Assembly: GCF_026151205.1 (NCBI RefSeq)
Contig: NC_087078.1
Span: 15,517,118-15,581,117 of the forward strand
DNA length: 64,000 nt
Reading direction: 5' to 3'
DNA from: Bolinopsis microptera
Taxonomy: Eukaryota > Ctenophora > Tentaculata > Lobata > Bolinopsidae
The notes beneath the pieces were generated by a model. That model worked only from the letters and a program-made list of their open reading frames with translations. It was not told the DNA's origin and made no database searches. Within the stretch, counting starts at the first letter, position 1. Every line of letters begins with the position of its first letter. This document shows positions 1 through 64,000 of the stretch, piece by piece. The position numbers and the translations under genes were made by a program.

Positions 1-795
1 TCTACGCTTTCTTAGCATAATATTTGCCGCCTTATAATTTATTTGCGGGAGAGTTAAATCTAGCTACGCTTTCTTAGAAAAATCTTTGCCACCTTATATT
101 TTACATAACTTCATTTGTGATAGGAATTAGGATCATATGCTGCTTACGACTCTGCAGTGGATCACATACTGTATACGTGGATTGAACTGACCCGAAGGAA
201 TTATGATCAGTGGATCGAAATACATAACGTGACCGACGAATCGCGTCCACAAGATCACTTCGAAATAAGTAACGTGAACCGGCCTGACGAATCACTTGAT
301 GAGTTTATGATCCAAAAGAAGGATAGGATCTGACCTGAACTTGGAAATAAGATAGGATATTGTGTCGCACTGAATATAATAGAGTACGCTACCTGGATTG
401 TAGTGCGACACATACTGTAGTCAGTGTAGTGCGAAAGATTACTTTTAGAGTGTTAGCAGTTAAAATTCTAAACTTCATCCCGTTTCAAATATCAAACCAC
501 AGTACGAATTATTGCACTAATGCCGGTTATAATGAGGTCTAAAACACACGCTCATAGTTAAAGTGTGTTTATATTTACCAATTAAACTTTAGTTGATGTT
601 AACTTGTTAATTATAACTGTGTACGAGTACGACTACCTACCTAACAGTAACCGCTTCGATTTGTTTAACAAAACATCATTTTCCGAACTAGAGTGCGGTA
701 CCTATGACTTAGACTGTACTCCGCTAGAAACAACAAAATTTAAACAATTGGACAGTAGCGAATCTACCTAGCGAACTTTAGTGTTAGAACTTAGC
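1..795. other. Intergenic, AT-rich, with short scattered repeats
   Basis: I see no gene here. The first 120 bases carry two copies of a short unit around 'tacgctttcttagcaaaat', which recurs at 1.6-2.8 kb and inverted near 5.9-6.0 kb. Bases 130-300 hold loosely repeated 'ggatcgaaatacataacgtg'-like words. The open frames are short and unremarkable. Confidence 0.5.
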
Positions 796-1370
796 GGTGA
801 CCGACAACTAGGAACCTCTCATTCCGGCCTCCCACAGCTAGGTATCACATGACATGGCCCAATCAGTGACGTATCATTTGTGATGTGATCCATATTATTC
901 ACATGACAGTTTAGTAAGTAGTTGTGTTTGAGAAGTGTTTGAGCTCTCGGCATGTGTTCACATAACGGACGTGAGCCAGGTCCAAAAGTGGCTGGTTCTC
1001 GTATCCAAGGATGTGAGCCGAGCATGCACTCAAGCGGAAAGCTGCTGAACAGCCCAAGGCAGTAGAGCCAAGGCGTCCGGATCTGCACAGCACTCTGAAG
1101 CGAAGACCTCAGAAGAATTCCTCCTTCCTTCTACAGGCACCTCCACGAGACGGGACGAGCCCTTTGTTATCTTCGGCGGGAAGACAGATCGGAATGTACG
1201 AGTCGTTACTCGTTGCCTTCTCTACAGCCCGGAACCTTGCTACGCTGGCATGGTAGCAACTGGATTGCAGACGGCACGTTTTACGTCGCCCCGAATATAT
1301 TCACCCAGAGCTATACGATTCATGCTGTTATTGACTAGAAATTTTTGCTGTGAAATCAGTGGATACCTGA
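796..1370 (+). mobile_element. Internally deleted MULE copy (non-autonomous or dead)
   Basis: It starts with the same 'ggtgaccgacaactaggaac' terminus as the larger MULE at 25985 and runs parallel to it with internal deletions. The 5' region is fused near 1026 to coding sequence equivalent to 26671-26695. A second jump leads to the equivalent of 26803 onward, through the region coding for the first catalytic Asp (ADGTF). After about position 1345 it jumps again to the 3' non-coding part (equivalent to 27892). A stop codon replaces the Gln of the 'IDQK' segment and there are frame breaks, so it makes no transposase. I could not find a right TIR; the 3' end looks rearranged. Confidence 0.75.
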
Positions 1371-1436
1371 AGATTGAGAGATGGACGCCTCGAGATTGTT
1401 CTACAAGGGCCCCCGACTGTTTAAACCAACAAACTT

Positions 1437-2190
1437 TTTGTGAATTACCTAAGTTATGTTTGTAAACAGTAAAATAACTAATTCGTCAATCATGGATATG
1501 CAGATGATCCAGTTTCTCTCTAAACTTAAAACTCCGTAATATTTTAAATCGATTTACTCGCGCATTCTTGGAAAAATAATTGCCAAACAGTTTGACGCGC
1601 GTTGCACGCCCCTTTTTGGTTTGTTTACGCGAGAATGCAATCTTCGCATTATTAGCAAAATATTCGCATCCTTATAATTATTTGCGCGACGCAAATAAAT
1701 CTTCGCTTCCTTAGGGAAATATTCGCCACCTTATAATTTATTTGCGAGAGGATTCAATTTGTGTTTTTTATGTTCGCGCAGTTCTTAGCAAAATATTTAT
1801 CTGAACGAAAGCTCAAAATTTACCGAGAAATTGACCGTCTAATTAATCTATTTGATGACTGTTTCTGACCTAAAATTGCACAAAAAATCGATTTAACTAG
1901 GTTTCAGAACCTATAAACAAATCCTTGTTCCTCAAAATTTATGTTTTATAGTTAATACGAGCAACAAGCAACGCCAACATGTAGGTATATTGTATTGATC
2001 CTTCGGTTCTACAGCTCTTGACCTAGGGCTGAAACCGTAAGATCGAGGAAATCCTCACCTCAACTGATCGAACTTGATCGGAGAGCAGAGTACGACAAAA
2101 CACAGCAGGTAAGCAATTCATTTTTGTGACTGTTCCTCACCTGTACAACGTTGCACGAGAAATCGATTTAAATTGGTTTTACAGCCCTAA
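1437..2190 (+). repeat. Copy 1 of a ~0.75 kb dispersed repeat
   Basis: Bases 1437-1498 are almost identical to 2397-2459. The similarity continues, with indels, to a shared segment ending 'gcacgagaaatcgattta' near 2190 and 3190. Both copies contain ladders of the short unit 'cttagcaaaatattcgcc'. A third, inverted copy lies at about 5380-6000. No coding potential is evident. Confidence 0.7.
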
Positions 2191-3239
2191 TCATGACCTA
2201 CGGAGTCGAACTTAAGCTGAGACCGAAAGATCGAGGCAATCCTCACCTTCAATGATCGAACAGGTACTACTAACATCGATCACGTGATATGACCGTAAGT
2301 TGACCCGAACTAAAGTCAACTACCTTCTGAACACGCACTAAAGTCCACCAGGGAAATATATTGAAAAATATATTTTGTCAAACTCGAAGAAAACTTCTTG
2401 TGAATTACCTAAGTTATGTTTGTAAACAGTAAAATAACTAATTCGTCAATCATGGATATTGGATATGCAGATGATCCAGTTTCTCTCTAAACTTAAAACT
2501 TCGTGATATTTCAATCGATTTTACTCGAATTCTTTAAAAAATATTTGCCTAATAACGGTCTGACGCGCGTTGCACGCTCCTTTTTAGTTTGTTTACACGA
2601 GAATGAAATCTTCGCATTGTTAGCAAAATATTCGCCTCCTTATAATTTATTTGCGCGAGAGTTAAATCTACGCTTTCTTAGCAATATATTCGCCTCCTTG
2701 TGATTTATTCGCGCGAGGATTGAATATGCGCGTTTTTAAGTTCTTACTTCTTAGCAAAATATTTATTTGAACGAAAACTCAAAATTTATCGAGAAACTGA
2801 CCTTTTTATTAACTCATTTTGATGACTGTTTCTGATCAGAAATTGCACGAAAAATCGATTTAACTAGGTTTCAGAACCTATAAACAATTCTTTATCCGTC
2901 AAAATTGATTTTTTATAGTTAATACGAGCAACAAGCAACATATATTTTGATCCTATTATATGGTTCTACTCATGGTATGACCTAGGGAGTTAAGCTGAAA
3001 CCGAAAGATCGAGGCGATCGAACAAGTAGGTACTAACACAATTTTCAGATAGAAATGTTCGTTGCAATATTATTTTTATTGCAGCTTTGCAACTTGAGCG
3101 AAGTAAAGAGCAAAGTACGAAAAAACACAGCAGGCAAGCAACTCATTTTGGTGACTATTCCTCATTTAACTGCTAACGTTGCACGAGAAATCGATTTTAG
3201 TTGGTTTTAAAGCCCAATAACGCTTTTACGCTTCATTAG

Positions 3240-3835
3240 AGACCAGAGAGAGAGAGAGAGTCAGGACCAGAGAGAGTCAGGATCAGAGAGAGTCAGGACC
3301 AGAGCGAGGCCCAAAATCATAGAGAGGTAGGACCAGAGAGAGAGAGAGTCAGGACCAGAGAGAGACAGTCAGGACCAGATAGAGAGTCAAGACTAGAGAG
3401 AGAGTCAGGACCAAAGCAAGTCTAAAACAAAGAGAGATTCAGGACCAGAGAGAGAGAGAGTCAGGACCAGAGAGAATCAGGACCAGAGAGAGTCAGGACC
3501 AGAGACAGCCAGGACAAGAGACACTCAGGACCAGAGACAGTTAGGACAGAGAGAGAGAGTTAGGACTAAAGAGAGTCAGGACCAGAGAGAGATAGTCAGG
3601 ACCAGAGAGAGTCGGGACCAGAGAGAGAGAGAGAGTCAAGACCAGAGAGAGAGAGAGAGTCAAGACCAGAGCAAGTCTGAACCCAGGGAGTCAGGCCCAG
3701 AGAGAGAGAGAGAGTCAGGACCAGAGAGAGCCAGGACCAGAGAGAGAGAGAGAAGCAGAGAGCGAGAAGACACCAGACAGGACCCCAGAATGAGGTCCCG
3801 GACCCAGGAGTGTGTTTAGGCCCAGAGACAGTCAG
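3240..3835 (+). repeat. GA-rich minisatellite, left block
   Basis: Imperfect tandem units of the type (AG)n followed by 'tcaggacc', mostly 16-26 bp long because the (AG)n part varies. Open frames across it are low-complexity artefacts. Confidence 0.9.
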
Positions 3836-4796
3836 GACCCAGAGGCGAGGAGATGAGAGAGAGAGAGGAGAGGGGAAAAATTGATGAGAGAGAGGGTGAG
3901 AGGAAGAGGGAGAGGGAGAGAGAGAGAGAGAAGGACGGGGGTGGGGGGGGGGGAGAGCGGAGAGACGAGATGAGGGAAGGGTTGGGGCAGAAGGGGGAGG
4001 GCGGAGGGCGGAAGGGAGGAAGTCGTTGGGAGGAGTGTGCGGGTTGAGATGGGGTGGGGTGGTGGTGGTGTGGTACATCCCAACAACGGTGAGCAAGCGG
4101 TTGGGTGGGTTGGGGGGGAGGTGTATGTGGAGGTGGGAGGGGGGGTGAGGGGGGGGTGGGGAATGGGGGGAGTGGGAAGGCTGCGGGGATTTCCTCCGAC
4201 GGCGGGTGCTTGCGGGGGTAGCCGGGTGAGAGGAGAAGGGAGGATAAGGAGGCGGAGAGAGAGAGAGTCGAGAGGAGAGGACGGAGAAGAGGGAGTGGGA
4301 GAGGGAGAGCAGAATAGAGAAGGACAGAGAGGCGGTAGGGAGATGGAGAGAGAGGTATGTTGTAAGAGAGGAGAAAGAGAGAAAAAGAACGTTAGAAAGA
4401 GAGAGAGAGTACGGAGACGAGAGAGAGAGAGTAGAGATGAGAGAGACTTTGGTGGTTGCCGGCTAGTAACCGGAGACGGTAGGTATGAAGGAGTACGAGT
4501 GGCGAGAGGGGAGCGGTGGGGGGGGGGTGGGGGGGGAGGGAGGATGAGGGAAGAGGAGGGTAGGGAGGGAGGAGAGAGGGAGGGGGGGGCGCCGGAGAGG
4601 CGGATGGAGAGAGGAGCACGAAGGGGAGGGAATAGTAAGAGACGGTGAGAAGGGTCGGGGAGTAGTGGAGAGGCTAGAAGAGAAAGAGGAGACTTGAGGA
4701 GTGAGAGGGAGGAAGGCTCGAGAGAGCAGTCGTAGGCGAACGGGGGGGGGGGGGAGGGCTGGCCGATGGGGAGACGGAAAGACGAGAGAGAGGAAA
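3836..4796 (+). repeat. Purine tract with G-runs
   Basis: A nearly uninterrupted G/A strand with runs of 6-13 G, for example near 3942-3952, 4520-4540 and 4741-4753. It could form triplex or G-quadruplex structures. The 203-codon frame here is Gly/Arg/Glu low complexity and is not a credible gene. Confidence 0.85.
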
Positions 4797-5335
4797 AAGA
4801 AATTCAGGACCAGAGAGAGGAGTCGGAATCCAGAGAGTGGAAATCAGGACCAGAGAGAGCCAGGCCGACCATAGGTTGAGAGCGATGTCAGGTAAGAGCG
4901 AGAGTCATGACCAACACAGAGAGAAACTAATATAAAAGTCAGGTTCGAGAGAGAGTAAGGCCACCTCCAGAGCGCGAGGTCAGGATCAGAGAGACGAGTC
5001 CAGGAGCAGAGAAGGAGGATGTAGGGGACAGAGAGGAGAGATTCAGGCACAGAAAGAGAGAGGTTCAGGACCTGAGACCGAGAGAGCGAACGTCAGGACC
5101 AGAAAAGAGAGTACAGGTCAGAGAGAGTGTCAGGATCAGAGAGAGAGTGGCTGGGGAGTTCAGGATCAGAGAGAGAGTCAGGATTCCAGGAGAGAGATTC
5201 CGGCCCAGAGAGAGAGTCAGGACCCGGCGAACGAGAGGCAGGTCCTAGAGTAGGAGAGAGAGTCAGGATCGGGAGAGAGAGTAAAAGGAACAGAGAGGGA
5301 AAACAGGACCAGAGCGCCTAGACGACTTAGAGCCG
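4797..5335 (+). repeat. GA-rich minisatellite, right block
   Basis: The same (AG)n-'tcaggacc' theme resumes after the G-run section, more diverged than the left block. It ends at the right inverted arm. Confidence 0.85.
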
Positions 5336-6000
5336 AGGTTTGTTTGTATGAGGAACCTAAACAATTTTCAGGAATAAGCCAAGCGTAAAAGCGTAACTAG
5401 GGCTGTAAAACCAACTATAATTCGGAGTTCTCGAGCAACGTTATCAGTTATAATGAAGGAATTTAGTCACCCCCAAACACTGAGTTGCTTGTGCTGTGTT
5501 TTTTGTACTTATGCCTGTCTTTACGCTTCAAGTTGCCTAGCGCACTAAACATAATATTGTGCAACGAACATTGTCTATTGAAAATAGTGGTTAGTCCTAC
5601 TTGTTCGTTGCCTCGCCTTTCGGTTTCAGCATTAACTCCCTAGGTCATCTTCATGAAGTAGAACCTTAGGCTCAAATATATGATGCTTGTAGCAGCGTAT
5701 TAACTATGTAAAATCTCAATTTTGGACGCTGCATAATGGAATGTTTATACTGTTCTGAACAAAACCACCCTACCCCAAGTGTTTTAAATCGATATTTTTT
5801 CGTGCCAATTTCTGATCAGAAACGTCCTCAAAATGTGTTAATAGTAAAAAAGGTCGATTTCTCGGTAAATTTTGACGTTTTCGTTCAAATAAATCATTAT
5901 GCTAAGAAGTACGCAACTTAAAAAACGCGCATATACAAATCCTCGCGCGACTACACTCATTAGGCGGCGGTAATCTATTGCTAAGAAAGCGTGATTAGGT

Positions 6001-6640
6001 ACCTTAGTGGGGTTTTTAAAAATGCCGTGTTGCGGAACTTCGCCCAACTATTATTTAAAATCACCTCATTTTCCGTTTTGAATTGTTAGGAGATCGAGGT
6101 TTTTGAATAGTATTGTTTTGTAACAAATGGTTATGACGGTATTTTCCTATTCAAAATAAACGTTTACTATGTCAATTAAACTCAGGAAACATGAAAATAT
6201 TGCTAAAAAGTGGCACCTAAACTTTACTGCATGCATATTTCCCATAATATTTTACAAATATATCCTTAATTAATTCTGTGAGCATATTAGCATATGTCTG
6301 TTATTTAAGGGCAAATTTAGTTGCCATGATGCACACAACTGCAATTATAAAGTTTTCAAAATATTGTGTTTTTGTGGCGGAAAGTTAACCTCTTTCTGAT
6401 TTCAACTGTTCTCGGCGAAGTTTGGCGCGAAACACAAAAAAAACTTTCGCGGCGCCGGCTGGCCCAAAAAAACCGTCACGCCGTGAAATTGGCGAAGTAA
6501 CGACTCCCTTTTTTACGTTCCATCCCGGCGCATGATCCCCCGCAGCATTGGCGATAGTTAACCGGCGGGACCCAAAATGCCCATTGAAACACGCAGGCTC
6601 GCGCTCGATAAGTAAATTTGCACGGTATATCAGGAATATA
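6001..6640. other. Unassigned spacer
   Basis: AT-rich until about 6400. A more GC-rich 200-bp stretch (6410-6610) follows, containing 'gcgcgaaac' and 'gcggcgccggctggcc'. I recognise no gene or element. Confidence 0.4.
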
Positions 6641-9600
6641 AATTTATGTTTCGAGTGGTTGGTGCTTACGCACCGAATAGGTATAGAGCTACAATAACCC
6701 TGTCCTACTACTGTAAATCTATACCTGTACTAAACGTCATAACTGTACAAACTGTATACTATGTACTCCTGCATACTACCTGTACTACTGTACTCCTTTA
6801 CTACTACAAACTCACAGTCCCAACTCCTGTATACTACTAATATCCCACATAAAACTATGTACAATCCTCCTACTAACTGTACTACTCTTACACCTTCATA
6901 CAAACTGCCTACACTAACTGATACTCTCACTATAACTGTACTACTACTTGTACTATGTCCATAACAGTACTCCCTACTGAACTACTACTATCACTGTACC
7001 TATATATAACTGTACTACCACTGTATACTCTTATAAACTGTCACTACTATGTACTACATGCTATACCAACATTATATATCAGAAAACTACTACTCAACTG
7101 AACTCCTATGTCCTCAACTCCTAACTGTAATACTCCATTCCTACTGACTACCAGTACTACCTACTGAACTCCTATCCTCACTGAACTATACTACTCCATT
7201 ACTACACTTTACTATACTGACAACTTCTACTAACTGTAAGTCACCTACTGTACTATGCTCCTACACCCATTATACTGCTATCACAACACTGTACTCTCCA
7301 ACTACCTGTCAATACTGTACCCAATCTACCTCCCACGTACTAAACGTTACAAATACTACTACCTTTACTACTCCTTCCTCCTGATAACTACACCTGCTCT
7401 ACATACAGTATACATACTATCCCAGACCTCCCCCGTTATCCTTCTACCTCACTGATACTACTTCCTGTCATACTACTATACTGTTTAATACTACTACCTT
7501 TCACTCAACTGTATCAATACTCCCGTACTACCTAATATACTACTGCTCCTAATGTACAACACCTGTATATACTACTCACTGATACTACAGTATACTACTC
7601 CTCCCTTATACCTCACACTGTTACTCTTCAACAAACTTAACTCACACCTGTACTACTACTTACAAACTGTACTAAACAGTTACTCCCTTTAATCATGTAC
7701 TTCCTCCTGTACTCCTGTAACCTAACCAGTCTACTCCAGAACCTCAGCTCATCCTGTATATGTACAACCAGAACTACTACATACTAACGTATATCTACTA
7801 CCTGTACTCCTACTACTACTACAGTGTTACTACTACTGTACTTACTTCTATACAGAACTAAACCTGTACTACTACTACTAACTGTATTAATAACTGTACT
7901 ACTGCTACTACTGTACTTTACTGCTCACTAACTAGTACTACTAAAATGACTACTGTATAACTTGTATATACTGGTATATACTACTACCAGTACTACCTAC
8001 CTCTTTATCATCCTAACTAACTGTACTATACTACTTACTAACTGTACTACTAAGTACTATATACTAACTGTATATACGTACACTCCTACTAACTGTACTA
8101 CTCATGTATACTGCAACTAAAACTGTACTCCTATATTACTAACTGTATACTACTGAACTACTAATACTAACTATACTACTAATACTACTAATGTACTATC
8201 CTGTACTCTAAAAAAACTGTACTACTACTGTACTATATACTACTGTACTCCTAACTACTACTAACTGTACTACTACTGTAAACTACTACCTACCTGTATT
8301 ATACTGTATATGCTAAACTAACTGTTACTACTACAGACTCGCACCTGGCCCCTACTCAAATGTACTACTACTGTAACTATGCTACTAACTTTCTTGCATA
8401 CTAACTGTATCCTATACTAACTGTACTACTACTGTACTATTATACTGTACTATACTGTACTACTCTAAACTTCTTTTACTGTTTTAATACTAATTTTCTA
8501 CATGTACTAATGTCTACCTGTCTAATAACTGCTACTACTTTTCTAACTTATATCGTTACTTACTACGTAAAACTTACCTTTCGTACTATCTGTACTACTA
8601 TACCTTTTAAATTTCTACTTATATTACTAAAATGTATACTCTGTAAAACTCTTCTTTCTAACTGTTCTACTACCCGTTTACTACTACATACTTCAACTGT
8701 CACTTTCTACTACTACTAACTGTACTACTACTGTACTACTATACTAACTGTACTAATACTGTATACTGATACTACTGTACTACTTACTGTACTAAGAAAT
8801 TAACTTCCCAATACTGTATACTTTAATGTACTAACTTTTTTACTACTGCTACTACTGTACTATACTGTACTCTATATAACTGTACTATTCTACTGTCTAT
8901 GTTTTCCTAACGTACTAAAACTGTACTATCTTAAAATGCTCTACTTTCTGTACTACTAACCTTTATTACTTATACTCTGTACCTATATGTCTAACTGTAC
9001 TACACTGTACTATACTACTAATGTATACTGTTCTATCTACTAACTGTTCTACTACTGTACTACTTCTTTTACTGTATTACTTCTTACTGTACTAACTGTA
9101 TACTACTGTACTACTGTCTACTAAATGATCTTAAATACTGTACTACTACTAAGTATAATTCTAACTGTACTAAATGTACTACTGTAACTAAATGTACTAC
9201 TACCCGTTTTAAATCTTTCTACTGTTATACTGTATACTCTCATAATGTAATAATTCGTACTATGCTATAAACTGTATACTATATAACTGTATACTATCTG
9301 TACTTTCATCGTAATGTACTACTTACTAATATACTTAACTGTTACTACTACTGTATTCTATATCCTAACTGTACTACTCGACTACTAACTTAATACTAAT
9401 GTATATCTATAACTACTACTGTTATACTTTTCTACTAATTTAATACTACTGTATACTATATAACTGTATATTTTGTTTGACTACTGACTACTACTTTACT
9501 GTAATAAATGTATATACTACTAACTGTACTAATACTTACTACTAACTGTTATACTGTCTATTTCTACTAAACTGTACTACTACTGTTTTACTCTATACTG

Positions 9601-10800
9601 TACATACGTTCTAAATTTTATAATGTACTATTTTAAATTATATATTATACTAAATTAACTACTATAACTGTAATACTGTCTATTATATAATTACAAAAAC
9701 TTTTTAATGTTTCTAAATACTTACTTATTCTACAATGTATACTCTGTATACACTTACGAAAAGGAAAAGTACAAATTTAATGCTAACTAATCTCTCTTAA
9801 AATTTTTCTTTTGTTATTACAACTTACTTTCTTTAAAACTGTACACTACAACAAATTTTCTACCTGAAAACCACTAAAGTCCTTTTCACGACCCAAAAAA
9901 CAAAAATTTTACACTAACACCTACTCAACTGACTACTACTTTACATACTTCAAAAAAAAACGTCTACTTCTCAACGTACTATACCTCTAACGTACACGCT
10001 CAATTACATAACTTACTCTGTAAATTTTAAAGTATAATGTTTCCTAAAATTGTAATAAACAAAAATTTCTCTAAACTTCTAATAAAATATAATGTACTAT
10101 ACTTATACTACCTAAATTAAAATTTTTTGTTATCTCTAAAGTCAAAGTACACAAATGTAATTACTCTCTAAACTTCTACATTTAATACTTATAAAAAATG
10201 TACTTTTAAACCCCAAAAAAGTAAAAAAATATTACTAAAATATAACGTATATACTGTATTTTTAAAAAAATAAATGTACTTTTTATTTATTTACAAAATG
10301 AAATACTGTCTAATGTATAACTGTACTTTTTACTAAATGTATATAATTTTACTATGTTATAAAAATAATGACTCTTGACTCTGAATAATTAATCTATAAT
10401 GATAATAGAAATACACTCTAAATTTTAAAACTATGTAATTTTCTATCTTACTTATATTTTATTTCGTATAACTTAAAACCCGCATAATTATATACTGTAT
10501 ACCATAATGACTATAAGTATATTTCTAAAGATATACTTTTACTATAAACTGTAATATACTGTAACTTAAATTAAATTTTTTATACTTTTAAAAAAATGCC
10601 TCTTACTAATTTACTAAATGTTTATATGTTTCTATGCTATAACTGTATACAAAAGTATATGTAAAAAACTGTATCGCTAAATAAATTACTCTTTATACAA
10701 CTTTTATACGTTTTTTATAACGTACTACTATGATTATATAACGACTATACTTTAACTGTACAACTGTAAAAACTACTGTATATTTTCTCGTTTTTTACAA
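6641..10800 (+). repeat. Degenerate CTG/TAC satellite, left array
   Basis: The sequence is built from the words 'actgtactactactgtac', 'tactaactg' and 'ctactac', as in the clean array at 57.2-63.4 kb, but saturated with small insertions, deletions and A/T substitutions. It worsens to the right: after about 9.7 kb it is mostly A/T with only occasional 'ctgtac'. Several 60-70-codon open frames are chance products of repeats poor in TGA and TAG. It is either an old decayed array or a poorly polished assembly of a satellite. Confidence 0.85.
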
Positions 10801-11600
10801 TTTGTGGCTAACATGGGCAATGTTGCAACCCGGGAGGGGGCTATAATACTCCTGCAGCGGAGATATTAAATTTGAAGCATTGCTTTTATTCTTGCAAATT
10901 CTCCCTCTGCAGGCAATCTATAAACGAAACCAATTTAATAATATATTAAAAATAATAATTATAGTAAAAAATAGGATGGAATTGGAAGTGACGCCCTCCC
11001 GCTTGCTGGCGGGGGGGAATGGCAGTTTGTAACAGACCGTGGCTCGCTTAGCAGTCGACTTGGCTCCCTTATTCTTCCTATGCCGATGTCTTCGACCTGA
11101 ACATTTTCAAGTGGAACCTCAATGGTATTAAAGGTAACATTCTTTGGAGAGAACATTAGTAAGTGACGATAAACGTTATCATTTTTGATGTAGTGTGTCT
11201 CAAAGAGACAAAATGCCGTGACTTCGAGAAACAATTTATTGACGGTCACAACTTGTAACACTAGCCCAATCAGACAATTGGTATCATTATGGTCTCGGTT
11301 TTTAATCTGCCCAGCCCCTTGTAACCTTCAGTGTTGCATGGTAGACTCACTTAGTAACAGAGTGGATTTCATTGATATAAGACTCACAGCACAAAGGATC
11401 TATCGTTTTGATCAGGATCGTTTAACGGAGTCGGACCAACCAAGAAGATTGTCGATGATGGACATCAGTAGGGTCACAGGTAATCCATTGTTACAATCAT
11501 ATTTCATTGATCTGAAAACTGCTATCAATTATACCAGCTCGATTCGATTTTGTTTTGTTGTGGTTTTTTTAACGCCCGCCTTTTTAGGAGATTGCAGTAG
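10801..11600. other. Unique spacer before the dead LINE
   Basis: The satellite stops sharply at about 10800. The following 800 bases are unique. An open frame at 11218-11652 (144 codons) has no domain I recognise and overlaps the start of LINE-like sequence, so I do not call it a gene. Confidence 0.35.
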
Positions 11601-13935
11601 GAAAGTGTATGATGCTGGTAATAATATATTGGTCAGTTCGGTAATGGTCTGAGAAAAAGATACGGTGAGTTCCTACTGGACTTTATTGTTGATAATGGTC
11701 TGTTTGCGAGCATACTGCGTATCAACACAGAGGCGAAGCATATTACCACCTGGAAGGCTAGATGGTGTTCCCAAGGGTAGACTCAAGGGTTCAAAAGACA
11801 CTGTGAAATATTTTAAACAAATTGATGATATTTTATGTGTACTAACTTTAAGGCTGTTTAACAGACTCCCGCTCTTTTTGCGGTGATTGTGAAATCCTGA
11901 CCATAATCCTGTGGTCGCACGTTTTAAAACTTGGTTGTGAATTACATTGTACATAAGCGGCCCAGGTCTGACAAAATAAGGTTTGATGTCAATCGCCTTT
12001 AAAGATTCTGATTATTAAGTTAAATTTTTTGATTCCTTTTAAAAGTACTAATTGATTGGAGAGTTTTAACTAATATGCTATTTCTGCAAAATTCTGCTAT
12101 TTTGGTATATTGAGTAAATGTGCAGTCCAGGTGGTTGGTAAGTGCCCCCGGGAAGCCTCATCAGTACGGCGACGATCAACTGTCGTTAAAACTTTCAGCA
12201 GAGGAGAATGTCATCAGCAAGAATGTAGTCTCACAGGGATAAGCGACAGAGTGACCTCAGAAAAAGAATCAACCATTCTCAAAAGTACCATAAAAGAGGT
12301 TGAAATCCATCAATGAGGCCGCAGCTAACGCCCTAGTAGATGTCCATCGACAAAACCGACAGCTGACAGAAGCATGTTTGAAGCGAATAGAACCTTTGGC
12401 CCAGTGGGATGAAGAAAGACGGAGGGACTGTCCACGATGCCGACGGGAACACCTTAGGTTCTGACTCATTAGGCTATTAAAGATACTTTAAATATTGAGT
12501 TCAATGACAAAAGATGAACCCCCCCTCCAGCATCTAGACCCTCCTGGAGCCTCTCTGTCCCATAACACTAAGAAGGTGGCGTGCTGTTATGAGCTTGCGA
12601 AATCGGTAGAAGCCGTGTGGCCCTGACGGTATACCTAATGAGCTCTAATGAAAGCTGCTGGGATATCCCCTCCACTGTGAGTTGGCTAGGATTACAATCT
12701 CTCCCTTTGAGACCCAACACATACATCCCAACTATTGGAGAAGGTATCCTGACACCCTTCAGAAGCAGGAAAACCCCGAGGTCCGCAAAAGTCTATCGGC
12801 CCGCACATTGCTAAATGGATCTAGAAAAGTCCTATCCTCGTAGCCTTGAACAGAATCAATTACCCCGTTGGATATGTACACTGGACCTTGGCAGGCGCAT
12901 ACAAGCAGGGTCGCAGTTTGTGCTGACCTGGATAGGTCTCAGAGATGTTGACATCAGTGGTTACCAGGCGCGATGTTTTGAGTATAGTATTCAACATTGA
13001 ACATGACCGCTGCGTTTATACCTATCCGCAGAAGGACATCATCACTCCTCATTGATGCAGGTTGCTCTAGAGACGACATTAGCCTAGTTCCAGTTACTCC
13101 TCTCAAATACCAAGCTCAATGGTGACGGTCAACTGATCTGAGTCTGGTGAATTTTGTGATTAATATTGGCGCTTACCAGGGAGACAGTCTGGCAGGTAAA
13201 GATGTGTTTAGCATTTGACCCTTGCCGGTGCCCTGAAACTCACATCGTGCCGTGATCAGTGTCACGATTCCTAGACCGAACCCCCCAGTCCTTGATAGAG
13301 GCTTCCGTTAGGAGGTCCGGCCTATTGCTGATGATGTGAGCTTCTGAGTGAAGATGGTCAGAGCTGGTGAAAGATACTAGAGATTGCCAGTGATATACTT
13401 AGGTTGGAGTCTCTTTGTTAACGAATCAAAGACGGTGTATACACGAGTGTATTTGGCAGATACAGATGCTTTAGATGCCCATGGCAATAAAATAGAGGAG
13501 AGGAGATGAAGAGTGGCGAGAGTCAGTGCTAATTAGGATCAAAGGCTCTGTTCAGAAAGAGATATTGTCAACAGACGCAAACAAAGCCAATGTTGCCTTT
13601 CTACACCTACAAGAAAGTTGGTTGAATAGTTCTGTTCAGATCAGTGAGTGAGAGTCACCGAAAGTCAAGCTGTACGAAGCTCTTGACACTTCAGTGTGGT
13701 TGTATAATGTAGCAACTGGGCTGCTCATGAAACTGAATGGCATCTGTCGCCGTTCCTTCAAAGGACGCATCTGAGACAGTTACATCACACTTATTGGCCT
13801 ACGGTTATCAGTACCGGATTTTATATAAGAGATGTAATGTCAGACCCCTTACTGAACGATCAAGAAAGCAGTTGAAGTTGCTTGGGCTCGTTGCTCAGAG
13901 CGGTTGTGACACTCCGCCTTCTTTCTTTCAGATTT
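11600..13935 (+). pseudogene. Dead non-LTR retrotransposon (LINE): endonuclease and RT remnants
   Basis: Broken frames in collinear order look like a LINE polyprotein. Bases 11660-11755 read 'YGEFLLDFIVDNGLF' then 'THITTWK'-like sequence, resembling the C-terminal part of an APE-type endonuclease. Near 13180 'AYQGDSLAG' resembles the RT segment with the QG motif. Near 13325 'PIADDVSF' matches the (Y/F)ADD catalytic motif, followed by 'LFVNESKT' (the usual N..KT after it). Bases 13570-13790 read 'KANVAFLHLQ', 'KVKLYEALDTSVWLY' and 'NGICRRSFKGR', typical of the thumb and post-RT region. Many stops and frameshifts separate these pieces. The family within the LINEs is not determinable by eye. Confidence 0.65.
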
Positions 13936-15490
13936 GAATGTTTAGGATGTTTTTGACTACTACGGAAGAGGGGCAGACTCGTTCAATGATTATTTGATTT
14001 TTTATTTACAAAGACATTATGACAAAACAAAATTATTGTGATTGGTAAATAAAAAATTTAGTTTAAGTAATTTCTAACGTGGTAGTGTAAAGCTCATGAT
14101 AGAGTCTTATGGAGACTGCTATGGGTGAGTCGAGACTACTCGTGCCACTCGATTTGATGATTTAATTTAATATTATCTTGTGTTTGCTGTATAATAGTTG
14201 ATTAATAATAAAAATATTTGATTTATTGAATGCTACAAGTTGTTCCATATAATTTCAAGGAAATACTGTATATTTCTATTTATATTACGTTTTCTCATAT
14301 GATGTTATGACGTATGATGCATATTCGTATAGGATATATGTAATTCGTGATAACATTTACGTTTTTTGTTTAACCAATAAACCCATTCTGATGAAAATAT
14401 AATTTTATGGAACAGTTTGGGTATCTACAATACTAAATTTGTGTTCAATTTAATTGTGTAATTATTATTTGTTAACTTGCTGTAACTTATGTAATATTTA
14501 GTTGCAACCAACAAGTTTATTATACTTGCAACTTAACTGAAACTTGTTTTGTTTATTAGTTCAATGCGCGTTCCCAACCGGGTCGGACCTGAAACTTGTG
14601 CCTCTGAGATACCATTACTTCTTCTGTCCTCGCAATTAGTTCATCAACAATCATCTATTTTGTTGTTATCACCGGTGCGTGGAGAATAGATAGATACTCG
14701 AAGTTCAAGCGAAAGATAGTATGATGGTAAAATCAGAATAATTGGAATAATGAACAAACTAAGATCGCAGAACCTTGACCCTTACGCTAAACCTACATGT
14801 TTCGGAGAGGTCTAAGTTTATAATTAAAACAAGGTAGTTAACCGTTGTTTAACTATCCTCTCTACGAACTAGTGGTTTTAACTGTCCTCTTTACGGACTA
14901 GTGGTTTAACCCGTAAATATCAAGAGATATTTGGTCCTCGTGGAAGGTTCTAGAAGAATCAGGAGAGAGCTAGGAACTAGCTCGATTCAATCTATAACAG
15001 ATCCCTACGGACACAGAAAAAGATTTTATTGGTAGATAAAATCTTTACGGGGTTTTTATTATACGTCCAAAATTTGAAAAAACAAGCTATGGAGCTATGG
15101 GTCTTGTCACAAATATCTCACATATTGAAAATCAAATGCTAACACGAATTCACAGATTTAATTCTTCTCCATATTCTATTAAAAATAATTTACACGAATT
15201 GTTCGTTGGTCTTCAAGGAAATTTTATTTTCTCCAGTCTGTTATTTCATTTATTAAAAAACTATAGTTTTCGGATTGTCCATTTAGAAGTATTTCAATGA
15301 GCCGTTGTTGGCGTGAGCTGATGTTCATCAACTAGGATCGTGTCTATTCTTGTTAGTTAAGCTTTAGTATGACGGTTGATCCAGAAGGTAAGTCTTTCAC
15401 CCAACTATTGTCAACTTAGATCTTCAAGGTCTTTGGGGTGATGTGGGCTCTATTAGTGTTTTCTAAGGACTAAGTAAGGTAAATGCAGGA
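13936..15490. other. Unassigned AT-rich spacer
   Basis: No gene is recognised. There is a small direct repeat near 14845-14905 ('actagtggtttta' twice, after 'tgtcctctttacg' / 'tatcctctctacg'). The rest is ordinary AT-rich sequence. Confidence 0.4.
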
Positions 15491-15496
15491 GAAATT

Positions 15497-16406
15497 TTCA
15501 GGTCTTCATGAGAGCGGAAGTGACGTTTAGGACTTCGGTGGAGAAGAAGTAATGTGCAGGGCTTCAATAGAGCAGGAGTGACGTTTAGGACTTCGGTGGA
15601 GAAGAAGTAATGTGTAGGGCTTCAATAGCTAGCAGGAGCGACGTTTAGGACTTCAGTAGAGAAGAAGTAATGTGCAGGGCTTCAATAGCTAGCAGGAGTG
15701 ACGTTTAGGACTTCAGTAGAGAAGAAGTAATGTGTAGGGCTTCAATAGCTAGCAGGAGTGACGTTTAGGACTTCAGTAGAGAAGAAGTAATGTGTAGGGC
15801 TTCAATAGCTAGCAGGAGCGACGTTTAGGACTTCAGTAGAGAAGAAGTAATGTGTAGGGCTTCAATAGCTAGCAGGAGTGACGTTTAGGACTTCAGTAGA
15901 GAAGAAGTAATGTGTAGGGCTTCAATAGCTAGCAGGAGCGACGTTTAGGACTTCAGTAGAGAAGAAGTAATGTGTAGGGCTTCAATAGCTAGCAGGAGCG
16001 ACGTTTAGGACTTCAGTAGAGAAGAAGTAATGTGTAGGGCTTCAATAGCTAGCAGGAGTGACGTTTAGGACTTCAGTAGAGAAGAAGTAATGTGTAGGGC
16101 TTCAATAGCTAGCAGGAGTGACGTTTAGGACTTCAGTAGAGAAGAAGTAATGTGTAGGGCTTCAATAGCTAGCAGGAGCGACGTTTAGGACTTCAGTAGA
16201 GAAGAAGTAATGTGTAGGGCTTCAATAGCTAGCAGGAGTGACGTTTAGGACTTCAGTAGAGAAGAAGTAATGTGTAGGGCTTCAATAGCTAGCAGGAGTG
16301 ACGTTTAGGACTTCAGTAGAGAAGAAGTAATGTGTAGGGCTTCAATAGCTAGCAGGAGCGACGTTTAGGACTTCAGTAGAGAAGAAGTAATGTGTAGGGC
16401 TTCAAT
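15497..16406 (+). repeat. 60-bp minisatellite, about 15 copies
   Basis: The monomer is exactly 60 bp from about 15610 onward and contains 'gacgtttaggacttcagtag' and 'gtaatgtgtagggcttcaat'. The first two units are more diverged (cggtgg for cagtag; tagagcagg for tagctagcagg). The inner units are identical except at one site (aggagCg versus aggagTg) and one early gtgCag/gtgTag difference. It ends cleanly at about 16406. No ORF runs through it. Confidence 0.95.
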
Positions 16407-16860
16407 TGAAAAGAGCCATTATTCTTCACAGTCACAATTCACATAATTGCTTTGTAATTTCAGTCTTCGATCGACGAATTTTATGTCGATATCGTAGGTT
16501 TATAACTTGTATTTAGCTTGCTGGACGTATTAATGGAGGCTGTTACAGGAAAAAGCAACTTTCCTGTTAATATTAAAGATTAGCCGACCTGACAAATCAT
16601 GCGACATAATAGTATAACTATAATATAAAAATAAAAGGAATCAGAATTCGCTTCGAAATATGAATGGGGCCTTATTACATATTAGTCCCGTGCTATACTT
16701 ATGTGCGTTTTAAAATTGGACAACCTAGAACTCATAGGCCAATAATTATAAAGTAATTGTATTCATAAAGATCAAATCATCCTCTATCTTGTGTAAAAAG
16801 ATGAGCCAAAATGACCTTAATCTCGTTGAGTTATATCTTGTATCTGCAATCTGTTTTTGC
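16407..16860. other. Spacer left of the hAT element
   Basis: AT-rich and non-coding, with no recognised element. The hAT target duplication begins at 16861. Confidence 0.4.
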
Positions 16861-18939
16861 AGTGGGTGCAGTGGCGTAACGTTACTTTTTGGCGCCCCCC
16901 CGCTCAACTCAAAAAGCGCCCCCCTTTCTGGAGCGCGCTCGCTTCGCTCGCTAGATTTGTCCGAGGGCCGTTGCCATCCCAATTTTTTAATTTTAAAACG
17001 GAATATAAATGTGTGCCAATAAAATTTAAATTTGGAAAGTAAGAAGCCGCGCGAAAATAATTTTACATGTAAGCCGCGCGATTTAGTAATTAAATCGCCA
17101 GTAATTTGCGCATGATTGTTTTCGCGTTGGATAAAATATTATCTCGTGATACATGTTAACGGTTGTGATTGGACTATGCAGAGGGACGACGCGTTAGGGT
17201 AATAATAAATGTATCATGTACTGGACACTAATCATGCTATACTAATGACAAGTCGGTTACACAATGTCAGAATCTTGTTCGCTTTTCATTGTCGTTTGAC
17301 ATTAGACATTACATCCGAAACAGCCCGCAGCCGTTAAGTAATTTGTCATTCGTCTGATTAGTGATGTTACTGTTAATTTGTGATAAACAACGAAACAATT
17401 TTGTGAATTGTGTGTATTATATATTGTTAGTGTAACGAGGAGAACTGTTTTAAGCTGCTGTATATGTTACAAAAATGTATATTATATTAAGGTTACCGGT
17501 TGTTCATGTAAATTGTAATCATCAATGGGCCATGGGGTAAAATATCAAATATGCCGTACTAAGTTTACGCGAACTTTTAACATTATGCGAATGTATGTTA
17601 TTATGAATATCCTCACAGCTGGTCGAATATGTAGAACTGCATTGGGAGTCTGGAAGGTGTACAATCAATTTTTACTACTGAGTTGTTTTAGCAGTTTCTA
17701 CTTTTAGCTCAGTCTTTATTACGAGGAACTGATTCAGTGGAGATAAGTTAATTTTGTAGAACTCATTGTTCAGTGGGTCGATTGACTGAACACGTTTGCA
17801 CTTGGTATTTAAACTTACCAGTAGTTTATTTATGTTATGTACCGATGATAATTCAATTAGGATAACAACTAGGTAAGCCGTAAGTCTAATTCAAAACACA
17901 CCGCACACCGTACACTCCAGTCTCCAATCAATATTACTATTTGGTAGACCGGGTATTTTGGCGGGAATTCTGTTCCCACGGCACTGTTCTGATAGAAGCT
18001 ACTTCTACTAATGGTCCCAGAGGAACGGTCGTAAAGTAGCCAGACTTCTTGTCTCCTGTACTGGCTGACACATGCGGATTATAGTTGGAAATTTCGCTAT
18101 GATATAAATATAATTGCTCTCGGAATTGAACAAACTCCTACTTATCTAGATACTTTCTAAATTCGTTAGAGTTTCATGGACTGGGGAAAAATAATCGGTA
18201 CAGTCTCCCTGCATGGCATACACAGCTGACTAACACAGTCACTCAAATTTTAGAATTATGACTATTACCCTAGTTCTCTAAAATCCTTATAGTTTTGGCT
18301 ATCATCCTAACTAAAGGAATAGCTGATTGGATGTACAGTGCTCACGTCATGATTTTAAACAGTGGTATAGGTTCTTGAACAGTGGCGGATGAATGTACGG
18401 TTAGAAAGTTTCTGCTATTACAACTTATGTCATATGTGATAATTTTGGATTGTTTTCATTGCTTAATTACACAAGCAGGGAGCTGGGAGACTGTTACCGT
18501 GAGTATTTAAACATTTGCAGGTTCATTTCCATAAATGTCCATCAATGACTGGACTACACAACTTTACAGTTAACTTTAGAGAAACTCATAAGTCATTTAT
18601 CTCAAATTAAGCTGTTAGTGTCCATGATCAACCTGTGGCGACAATGAGTAATATAAAAAGTGTATTTGTAGATTAAAGTGCTAGCTCAGAGTTTTAGAAT
18701 TGTATGGATTAAAGTTGGTTGTTTAGCCATCTAACAATCGATCGTGCTGTAATATATGGCCAGAGAATAATAGGGTCTTGGAAATTCTATAGTTGTTCTG
18801 AATTGAGCATGACCTGCAAGTCTGGGCCTTCGTTGGGTGATCTTTGAGCTGACTTTGAGAAGTTCACTGTACAGGCTGTGGTTGCTGACATGGTCTCGAT
18901 ATTGATTGATGTTAAGGGCCATTCATAACATTCGCGAAT

Positions 18940-19250
18940 AACAACCATCAACCATCTTCTCCAGCCTTTTCGTCAAAGTCTCGGAACCGTACAAAAACAC
19001 ACACTCGACAAGTGCTGTAAACACTCTGATCTTGATAGACTTCCTAAGCTTATACCTTTTTTTCTGCGTGTGTGGCATGCTCCCCATGCTCTTGATTTCC
19101 CAACCCTGATATCACTCTCACTATCTCTGATTCTGGATCCCAGATAGATGAAGTCTTCGGTCTTCCACATGCTCTATTGTACTGTTACCCAGGGACTTGA
19201 TGGAATCAGGGTTCTCGATGTTCTGAGTAATGAATTTGGTCGGGACTGGT
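18940..19250 (-). pseudogene. LINE reverse-transcriptase C-terminal fragment inside the hAT element
   Basis: On the minus strand the sequence reads 'KFITQNIENPDSIKSLG', then 'HVWKTEDFIYLGSRIRD', then 'SRAWGACHTRRK' and 'LSRSEC', with frame changes. The 'EDFxYLGSxI' string and the following AW(S/G)AC are characteristic of the region after the RT catalytic core in many animal LINEs. It is a short fragment with no LINE ends visible, so it probably inserted into the hAT copy or was carried along with it. Confidence 0.55.
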
Positions 19251-20009
19251 AATAAATATCATTAAACTGCTGTTTAACTAATTGAAGGTAAGGTACAATA
19301 TCGTTGCACAGTGTTTGTGATGGTGACCTTATATATTATACAATTGAAAAGTGCGTGTGTGAGCTGTACTCACTGTACTGATTGTCCATTATCTAATGCT
19401 GTTAGCGAGTTTTTATGGTAGTATGGTTGTTACCAGATGATGATGTTAAACATTTAAATGTATACTTTTCTATTTATTGGTAGTTGTTCAAATGATTATT
19501 GTTATTTGTTAGAACTTGCAGTTGTAGCCGACTTTGTTTTGCTGCCAGAAGTAGTAATGATTTGAAATGGCTGTTGTATGGTGTCACAACTAGTAACTAC
19601 AAAGAGTGACCTATTTTTGTAGGAATTGTTTCCGTACGTTTAAAAAAATGTATTAATGAACAAACCTTTACATTAATGAAATTCCCGGATATAGCATGTG
19701 TTTATATGAACTACATGCCGAATGCCGATATGTGTGGAGTGTGGTTGCTCAATGTATATGCAGAGTTGGGATGTGACTGAAAACATTGAAGTAAGTATTA
19801 AGGTTTATTTTGAATCATGTAAATAGCTTTAATATTGTGGCATCTGTGGAGTTATGTTAGGTATTATGCCATGTGGTGAAATTTGTAGAAGGAAGTGGTT
19901 TACAAATTTATTTGTAAATTAACATCAAATTTCCCAAATCAGGTTTCGTTACGGTTGGAAGATGTCATGTACATAGTACATACTAAGCAAAATGTGGAGT
20001 CAATTGTAC

Positions 20010-20880
20010 GCTGACGAAAGCTGCAAAACAACTGAGCCAGCTCCACAAGCACGACCTGACTGAAGAATTAAATCTTTCGCTACGTAGCTTGTCAGCCTTC
20101 AAGTTGATTTTGGTGCCAATCTGAATAACTGTACAGGCCCCAGCGACCCAGCAACTGGCAACACTGTACTCAGAGGTAGTAACAGCACTGGCACTTTATC
20201 TCACTATCTCGGTTACAGTAGGTCTTAAGACAGTCTATATTTCACCAAATAGAACTCCCGAAGAACGTATCAGCGGTCAGAAACTCGTTACCGAACTAAA
20301 GAAGAAGCGATCAGACGACCCGTCTGGAAGCTATTTCATACGGAAGGGTGAAATAGTGAAGGCTGATAAATGAACTTGAAGATTTTGTATCGTGTGAAAT
20401 GTTTTGTCTGTGCATTTACGAGTGTGCCTCTCGATTTATCATATATTTTGACCACAGCTTACAATTCATGATTTGCTTTTAATTTTGTTATATTGAGTAT
20501 CACAGATCACATTTCATTCTTGCTTGAAGGGCCCATCTTTTGCGAGCGTGACTTGTCATGCATTCATCGTGTTTTGGTGTCCCGTCATTATTTACAGACG
20601 GAAGCATGTTTTTACCAGTTTTATTTTCTGATCGATTTATTGCTGTTCTGTAAATTTTGAAAAGATTTTCATAAAAAAAAAGCCAGTACTGAAAAATCCT
20701 TTAGCAAACTGAAGCTATTTAAAAACTCCGAAGCACAATGGGTAACTAAACGATTTACGATAGATTAAGCAGTTTACAGTTTAGCCAACATCTCAATCGA
20801 GAACTTAACAGCAAGACAACTTGACAAGAAAGAGCTGGCCAAATTTGATGCTTTTTCCAAACCTAAGAGAGTTGCTTGGA
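20010..20880 (+). pseudogene. Decayed hAT transposase, C-terminal dimerisation region
   Basis: Bases 20015-20232 read 'HKHDLTEELNLSLRSLSAF' and, after one stop, 'TALALYLTISVTV'. This matches the segment of hAT transposases that normally runs straight into SxERSFSKLKLIK. Here that second part starts only at about 20690: 'EKSFSKLKLFKNS', then 'ANISIENLTARQLDKKELA' and 'FSKPKRVA'. Between them lie about 460 bases holding another coding-like piece ('RTPEERISGQKLVTELKKK ... IRKGEIVKADK', stop) and an A-run ending 'gccag'. An intron (gtaggt...gccag) or an insertion could explain the gap. A stop and missing residues show the gene is dead. Confidence 0.7.
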
Positions 20881-21704
20881 ATATGAACTGTACGGTAATG
20901 TAAATATTATGTATTATCGAAAAATGTAATTTGTTTTTTATTTCCATATTTTTATTTGTTATTGCTACCTGTTAGATGTTGGTGTTTTATTTGTGAAGTA
21001 TCATAATACTACAATAGGTGACTGCCGATTAAATTGGGATCTAAGTTAAAAGTAAACAATGATATATAAAATTGCAAGAAAGTCAAAACATTCTCACGCG
21101 CGAATTTTGTGTACCACGTTTGTATAACAATTGCAATATCGTTATCACTTACCACGTGTTTTTTGCGCGCGCTGGCTGCTTGCTTTGCACTATATTTAAT
21201 TTTAGAATTTTACAAATCTTAGAACAGTAGCACGATATTTAACAACTGTTGCACCTTATATACCAAGTATTTTATTACCAGGGGCGCCATATTTCTAGGG
21301 GGCGCCAAATTATGAGGGGGGCGGCAGAATTTTGGCGCCCCCCTCTCACGGCGCCCCCCCGCATAGCGGGGTCTGCGGGGCCTTACGTTACGCCACTGAG
21401 TGGGTGTGGGCGGCGGATATATCTAGATCAGTAGATTGGGGGGATGGTGAACAGGTAGATGAGTAGAGAGTAATGAATGGAGACTAGAGAGTGGAGAGTG
21501 AACAGTCGAGGTTTGAAGGTCGATTTTGAAGGTCGAATCCTGTCATTCCACCATATCTTCAATCTTCAATTGTGTTTATGAACACAAAAGCCTGAGGTTC
21601 CCAGTTAAAACAAACACTAACAGACATTCATCAAAAATGCCAATATTATGTACCCAGATTCATTCTCTTAACTCAAATTAATATGACTCTTAATAAATTC
21701 CAGA

Positions 21705-22915
21705 ATGCAGAAAGTGATGACAGATCAAGGAAACCTTGCACAGTATCCTCACGATACGGAACTAGAACCGTTCATCACTGATCATTATCCTGATGATTTT
21801 TTCTCGGACTACCCAGAAGATCCCAGTTTGACATCAAAACTGGAACCCTATTTCCGGTTCCCTCTCCTTATACTACTTCTGCCTATTTCGCGGTAACCAG
21901 TTTTGAATCAAGACTGGAACCTTATTTTATCTCTGCAGTGCCGTGCATTCTACTGAGTATCATTACGATTATCCTCAACATCTTCGTTATGAACTTCTAT
22001 CGGAAAAACAAACTCACCCTTGTCCCTCTTCTCTACACGATGATATCTGGGGCTGATATTCTGACTGCTGTTGGGGTCATACATCAGTCCATTGCCATCT
22101 CACTCTTCACAAGAGATTTGATCAGCGAGGGAACACTGGACCATAACACAGTAGTCTGCTACACTCTCATACAAATAAGCTACAGATCTTCCGTATTCTA
22201 CAACTTAGTGCTGGCTTTTTCCAGGACTGTTATGATCCTCAGTCCCTTCCACCATATCAAGATAAAGATAGTGATAGTGGCGTGTGTTCTTTACGTTGTG
22301 CCGTGGATTGTTATTGCCGGAATTGATATATACAAGTTTTATATTTTGGATAACAATTTTAGTAGTGGGTTGTATGCTGAGTATATTGTTATGGGCTCCA
22401 GTCTTCCACAAATACTCCGGATCGCAACCGGAAATCGTTCTTTGTGTTATATAGTATTAATCGCACTTCTGGTTATTGCATTTCTAATACCGGTTGTTCT
22501 TATCATTATCACGTGCATTGCCCAGGTGATATCTCTAAACAGATCCAGTCAGTTTCCAGCCAGCTCCAATCAACGTCATGTGACCATCACTGTAATCCTC
22601 ATGTCAACCCTGTTTGTCGTCTGCAACTCTGCGTACTACGGATATCTGTTTACAACAATGTTTCAATTAACATTTGTATTAGAATTCAGATTCGATACTT
22701 CAACCTTTATGCTTTACGTAGCAGTTTTTGGGACAGTGCTACCAATAATAGGCTCAGTCCTAAATCCTGTCATCATCATTTCTAGAAGCAGTGGATCGAG
22801 AAGAAAGTTTTGGGGTACAGCAACGAGACTTTTGACAAGTTTCGGAAGTCAAAATTCAAATGAAACAACCAATGCAACAGAGCAAACTGGGATCACTGAT
22901 GTTACAGTTAACTAA
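21705..22915 (+). CDS. Rhodopsin-like (class A) seven-transmembrane GPCR
   Basis: The main frame, 21938-22915 (325 codons), begins on a GTG and has no in-frame ATG upstream. The real N-terminus therefore probably comes from the 64-codon frame at 21705-21896, acidic and Asn/Asp/Tyr-rich like an extracellular tail, through a short intron or a frame break between 21840 and 21938. Approximate TM segments by residue of the main frame: 1-20, 28-55, 72-101, 109-132, 169-200, 214-241, 256-283. TM3 starts with Cys74; the DRY motif is replaced by SRT (95-97). TM4 has Trp123, TM5 Pro185, and TM7 ends NPVII (276-280) in place of NPxxY. TM6 lacks CWxP. The tail (285-325) is Ser/Thr/Asn-rich. The ligand is unknown. 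A partial copy of TM6 lies at 35.66-35.85 kb. Confidence 0.85.
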
Positions 22916-23863
22916 ATTAAGAAATACGAGGGAAATCTTTCGAACAACTACTTACAAATCTGGATTACACTTACAGTTTGGGCTGGATTTTTCAATTACA
23001 CGTGAATACTGCGCTGGGATTTGGTTTATTTAACGTAAGGTATGCTCATTATTTTTTTCAGGACTTTCCAAAAACAATGTGTCATCATAATCGAATAGTC
23101 ACTAACAATTTTAACTTATTCGAATAATATAAGATTTTGAGTAAAGTAAAAATCCACAATTACAGCAAAATCCACTATTACCACTTTTATACCACATTTA
23201 TTTCCCTCAAATCATAATTATAATTCATCTTCTGAATGCTCGTGTAGAATATTTTATTTTAAACTTCTCTCACGTCGTGATCGTCACTGTCGGCAGGCCC
23301 TCAACGACCAACGTGAGGCAAGTTTAAACAAGTGTGTTCAAAAAATAAAGGAGAACAACTTTTTCTGAGGCAAATTTTTAATAAAATCATTAATTAATTT
23401 ATTAATTAAATAATAAGTAAATTTTTTTAAATTCAAAAATATTTTGATCAAAAATGTTTACGATTACGTAATACGTATAATAAGCAATTTTTATAAAATG
23501 TTTCAAAATTTGTACATAAAACATTTTACTTTCTGTTCCCAGTTAAAATCTATATTCGTCTGTCTAGTCCAGAATAGTATCTAACAGTATCTAATAACAT
23601 ATAATATCACAAAAAGCGGAAATGATTATAGTTTCTAAGCGACATATAAAATAAATCAGTCATCTTAAAGCAGGTGATGCTCCTAATATGGTACCACTTG
23701 GTTTTTGGTAAGAACAATTCTCCCGACTACTGAGCCTACCACAAAACCTGAAAGTAAGATATTGTGTTTTCATTATATAGTGTGATTACCCTGATAAAGG
23801 TGTACGAAAATCCTACTTCTCAGCTGCAGTATTATAGCAGTGTCTTTGCTTCAAGTCCTACAT
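22916..23863. other. Convergent 3' region between GPCR and SLC10A7-like gene
   Basis: AT-rich, non-coding. An AATAAA at about 23345 on the plus strand could serve the GPCR transcript. No repeat is recognised. Confidence 0.5.
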
Positions 23864-26800
23864 TTATACTGAGGCTGACGGATTTTCCACCACATATACC
23901 GCATTATTAGCGGTATTTTTCCCGTTAGTTTGATTGTTCTCTGTCTTGTCCGTTTCATCTCCTTCAGAACTGCGACATTTCGCACAAAAGCCAGGTACAC
24001 AGAGAGGGAAATGTGGAGATTTTCTAAGAGGTTGAATTAGGAAGGAGTCTATCAACATTTGTAGGAGTTGAGCAATAAAACAGGGCAGCAGTATCAGGGC
24101 AGGGTCTCCTGAAAATTAATAAACTATTAATTTAATAAATCAATAAATAATTAATAAATATTAATAAACTATTCACATCTTTCATGACAAAGATGTTTCC
24201 CGTCTAAGGGATACTCCCCCAGGCTTAAAATAAAACCTTAACGATCTTCATAACCGGAGCTGATATATATCATAAAATTAGCAATTCAATTGCTCATTGG
24301 TATCAACTAATAAAATTTCACAAATACGACTAATATAAGAAACTTGAGTTGACTGACCTATTTTGTCGGGAAGCGCTGACGCTATAGCAGCCGGGAGCAC
24401 TAAAGTCTTTTGTGAGCAGAGCAATAGCATTACTGACAGGTGTATCCTGAGAGTAACATGTGGGTTATTAGTAACATTGTAGGAATAGGGTACATTGACA
24501 TGATTAAAATACTTTAAATTATTCGCTGAGATCTTTTCATTCTTTTCTCTCTTGAGTCTTGAGTGGGAAGATCATTGCTGATTACTGACGACAAAATGGC
24601 GAGCCAGGGAATCTCCACTCGCTACGAAACAAAATACATTAGGTGTGCGTGTTTAAATGTACTTTGTTTCATAGCGAGACTCTCATCTCGTCATCGGTAA
24701 TCAATAAATTAACTGAATTCTTCAAATTTCTAACCTCTTAAAACAGAAGGAAACCGAGACAAGGAAATTGAGGAGCAAGAGAAGCAGATGACAGGCTATG
24801 ATTATTCCAATGAGTATAAAGATATCGGTCAACCTGTAAAAAGAGAATCTCATAAATGAGTCATAAATAAATAATAAATCGTTTTATCTAATACTGACAA
24901 CAGTACTACTACTACTAATAATGATAGATAGAAAATTATTGCCTACTAAATAACACTGAATACAGATAGAAAACGAACAATAAATTCCCTGATCTTCCGC
25001 GACAAAAGTACATTTTTATCAAACTAAAAACTCACGCTATCAATTCAAAAGTTCCTTTCTTGATGCTGGTGCTAAGTTTAATCCACAATATGATGACGAT
25101 TCCCATACTTTGAACTAAACCTATTTTCCTTTTGTGGACTTTAACGACCTCTCTCACACGAGCGAACACCATGGACACCACTTTACCTGAGATGCCAAGT
25201 CTTATTTTTAGACATTATAATGACTGAAGAAGTACTGAGAAAATAATTATTTTCTTAATTCACTACGAGCTTAACGAACAGTTTCCATAGATAAATAACA
25301 TTCAGAGGAATTTTTTCTAAAGTGTTTTTAACAAAAGAAAAATTGTTAACCTACAAAAAGTGGTAGTATCAGTGACAATCCCAGTTTCATCACCAGTTTC
25401 GTACTGTCTGCTTTCATGGCCTCTGAAAGTTAACACCTAATTTTAAAGATATACTTCTTGTCTATACCATTTAACGGCTTAGTGGCTCAGTTGGTTAATC
25501 CTCCTGGTATTGCTTGAGGTACCAGGTTCGATTCCCGACTCGGTCACTAGCCGTGGGGTGAGCGTCGTCGACGCTCAGCTAAGGATCCTGAGTGGTCTAT
25601 GCAGCCCCCCGGTCCACTCAGCCAAATACTCGAGAAATCGGGTGTGAGGGTTAAATGAGGAGCTGCCCATTGCAGCAAGTCTCGGGCGAAGAAAGTATGG
25701 TACACACTACCTTAACCGTCACTGGCCTAATGTATAATTGAATCCTTCGGCTTCTTGTAATTGGCTGGTTACACACTTGTGTAACAATGTGGCTGTTGGA
25801 ATGTCCGAAGTAAAATAAGTGTTGAGATTTTTTTTTAAAATTGGCTATACCATTATCTAATATTCTCTTCTATTTCATAATACACAATAACAAACTCTCC
25901 GCTAACTTTGCAAACCACACTAAACGCTTAATGGTGCCAGAGGAGTTGGGCCAGACCGGTGTAACATAGCGACTACTCAAACGCGGTGACCGACAACTAG
26001 GAACCTCTCATTTCGGCCTCCCACAGGTATCACATCACATGGCCCAATCAGTGACGTATCATTTGTGATGTGATCCATATTATAACCATCCTAACAGCCG
26101 GACAACCAAGAACCTGGGTAGGGTTCACATGTCAGTTTAGTAAGTAGCTGTGTATTATGAAGTATATTAAGAAGTGTTTGAGCTCTCGGTATGTGTTCAC
26201 ATTACGGACGTGAGCCGGGTCCGAACGATGTGAGCCGGGTCCGAAAGGGGCTGGTTCTCGTATCCAAGGATGTGAGCCGAGCATGCAATGGGAGTGATAC
26301 GAGACATAAAATCACAAGTGCGGGAGTTGATCAGCTGTTAATATACAACCGCACTTCTGGTATATATACTGAAACGTGAACATGAAGAGTATCGGTTTCA
26401 ATTCAACATGCCTGCTTTCTCCAAATTCATCGAAGGACAGAGAGGATCTCAACAGCTGGTGGACACGGACGGTTACATCTACTCCAGAAAGAAGGCTAAA
26501 GATACAGCCATCCACTCTGCTTGGCGATGCCGGAAGCACAACCCTCCTACCAAGTGTCCCAATCATGCCTACCTCAACCTGTCAGATAACGCTTTATCCC
26601 TTGGCTCCAAACTCCACAACCACCCTGCTGACAACGCTGCACCACAGAAGCGTGAAGTCCTCTCCTCACTGAAGCGGAAAGCTGCTGAACAGCCCTTGTC
26701 GGTGACCCAGAACCTCCTCTCTGAAGTCCTAGCAGATTCAACCTCAGAAGCTAATCAGACGCTACCGAACATGGAATCCCTCGCTCGGGTGGTACAACGC

Positions 26801-29417
26801 AGTAGAGCCAAGGCGTCCGGATCTGCACAGCACTCTGAAGCGAAGACCTCAGAAGAATTCCTCCTCCCATCTACCTGCACCTCCACGAGACGGGACGAGC
26901 CCTTTGTTCTCTTCGACGGAAAGACAGATCGGAACGTACGAGTCGTTGCCTTCTCTACAGCCCGGAACCTTGCTACGCTGGCAGAGTACAACAACTGGAT
27001 TGCAGACGGCACGTTTTACGTCGCCCCGAATATATTCACCCAGAGCTATACGATTCATGCTGTTATTGACCAGAAATGTTTGCCGATGATTTATATTTTG
27101 ACTGGAGATAAGGAAGGGGACACTTATCAGTATATTTTTAATGTGGTGAAGTTCTATTTTGACCAGCATTGTCCGGTTGAAACTGGTACAATAATGATTG
27201 ACTTTGAGAAAGCGGTGATGAATGCGCTTCAGAACAGTTTGCCAGGGTGGGATATCAGCAATTGCTACTTCCATCTCTGTCAAGCTGAACATTTCGAAGA
27301 AGTTTAAAGTTTTATATTATTCTGATAAGATGTTTGCTAGAGCCGCAAAGCTGGTTGTGTTTCTCGCCTTTGTCCCAGTTGCTGATGTTGAGGAGGTGTT
27401 CTACCAAATAACATACTACATCCAAGCTAACTATCCTCAGTTAATGGTTGTGGTAAATTATTTCGAGAAAACCTACCTTTGGTCAGTAACTGTCGACAGT
27501 GAGGAAAGGGTTCCTCCCAAGTTTCCTTTGACGTTCTGGAATCACTATTCCAAGACGTTGGAGGATCCGGAGTTTCCCCGGACCTCTAACATGGTCGAGG
27601 GTTTTCATCGTGGATTTAAATCCAGGGTGAATCGACCCAAGCCGACCGTGCAAGAGTACTTCCGTGCTATTCGGGAGCAGCAGGTGATCACTGATTACCA
27701 TATCGATCTGTTCCAAATACTCGGATTGCTCTAGCAAGGTTGACTATCTGTTTGAGATTGCCAAATACTTTGGCCATGAGATTGATATTGAGTAATGTAT
27801 TCTGTATGTAATTATTATGTTGGGTTTGAACTATCATTATCTTGAAAAAAATCTTTGTCTTAATTAATGAGTGCAGAAATATATACAGCACAGCTGTGAA
27901 ATCGGTGGACACCTGAAAGTTTAAAGTATCTCCAGAGGTTCCTAGTTGTCGGGGATATGTCATGATTGGTTCCTAGTTGTCGGAGCTGATTGGATTTCCC
28001 AAGCTTGCATGTTAATTAGTTAACTAGGTAAAATTGAAAGGTTCCTAGTTGTCCGTCAGCCCTCAAACGCCGTCTTATTTCGCCTCTCTCTTCCACACTC
28101 AACCACCACTTAAGCGTTCATCCATGACACACCCCACAACACTTACCATCATCCTTGATTACACATCTTGATTCCACCGGCATCCTCCCACAGGACTGCC
28201 ATACCCCAGAGGTAGGCAAAGCATCCATATGCTATCCTCTCGTGGGCCGACCAGGCCCAGCCTCTCTAAAAAAATTTAAAAAATTTAAAAGAAAACTCTC
28301 CGCTAAGTTTTGAGTAAAACTCATTTCCGCCCTAATGTTCTACTAGTCAATACTACTGTTGAAACTACTAGGTTGTATTCCAACCTGCGTCTACAAAGAG
28401 TGAGAAGAGAAGAGGAGTAAGGAAACAGCCAGCAAGGTTTGTGATAGTGGAGACAGCCACTGCTACAGCCACGTCACCTTTAGCTCCCGTTACCATGATT
28501 ATACCTTGTAAGGTACAAGGTCAGCACGAGTAGATGTAGATGTTAGAAACTTATGTTCGTGTTTCTATTACATTCGAATGAAAAATGTAAATGTGTTCGT
28601 CGACCGATTTTGGCATTCGGAAAAAGAACAGCTGGTATTAAACTGATAATGTTGGATATGAAGAAAATATGGTCAATCATAATTATTCGGTGAGGAAGTA
28701 TTACCTTATCGGACCTTATTTGGACGGACATTAAGGTGAACGCTAGGGCCTCCAGAGTTCAAGTAATGTCCGTCCAAATAAGGTCCGATAAGGTAGTCCA
28801 ACATACATACCAGTAGCGATAGTAGCAGGAGCACAGTTAAAGAGAATTATCCCAAGTTTCAGTTCATCTGGACCAAATGTAAAGGTTCCGTTGCTTGAGC
28901 CATCTTTCTTATCAAATGGCAACTGGAGCAATGTGTATTTTAAGGATTATAATACAACTAAATGAAATTAAATTTCAGTTTTAACATGAATTCGGATCGG
29001 TTTACTATCAGATATTTTGGGGCAATAAATTCCTAATGTAAACACATACCTGATGAACGATGTATCCTGGAATGAGTGTTGTAATAACCAGTGAAGTAAC
29101 ACAACAAATGATGACAACATCAACTGCCGTGTAGACTGATTTTAGTTCATCTGTCTTCAGCTTTAGTCCTGAAATATGTTAAAATGTTCTCAATTTCATT
29201 CTATAAAGCTGTAATGCAGATATCGTCATGTACACGATTGTTGATTTAAGGTAAGCTGTGAAGCACTGCAACTGAATAGTTATAAAAAATGTGCTGTTTA
29301 CTAGCTTTAAGAATAATTTACCAGTAAAGAAAAATATGACAGCCACAATGCAAAGAGAGACAGTTGAGTTGGACAGTTTGGATCCGGGAAGCGGCCAAGC
29401 AAACGCTAATACTACAG
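23864..29417 (-). CDS. SLC10A7-like (SBF-like) membrane transporter, nine exons found
   Basis: Minus-strand exons, 5' to 3': 29322-29417, 29050-29168, 28811-28922, 28385-28504, 25351-25422, 25036-25186, 24735-24833, 24358-24446, 23864-24108 (TAA stop). Every junction has AG before and GT after the exon, and all phases join without a stop, giving about 367 residues. In order the protein shows 'AFAWPLPGSKL', 'AVIFFFTGLKLKTDEL', 'LGIILFNCAPATIATG', 'AKGDVAVAVAV', 'LILPLFVGKVV', 'CSQKTLVLPAAIAS' and 'LILLPCFIAQLLQMLIDSF', matching the usual order of the PF13593/SLC10A7 family (FFxxGLSLKT, PTTxSS, SQKTL, P...HxxQ). A hydrophilic C-tail of about 50 residues follows. The first exon (about 30-40 residues) is missing. 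The 25.4-28.4 kb intron holds a MULE and a SINE. The substrate cannot be told from sequence. Confidence 0.85.
25475..25844 (+). mobile_element. tRNA-derived SINE, copy 1
   Basis: A box TGGCTCAGTTGG at 25483-25494 and B box GGTTCGATTCC at 25525-25535 have tRNA spacing. A ~280-bp body shared with the copy at 32972 follows, and a T-run tail. Direct repeats 'ctataccatt' at 25462-25471 and 25845-25854 are a plausible target duplication. It lies in the large intron of the SLC10A7-like gene, in antisense orientation to that gene. Confidence 0.88.
25976..28070 (+). mobile_element. MULE (Mutator-like) transposon with TIRs and 9-bp TSD
   Basis: The element runs 25985-28061. Left terminus ggtgaccgacaactaggaac; right terminus, reverse-complemented, ggctgacggacaactaggaa: one indel and one mismatch apart. 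The flanking 'ctcaaacgc' at 25976-25984 and 28062-28070 is an exact 9-bp duplication, the usual MULE size. Extra copies of 'ggttcctagttgtc' occur at about 27936 and 27970, so the right end has repeated termini. It sits in an intron of the SLC10A7-like gene. Its transposase gene is on the plus strand. Confidence 0.92.
26408..27795 (+). pseudogene. FLYWCH-MULE transposase, frame-shifted
   Basis: The first frame (26408-27307) holds an N-terminal FLYWCH zinc finger at residues 22-73 (GYIYSRKKA, W39-R-C41, C50, H70-N-H72). A MULE transposase core follows, with D200 in ADGTF, D265 in IDFEKA and the CYFHLCQ block at 286-292. Between about 27275 and 27300 the frame shifts. The second frame continues 'KKFKVLYYSDKMF' through 'TSNMVEGFHRGFKSR', which includes the likely third acidic residue. 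Near 27715-27745 two more shifts are needed to reach 'VDYLFEIAKYFGHEIDIE' and the TAA at 27793-27795. Such proteins cut and join the element ends. This copy is broken in at least three places, unless some are assembly indels. Confidence 0.88.
28071..28384. other. Intron sequence between MULE and exon 28385-28504
   Basis: Non-coding. Includes the 5' splice donor of the exon at 28385 (minus-strand GTTGGA, GT but weak at +3). Nothing else is recognised. Confidence 0.45.
28702..28795. mobile_element. Hairpin MITE, 32-bp perfect arms
   Basis: Arms 28702-28733 and 28764-28795 are exact inverted repeats (starting taccttatcggaccttattt) around a 30-base loop. The element lies in an intron of the SLC10A7-like gene, about 15 bases from the minus-strand 5' splice site after the exon 28811-28922. 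Diverged relatives of the arm sequence occur at 36253-36352. Confidence 0.75.
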
Positions 29418-30300
29418 CTATAACCTGATCAAATGAAGGGATGTTAACGATTACAATAGGTGATAATTAACTAGGGAGAGATTATTAATATATCCACCAG
29501 CGGGCTATATTTTGTCATCTGAGCACTCGCAGCCCGATGTTAGAAGACACAGTGCGCGTCCAGCCCGCTTAAAATACAGCACGCGAGCAGACGACAATTA
29601 ACGTGACAAGTAACAATACAGCCAATATAGCCCGCATGAAATTTGTCCAGTAGCGATATATTTTTGTGTCCGGTAGGGCTGATGATACATCTCGTGAGCA
29701 GATGACATGAAATCTGAACACTGAACAGTGTTATTGATCCACACTTACACACTACACAGCACACTTTAATAGTTCCCACGGCAATATGTGGATGTAAAGA
29801 ATGTACATCAACTCTGAACTCTGAGCTTACCTTATATCACGCAGGTTGCCATGATTGGCTCATAATTAACACGTGACACACTGTTACTATGGTTACCAAA
29901 TTCGTGGAGACGTTAAGTCTAAGCCGGTGATATTTTTCAGTATCGTTAATTCTTTTGTGTTTACCATTTTCAGTTCACTATTTCAGTTGATAAACCTTGA
30001 AATTTAGGCCGACATTTTACGTGTTATTCTATTGTGTTCCCGAAAGATATTTTGCCCTGTTTTTGTTTTGAAACTGCCATTTAAATTGATGTTATAAATT
30101 TGATCTTTAACTTTCATATTCAATGTCTATGATCAGACTGTGATCTCGAGCTCTCTGGGTTACTACTTTAGTAGGGTCACTCAGTAGCTGCTACAGAAAC
30201 TCTAGTAACTGGTTACCCGGGTAACCCTGGTTACCCTGGTAACTGATAATGACAACTCACGTGGTAGTAGCAGCTGCTATGTGGCGACTGGCGGTGCTTG
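29418..30300. other. Region upstream of the first identified SLC10A7-like exon
   Basis: The missing 5' exon should lie here or further right, but I could not identify it. On the minus strand GT donor-like sites occur near 29840 (gtaagctc) and 30255 (gtgagttg), without convincing coding sequence before them. Bases 29490-29640 carry loosely mirrored 'agcgggctatattttgtc' / 'cccgcttaaaatacagc' words. Confidence 0.35.
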
Positions 30301-30309
30301 TTCTGGTTT

Positions 30310-30540
30310 CAGGGAGGGAGAGAGGTAGAGAAGTAGAGAGGGAGAGAAAGAGAGGGAGAGGAAGAGAGAGGGATAGGAGGAGAGAGGGAGATGATCGAGG
30401 AGAGATGGAGATAAAGAGAGAGTGATAGAGGGAGAGAGGGAGGTAAGGAGAGTGGGAGAAGGAGAAAGGAAGATTATAGGGAGAGAGTGAGAGAGGGTGA
30501 GAAGGAGATAAGGAGATGAGGGAGAGAGGGAGAGAGGGCC
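30310..30540 (+). repeat. GA-rich simple repeat
   Basis: A run of (GA)n/(GGGA)n-like sequence of about 230 bp on the plus strand. The 106-codon Ser/Leu/Pro-rich minus-strand frame across it is an artefact. Confidence 0.9.
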
Positions 30541-30845
30541 TATATTTTGATCGTTTACAATAAAATTATATGTACATGAAACAATGAGCTGAAACATTGT
30601 TTGATAGCGGCCGGTTTTTCGTTCTATAGTCAGTCATTTTGGCCTGTTCTACATCTTAAACTAAAAGCAACATGATTTTCTCGTAAAATTTCTGAAATCT
30701 TGTACATTAATTTGCTGTGATTGTTGGAAACTGAAGCTTCGTGATAAACGCCCACTTGTGGATATATTACATTGTTGATATATTTACATTTATAAAACTT
30801 AGTAAATGATCATCTAATTAGTGGCATTACAACTACACTTGAGAA

Positions 30846-31063
30846 GCGCCCGCTCATGGATATACACGATATCATTCCTCGCCATGAGGGCGGAACTATC
30901 GTATAGCACTCGGGCCCGTTGGGCCCTCCGTGCTATACGAAAATATCTCCTCCTCGGGCTAGCGCCCTCGTGGAGATATAAAATATTGCACGCGCACGCG
31001 CGTGCAATATTTAGTACCGCCCTCAAGGCTGCGGTGATATCTATATATCTATCACCCACAAAG
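30846..31063. repeat. Cluster of consecutive GC-rich hairpins
   Basis: Consecutive inverted repeats: 30848-30860 with 30883-30894 (cgcccgctcatgg / ccatgagggcgg); 30899-30938 (cgtatagcac...gtgctatacg, loop gttg); 30944-30980 (atatctcc...ggagatat, loop tagc); 30982-31013 (aaatattgcacgcgc then 2 bases then its exact complement); and 31015-31034 plus 31033-31057 (accgc...gcggt, gtgatatc...tatcac). GC-rich stems stand in AT-rich surroundings. Both strands are open for about 100 codons, a by-product of palindromes. The function is unknown; it could be a composite MITE or a structured RNA. Confidence 0.7.
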
Positions 31064-31504
31064 ATATCAAAACCGCACAAAACGAAAGAGACTGAAACAA
31101 GAATAAACAATCGTACTCATACCTCAGTGATGATTAAAAAGTGTTTTAGGATGAATTCCTTTATTTTCAGAGAATTTGAACATTGAAACAAAATGCCCAA
31201 CATTATCCTGTAACTTTATGAAACTAGGAGAGGAAATACTAGAAGAGAGCGAGCTAAGAGTAAACGAAGAAACACGTATGTGATGGGGAGTTATATGAAA
31301 CTATGCTTGGTGTAGCTCGTTGGGATAGTATAGGAATTCTGGTTCCTATAGTTGGGAATAAGGTTAAAGTTGTCTGTTCACAGATCGCCCTCTAAACTTA
31401 CAAGGTAATACTTCCTGTACATCCTTGGTATATACCTTACTCGGGAATATTATAGCGGGTTAATTTATGACTGGGAAAATTGGCAACTTGTACGAACACC
31501 GATG

Positions 31505-31950
31505 GGACAGTAAGACAACATTAAGACAACATTAAGACAACAATAAGACAACATTAAGACAACATTAAGACAACAATAAGACAACGTTAACGCAACAAAC
31601 ACCAATAAGACAACAAACGATAAGACAACATTAAGACAACATTAAGGCAACATTAAGGCAACATTAAAGCAAACATTAAGACAACATTAAGGCAACATTA
31701 AGACAACATTAAGGCAACATTAAGACAACAATAAGACAACAATAAGACAAGATTAAGACAACAAACACCGATAAGACAACAAAATAGGATAAAATATTAA
31801 GACAACATTAAGACAACATTAAGACAACATTAAGACAACATTAAGACAACAAACTCAATTAAGACAACATTAAGACAACATTAAAACAACAAACTCATTT
31901 AAGACAACATTAAGACAACAAACTCGTTTAAGACTACATTAATGCAACAA
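31505..31950 (+). repeat. 11-bp minisatellite (acattaagaca)n
   Basis: About 40 imperfect tandem units, mostly 11 bp (acattaagaca), with variants 'aataagaca', 'aaggcaacatt' and interruptions 'aaacaccgat' and 'aaactcattt'. No coding frame. Confidence 0.93.
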
Positions 31951-32384
31951 AATGTTTAGAATATGTAATATACGGCCGGGATTTCATTGCCGCAGTTAAA
32001 AAGGGTAGGATTATTACACACACAGATTTTTGAAATTATCTGTTAAGATACTTTGGACTGCTAGTTAAAAGTCGGAAATTTAAATTGATGCTTAATTGAT
32101 AATGAAATAACTGGTTTACAATATAATGATGATAAATTGATACTGAAATAACTGGTTTACAATATAGTATAAAACAAATATCTTAATAACGAGTTTTAGG
32201 CTTTAGGGCGTTTCCTTGAGCATAAAGGCGTGTTAGGTCTCTATGTTTTATGTTGCAGATATCTTTTAGTATTTAAAGGAAAATGAATCTATAGCAATAA
32301 TAAGTCAAATCTTCATTAAAGCGTATTCTCATTCTCATTATCGCTTATGTCCCCTCCATTATTATTATTGATATCCCCCTGCTG

Positions 32385-33496
32385 CTGACCGTCAAATTCG
32401 AAGTTAACAAGTGGGAGTTGTCTCCAAATGCTATTTCCAAAACTGAGTACTGTAACATTATCATGGGGATACGGAGATATAACTGCCCCACTATTAACTC
32501 AAGGAATATTGAGTTTGTTGACTCAAATATAAAACTTAAATTTTTACATTCTGTAACTGGACAGGTGAAGGGAAGTAAAATTCGGGATAAAATGTACGAC
32601 TCTATCTGCCCAAACGAGCTGTCCCCATTACGTCAATGGGTTATTGACCTAAATAATCAACCAATAGATTGGGCGGTCGTTCTTAGCAACCTATTTTTCT
32701 TAGTATCTAAAAATTTTAAGTTGATTCAATTTCAGTACAAGCTTTTAATGAGGATCACGACGTGTAGATACATGAGACACAAAATGAAAATTGTTACAGA
32801 TACTCCCATGTGTAGCCTGTGTAACACATACTTAGAAACAATCCCTCATATCTATCTCCATTGTATCCACACAAATAGCTTCATCACAATACTTGAAGAC
32901 TTTATAAAAAGGAAAATCGATAGAAATTACAAAGACCCCAATAAAATTAATTTTATAGTTTGTAATAACGGCCAGGTAGCGCAGTTGGTTAGAACACCAG
33001 TCTTACAATCGTTAGGTTGCGAGTTCGAATCCCACTGTCTGCCTGGTCGTGGGGTGAGCGTCGTCGACGTTCAGCTAAGGATTGTAAGTGGTCTATGCAG
33101 CCCCCCGGTCTACTCAGCCGAATACTCGAGAAATCGGGTGTGAGGGTTAAATGAGGAGCTGCACATTGCAGCAAAGTCTCGGGCGAAGAAAGTATGGTAA
33201 ACACTACCTTAACCGTCACTGGCCAAATAAATCCTTCGGCTTCCTGTAATTGGCTGGTTGCACTTGTGTAATGTGGCTGTTGGAATACACCGAAGTAAAA
33301 TAAGTGTCTTGATAAAAAAAATCACACTTCACAAATTATAAATTATTTTAATATTGTTGCCAAATGGTACATTAGCAAAAGATTTCAGGCAGGGGACATG
33401 CCGATCTGGCAGGGATATATCAAACTTCTTAAACTTTCACTTACTGGTGACAAAATAGGCCACAAAAGTTCTATTGTGTCGATCTTGGCCGATTAG
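32385..33496 (+). pseudogene. LINE ORF2 C-terminus with zinc-binding motif, split by a SINE
   Basis: An open frame from about 32385 to 32971 reads 'FQYKLLMRITTCRYM', then 'CSLCNTYLETIPHIYLHC', i.e. CxxC...E...H....C of the zf-RVT type found at the C-terminus of many LINE ORF2 proteins. It is interrupted by a SINE at 32972. Coding resumes after it at about 33340: 'FNIVAKWYISKRFQ', 'WQGYIKLLKLSLTGDKIG', ending at a TAG (33494-33496), as expected for the ORF2 tail. The 5' part (endonuclease and RT core) is absent, consistent with 5' truncation on insertion. Confidence 0.8.
32972..33325 (+). mobile_element. tRNA-derived SINE, copy 2
   Basis: Same family as the copy at 25475. A box TAGCGCAGTTGG at 32977-32988 and B box AGTTCGAATCC at 33022-33032. 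The shared body includes 'gtcgtcgacg', 'gcagccccccggtc' and 'actcgagaaatcgggtgtga'. It ends in 'aagtgtcttgat' plus an A-run. Its insertion interrupts a LINE reading frame. I could not identify a clear target duplication. Confidence 0.88.
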
Positions 33497-33963
33497 GGCA
33501 AATTGTCCACCCCATTTATATTGCTGTCTTTGTTATTTATTATCAATGGTTATTGTTACTATCCTACAGTACTACTAACTGTTTTTTTGTAGTACATGCC
33601 CTGCTTCCTTCCATTCCTAAACTACCTTGGCCTTACAAGCTCTTCCTCTTTTACACCCTTTTCAATCACTTCATTTCACTCATTCACTTCATATCTTATT
33701 ACCACAGTATCTGCCAAAACCAACATGGCCCATGTGGAAGGGGGCCTTGACGTTGTTGACCACTTGGCCCTGCATCCCAAGCTGACGGTCGGCCTCCACT
33801 CTCTAAAAACATACCTTCAGTGAAGGCAGATGGTCAGCAAATAGCGATGCTAGGGCTTGGTGTGAACAAATCTTGACCTACTTTCACACCTTAGGGACGA
33901 CTTTCGCAAATGCGAGAGTAATGACCCCGGGGAGGGCCCCATTGGTTTTAGTAGGTTGCATTT

Positions 33964-33989
33964 TTAAAAAACAAAAAGAAAATAGAAGG

Positions 33990-34020
<31 letters not shown>

Positions 34021-34239
34021 AAATTCGAAGTTGTATTGTTGTCTTAACAAGACTTTCATTTTGTCCGCTAATGGGGCTACTGCTCTGAAGGTCAGCCGGA
34101 GCTTAATTTCCTGCCCACCGCTTGGTATTGGGGAACGTCTTGGCTTTGCATCTTCAACTGCTCCAGTAATCAATCCACCGTGGACCATGAAATAGTGGCA
34201 CAGTTTACTCACTTCATGGGCAAGAAAAGTGAGAATCAC
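33964..34239 (-). other. Unrecognised 91-codon open frame with A-rich end
   Basis: The N-terminal 65 residues look protein-like ('HEVSKLCHYFMVHGGLITG', 'ADKMKVLLRQQYNFEF'). The C-terminus is only the translation of an A-run (33990-34023). It may be the tail of a transposable-element protein. I do not recognise a family and it is not called as a gene. Confidence 0.25.
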
Positions 34240-34521
34240 GGTCCACCCTGAAATCTGATTTCTATAACCAAATTGTGATTTTTATAACGAAATTATGGTA
34301 GCAACCGCCAATAAAGTTACAGCCCTCCATCCACTGCTTCAAAAGTCTTCTCTAGCACATATGAGACTTCAGGTAAAATATGATGATCACCACCCCCTTG
34401 GAACCCCATAATCTGAGTCGGCGGGTTTTTTTATGACTGGTAAAATTTTTGACCGGGAAAAATATGGCGGAATCTTCCAAAACCCACCACTTTATCCCGG
34501 TTATAATAATCCCGAGTAAGG

Positions 34522-35352
34522 TAAGCAACATTTGACAGAGCATAGTGTGGAGTGAGCTATGTGCCCATCCTTGGAGAACCCGGCGAATGTCCTTGCTGTA
34601 CGGTAGTGTTAAACAAGGAACTGAAACCGAGGGGTTCCGTTCAGGCTCTTCACACTTTGTTTCTGTCTAGTTCTAATGTACCGTCACAATAGTGACTTTG
34701 ATATCATTGAATTTGAGCTTCTACAGATCACTGACTCGTGGTGTTTTGTTTGTTTTCATGGGTACCTAAACAGTAAAGTCTGTCTAGACTCTAGCTGTGA
34801 TTCAATGTAATTATGCAATATTATCCGAAACAATATTCATTGAAATAATTTGCATAATTCCGAATTTCATAGTAAATTTTATGTTAAATGTTTAAGTGGA
34901 AACGATAGATTTACATTCTCCATAATCAGTACGAGAGGGGGGGGCATCAACCTCATAAATACCTATTATTCCCTCCGATTTCAAAATAGGTATAGGTATT
35001 TATGTACATTTATTCATTTGAATCCCCCCCCCCCCCCCCAACATTTATCGTGGAAATCAAACATTTGTTTAATTATATTCCTTGATTTATTTGATCAGTG
35101 AAACACTTTCAGTAATCGTGAAAATAGTGTTACAAAAATAATAAATTAGAAGGGATATCACATTGTACAATGTATTGCTAAACTAACATAATTGGCCTAT
35201 AATTGTGTGTCATCCAGAAGACTCTATTTGCCCTTCTCCCAAACGGGGAGTTAAACTGTGTTCATAAAAGTGTACCTAATGATTTAAAGCTTTAAATAAT
35301 TTAGATATACCTAAAATCGGGGGAGGGGGGGGGGGGATCATAAGGTCAGAAT
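34522..35352. other. Spacer with homopolymer G and C runs
   Basis: AT-rich non-coding sequence with a C-run at about 35025-35039, a G-run at 34937-34943 and G-runs near 35320-35336. No gene is recognised. Confidence 0.45.
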
Positions 35353-35637
35353 CGTACGTGACGTTGGGGGTGGGTCATATTTTCTTCCAAAACGCAGTTA
35401 GTACTTTTGTACTAAGTGGTGGGTCTGCTGCTCATTTTCCAGAAAAACAGTTAGTACATGGTACTAAAAGCTTAAAAGGGGTGTCCAACCTCAAATTTCA
35501 ATTAGAGTTAGTACCGCAAAAGCCGGCAAAAGGGATGAGTGTCTTAATTATTATCCGAAAAAACAGTTAGTACCGCAAAGGGGGTGGGTGGGTCTTTTGA
35601 AAAATTCCAAAATTGCACTTAGTCGACGTCACGTACG
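35353..35637. mobile_element. Small MITE-like repeat with cgtacgtgacgt ends
   Basis: Left end cgtacgtgacgt (35353) and right end acgtcacgtacg (about 35626-35637) are inverse copies. The interior has four copies of 'cagttagtac' or close variants. No target duplication was identified. It directly borders the GPCR fragment. Confidence 0.55.
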
Positions 35638-35659
35638 GCACTAGTGGTACCACTACTAT

Positions 35660-35850
35660 ACCTGATAAAGGTTGAAATATCCAATCTGAATTCTAATACA
35701 AATGTTAATTGAAACATTGTTGTAAACAGATATCCGTAGTACGTAGAGTTGCAGACGACAAACAGGGTTGACATGAGGATTACAGTAATGGTCACATGAC
35801 CTTGATTGGAGCTGGCTGGAAACTGACTTGAACTGTTTAGAGATACCTTA
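35660..35850 (-). pseudogene. Partial copy of the GPCR gene (TM5-TM6 region)
   Basis: The minus strand is a near-identical copy of 22530-22713: 'SQFPASSNQGHVTIT', 'LMSTLFVVCNSTYYGYLF' and 'FQLTFVLEFRLDISTF' against R, A, F and T variants in the intact gene. It covers the end of the third intracellular loop through TM6 and the following loop. It starts and stops abruptly, lacks all other TM segments, and is wedged between a MITE-like element (35353-35637) and another (35851-36252). It is a duplicated or captured gene fragment. Confidence 0.85.
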
Positions 35851-36252
35851 GGAGCCATCTACTTAAGACGTCCGGCAAATAGGGAGGGGGGGGGGTTTGG
35901 AATTTTGGACAAATCCGGACAAGGGAAGGGGGGGGGGGGGGGGGGTGGTTTCTGAAAATCCGGAAATTTTTGCCGAGTTAACAAAAAAGTCCCATTTATT
36001 TCAACTCTTTGACAGTGACACTAAATACTTTGTAAGTTAATTAGATCCCTGTATTTTGAACGAGAAGTAGATTCCCACTTCCCAGAGCAGGTCATGAGAG
36101 TCTAGTTTTATTCGTACTCTTAAAAGTAGCTGGAAATCCGGACGTCCGGGGAAGCTGGGGAGGGTGGTTTTGAAAATTCGGACACACCCGGACAGGGGGA
36201 GGGGGTGGTCTGAAAATCTGCGCTTTTGGCGGACGGCCTAAGTAGATGGCCC
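35851..36252. mobile_element. MITE with gccatctacttaagacgtcc ends
   Basis: Left end 'gagccatctacttaagacgt' (35851) and right end 'ggcctaagtagatggccc' (to 36252) are imperfect inverse copies of about 25 bp. The interior is G-rich (runs at 35884-35895 and 35928-35945) with repeated 'aatccggac' words. No ORF. Target duplication not determined. Confidence 0.65.
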
Positions 36253-36352
36253 CTTATCGGACCTTGGCCTTGGCCTTATTTGACCGGACATTAAATGAAC
36301 AGACATTAAATGAACGGACATAATTATGAACGGACATTAAAATGAACGCTCG
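36253..36352. repeat. Degenerate copy of the 28.7 kb hairpin MITE with short repeats
   Basis: Contains 'ccttatcggacctt', 'ccttatttgaccggacatta' and four spaced copies of 'gacattaaatgaac'-type words, related to the arms and loop of the MITE at 28702-28795. It directly abuts the end of the MITE at 36252. Confidence 0.5.
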
Positions 36353-36680
36353 AAGGCATTCAAAACCATCAAAAATCCAAATTTTGTCATCTTTTTTTTT
36401 GTGTTTTTAAAATTTTAGCAGATAATATTTTTATATTAAAATAAATTAATTCTTCATACAAAGAGCAAGAATGGCAGTCGTTAACTTTAAGCAGTAAAAA
36501 TGTCAAAATATCTGTAGATCAGTCATGTCTAATAGTAATATGATTATGAAAGTTGTGTAAAAACAACAGATACGAAATATGACCAGATTTGATAATCATA
36601 TCACAGGTCATGTTCCTTAAAATCAAATGGGTTATCATGCATTAAATATTTCATGCTTAAAGCATCATATCATATCAGTA

Positions 36681-37009
36681 ATTTGACCAAAACCCATAAT
36701 CATGGGTAGAGTGTACCGCTGCCAGTGTCTCTCTTTTCCAAACAAAAGGAAATGATATTAATTTGAGGAACAGTCCGCTAATGCAAATTGATACCGAGAA
36801 TGAAATCGGTCGCTCGCTTTTTCAAATCAATAAGCTTTATTACAATTCGTGAGCCGTGATCGAATGGAAAAAGCGAGCGACCGATTTCATTCTCGGTATC
36901 AATTTGCATTAGCGGACTGTTCCTCAAATTAATATCATTTCCTTTTGTTTGGAAAAGAGAGACACTGGCAGCGGTACACTCTACCCATGATTATGGGTTT
37001 TGGTCAAAT
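36681..37009. repeat. Giant palindrome HP1
   Basis: Arms of about 142 bp (36681-36822 and 36868-37009) around a ~45-base centre, with ends atttgaccaaaacccataat / its inverse. I see essentially no mismatch between the arms. First of four related palindromes. Confidence 0.92.
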
Positions 37010-38029
37010 ATCATCTCTTTTTGATTATAATGTCAGGATAATTTACACAGCTAGTCGAAACTTCATTAACAAGGAGGTAATTTCGACGATTTCGAAATTC
37101 TGCCTTTGAAAACGTTTCCTTGTGTTTAGTTAGGTATATCTGTCGATAACCGACTGAATATGGCACTTTTTACTCATTCAAGTTGGCATTAAATTCATAG
37201 ATAATGCCATTTAAATATCGTGGAAAGCAGAATATATTCGAAATCACGAATGAGCAAAATTCTCACCTTTCGCACGTGCAAACTTTGAGCGGACGTTGCG
37301 TGCGCATACAATATTGAATCACCGTAAATTTTTGCATAGTGGTATTTAATATATAGTTTGATAAGCATGCGATGTTTCAGAAGATTTCAAAAAGAACTTG
37401 GATCACAACGGGACTCCAAAGTTGATAAAAATCGTGAAAATCAAAATTTTTAGTGACTTTAGCTATTTTAAATCAATTTGGGCGTGTCCCCACGTGTGAA
37501 ACTTTTCGATTTTTAACTTTAAAACTGGCCTATAACACAATTTACACCTTTAAGAAGCAAAATTGAGCTCCACAACCCAAGGGATAGCCCAACACCAGAG
37601 AATACTGATTCACAACTTTTGTGTTTTTATAAAATTATTCTTCAAAAAAGCACTAACTTCAATAGCAAATATCTTTATGAAGGAGTAAGGTAGGAAACTT
37701 TTCCGGTAGATTTTTAGAATGCTTGAACAATTATCTAAGGTGAAAATGTCCTCAGATTTTGAATAAAATTACTCTTTAATGGTGTAAAATCGATTTGAAA
37801 AGTTGTTGTTTTGTCAAAAATCAAGTTTTAAAAACACTTAAATTGATGACGTCATCAAGTGATGATGATGATTATAAATTATTTTTCAATATAAAGTAAA
37901 GTAAAGTATAAACGATTATCTTTAAAACCTGTGGTTCGAAATGACTGTATCTTTTATACTTTTGAATCTACGGACACTTAAATGTAGGCTACAATTGACT
38001 GCAAAAAGCGTCTATACATATTATTATAT
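37010..38029 (+). repeat. Spacer S1 of the palindrome array
   Basis: Begins 'atcatctctttttgattata' and ends '...gcgtctatacata'. Repeated as S2, S3 and inverted as S4. Contains the 16-bp perfect palindrome ttgatgacgtcatcaa at 37843-37858 and 'gtgcgcat'-rich words. No significant ORF. Confidence 0.88.
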
Positions 38030-38389
38030 ATTTGACCAAAACCCATAATCATGGGTAGAGTGGACCGCTGCCAGTGTCTCTCTTTCCCAAACAAAAGGCA
38101 ATGATATCAATTCGAATGACCGTTATCAAATGCAAAATGATACCGAGAATGAAATCGGTCGCTCGCTTTTCCCACTCATTCATGGCTTACGAATTGTAAT
38201 AAGTTTCGATTTATAACATGTAATCTATTTCAATTGTAAATGAATGGGAAAAGCGAGCGACCGATTTCATTCTCGGTATCATTTTGCATTTGATAACGGT
38301 CATTCGAATTGATATCATTGCCTTTTGTTTGGGAAAGAGAGACACTGGCAGCGGTCCACTCTACCCATGATTATGGGTTTTGGTCAAAT
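38030..38389. repeat. Giant palindrome HP2
   Basis: Same layout as HP1 but the most diverged: the interior reads 'caattcgaatgaccgttatc' on the left and its exact inverse on the right. Centre about 60-70 bases. Confidence 0.92.
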
Positions 38390-39480
38390 ATCATCTCTTT
38401 TTGATTATTATAATGTCAGGGTACTTTACAAAGCCGAAATGTAAACTCATAACTTCATTAATCTGACTAATTGGGATTTAAACTCTTGAACTTCATTAAT
38501 ATTAATAAGGAGGTGATTTCAACGATTTCAAAATTTTTCCTTTAAAAATATTTCCTTGTGTTTAGGTAAGCATATCGCGATTGGTCGATCACTGACTGAA
38601 TATGCCACTTTATACTCAATTCATATATAATGACATTGAACTGTCGTGGCAAAGCAGAATTTGTTCAAAATCACGAATGAGCAAAATTTTAACCTTTCGC
38701 ACGTGCAAACCTTGAGCGGAAGTTGCGTGCGCATCCAATATTGAATCACCGTAAATTTTTACATAATGGTGTTTTATATATAGTTTGATAAGCATGCAAA
38801 GTTTCAAAGTATTTCAAGAAGAACTGTAATCACAACGGCACTCCAAAGTTGACGGAAATTGGTGAAAACAGCAATTTTCAGTGATTTTAGCAATTTTCTA
38901 TCAATTTGGGCGTGACCCCACGTGTGCAACTTTTTGATTTTCAACTTTAAAACTAGCCTATGACACAATTTAGACCTATAGGAAGCAAAATTGAGCTCCA
39001 CAACCCAAGGGATGGTGCAACACCAGAGAATACTAGAACGTAAAATTAGCGTTTTTATAAAATTATTCTTTAAAAAAGCACTAACTTCAACAGCGAATAT
39101 CTTTATGAAGGAGCAAGCTAGAAAAACTTTCCGGTAGATTTTCAGAATGCTTAAACAATTATCTAACTTCAATAAGCCCTCAAATTTTGAATAAAATTAC
39201 TCCTTAATGGCGTAAAATCGATTTAAAAAATGATTACTTTGTGAAAAATCAAGTTTTAAAAATGGTTAACTTGATGACGTCATCAAGTGGTGATGATGAC
39301 GTTGAATTACTTTTTAACATAATGTAAACTAAAGTCTAAACAATTATCTTCAAGACCTGTGGTCCGAAATGGCTGTATCTTTAAAGCTTCTGAATCTACG
39401 GACACCTAAATATAGCCTATAATTGACTGGCAAAGCGTCTATCCCTGAATATATATATGTATATGTATATGTATATATAT
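38390..39480 (+). repeat. Spacer S2 of the palindrome array
   Basis: Diverged copy of S1, matching HP2 in being the most diverged unit. Retains the palindrome ttgatgacgtcatcaa (39271-39286). Ends in a (tatatg)n tract. Confidence 0.85.
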
Positions 39481-39809
39481 ATTTGACCAAAACCCATAAT
39501 CATGGGTGGAGTGAACCGCTGCCAGTGTCTCTCTTTTCCAAACAAAAGAAAATGATATTAATTTAAGGAACCGTCCGCAAATGCAAATTGATACCGAGAA
39601 TGAAATCGGTCGCTCGCTTTTCCCATTCAATAAGCTTTATTACAATACGTAAGCCGTGAATGAATGGGAAAAGCGAGCGACCGATTTCATTCTCGGTATC
39701 AATTTGCATTTGCGGACGGTTCCTTAAATTAATATCATTTTCTTTTGTTTGGAAAAGAGAGACACTGGCAGCGGTTCACTCCACCCATGATTATGGGTTT
39801 TGGTCAAAT
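39481..39809. repeat. Giant palindrome HP3
   Basis: 329 bp, near-perfect arms, close to HP1 and HP4 in sequence. The left-arm variant 'gggtggagtgaacc' is matched by 'ggttcactccaccc' on the right. Confidence 0.92.
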
Positions 39810-40810
39810 ATCATCTCTTTTTGATTATAATGTCAGGATAATTTACACAGTCGAAACTTAATAAGGAGGTAATTTCAACGATTTCGAAATTTTACCTTTG
39901 AAAACGTTTCCTTGTGTTTAGGTAGGCATATCTGTCAATAACAGACTGAATATTGCACTTTTTACTCATTCAAGTTGGCATTAAATTCATATATAATGCC
40001 ATTTAAATATCGTGGGAAAGCAGAATATATTCGAAATCACGAATGAGCAAAATTCTCACCTTTCGCACGTGCAAACTTTGAGCGGACGTTGCGTGCGCAT
40101 AAAATATTGAATCACCATAAATTTTTGTATAGTGGTATTTAATGTATAGTTTGATAAGCATGCAAAGTTTCAGAAGATTTCAAAAAGAACTTGGATCACA
40201 ACGGGACTCCAAAGTTGGTAAAAATCGTGAAAATAACAATTTTCAGTGATTTTAGCTATTTTAAATCAATTTGGGCGTGTCCCCACGTGTGCAACTTTTA
40301 GATTTTCAACTTTAAAACTAGCCTATAACACAATTTAGACCTTTAAGAAGCAAAATTGAGCTCCACAACCCAAGGGATGGCCCAACACCAGAGAATACTA
40401 ATTCACAACTTTTGTGTTTTTATAAAATTATTCTTCAAAAAAGCACTAACTTCAATAGCGAATATCTTTATGAAGGAGCAAGGTAGGAAACTTTTCCGGT
40501 AGATTTTCAGAATGCTTGAACAATTATCTAAGGTGAAAATGTCCTCAAATTTTGAATAAAATTACTCCTTAATGGTGTTAAATCGATTTGAAAAGTTGTT
40601 ATTTTGTCAAAAATCAAGTTTTAAAAACACTTAACTTGATGACGTCATCAAGTGATGATGATGACGTTAAATTATTTTTCGATATAATGTAAACTAAAGT
40701 ATAAACGATTATCTTTAAAACATGTGGTTCGAAATGACTGTATCTTTTATACTTTTGAATCTACGGACACTTAAATGTAGGCTACAATTGACTGCAAAAG
40801 CGTCTATATA
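39810..40810 (+). repeat. Spacer S3 of the palindrome array
   Basis: Close copy of S1, again with ttgatgacgtcatcaa at about 40636-40651, ending 'gcaaaagcgtctatatat'. Confidence 0.88.
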
Positions 40811-41245
40811 TATCACAATGCTGGCAAGCATAACCGTTGCCCTTATATTCACAACACTATGTACCCCCTATACTATTATATCCCCTTTATTGTTTTCCAG
40901 GCATTAAGACTCATCGAAAGTAGTTCAGCAGGTATATTTAAGTTCAAAACATTCTAATTCAATGTTAAAGATGACAGGAATAAGAAATAGTTATGTGGAG
41001 GTTTTTAAGAAATTTGCGCAAAATACGCGCCAGCATGTTATACGAAATTAGGTAAAAAACCCAAAATCGCCATATTCAGGTCCCTTAAAAACCATGTTAA
41101 AATCGAGTTAGAGATCTGAAACTTTGCAGAGCGTCTAGACCTTGTCCAAATCGACTGTAAAAAAAATTTCATGTTGCAGGAATATCGGGAAGTGGGTTTT
41201 CTGGAACCCCTGTTTTACAACAGATTGTCGTGAAGCTATATATGT
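40811..41245 (+). repeat. Junction segment J, copy 1
   Basis: About 425 bp from 'tcacaatgctggcaagcata' to 'acaatctgttgtaaaac' (in inverse) 'gtgaagc'. Two inverted relatives occur at 43029-43557 and 43559-43983. It has a short frame starting ATGCTGGCAAGC with a hydrophobic, signal-peptide-like stretch ending at 'ttttccag', but this is not conserved between the copies. Confidence 0.75.
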
Positions 41246-41270
41246 ATATATATATGTATATATGTATAGA

Positions 41271-42263
41271 CGCTTTTGCAGTAAATTGTACCCTACATTT
41301 AAGTGTCCGTAGATTCAAAAGTATAAAAGATACAGTCATTTCGAACCACAGGTTTTAAAGATAATTGTTTAAACTTTAGTTTACATTATATCGAAAAATA
41401 ATTTATCGTCATCATCATCACTCGATGACGTCATCAATTTAAGTGTTTTTAAAACTTGATTTTTGACAAAATAACAACTTTTCAAATCGATTTTAAAGCA
41501 TTAAGGAGTAATTTTATTCAAAATCTGAGGACATTTTCATCTTAGATAATTGTTCAAGCATTCTGAAAATCTACCGGAAAGTTTTCCTACCTTGCTCCTT
41601 CATAAAGATATTCGCTATTGAAGTTTGTGCTTTTTTGAAGAATAATTTTATAAAAACACAAAAGTTGTGAATTAGTATTCTCTGGTGTTGGGCCATCCCT
41701 TGGGTTGTGGAGCTCAATTTTGCTTCCTAAAGGTCTAAATTGTGTTATAGGCTAGTTTTAAAGTTGAAAATCGAAAAGTTGCACACGTGGGGACACGCCC
41801 AAATTCATTTAAAATAGCTAAAATCACTAAAAATTGTTATTTTCACGATTTTTACCAACTTTGGAGTCCCGTTGTGATCCAAGTTCTTTTTGAAATCTTC
41901 TGAAACTTTTCATGCTTATCAAACTATATATTAAATAACACTATGCAAAAATTTATGGTGATTCAATATTTTATGCGCACGCAACGTCCGCTTAAAGTTT
42001 GCACGTGCGAAAGGTGAGAATTTTGCTCATTCGTGATTTCGAATATATTCTGCTTTCCCACGATATTAAAATGGCATTATATATGAATTTAATGCCAACT
42101 TGAATGAGTAAAAAGTGCTATATTCAGTCTGTTATTGACAGATATGCCTACCTAAACACAAGGAAACGTTTTCAAAGGTAAAATTTCGAAATCGTTGAAA
42201 TTACCTCCTTATTAAGTTTCGACTGTGTAAATTATCCTGACATTATAATCAAAAAGAGATGAT
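41271..42263 (-). repeat. Spacer S4, inverted copy
   Basis: Reverse complement of S1/S3: begins 'agacgcttttgcagtaaatt' and ends 'aaaaagagatgatatttgac'. The CRE-like palindrome is present with one changed base (cgatgacgtcatca). Confidence 0.88.
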
Positions 42264-42590
42264 ATTTGACCAAAACCCATAATCATGGGTAGAGTGAACC
42301 GCTGCCAGTGTCTCTCTTTCCAAACAAAAGAAAATGATATTAATTTGAGGAACCGTCCGCAAATGCAAATTGATACCGAGAATGAAATCGGTCGCTCGCT
42401 TTTCCCATTCATTCACGGCTTACGTATTGTAATAAAGCTTATTGAATGGGAAAAGCGAGCGACCGATTTCATTCTCGGTATCAATTTGCATTTGCGGACG
42501 GTTCCTCAAATTAATATCATTTTCTTTTGTTTGGAAAGAGAGACACTGGCAGCGGTTCACTCTACCCATGATTATGGGTTTTGGTCAAAT
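42264..42590. repeat. Giant palindrome HP4
   Basis: About 327 bp, near-perfect arms. The left arm reads 'gggtagagtgaacc', the right arm the exact inverse. It is followed by a (TA)n tract that carries the retrozyme insertion. Confidence 0.92.
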
Positions 42591-42686
42591 ATATATATAT
42601 ATATCAGTGGCGCGGCGTTGGGCTAGCAATCGCAAGGTTGCTGGATCAATACCCGCCATCGGCAAAACCAACCTTGATGATTTGAG

Positions 42687-42729
42687 CCATACTGATGAGT
42701 CCTAATAGGACGAAACACTGTGTCTATGG
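42687..42729 (+). ncRNA. Type I hammerhead ribozyme, copy 1
   Basis: Core CTGATGA at 42692-42698, stem II GUCC/GGAC with loop UAAUA, then GAAA at 42712-42715. Stem III is only 3 bp (ACA/UGU) with loop CUG. Cleavage is predicted after C42724 (GUC triplet). Stem I is CCAUA (42687-42691) with UAUGG (42725-42729). All conserved core bases are present. Such a short stem III normally favours cleavage as a dimer of two hammerheads, which fits the second copy 277 nt away. Confidence 0.95.
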
Positions 42730-42876
42730 ATAAATATGCTCGCCTAGTTTACTAAGCTTGAGCACTCTAGGGAATGACTAGATCTACCGCTCAGCTTAAA
42801 TGCAAAGCTCCTAACTTGTAATGAGTTTGTAGAGCACTCTGGTACCTATGTAATTCCCTCATTATTAAGGCCTTGG

Positions 42877-42930
42877 TGGCCCAGTGGCGCGGCGTTGGGC
42901 TAGCAATCGCAAGGTTGCTGGATCAATACC
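42877..42930 (+). promoter_or_regulatory. Internal Pol III type 2 promoter of the retrozyme
   Basis: A box TGGCCCAGTGG (42877-42887) fits TRGCnnAGYnGG-type sites. B box GGATCAATACC (42920-42930) fits GWTCRAnnC. The spacing is tRNA-like. Copy 1 of the element begins at CAGTGG, just inside the A box, and so lacks its first half. Confidence 0.7.
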
Positions 42931-42963
42931 CGCCATCGGCAAAACCAACCTTGATGATTTGAG

Positions 42964-43006
42964 CCATACTGATGAGTCCTGATAGGACGAAACACTGTGT
43001 CTATGG
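42964..43006 (+). ncRNA. Type I hammerhead ribozyme, copy 2
   Basis: Identical to copy 1 except loop II (UGAUA for UAAUA): CTGATGA at 42969-42975, GUCC/GGAC stem II, GAAA, ACA/UGU stem III, predicted cleavage after C43001, stem I CCAUA/UAUGG. The variable base lies in a loop and leaves all stems paired. Confidence 0.95.
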
Positions 43007-43028
43007 ATATATCATATATATATATATA

Positions 43029-43557
43029 TATGCTTCACGACAATCTGTTGTAAAACAGGGGTTCCAGAAAACCCACTTCCCGATACTCCTGAAACCTGAA
43101 ACTTTTTTTGCAGTCGATTTGGTCAACGTCTAGACGCCCTGAAAAATTTCAGATCTCTAACTCAATTTTAACATGGTTTTTTATAAGGCACCTGAATATG
43201 GCGATTTTGGGTTTTTTACCTAATTTCGTATAACATGCTGGCGCGTATTTTGCGCAAATTTCTTAAAAATCTCAACATAACTATTTTTTATTCCTGTCAT
43301 CTTTGACATCAAATTAGAATGTTTTGAACTAAAAATAAATCTGCTGAACGACTTCCGATGAGTCTTAATGCCTGAAAAACTCCTGCCGGAGGCGGCGGCC
43401 TTCGGCCGCCGCCTCCGGCCGGAGTGCACGCTTCGCGTGCACGAAAGAGGCTTCCAACGTGTACCAAAGGGGTTGTAATAGTAAAGGGGTGTAATAGTAA
43501 AGGGGGTACATAGTATTCCCCCAATAAAGACACCGCTCGTGCTTGCCAGCACTGTGA
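43029..43557 (-). repeat. Junction segment J', inverted, with GC-rich insert
   Basis: Inverted relative of J, from 'cttcacgacaatctgttgta' to 'gtgcttgccagcactgtga'. Unlike the other two copies it carries about 90 extra bases (43380-43470) made of two adjacent GC-rich hairpins. Overlapping minus-strand frames are artefacts. Confidence 0.78.
43385..43440. repeat. Tandem GC-rich hairpins with TTC loops
   Basis: First hairpin: 16-bp arms gccggaggcggcggcc / ggccgccgcctccggc with loop TTC (43386-43420). Second: arms gtgcacgc / gcgtgcac, loop TTC (43424-43442). Absent from the matching position of J and J'', so it is a discrete insertion. Confidence 0.85.
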
Positions 43558-43558
43558 T

Positions 43559-43983
43559 CTTCACGACAATCTGTTGTAAAACAGGGGTTCCAGAAAACCC
43601 ACTTCCCGATACTCCTGAAACATGAAATTTTTTTTACTGTCGACTTGGACAAGGTCTAGACGCCCTGCAAAGTTTCAGATCTCTAACTCAATTTTAACAT
43701 GGTTTTTAGGGCACCTGAATATGGCGATTTTGGGTTTTTTACCTAATTTCGTATAACATGCTGGCGCGTATTTTGCGCAAATTTCTTAAAAACCTCCATA
43801 TAACTATTTCTTATTCCTGTCATCTTTAACATTGAATTAGAATGTTTTGAACTTAAATGTACCTGCTGAACTACTTTCGAAAAAGTCTTAATGCCTGGAA
43901 AACAATAAAGGGGATATAATAGTATAGGGGGTAAATAGTATTGTGAATATAAGGGCGACGGTAATGCTTGCCAGCATTGTGAT
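43559..43983 (-). repeat. Junction segment J'', inverted
   Basis: Second inverted copy of J, without the GC-rich insert, ending 'gccagcattgtga' at the right edge of the composite array. Closer to J than J' is. Confidence 0.78.
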
Positions 43984-44545
43984 AATACCTGCTTTTTGGA
44001 AACAATTTTTTATTTGACCACCTCCGACCTCGGTCCTGCATTTCAGTGTTAACCTTTACAAGATGTCAGTGGTGCACGCCGCCGCCGAACGCCGCCGAGT
44101 TTTTGCTCACGCCGCCACGCCGAAGAATAAATTAGCGGCGGCGTGAAAGTTAACTTTCAATTGTATTTTGAGGATTTTGAAATATCTTCCATCGGTAAAA
44201 TTAAATTAATTTCTTGCCACCACGTTTGACTGTCAGTTTTGCTGCTCGTATGACGTTGTACTTGTGGTAACATTCGCCCGTGTCCTTGGCTCCAGTGGCA
44301 GTACGAGTACTCGACTACGAGACTATAAACGGTTTTAAGGACTGTAATTATTCACCGCCCTTAATCGGTATTAGCTCGAAATTTCTTTGACTATTTATTG
44401 AATTTTATGCATAAACTTTGTGCTCCGATCAGTATTGGGCTGATTCGTACTTGGCCCTTCGATTTATCAGCGCTAGAATTTGATCGTTCTGTAACACTAA
44501 CTGTAAGCTGCCATACTAATTTCGCTAGCATTGATTATTTTTCCC
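43983..44545 (+). repeat. ~0.5 kb dispersed repeat, copy A
   Basis: From 'taatacctgctttttggaaa' through 'gtggtgcacgccgccgcc', 'aagaataaattagcggcgg' and 'ctgtcagttttgctgctcgt' to 'gaatttgatcgttctgtaac'. Copy B is at 50104-50614. The mirrored GCCGCC...GGCGGC words could form a stem. The 77-codon frame at 44398 has no recognised domain. Confidence 0.8.
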
Positions 44546-46070
44546 TACTCTTGCCGAAGGCAAAAAGATCGTATGGAATAAGTAATCGGGTTTGGATATA
44601 TGTGGTGGCTGGCCCGATGGACCTGCGGTGATGAAAAAAGTCTGCTCCTTCGAAATATAGACCACTCCACTATGCACTATAATTAAGTGTATAGGTGATA
44701 GGAAGCCTTTGTTATGATGCGCGCAACGCTAGCCATGAAATTGAATCCCACTCATTTATAAAAAACATTAGTGTTAGAGGTGCAGAACAGTGAACCAGAT
44801 TAAGACTTTAGCGATATAAGTGAAATGATCCCTGCGTCGATAAAACCGGAGACATTTTATTTCTTGGGTTACAGTTTTACCACTTTTTACTGCTCGAAAC
44901 TGTGAGAATCTTCATAAAATGTAGTCACTGTTGATGATTTACATGATTTATGAGTATTTACAATTTTCTTGGACACAGCATTGTCTGGAATTTAATTGGA
45001 TGTATTTTTATTGAACTGAATAAAACAGCAGAATAACTAATAAAATTAACTATATAGTATATACCCACATTCATGAAGTGTGGAGATACTCCAACGTTAA
45101 ATCTACGTGATGGAGGTTAAAGACATTTCACTTTAGAGTTAAAAATGTAGCCCTGCACTTTATAAGTTTGTAAGATCATATTTAACTAAACCTGACAACG
45201 CCCGAATTTTATCAATGGTCCACCACTCTGCACTCGAAAGTTTGCATGACTTATTGGCCCTTTTTAGGCGCTCCTACTAAATCGCTAAATAACTTGAAAG
45301 GATCAAGTTCCCCAATGTTGCTCCTGGTGGGAAAATGTTTTTTAACGATAAGATTTACGAACAGTTCGCAAAAAACTGAACGACTCTTTTTGAATTCCAG
45401 AGATAAGGCCTAGCCAGTTAGGTTTTCTGGGATCAAGCGATTATTTGAATTTTTAACTTATCTCTTTTATCAACGTCAAAAATTCCTCTTCACGTAGAAT
45501 AAAACTGGCAAAGGCCCTCTAGCATTTAGGAAGAATCCCAGCATCCGAATGTTGAGTCTAATTAAATTGTTAATTGCTTGACTAGGTAAAATTATGATAG
45601 ACTCTTAGATGTCTTTTAGCCCAAAGGCTATTCAATTATTATATAATTATTAATAACGATTTGAGGAGCTCTCTTTTAAAGGTAGGGTTCCGAATGGGCT
45701 ACTTTTCTCTTTGATCCGCCCTTCAATGACGTCACATTTCCTCTTCTCCTAATTCAACAATCCTCTCTACCTCTCTCTACCTCTCTCTGATCAGTCTCAT
45801 CTCTCTCGATATGACAATTGGGACCAAGTCACATTACACATGTCATGCTACTAGAACATAATTTAGCCTGTATACTAAAGTATTTGTTAAAATGAAATAT
45901 CAAAAATTGTAATGATCAAACATTTTGAATCATAATCATCACAATAATGCGACTTATAAACAACTTTTCGATCCGGATATTACACCGACCAAAGCCTCAC
46001 ATTACTTATAACCTCTACTCTTCGAAACCAAAACAAAGAAACAACAAGTTTATATAGTTCTAAAGTAGTC
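44546..46070. other. Intergenic, downstream of the BTB gene
   Basis: AT-rich, no gene recognised. A short 'ctctctac' simple repeat lies near 45770. Some of this may be 3' UTR of the minus-strand BTB gene. Confidence 0.45.
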
Positions 46071-47681
46071 TTAGACACTAACCCAGAGAACTGAGAATCG
46101 TATACTGTCTTGTACTTGTAGTTGTCGTTGTAAGTCTTCCCTCATGCCCATATCATATTGTAATTGATATGGGCAACCGGGAATACCATGTAGACTCATA
46201 CCCATATTAGATTGGGCATGTGCAGGGTTGACCTTTACAAGTGCATCGCCATTACAATACAGGAATTGTTTGAGGGTTTTGTAAGCGCTGTCTGGATCAC
46301 AGTAGAGAGGAAGTCTAGTTGAATTCCAATGATTTTCTGCTTTTTCGTAAACGTTTTTCCAAGCGTAGACGTACATATGGTAGTTCCCGAAAGATTTATC
46401 ACAGCTAACTTTTGGGATTCTATCCTGGTACAGAGTAACACTAACAGTAAACTGATTTTGTACAGATAATTGCAATACAATTTCTTCGCCGAAGGTAGCT
46501 GCGGTCGAAATTACACTGAAACTTTGTCGATCTTTCGTGATCTTACTGATTGCGTTATATTGGTTTGGTAGAATTTTCAGCATATCCATAGCATTCTTTA
46601 CATAGCCCGTACAGTATGCTTGAACGTTCATGTTCTCCGGCGGGTGTCCTGACCAATGATGGATAGCTTTTGAGAGAATTTTTTGAACAATATCCATGTC
46701 ATACGACGATTTATTGGCTGCAAGCCAAGACAGGAGACACTCTATGACACAAAACTGGTCTGATTTATCTGTAAATGCCGTAGAAAGCACATACATTCCC
46801 TCTGCATCAAGAATCTTCCAGCACGAGTAAAGACTACCACATTCTTTCATGAATCTTAATGACTGTAGCACGGTTATTTTTTCATTAATTTTCATCTTAT
46901 ATCTGTTTAAATGCTTGTATTCCTTCAATGTTATACTGTCAAAATCTTCCATTTTCTCAAAAAGTTCTTCAAATTTAGTCCGAGAACATAGGGACATTAC
47001 ATTTGAAATTTCTGGTTTTTCAAACGAATCCAATAAAAGTTTGTAGTTGGACTGGTCTAGGAGCATATTGACCCACGGAATATAATCCGGGATAAGATCT
47101 TGATGAAGCAGTATAGTTAGTAGTTCCTTCTTGTCTACAACTCCTGAGATAACATCGTCTATGGCACTGTCAAGGTTCTTGTACCGTTCATCAGTGCTAT
47201 CTGGTACGATTATTTTGGGTAGGTGTTGTGCGAAGAACAACCTACACGGTTTGTAAATCTCTTTTTTTGAGCACGTCCACTTGCCTTCAATGGCCTTGGT
47301 GGCAACCATAGAACCATTGATCAACAAGCCTGCATTGTCCAAATTCCATATATTTTCGGACATCCAATCCAAGACCTGCTTTCGAGCTCCAGGAATGTCA
47401 AAAGCTACCATGAACTTGAGAATATCTTGGAAGTTTTCCTCAGTAAGACTGACTGAACCACCATAAAGAATGGTCAAACATTCTCTGACGTGTTTGTTGT
47501 CTGTAAGGAATAATTCATTGTCCTCTTTTATATACTCTCTAAGCACAGAACTATGTTGGGCTAATAACACTGCACTGCATTTAATAATTTCAGATTCCGT
47601 TACAATCTGAACTGAATCATTAAATTCATCCTTTTCCAGGAAGTACGTGAAATCATTGTTGAACTCGAGCTTCACTGCCAT
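46071..47681 (-). CDS. BTB/POZ-domain protein, 536 aa
   Basis: A single long exon with an ATG at 47681 and stop at 46071. Residues about 20-110 form a BTB/POZ fold: 'DSVQIVTESEIIKCSAVLLA', then 'HSSVLREYI', 'LTDNKHVRECLTILYGGSVS' and 'ILKFMVAFDI', ending in an alpha-helical 'VLDWMSENI' segment. Residues 110-340 are helix-rich, BACK-like in position but not clearly in sequence. Residues 390-536 carry a beta-rich stretch ('FSVISTAATFGEEIVLQLSV', 'NQFTVSVTLYQDR') of unknown family. BTB domains mediate dimerisation and often recruit CUL3 ligases; that role is not shown here. No Kelch repeats or zinc fingers. Just upstream of the ATG, 'aatcgctgcag' then AGATGG looks like a splice acceptor, so a 5' UTR exon probably lies further right. 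Confidence 0.85.
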   Translation of the reverse strand: MAVKLEFNNDFTYFLEKDEFNDSVQIVTESEIIKCSAVLLAQHSSVLREYIKEDNELFLTDNKHVRECLTILYGGSVSLTEENFQDILKFMVAFDIPGARKQVLDWMSENIWNLDNAGLLINGSMVATKAIEGKWTCSKKEIYKPCRLFFAQHLPKIIVPDSTDERYKNLDSAIDDVISGVVDKKELLTILLHQDLIPDYIPWVNMLLDQSNYKLLLDSFEKPEISNVMSLCSRTKFEELFEKMEDFDSITLKEYKHLNRYKMKINEKITVLQSLRFMKECGSLYSCWKILDAEGMYVLSTAFTDKSDQFCVIECLLSWLAANKSSYDMDIVQKILSKAIHHWSGHPPENMNVQAYCTGYVKNAMDMLKILPNQYNAISKITKDRQSFSVISTAATFGEEIVLQLSVQNQFTVSVTLYQDRIPKVSCDKSFGNYHMYVYAWKNVYEKAENHWNSTRLPLYCDPDSAYKTLKQFLYCNGDALVKVNPAHAQSNMGMSLHGIPGCPYQLQYDMGMREDLQRQLQVQDSIRFSVLWVSV

Positions 47682-47699
47682 CTCTGCAGCGATTGTTCT

Positions 47700-48063
47700 G
47701 CCTTCAATCTAATGAAAGACGGTGATTTAAAAATACATAAAACATGCAGTGCAACACACCCTTCAGCCAGGATCCAGTGTCGCACAGAACGAAATACTAT
47801 TAACTAGCTCTGTGCACCCCGAATAATGCATCCAGATAGAAGCTAAAGCTCGTGTCCACAAATATCAAATGTGTAGCAGGCAACATAACAGTTTCATAAA
47901 GTATATATTATATATACTTACTATATATATTAGTTATATATACAACTACATGACCGAGTGAGGAAACACGGAAAAAAGTGTCCTATCTAATCGAATTAGA
48001 CCTCCTATTTGAGATAGATCTGCTTCTATAAATATTAAAAGATGGAAACAACAACATATTATA
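47700..48063. other. Upstream region of the BTB gene
   Basis: Should hold promoter and/or first exon of the minus-strand BTB gene. Contains a TATATATA-rich tract near 47900-47945. No element is identified. Confidence 0.4.
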
Positions 48064-48829
48064 TACAGGGTGGGCCAAAAGTTAGTGTGCAAACGTGGGC
48101 CTTAATAGCTCAGTCACTGAGTGCCCAATTGAAATAATTTGTTTTGGTATGACTTACTACCAGTACCACCACTGGTTCGAGAAATTTGTCAAATCGAAAC
48201 ATATTTGTGTTCATTTTTTTCAAAAGAAGGTTCATTTTCGCATTTATTTGATAGTTTGGATAGTCGGATCGAGCCAAATTTTATTGAATTGTGTTTGGCC
48301 ATTTAAATTACGTTTGCCCTGAAAAAATGAGAGTTCTAGCTTCTCAGATGACCGAGATATGAACCTTAACGAGGTTATTCATTACGTGTGATCAGGTGAT
48401 TGGCTTACCTGATCACGTGATTAGGTGACCCCGTTAACCAATTATGGGAATCGTTAAGGCTGCCCAATTAAGGTGTCATGTCACGGTATCACATAATCAC
48501 CCAGTCAATTTTGTTAACGAGATACTCAAAATGCTTGATAACTTCGTCATTTCTAATCCGTTTCACGTCATTTTTTCAGATCAGATGCAACATTTAATAA
48601 TCTACCGTCTCTGAAAAAATTAGACATCTAGCATGTTCGAGGAGAACAATATAAGTGTTTTAATATTGAATGGGCGTGGTCTAAAATAATTGAATTTTCA
48701 AATTTTGGTTACGGAATCCTCGAACCAGTAGGTATAGTAAACCATCTGCAAAGCAACAACCCTCAAATATAAAACACGGCGGAGGTATAAGACCCAACGT
48801 TTGCACACTGACTTTTGGCCCACCCTGTA
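48064..48829. mobile_element. mariner-type MITE with TA target sites
   Basis: The 762-bp element spans 48066-48827, flanked by TA on both sides. Termini CAGGGTGGGCCAAAAGT and inverse ACTTTTGGCCCACCCTG continue as inverted repeats of about 35 bp with two differences. The TA flanks and GGG(T/C)G...CCAAAAGT ends fit Tc1/mariner/IS630 elements. No transposase reading frame. The interior has the mirrored words 'gatcaggtgattgg' and 'acctgatcacgtgatta' near 48395-48425. Confidence 0.82.
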
Positions 48830-50103
48830 CATTTGATATAGTGAATACGCAAACATAATATACAACAACAAGATACAAGGGGCAGGTCTCTCCCACAAGT
48901 TGGGATGGCCTGAGGTGCTTCTCTCATAAACATAATATATACCGGTACTAACAATAAACTGAACTTCTGTATGTAATTCGATCCATATGTTGCACTTGAC
49001 TAGTGTCAGTGACTACTTGTCACCGTCAGTCGTCACCGCTCCATGTTGTACATATCACATCATCCTCTAATACATAAATACATACTGGTAAGTGGTAACA
49101 CGACTTCTGTCCGACAGCGACTCTTGTCCGACAGCACTTTTTTGTGTTTGAAGTGATATCTCAAATTTGGCACATAGAAATTCACTCAAACTGGCACAGA
49201 TTATTCGTTTTAAAGCTTTCTTACTATCTGGAAAGTTTCAAGAAAATCGTATAGTTGGATCCCCAGATATATGCCCTGGTACCAGTACTGCACTGCAAAC
49301 CACCGATTTGGAGAAATTTTACTGTCTGATATTGCTGTTACCTGGTTGTGCGATGATAAGCAGTTCAAATTGAATGTTACTATTTCGCTGTATCTGCAGG
49401 AAAGAATCCAAAAATTAATCAGCGAATCCTTCAAAAACTACAATTTTTTGTCTATACAATGAAAGATGATTATTTTTCGAGCGTGCTAAATCTGTAAATC
49501 ACTCTACAGTCTACAGTCGATCTTCGAGATTTTTCTAAAAGGGCCCCCCGGACAGTTGAGACCAACTTAAATCAATGTATTTTCGGACGATGATTCCGAA
49601 TCACCCTCATGACCATATAATCTAGGGTTAAAATGCTCCCCTGGCGAAAAATTGTTTCGATCGCACGTGATATGACCATTTAAGGAAGTTGGTCTAATTT
49701 CACGTTAGGGTTAGGGTTGGTACTACTAGTACTACTAGAGTTGGTTTAATTTAAAATTAAACAGACGGCTTGACCTCGCGCTCGACATTAAGCATATGAT
49801 TTGCACGCGTACGGCGCATTCCAATGTTCAAGCAGCTAGCACGTGACACGATTCAGCCAATCAGAGTACAGGAATCCGCAAAGTTAAAGTTGCAAACTTT
49901 TGATCGGCCCAAAATGGGACTTTTCTGGAGATTTTGAGATAACTTAACAACTACGTTGTCTTAAATTTTCCTCCTGGGGAGGTAACGTTACTTTTACAAG
50001 ACGAACATGTTACAAAAAACCGGAAGTCTCTAACTCTTTTACTTTCAAAGTTAGGTCCCATCCAGTAAGGGTTTCTGGGTCCATGCTTAAAGCATCACAT
50101 CAG
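48830..50103. other. Intergenic, no gene recognised
   Basis: Two overlapping 68-74-codon frames at 49167-49434 on opposite strands show no domain. 'gttagggttagggttgg' at 49703-49720 is only a short telomere-like run. Nothing else is recognised. Confidence 0.4.
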
Positions 50104-50614
50104 TAATACCTGCTTTTTGAAAACAATTTTTTATTTGACCATCTCCGGCATTTCAGTGTTAATTTTTACAAGATGTCAGTGGTGCACGCCGCCGCCGAGT
50201 TTTTGCTCACACCGCCACGCCGAAGAATAAATTAGCGGCGGTGTGAAAGTTAATTTTCAATTGTATTTGAGAATTTTGAAGTTTCTTGGCACCACGTTTG
50301 ACTGTCAGTTTTGCTGCTCGTATGAGTATGACGTTGTGGGTTGCTACCATTCGCCCGTGTCCTGGACTCCAGTAGTAGTACTAGGCTATATAGACATAAT
50401 AAACGGTTTTACAGACTGAAATTGTTCACCGCCCTTAATCGGTATTAGATCGAAATTTGTTTGACTATTTATTGAATTTTATGCATAAACTTTGTGCTCC
50501 GATCAGTATTGGGCTGATTCGTACTTGGCCCTTCGATTTATCAGCGCTAGAATTTGATCGTTCTGTAACTGTAAGCTGCCATACTTTCGGCTTCGCTACC
50601 ATTGATTTTTCCTA
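50104..50614 (+). repeat. ~0.5 kb dispersed repeat, copy B
   Basis: Parallel to 43983-44545, with small deletions. Its left flank 'atgcttaaagcatcacatcagtaat' resembles the left flank of the palindrome array at 36655-36682, which suggests it represents the site without the array. Confidence 0.78.
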
Positions 50615-50831
50615 GTCGCATTTGGGCAGCAGATTCGGTGGTTTTGACATTGTTAAGTTTTGCGAGTTTCGGACAGCTTCCTGAGTACTGTGTATTAATC
50701 ATCCGTTTTCTTAACCATTCACGTTCAAATAAATCAACCATAAACTGAAACTGGAAGCCAAAGCGGTATTTTGAGGCCCATCCCGTACAGAGACTGCATT
50801 TATGTTCGACAGCACTTTGGCAGCACTTCAA
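50547..50831 (-). other. Unrecognised 94-codon open frame
   Basis: Protein-like composition ('CCQSAVEHKCSLCTGWASK', 'FMVDLFEREWLRKRM', 'GSCPKLAKLNNVKTTES') with several Cys. No family is recognised. The 3' third overlaps repeat copy B. It may be an exon or a transposon fragment. Confidence 0.25.
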
Positions 50832-51233
50832 ATTTTGAATTGAAGATATTGTTTGCTTTTTTAAGGAAATAAACTTATAATCTGCGCCGTAATAAAATAA
50901 AAAAGTTCATTTTCCGAATATCTAACAGGTAAAGTAATGAAAGTATAAAGTTCGAACAAATATTGAAAGTGAAAATTACACATTATAACTGCTAAAACGA
51001 TTATCCATTAGTGCGTTTGATTCTTAGACTAAAACTTTAAAGACTGCATGAAAAAATCAGTCCCTGAATGGTTTGTACGAGGTGCAGAACAAATACCGGA
51101 TACAAGAAACATTAAGTGTTAAAAGTAAAAATCACATATTATGTGAACTGTGAAGGAGATTTATCACATTTATCCTAGGAAGAGGAATTAGAAATTGATA
51201 CCCATCTGTGTTATTTAAGAATGTGTGTTACCA

Positions 51234-51517
51234 CCCTGTTTCAGTGGCGTAACGAAAGGCCCTGCTGACCCCGCTGTGCAGGGGGGCGCCGTCTTAGGGG
51301 GGCGCCAAATCGTCGTTTGAATGTGGGACAATTTCGAAAACTTAACTAAAGTACTAGCAAAACTGCGCGTTTTGCTCTAGATACACACTTTTTTAGAGAT
51401 TTTACTGGCGTATTCTTTAAAATCACCTAATTTGTTCAATTTTAGGGAGGGGCACCAAAAGGGGAGGGGGCGCCAACAGGGGGGGCCAACAGGCAACGTT
51501 ACGCCACTGCCCTGTTT
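51234..51517. mobile_element. hAT MITE, 268 bp, with perfect 8-bp TSD
   Basis: The element spans 51242-51509: CAGTGGCGTAACG at the left, CGTTACGCCACTG at the right. Exact target duplication 'ccctgttt' at 51234-51241 and 51510-51517. The subterminal 'ggggggcgcc' words match the ends of the 4.53 kb hAT element at 16869, so that family could have mobilised it. Confidence 0.93.
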
Positions 51518-52051
51518 ACTGAAACATAGAAAGATTTTGTGGGTATGTTTGTTTTGCGTTCTGCATTTACGAGGAAATCATAACTTAGTTACCTGGTAGG
51601 ATTACAAAAATGAAAATTCAACCATAAACTATGTTATGCTATGTTTCTTAATGGTAATAATCTAATATGTAGATAGAGTCAGTCAAGAAATCGAAACAAA
51701 AACAGTAACCCATGCCCATTTCAGATAACGTTAAACGAAAATTGTTCACACTTCTATGTAACTCTACCAATTAAAAATCATAAAAATGTACTAGAATCAA
51801 TTAACGCAGGTTGAAATCTCTTGAGGACTCAAATGAACGGTCCCAATATGTAAAAATGATAGATCAAACATTTTAATTTGCCATTCTGATAATGTACATT
51901 GCACAACACTTTACATTTTTATTGTCGTCACAAAATTGACAAATCGCTATTATTATTATCATCATCATCATCCCGATTAACCACAAAATAAGAAATCGTT
52001 TTAAAATTTCCGGATCACACGTCCTGCTTTTGCAAACTAAAACCAAATTTT
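51518..52051. other. 3' region of the sorting nexin gene
   Basis: AT-rich and non-coding. Minus-strand AATAAA (TTTATT on plus, near 51916) could be its polyadenylation signal. Confidence 0.4.
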
Positions 52052-52554
52052 CTAAAAATCTTTTAATAATTCCAGTCCCTTGGTCAGCTCACTGATAATG
52101 GACTGAGAGTGACGAATTTGAAGTTCTGACATGTCAACCAGGTGTTTCCGGTATGTTTCCAGTCGGCGATTCTTGAACGTATCCAGTTCTACAGGAGGAT
52201 TTATTAATTATCATTGATTATCATAACTTTCAGTTAGATCAGATAAGCCTCTCACAATAAAAATAAAAGTAAACACTATAATTATTTGTGGCTGACCTTT
52301 TCAGTGATTCAAGTCCGGGCTAATTTCTTTTGAGAATAGATTGAAACTGACGGTATTTAAGGACGATTAACAAGCAGAAATTTCAAGAATTCAAATAGCA
52401 TTCCTTACCCGTCTTAGCCATATCTGATATCGATTCAAATCTGATCTTACAGTCCTCAACGTAAGCCTCTGCTGTGGGGATATCTTTAAATTTCTTCTGT
52501 GCTTGTTCCAGTTTCCCTTCGGCTATTTCCTTGTCAGCAAGCGCGCGTCCTCTC
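52052..52554 (-). CDS. Sorting nexin SNX5/6/32-like, last two exons (BAR domain C-terminus)
   Basis: Penultimate exon 52409-52554 (AG before, GTAAGG after) and last exon 52052-52188 (TAG stop at 52052-52054); the phases join. The ~93 residues read 'GKLEQAQKKFKDIPTAEAY', 'RFESISDMAKTELDTFKNRR', 'LETYRKHLVDMSELQIRHSQ' and end 'LTKGLELLKDF'. The pattern EL..FK..R...(F/Y)RK.L..M.E..I.H......L..GL.L.K is the C-terminal helix of the BAR domain in SNX5/SNX6/SNX32, which dimerise with SNX1/2 in endosome-to-Golgi sorting. The PX domain and first BAR helices are not found up to the MFS gene at 53378, so the rest is either further right (the MFS gene then lying in an intron) or missing. Confidence 0.8.
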
Positions 52555-53377
52555 CTGAATAGTGTTAAGGTAAGAGGTATGTAATTTAAATGATATCGAG
52601 CACAGTTACCATCTTTAAATTTAAGATAAATAAAGTAGTCTGTTCATCACAAGCCGTGAAATCATGCTCCATCTGCCACTTTCAAGATTATTTGTAGATG
52701 AAATTTAGCCAAAAAAGACGGCATATGATTTAACTTTTAAGGTACCGTACATATAGTAAGTAACACTTCGCCGGATTTAAGTCCAGAGGGGGTAAAGGCT
52801 CAAAAAAATTTAACTGCTTAACTTTTTTTTGATAATTGAGGTTAACCGATTCTTAAAAAATTAATTAAACAACATTAAGGTTACTAAAATTGAGTTTAAG
52901 ATGTTATTTCACTCCAAGAAAAGGCCCCCGGTCAGCATTTCCAAACCCGCTCTTTCCACTCGGCTGCTGACGTCATAATATGTGAACGCTCCCAACCCAC
53001 AACTCAATTGTTCAATATTCCTGCGCAAACTATCAGTATAATCATAACTGTAGAATGTCCCTCATCACGTCGAGACCAATGGAATGGTCAATGGACATAA
53101 TTAGTTGGTGCATAATAATATTATTTATTATAAAAGTTATTAAGAGTTTACAATTGAAATTTGTATCTGATGAGGGCGGTAGTAAAGTTGACCACAGCTA
53201 TGCTTAATAAACCATATCATTTACAATTTAGTACTAAACTTTGAACTTATTTTCGATTTTTCACGTTTTGAGTAAGCCTTGAGTTGATCAGTACGATAAG
53301 GTAACTCAGAATGTAAATACATTTCATTTTGGTTTACGATTTTAATTTCACTCAGTAATAGGATAATTAAGCAGCCC
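52555..53377. other. Spacer between sorting nexin exons and MFS gene
   Basis: No further sorting nexin exon is recognised on the minus strand. AT-rich, no repeat identified. It probably holds the promoter of the MFS gene. Confidence 0.4.
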
Positions 53378-54715
53378 ATGGAAATGTCCGACGAAAAGGA
53401 ACTAACCATGAAATCAGGAGCAGCAGCAACTGCAATCACGGTAACCATGAAATCATCTTCCACTGGTACATCTCCACAATCCAACTCTTGGACTAAACAG
53501 GACTACCTGATGGTCTCACTGGCGGTAATGATAAAGATCGGTGACGGTGTCGAGGCTTACCTCCCCGGAGTCATCACGCAGAAAGTTTCGTTTGAACTCG
53601 GTATATCAGATTTTCAAGAGGGAATCCTAGCTGTGATACTCTTTTTGTTCTGGTCAATCGCAGTCTTGGTATCACTCTGGACTTCAGAAAGATTTGGGGA
53701 AAGAGTCACATTGCTTTTGTCACTCTATCTGTCCATAGGGTTCGCTATCCTGTGTGCGGTGGTTCCTAATTATTATACCCTCCTTCTCTCACGAGCCTTA
53801 ACCGGTATCTGTATTGGTTTGAACGATGGTACTATTGGCATATTCCTCGCCAAGCTCCTTTCCTCCAAAGAAGTACTTACCCAAAGTTCCTTTATAGCAG
53901 AAGGTCTTGCTACTCCAGTCGGTGGAGCTTGGGTTTCAGTGCTCGGGTGGCTCCTTCTAGACCTCGTCAACTGGAGAGTTTTCGTTCTGCTCACTTCTAT
54001 CCCACTCTTTGTCCCTCCAATCATCATGCTTCACTTTTGCATCGTTGAAAAGCCGGAGAGAGGAGAAAGTGAGCCAGTTGAGGAGATTAATATTGTTCCG
54101 ACTGAAACTGCCAGCCTAGTCAGCACAGAACCACTGAGTCTCCTCAATTTTACCAATAGGGTCATAAAATCAAGTCTGTTTTTCTTCTCCAACCTTTGCG
54201 TTGGATATGGATGTATTATTCTTCTTCCATGGCTGATGAGAAGTTACAAGAAACGTCTTTCTCTTGAAAATGAGGAAATAGTGCAAGGTAACGATTTTCT
54301 AATACTGGTGGCAGTGAATGGTGCTAACGTGATAGGGAGACTCATAGGGTATTTCCTGTGGAGTCGAGTAAAGTTCCTGATCCTGCAATTTACGGTCACA
54401 GCAACAATAGCTTTGAGCTACGGTCTTATTCTGGCAGATCCGGGCCTGATAGCTTCAGTGGTGCTGTTAGGGCTCGCAAAGTTTTGTTACTCTATACAGG
54501 CTGTAGAGGTTGCTATATATTAGCATACGATTACGGTTATTACGGGAAGTCACGGTGGGAGCTGGGGATTAACATAACCATGGCTTGTGGAATGTGGAAT
54601 GATAGGGAGCATGTTAGGGACCTCTCTAGCTGCATTCCTGAATCCGTACACCGCAGTTGTGACCACCTTAGTGATAGTGTGTGTCGAGCTGAGCTGGTGG
54701 TCATCTGCTTTATGA
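53378..54715 (+). CDS. MFS transporter, SV2/SVOP-like, C-terminus frame-broken
   Basis: The intact frame 53378-54523 (381 codons, ATG) has a cytosolic Ser/Thr-rich head (1-40), then MFS helices from about residue 43. 'KIGDGVEAYLPGVI' (53-66) is TM1; 'WTSERFGERVTLLLS' (101-115) is a degenerate MFS motif A loop; 'SRALTGICIGLNDGTIG' (138-154) is the R..xG..xG signature of TM4; 'LVNWRVFVLL' (196-205) precedes TM6. A central loop (222-262) separates the halves. After the TAG at 54521-54523 the missing C-terminus continues in other frames: 'AYDYGYY ... INITMACGMW', then 'MIGSMLGTSLAAFLNP' and TM12 'VTTLVIVCVELSWW', ending at TGA 54713-54715. Two indels within about 90 bases explain this. It is either a young pseudogene or assembly error. 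The substrate is unknown. Confidence 0.78.
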
Positions 54716-55392
54716 AGGAACGATTCTAATAACTTCAAGGACTGAGTGTTTGTAAAGAGTGATACTTTTTACCTTTTACGTAAGCTATAATTTCTTTGGT
54801 TGTATCGGAACAGTTTTATTTACGTGACCACTCTTTCACAGTTTATTATTAAGCTTTCAAGCAGTAAAATATTTTGTTTTCTGTATTCTTTCAGACTTCT
54901 ATTTAATATAAGTCTAGTTATACATTATTTTATCATATTTTATTTATCTAAGTTGAAGTATTGCCAAATCCCAGTTCAATTTGTAACGGAGTTTTATATT
55001 AACAGGAAACGATGTAACAGAGTCGATATATTTTAATGTTGCCATGGGGTGCTAGTCCCCATACTATACATCGTAGTCCGGTAGTTTCATTGCGCCTTAC
55101 ATGACACATTGACATTGCATTGGACACAAAACTATTTTATAGAAATAATTTACTATTGAAGAAAAGCAACTATTAACTACACGGTAATCCAATTACAAAT
55201 TATTTAAATAATCAATAGGCCAGTCAATCACATGTTTACCTCAAAAACTTAATCGTAATACTGGGCAAATGATTTATTACATGTACAACAATGTATTGAT
55301 AAACCAATCCAAGTGTAATATGGTCTATAGCGAGGTTAACAATCATATTTTTACTACTACCACAATTAGATATCATGATAGTTAATCTCATT
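54716..55392. other. AT-rich spacer up to the assembly gap
   Basis: No gene recognised. Confidence 0.45.
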
Positions 55393-55492
55393 NNNNNNNN
55401 NNNNNNNNNNNNNNNNNNNNNNNNNNNNNNNNNNNNNNNNNNNNNNNNNNNNNNNNNNNNNNNNNNNNNNNNNNNNNNNNNNNNNNNNNNNN
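55393..55492. other. Assembly gap (100 N)
   Basis: Exactly 100 N, the usual placeholder for a gap of unknown size. Confidence 1.
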
Positions 55493-55618
55493 GCTATTTC
55501 CAGTTGGTAAATACTAATTTCGATTAAGGTCCAACTTTTTAAGTGTCACTTTAACGTGATACTTAAAATTCTTCCTTTAAGGTCGTACTTTAAGCAAATT
55601 TGGTAAATACGGCCCTAA
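55493..55618 (+). mobile_element. Right end of another Harbinger copy, cut by the gap
   Basis: The 126 bases immediately after the gap are identical to 56703-56828, ending 'ttggtaaatacggcccTAA'. It abuts the next copy at 55619 with a shared TAA. Confidence 0.85.
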
Positions 55619-56829
55619 GGGCCGTATTTACCAACCTTTAGGTCATACTTAAACAGCAGTTTAAGGATGAGGTCGCACTTAAAAAGGAGTTTAAGTGGCA
55701 ACTCTACAAATGGTATTCACGAAATTCTCTTTTAAGTGTCACCCTTAATTTTTAAGTGTCACACTTAAAATCCCTCAAAATTGGTATTTACCAAATCGAG
55801 TCATACTTAAGTTCGTACTTAAACTCACACTTAAAACGACTATTTTTAAGGTACACCTATGTCACCCTTAATCTACAGACCTCATACTTAAAGTTTAAAA
55901 TCTGTTACATATGTAACAGTTATATTCTAAAATATATTATAGTTGGTTATGATTAGCGGTTATATTATAGCTGTCATATTAGAGCTAAACGTATTGATTT
56001 TGACTCATTTATAATTAAGATCTCTACTCATTTAACGGTTAATTATGTACTTGCACCGTGTGAAAAACAATAAAAACACTAGCGTTTCAAGAGTAAAAAT
56101 ATAGTAAATATTGAAGTGAAATATGGGGAATTGGTTTGTTTCCTGTACTGAGAAAGTAGGGGCTCTACGGCTTGGAGGATGAGAAGAAAACCTTCTATCT
56201 TGACTCGAAATCGGTAGTAAAAATCTACGTCATCGTATGCCTCCAGTAGGTTAAATCGGTCTCTTAGTGAGACAGGCCTGCGCTGAATAACTCTAGATTC
56301 TACCCGCTGCCGTTGTGGGTTTAACAAGTCGTCGTACTCAATACTCATTCATTATTCAAATTTACCAAAGGAGCAAACAAATCAGACAAACGGATTTCGA
56401 TCAGAAACATATTACAGCAACTCGCAAACATTGGTTTACCTCCTGATAGCTTTGTGCTAACAGCTCTCCTGATAATTAGTAAAATTTGTTAATCTTGCTC
56501 TCTATTTAATCTTTCAGCAGTCTATTTTCCCCTAATTACCTCCTGATACTCATCATGTTCTTATACAATACATTACAATACATCTAATTCTGCACTTAAA
56601 GTGTCAGTTCAGTGATAAAATTTTGGTGAATAACAATTTTAGTTAAAGGTTGACCTCCCACTTAGAGCATAAGTGGGAGGTCAACCTATAAATTAAAGTA
56701 CGAGCTATTTCCAGTTGGTAAATACTAATTTCGATTAAGGTCCAACTTTTTAAGTGTCACTTTAACGTGATACTTAAAATTCTTCCTTTAAGGTCGTACT
56801 TTAAGCAAATTTGGTAAATACGGCCCTAA
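55616..56829. mobile_element. PIF/Harbinger-type transposon, 1208 bp
   Basis: The element spans 55619-56826, with TAA on both sides (55616-55618, 56827-56829). Left end GGGCCGTATTTACCAA and right end TTGGTAAATACGGCCC are inverse copies; the arms continue as diverged inverted repeats with many 'ttaagtgtcac' words. The 3-bp TAA duplication and this terminus fit PIF/Harbinger elements. A transposase fragment lies inside on the minus strand. Confidence 0.85.
56079..56348 (-). pseudogene. N-terminal fragment of a Harbinger transposase
   Basis: 89 codons: 'VSLRDRFNLLEAYDDVDFYY' then 'RFRVKIEGFLLILQAVEPLL'. The R.R.N.L..Y.D..F..RFR.....(F/V)..L pattern is the segment that precedes the DDE core in PIF/Harbinger transposases. 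The catalytic core is absent, so this copy cannot move itself. Confidence 0.7.
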
Positions 56830-57185
56830 ATCTTAAAGATAATTCTCGCGATAAAATTTTCATCGTCACGCTTGAAAATTTCTAGAAATTAGAATAGCCG
56901 TATATTATAACAAACTTTAGCAAGCAGAATTAAGAAATAAAAAGTTCTGGGACTTAAGTGGTACAAATAAAATGAAAGGCATGCTAATCATGCTCACGTA
57001 CTGTAATGTGTCGAGAGTTTTTTTAAATTTTTAAATTTTTACTATTTGACAAAATAATTGATCTTTTTAGTGTGAGTGTGATTTCAACTTTGAGTTTGAA
57101 AATAATTTCGATATTATTGATTATTGATTATTATATTTAATAAACTGTCTCAAAGCCCTTAGAGGTGGCTCTATACGGGTCTTTA
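56830..57185. other. Spacer before the satellite array
   Basis: AT-rich, non-coding. It ends with 'acaacaacaacaactactgctac', where a CAA-rich run passes directly into the CTA-rich satellite. Confidence 0.5.
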
Positions 57186-60100
57186 CAACAACAACAACTA
57201 CTGCTACTAACTGTACTACTACTGTACTACTACTACTAACTGTACTACTACTGTACTACTACTACTAACTGTACTACTACTGTACTACTGCTACTAACTG
57301 TACTACTACTGTACTACTACTACTAACTGTACTACTACTGTACTACTTCTACTAACTGTACTACTACTGTACTACTGCTACTAACTGTACTACTGCTACT
57401 AACTGTACTACTACTACTAACTGTACTACTGCTACTAACTGTACTACTACTAACTGTACTACTAATGTACTACTGCTACTAACTGTACTACTACTACTAA
57501 CTGTCTATACTACTAACTGTACTACTACTACTAACCTGTACTACTACTGTACTACTACTACTACTGTACTACTACTGTACTACTACTACTAACTGTACTA
57601 CTACTGTACTACTGCTACTAACTGTACTACTACTACTACTAACTGTACTACTACTGTACTACTACTACTAACTGTACTACTACTCCTACTACTGTTCTAC
57701 TACTGTACCTACTACTACTAATGTACTACTTACTGTACTACTGCTACTAACTGTACTACTACTACTACTAACTGTACTACTACTGTACTACTGCTACTAA
57801 CTGTACTACTACTGTACTACTGCTACTAACTGTACTACTACTGTACTACTGCTTCTAACTGTACTACTACTGTACTACTGCTATAACTGTAACTACTGCT
57901 ACTAACTGTCTACTAACTGTACTACTTACAGTACTACTACTTACTAAACTGTACTACTGACTACTACTAACTGTACTACTACTGTACTACTACTACTAAC
58001 TGTACTACTACTGTACTACTGCTACTAACGTGTACTACTACTGTACTACTGCTACTAACTGTACTACTACTGTACTACTGCTACTAACTGTACTACTACT
58101 ACTACTAACTGTACTACTACTGTACTACTACTACTAACTGTACTACTACTGTACTACTACTACTAACTGTACTCCTACTGTACTACTGCTACTAACTGTA
58201 CTACTACTACTAACTATCTACTACTGCTGTACTACTACTACTAACTGTACTACTACTGTACTACTGCTACTAACTGTACTACTACTGTACTACTGCTACT
58301 AACTGTACTACTACTGTACTACTGCTACTACACTGTACTATGCTACTAACTGTACTACTAACCTGTACTACTACTGTACTACTACTACTAACTGTACTAC
58401 TACTACTACTAACTGTACTACTACTGTACTACTACTACTAACTGTACTACTACTGTACTACTACTACTAACTGTACTACTACTGTACTACTGCTACTAAC
58501 TGTACTACTACTGTACTACTGCTACTAACTGTACTACTACTGTACTACTACTACTAACTGTACTACTACTGTACTACTACTGCTACTAACTGTACTACTG
58601 CTACTAACTGTACTACTACTGTACTACTGCTACTAACTGTACTACTACTGTACTACTGCTACTAACTGTACTACTGCTACTAACTGTACTACTACTGTAC
58701 TACTACTACTAACTGTACTACTACTGTACTACTACTACTAACTGTACTACTTCTGTACTACTGCTAATAACTGTACTACTACTACTATCTGTACAACTAC
58801 TGTACTGCTACTACTAACTGTACTACTACTGTACTACTACTACTAACTGTACTACTACTGTACTACTGCTACTAACTGTACTACTACTGTACTACTGCTA
58901 CTAACTGTACTACTAACTGTACTACTACTACTACTAACTGTACTACTACTGTGCTACTGCTACTAACTGTACTACTACTACTACTAACTGTACTACTACT
59001 GTACTACTACTACTAACTGTACTACTACTGTACTACTGCTACTAACTGTACTACTGCTACTAACTGTACTACTACTGTACTACTGCTACTAACTGTACTA
59101 CTACTACTAACTGTATACTACTGTACTACTACTAACTGTACTACTACTGTACTACTACTACTAACTGTACTACTACTGTACTACTACTACTAACTGTACT
59201 ACTACTGTACTACTGCTACTAACTGTACTACTACTGTACTACTACTACTAACTGTACTACTACTGTACTACTGCTATTAACTGTACTACTACTGTACTAC
59301 TACTACTAACTGTACTACTACTACTAACTGTACTACTACTGTATTACTACTACTAACTGTACTACTACTGTACTACTGCTACTAACTGTACTACTACTGT
59401 ACTATTACTACTAACTGTACTACTACTGTACTACTACTACTAACTGTACTACTACTGTACTACTGCTACTAACTGTACTACTACTGTACTACTACTACTA
59501 ACTGTACTACTACTGTACTACTGCTACTAACTGTACTACTACTGTACTACTGCTACTAACTGTACTACTACTGTACTACTGCTACTAACTGTACTACTGC
59601 TACTAACTGTACTACTACTGTACTACTGCTACTAACTGTACTACTACTACTAACTGTACTACTACTGTACTACTACTAACTGTACTACTACTGTACTACT
59701 ACTACTAACTGTACTACTACTGTACTAACTACTACTAACTGTACTACTACTGTACTACTGCTACTAACTGTACTACTACTGTACTACTACTACTAACTGT
59801 ACTACTACTGTACTACTGCTATTAACTGTACTACTACTGTACTACTACTAACTAACTGTACTACTACTACTAACTGTACTACTACTGTATTACTACTACT
59901 AACTGTACTACTACTGTACTACTGCTACTAACTGTACTACTACTGTACTATTACTACTAACTGTACTACTACTGTACTACTACTACTAACTGTACTACTA
60001 CTGTACTACTGCTACTAACTGTACTACTACTGTACTACTACTACTAACTGTACTACTACTGTACTACTGCTACTAACTGTACTACTACTACTAACTGTAC

Positions 60101-63100
60101 TACTGCTGTACTACTACTACTAACTGTACTACTACTGTACTACTGCTACTAACTGTACTACTACTGTACTACTGCTACTAACTGTACTACTACTGTACTA
60201 CTGCTACTAACTGTACTACTGCTACTAACTGTACTACTAACTGTACTACTACTGTACTACTACTACTAACTGTACTACTACTACTACTAACTGTACTACT
60301 ACTGTACTACTACTACTAACTGTACTACTACTGTACTACTACTACTAACTGTACTACTACTGTACTACTGCTACTAACTGTACTACTACTGTACTACTGC
60401 TACTAACTGTACTACTACTGTACTACTACTACTAACTGTACTACTACTGTACTACTACTGCTACTAACTGTACTACTGCTACTAACTGTACTACTACTGT
60501 ACTACTGCTACTAACTGTACTACTACTGTACTACTGCTACATACTGTACTACTGCTACTAACTGTACTACTACTGTACTACTACTACTAACTGTACTACT
60601 ACTGTACTACTACTACTAACTGTACTACTGCTGTACTACTGCTACTAAACTGTACTACTACTTACTATCTGTACTACTACTGTACTACTACTACTAACTG
60701 TACTACTACTACTACTAACTGTACTACTACTGTACTACTACTACTACTGTACTACTACTGTACTACTACTACTAACTGTACTACTACTGTACTACTGCTA
60801 CCTAACTGTACTACTACTGTACTACTGCTACTAACTGTACTACTACTGTACTACTACTACTAACTGTACTACTACTGTACTACTACTGCTACTAACTGTA
60901 CTACTGCTACTAACTGTACTACTACTGTACTACTGCTACTAACTGTACTACTACTGTTACTACTGCTACTAACTGTACTACTGCCTACTAACTGTACTAC
61001 TACTGTACTACTACTACTAACTGTATACTATTCTACCTATAACTGTATATTCTTATATTACTAATGCATACACTCTGTACTTATTTCTTTATACAACTTA
61101 CTCTATTACATTACTCTGAATATGTCTATTCTAAAATGTCTCTCTGTTACTCTATAAAATACAACTTTACTATATCTATAAGTACTACTACTGTTACTTA
61201 AATGTATATATTATAACTTACTATATGATACTACTACAAGTCTACTATGTATATCTACTAATGTTATCCCCTAATGTACTATACGTACTATGCTACTAAC
61301 GTATCTACTTAACTGACTACTACTGTTCATAACTTATACTTGTATACTACTATAACTGTAACTACGTATCTATATAACTGTACTATACTGTACTACTGTA
61401 CTAACTGTATACTACTGTTATACTATAAGTATATTGTACTATGTATTAACTGTACTATACGTACTACTTAAACGTTTATACTATAATTACTACTAGTATT
61501 ACTACTACTAACTGTATCTACTGTACTACTGCTACTAACTGTACTACTACTGTACTATTACTACTAACTGTACTACTACTGTACTACTACTACTAACTGT
61601 ACTACTACTGTACTACTGCTACTAACTGTACTACTATGTACTACTACTACTAACTGTACTACTACTGTACTACTGCTACTAACTGTACTACTACTGTACT
61701 ATGCTACTAACTGTACTACTACTGTACTACTGCTACTAACTGTACTACTGCTACTAACTGTACTACTACTACTAACTGTACTACTACTGTACTACTACTA
61801 CTAACTGTACTACTACTACTACTAACTGTACTACTAATTGTAATACTGCTACTAACTGTACTACTACTACTAACTGTACTACTACTACTACTAACTGTAC
61901 TACTACTGTACTACTACTACTAACTGTACTACTACTGTACTACTACTACTAACTGTACTACTAATGTACTACTGCTACTAACTGTACTACTACTACTACT
62001 AACTGTACTACTACTGTACTACTACTACTAACTGTACTACTACTACTACTACTAACTGTACTACTACTGTACTACTACTACTAACTGTACTACTTCTGTA
62101 CTACTGCTACTAACTGTACTACTACTACTATCTGTACTACTACTGTACTACTACTACTAACTGTACTACTACTACTAACTGTACTACTACTGTACTACTA
62201 CTACTAACTGTACTATACTGTACTACTACTACTAACTGTACTACTACTGTACTACTGCTACTAACTGTACTACTACTGTACTACTGCTACTAACTGTACT
62301 ACTACTGTACTACTACTACTGTACTACTAACTGTACTACTACTGCTACTAACTGTACTACTGCTACTAACTGTACTACTACTGTACTACTGCTACTAACT
62401 GTACTACTACTGTACTACTGCTACTAACTGTACTACTGCTACTAACTGTACTACTACTGTACTACTACTACTAACTGTACTACTACTATACTACTACTAC
62501 TAACTGTACTACTTCTGTACTACTGCTACTAACTGTACTACTTCTACTATCTGTACTACTACTGTACTGCTACTACTAACTGTACTACTACTGTACTACT
62601 ACTACTAACTGTACTACTACTGTACTACTGCTACTAACTGTACTACTACTGTACTACTGCTACTAACTGTACTACTAACTGTATACTACTACTACTAACT
62701 GTACTACTACTGTGCTACTGCTACTAACTGTACTACTACTACTACTAACTGTACTACTACTGTACTACTACTACTAACTGTACTACTACTGTACTACTGC
62801 TACTAACTGTACTACTGCCACTAACTGTACTACTACTGTACTACTGCTCTAACTGTACTAACTACTACTAACTGTACTACTACTGTACTACTACTAACTA
62901 CTACTACTGTACTACTACTACTAACTGTACTACTACTGTACTACTACTACTAACTGTACTACTACTGTACTACTGCTACTAACTGTACTACTACTGTACT
63001 ACTACTACTAACTGTACTACTACTGTCCTACTGCTATTAACTGTACTACTACTGTACTACTACTACTAACTGTACTACTACTACTAACTGTACTACTACT

Positions 63101-64000
63101 GTATTACTACTACTAACTGTACTACTACTGTACTAACTGTACTAACTGACTACTACTGTTACTTACTACTAAACTGTACTACTACTGTACTACTACTACT
63201 AACTGTACTACTACTGTACTACTGCTACTAACTGTACTACTACTGTACTACTACTACTAACTGTACTACTACTGTACTACTGCTACTAACTGTACTACTA
63301 CTGTACTACTGCTACTAACTGTACTACTACTGTACTACTGCTACTAACTGTACTATGCTACTAACTGTACTACTATATTGTACTATACTGTATACTATAA
63401 AAACTGTTATATATCAAACTGTACTATAATTGTAATATGAAAAATGTATATATATAAGTACTATTATAAAATGTTACTACGTCTACTATCAATGTTATAT
63501 GTACTATACTATAACGTATACTTGTATACGCTACTAACTGTATAAATTACTACTAATTACTATACTGTCTACTATATAATGTATTACATATTAACGTACT
63601 ATAGTAATTAAAAAGTACTATTGTACTACTATACTAACTGTATATACTGTAAAATGTTTAACTTTTACTAATATAAAAATGTATATGTGTACTACTATTA
63701 ACGTTTATTGTATACTGTATAATGTTTACTGTTTGATAATGTACTTATGTATATGCTAAAACTTTTAATGCTATAACTGACTATAAGTATAAAAGTACTT
63801 ATAAAAACTGTACTATATATACTAATGTATATAGTACTAAAATTAATGTACTACTACTGTATCTATATAAGTATTTACTTATATGTTAATTTACTACCTG
63901 TATATGTACTAACTGTATTCTATGTACTTTTTTATACAAAACCTGTATATAGTATTATGCTACTAATTAATGCTATAACTGTCATACTGTACTATGCTAC
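57186..64000 (+). repeat. CTG/TAC satellite array, right
   Basis: A large array whose commonest period is 29 bp, made of ctgtactactac + tgtactactg + ctactaa, with shorter 12-15 bp variants interleaved and GCT/ACT exchange at one place. It is clean at about 57190-61020 and 61500-63360. At about 61020-61500 and from 63370 to the window end it is riddled with indels and A/T changes. The plus strand is nearly free of G outside CTG/GCT. No coding frame is credible. Same family as 6641-10800; the array runs off the right end. Confidence 0.95.

Follow-up and report, generated by a model that had tools for sequence, protein, structure and literature searches.

The tandem sequence at 42605-43013 of the window, by which we mean the whole 64-kb stretch of DNA that was analysed, raises the question of what kind of element carries two hammerhead ribozymes together with tRNA-like promoter boxes, and from what template it was copied. 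The first-pass annotation had placed two type I hammerheads exactly 277 bases apart, and this arrangement was borne out both by the matches of the two copies to the Rfam model RF00163 and by a direct repeat of 131 bases (42605-42735 and 42882-43012) with a spacing of 277 and 98% identity. Two mismatches separate the repeat copies, one in loop 2 (42704) and one at the edge of the insertion (42733). The element represents a tandem of approximately 1.47 units, the left edge of which lies at 42605 or 42606 and the right edge within 43006-43013, the ambiguity arising from the TA sequence. It was matched once in the 64-kb window by BLAST.

The interval between the two predicted cleavage sites had been described as a complete monomer lacking an open reading frame, and our analysis agrees with this description: 42725-43001 is a unit of 277 nt, and the longest stop-to-stop frame in the doubled unit is only 51 amino acids. 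A protein-coding tandem repeat was ruled out, since no frame exceeds this length. The GC content of the unit is 46.6%, and no run of four or more T was found in it. Metazoan non-LTR retrozymes, as characterized in section 13 of PMC7229834, are built of tandem repeats, 150-450 bp in size, in which the hammerhead is of type I and the GC content is below 50%, and are devoid of LTR, PBS and PPT; according to the published description, their target-site duplications, when present, exceed 4 bp. The type I hammerhead, the size and tandem arrangement of the unit, its base composition and the lack of an ORF were all found in the present element, which resembles the retrozymes of coral, mussel and axolotl treated in the same source in these features and also in its self-paired RNA. 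We consider it likely that the element is a metazoan-type non-LTR retrozyme in which a SINE-like head derived from a tRNA is combined with a type I hammerhead and a structured, non-coding body, and, with the same degree of confidence, that it is a non-autonomous retroelement. The coordinates of its parts are listed in Table 1.

Table 1. Positions in the window of the element, its predicted parts and its candidate flanking signals
Feature	Position	Strand	Basis or remark
Whole inserted element	42605..43013	+	Direct repeat (spacing 277) and flank comparison
Unit between the two predicted cleavage sites, 277 nt	42725..43001	+	
tRNA-derived head of the first unit, without its first 12 nt	42605..42664	+	A box incomplete; B box at 42643
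Hammerhead type I, copy 1; predicted cleavage after C 42724	42685..42731	+	RF00163, 35.9 bits; stem parse
Body, from ribozyme to next tRNA-like head	42732..42869	+	Without ORF; without TTTT
tRNA-derived head of the second unit	42870..42941	+	RF00005 positions 1-71, 15.5 bits; box matches
A box of the second-unit head	42877-42887	+	TGGCCCAGTGG
B box of the second-unit head	42920-42930	+	GGATCAATACC
Hammerhead type I, copy 2; predicted cleavage after C 43001	42962..43008	+	RF00163, 32.4 bits; stem parse
Candidate left target-site duplication, ATATATC	42599..42605	+	Within TA tract; weak
Candidate right target-site duplication, ATATATC	43007..43013	+	Simple repeat; weak
First run of at least four T downstream of either head; candidate Pol III terminator	43103..43109	+	Outside the element

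In the covariance-model scan that had been proposed as a check of the interval (Rfam type I hammerhead, gathering score 34), copy 1 scored over the cut-off (E 2.6e-05 in a 64-kb scan) and copy 2 just under it (E 9e-06 in a 1.6-kb scan), in support of the ribozyme assignment. Our parse of the stems likewise agrees with the GTC site and the stem lengths that had been reported for both copies. Each of them contains a 5-bp stem I (CCATA/TATGG), the CTGATGA motif, a 4-bp stem II (GTCC/GGAC), GAA, a 3-bp stem III (ACA/TGT, with the loop CTG), C17 and the GTC site. The core bases are intact in both ribozymes, the difference at 42704 being confined to loop 2. By letter reading, stem I of copy 1 is prolonged outwards by four further base pairs (ATTT/AAAT), which the edge of the insertion has changed in copy 2. 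A chance hammerhead was ruled out by the E value of copy 1 and the recurrence of the identical core 277 nt further on. Each copy specifies an RNA that can probably cut itself.

In folding calculations, the linear RNA of the unit reached -90.7 kcal/mol (z, -2.81), and one of 200 shuffled sequences was at least as stable. The circular unit reached -85.9, which was equalled by none of 100 shuffles, and 67% of its bases were paired versus a shuffle mean of 60%, with one of the 100 shuffles attaining 67%. In the nearest-neighbour model, which leaves out tertiary contacts, the best fold of each ribozyme with its flanks, as well as that of the circular unit, contains another hairpin and not the hammerhead. 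When taken from two copies, the stem III strands pair at -7.5 kcal/mol, and the stem III hairpin has an energy of 0.0. Section 8 of a review (PMC7761336) states that hammerheads with a weak stem III act in a dimeric mode, and the modelled intermolecular pairing of stem III fits this mode; according to the same section, the monomer suffices for efficient cutting in most type I hammerheads of invertebrates.

The presence of A and B boxes in the element, another feature of the earlier reading, holds for the second unit, where the pair is complete, and fails for the first unit, where the A box is incomplete: TGGCCCAGTGG lies at 42877, and GGATCAATACC at 42643 and 42920. Matching was based on a relaxed consensus of the A and B boxes, taken as general background, to which the boxes at 42877 and 42920 conform exactly. 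This relaxed pair was found three times on the plus strand of the window and not at all on the minus strand, whereas a simulated 64-kb strand contains 0.22 such pairs on average. A strict pair, the A-box pattern of which was composed after the sequence had been seen, was matched once when both strands of the window were scanned, and 60 simulated strands of 64 kb contained no match. The other two relaxed-pair matches, at 25483 and 32977, resemble the heads of other SINEs. They belong to two related tRNA-headed SINE-like sequences (25475-25850 and 32970-33300), which carry TGGCTCAGTTG / TAGCGCAGTTG with GTTCGA boxes and have a common body containing TTCGGCTTC.

Against the Rfam tRNA model, 42870-42941 was aligned over all 71 positions with a score of 15.5 bits, the curated cut-off being 29 (the E value of 0.71 for this alignment refers to all families and 141 bases), and the head did not appear in the Rfam listing of the 1.6-kb scan, in which E values up to 1 were included. 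ARAGORN with default settings detected no tRNA in the window or in the doubled unit, and the single tRNA that it reported in the doubled unit once introns were permitted and the threshold was lowered had a 176-nt intron and was judged to be spurious. On the basis of these results for the window and the doubled unit, an intact tRNA gene was ruled out. The second-unit head is degenerate, with an anticodon loop that is AGC-type by letter reading. From its sequence, we read the head as a degenerate, tRNA-derived one; the earlier proposal of a tRNA-type internal promoter is supported by the exact boxes and the end-to-end alignment, although the score of this alignment remains below the curated value.

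The anatomy of the left end bears on what this copy could transcribe. The head of the first unit would start at 42593; the element starts 12 nt inside it, at 42605, and the first A box was therefore broken by the insertion end. The sole intact A box is that of the second unit, downstream of ribozyme 1. If Pol III started at the intact head and ended near 43103, the transcript would contain one ribozyme and would release no 277-nt piece. The cutting of such pieces from this copy's own transcript, as had been suggested, cannot be deduced from the anatomy, since ribozyme 1 precedes the intact A box and the first run of four or more T beyond this box is at 43103; 277-nt pieces would therefore need read-through from upstream, use of the first head despite its damage, or copies elsewhere. 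The present copy is probably a poor source, its first A box having been removed by the insertion end.

Comparison of the flanks revealed how the element is placed in its surroundings. Similarity between the block 41260-42604 and 40813-39467 (97.4%) extends up to the start of the element and stops there, and 42999-43380 matches 41271-40892 at 91.4%. The element is absent from all five other related block ends examined in the window, three of which are TA-rich (about 38014-38031, 39440-39482 and 41236-41271) and two of which are not. Since the element interrupts a TA tract and is missing from related flanks in the window, we conclude that it is an insertion. A tRNA-derived SINE is expected to start at its head and to finish in a tail, for instance an A-rich one or a short repeat; the present element starts within the head, as described above, and ends in TA sequence, which is the target as well. 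The sequence is unbroken across the predicted cut site of unit 1. Because the copied sequence crosses this site, copying must have proceeded on a circle or on a multimer that had not been cut.

Several other structures were observed around the insertion. The region 36681-43984 is an array of locally duplicated blocks (approximately 1.35 kb and 0.5 kb) in both orientations, partly with TA-rich tracts between them. At 42262-42592 lies a palindrome resembling a fold-back MITE, the 150-nt arms of which show 100% complementarity and enclose a loop of 31 nt; it has relatives at 39475-39814, 38025-38394 and 36681-37014. A GC-rich near-palindrome is located at 43379-43425 within the first 0.5-kb repeat block, and the block copy at 43559-43984 shows no alignment across it.

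If the element is a retrozyme, its life cycle may be pictured as follows. Source copies with several units would be transcribed by Pol III from the internal boxes, and no internal T run would stop the polymerase. The RNA would be cut at each GUC, probably by two ribozymes paired via the self-complementary stem III (ACACUGUGU), and a host ligase would join the 277-nt pieces into circles. A borrowed reverse transcriptase, from a Penelope-like element or a LINE, would then copy either the continuous circle or an uncut multimer, and copying past the cleavage junction into TA-rich DNA would generate an insertion of 1.47 units.

In a variant of this scheme that concerns the template only and is compatible with the identity of the element as a retrozyme, the RNA to be copied would be not a circle but a linear Pol III transcript that spans the units of an array and has not been cut; the ribozyme would merely trim the RNA and would be dispensable for movement. 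The left end of the insertion lies 12 nt inside the predicted start of the head, close to the presumed start of Pol III transcription, and a random end would fall this close in approximately 5% of cases; this position mildly favours a linear template, but it is a single insertion end (n = 1). Parts of a study on a Penelope-like element of Anolis (PMC11167929) point in the same direction, reporting that ribozyme mutants had no effect on insertion in vitro and suggesting that unprocessed RNA is the dominant substrate. Against this, studies on animal retrozymes favour circles, as presented in sections 13, 14 and 17 of PMC7229834, where the retrozymes of coral, mussel and axolotl are described as accumulating in circular form. 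We regard a linear template as possible, if somewhat doubtful.

Two further alternatives concern the element itself. Its A and B boxes might be a chance resemblance in an ordinary retrozyme transcribed by read-through, a reading that would accord with the tRNA score under the cut-off, with the frequency of relaxed pairs in simulated strands given above and with the statement of a 2020 review, in the portion cited here (PMC7761336), that retrozymes seem to be promoterless and may depend on read-through. It appears unlikely, however, given that the alignment to the tRNA model extends over its entire length and that the strict pair is rare and located inside the very unit concerned. The element could also be a decayed satellite-like fragment, that is, a dead hammerhead repeat which was carried by duplication of the blocks around it and is now immobile and silent. 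The surroundings do consist of local duplicated blocks, and the presence of only about 1.47 units and the damage to the first promoter would be in line with such decay. However, the repeat units differ just at 42704 and at the edge position 42733, the core bases are all intact in both units, and sister blocks within the window lack the element, all of which makes such decay improbable. We regard the element as a genuine insertion of retrozyme-like character, with a head that we take to be tRNA-derived.

Among known systems, the plant LTR retrozymes (PMC4918200; section 8 of PMC7761336) are likewise non-autonomous, with dimeric hammerheads and an expected circular RNA. As described there, they have units of approximately 700 bp with type III hammerheads, LTRs, PBS and PPT, in contrast to the 277-nt unit and type I hammerhead found here, and a plant LTR retrozyme was ruled out by hammerhead type and size. 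Penelope-like elements with hammerheads share the tandem type I hammerheads (PMC11167929; section 8 of PMC7761336). According to these texts, they encode a reverse transcriptase and an endonuclease and are a proposed source of reverse transcriptase, whereas the present element codes for nothing. While retrozymes seem promoterless in the cited portion of PMC7761336, the element contains a tRNA-like head.

In this last respect, the closest likeness is to the Sm-alpha and Sj-alpha elements of Schistosoma (Ferbeyre 1998, Laha 2000), which are known here through PMC2576457, PMC2770079 and PMC4918200 and are likened to the present element by description only. They too are small repeats of animal genomes that combine a type I hammerhead with A and B boxes for Pol III and with a tRNA sequence. 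PMC2576457, citing Ferbeyre 1998, states that schistosome genes bearing hammerheads contain the A and B boxes that Pol III requires, and PMC2770079 terms Sm-alpha and Sj-alpha SINE-like with hammerheads. In the consulted parts of the 2016 retrozyme paper (PMC4918200), the schistosome repeats are named as an exception among metazoan repeats in containing a full tRNA; the text identifies it as Gln, a figure legend as Glu. The head of the present element differs from this Gln/Glu tRNA in being degenerate, with the AGC-type anticodon loop noted above. Schistosome W elements carry hammerheads as well, polymerase III being unmentioned in the main text of PMC8490949, and the portions of PMC10886601, PMC6962438 and PMC8490949 that were consulted added nothing on tRNA-headed retrozymes. 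No tRNA-headed retrozyme outside schistosomes was recognized among the literature matches listed, in a search that covered few subscription papers.

Searches for relatives were made in viral and prokaryotic collections, from which records of the window's own genome may have been excluded, and absence from them therefore says little. Exact scans for 38 bases of the ribozyme and its flank (viral contigs) and for 24 bases (viral contigs) and 21 bases (prokaryotic genome contigs) of the tRNA-like head returned no hit, and a distant blastn search of the element against 50,697 phage records gave no match. A 25-base ribozyme-core pattern was found in eight stretches of viral contigs and five of prokaryotic genome contigs. 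When these 13 stretches were compared with the doubled unit by BLAST, they shared only matches of 25-35 bases at the ribozyme and nothing more, and two of them were matched by Rfam at gathering scores, one as a pistol ribozyme (L002) and the other as a type III hammerhead (L012).

The window contains other repeats and several frames with matches to protein domains. A 60-bp satellite at 15519-16406 consists of 14.8 copies with 98% matching, which suggests that the array is young, and a 6.2-kb array of ACT-type units at 57197-63397 has far more C than G on the plus strand. Simple repeats and inverted-repeat elements are also present, and 100 N at 55393-55492 probably mark a scaffold gap. Of the 22 frames that are 120 amino acids or longer, 10 were compared with Pfam, and five of these 10 were matched: a MULE transposase with a FLYWCH finger, a BTB domain and a major-facilitator transporter, together with a rhodopsin-like receptor and a reverse-transcriptase zinc domain, both under the cut-off. 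Taken with the simple repeats and the inverted-repeat elements, these matches suggest that the DNA is from an animal. The MULE transposase frame occupies 26342-27307, ending at 27307, and a shorter frame at 1049-1465 has part of its peptide in common with it.

The earlier suggestion that the coupling of a hammerhead with a tRNA-type promoter might define a new family is weakened by the schistosome precedents in the cited texts (PMC2576457, PMC4918200). Because schistosome hammerhead elements have Pol III boxes and a tRNA sequence, the combination is a known one, and the present element is most likely another example and not a new kind. It is of value as a further example and for its insertion ends, from which the choice between a circle and an uncut multimer as the template may be addressed. 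Rather tentatively, and at a probability that we consider low, the element may represent a second animal lineage, outside the schistosomes, in which a SINE head and a hammerhead were joined independently, with a Pol III promoter of its own inside the circle. If this is true, each reverse-transcribed full unit would bring its promoter with it, which would explain the continued transcription of seemingly promoterless retrozymes. A tRNA-type promoter within a circular retrozyme unit would render transcription self-contained and amenable to testing and would link the retrozymes to SINEs.
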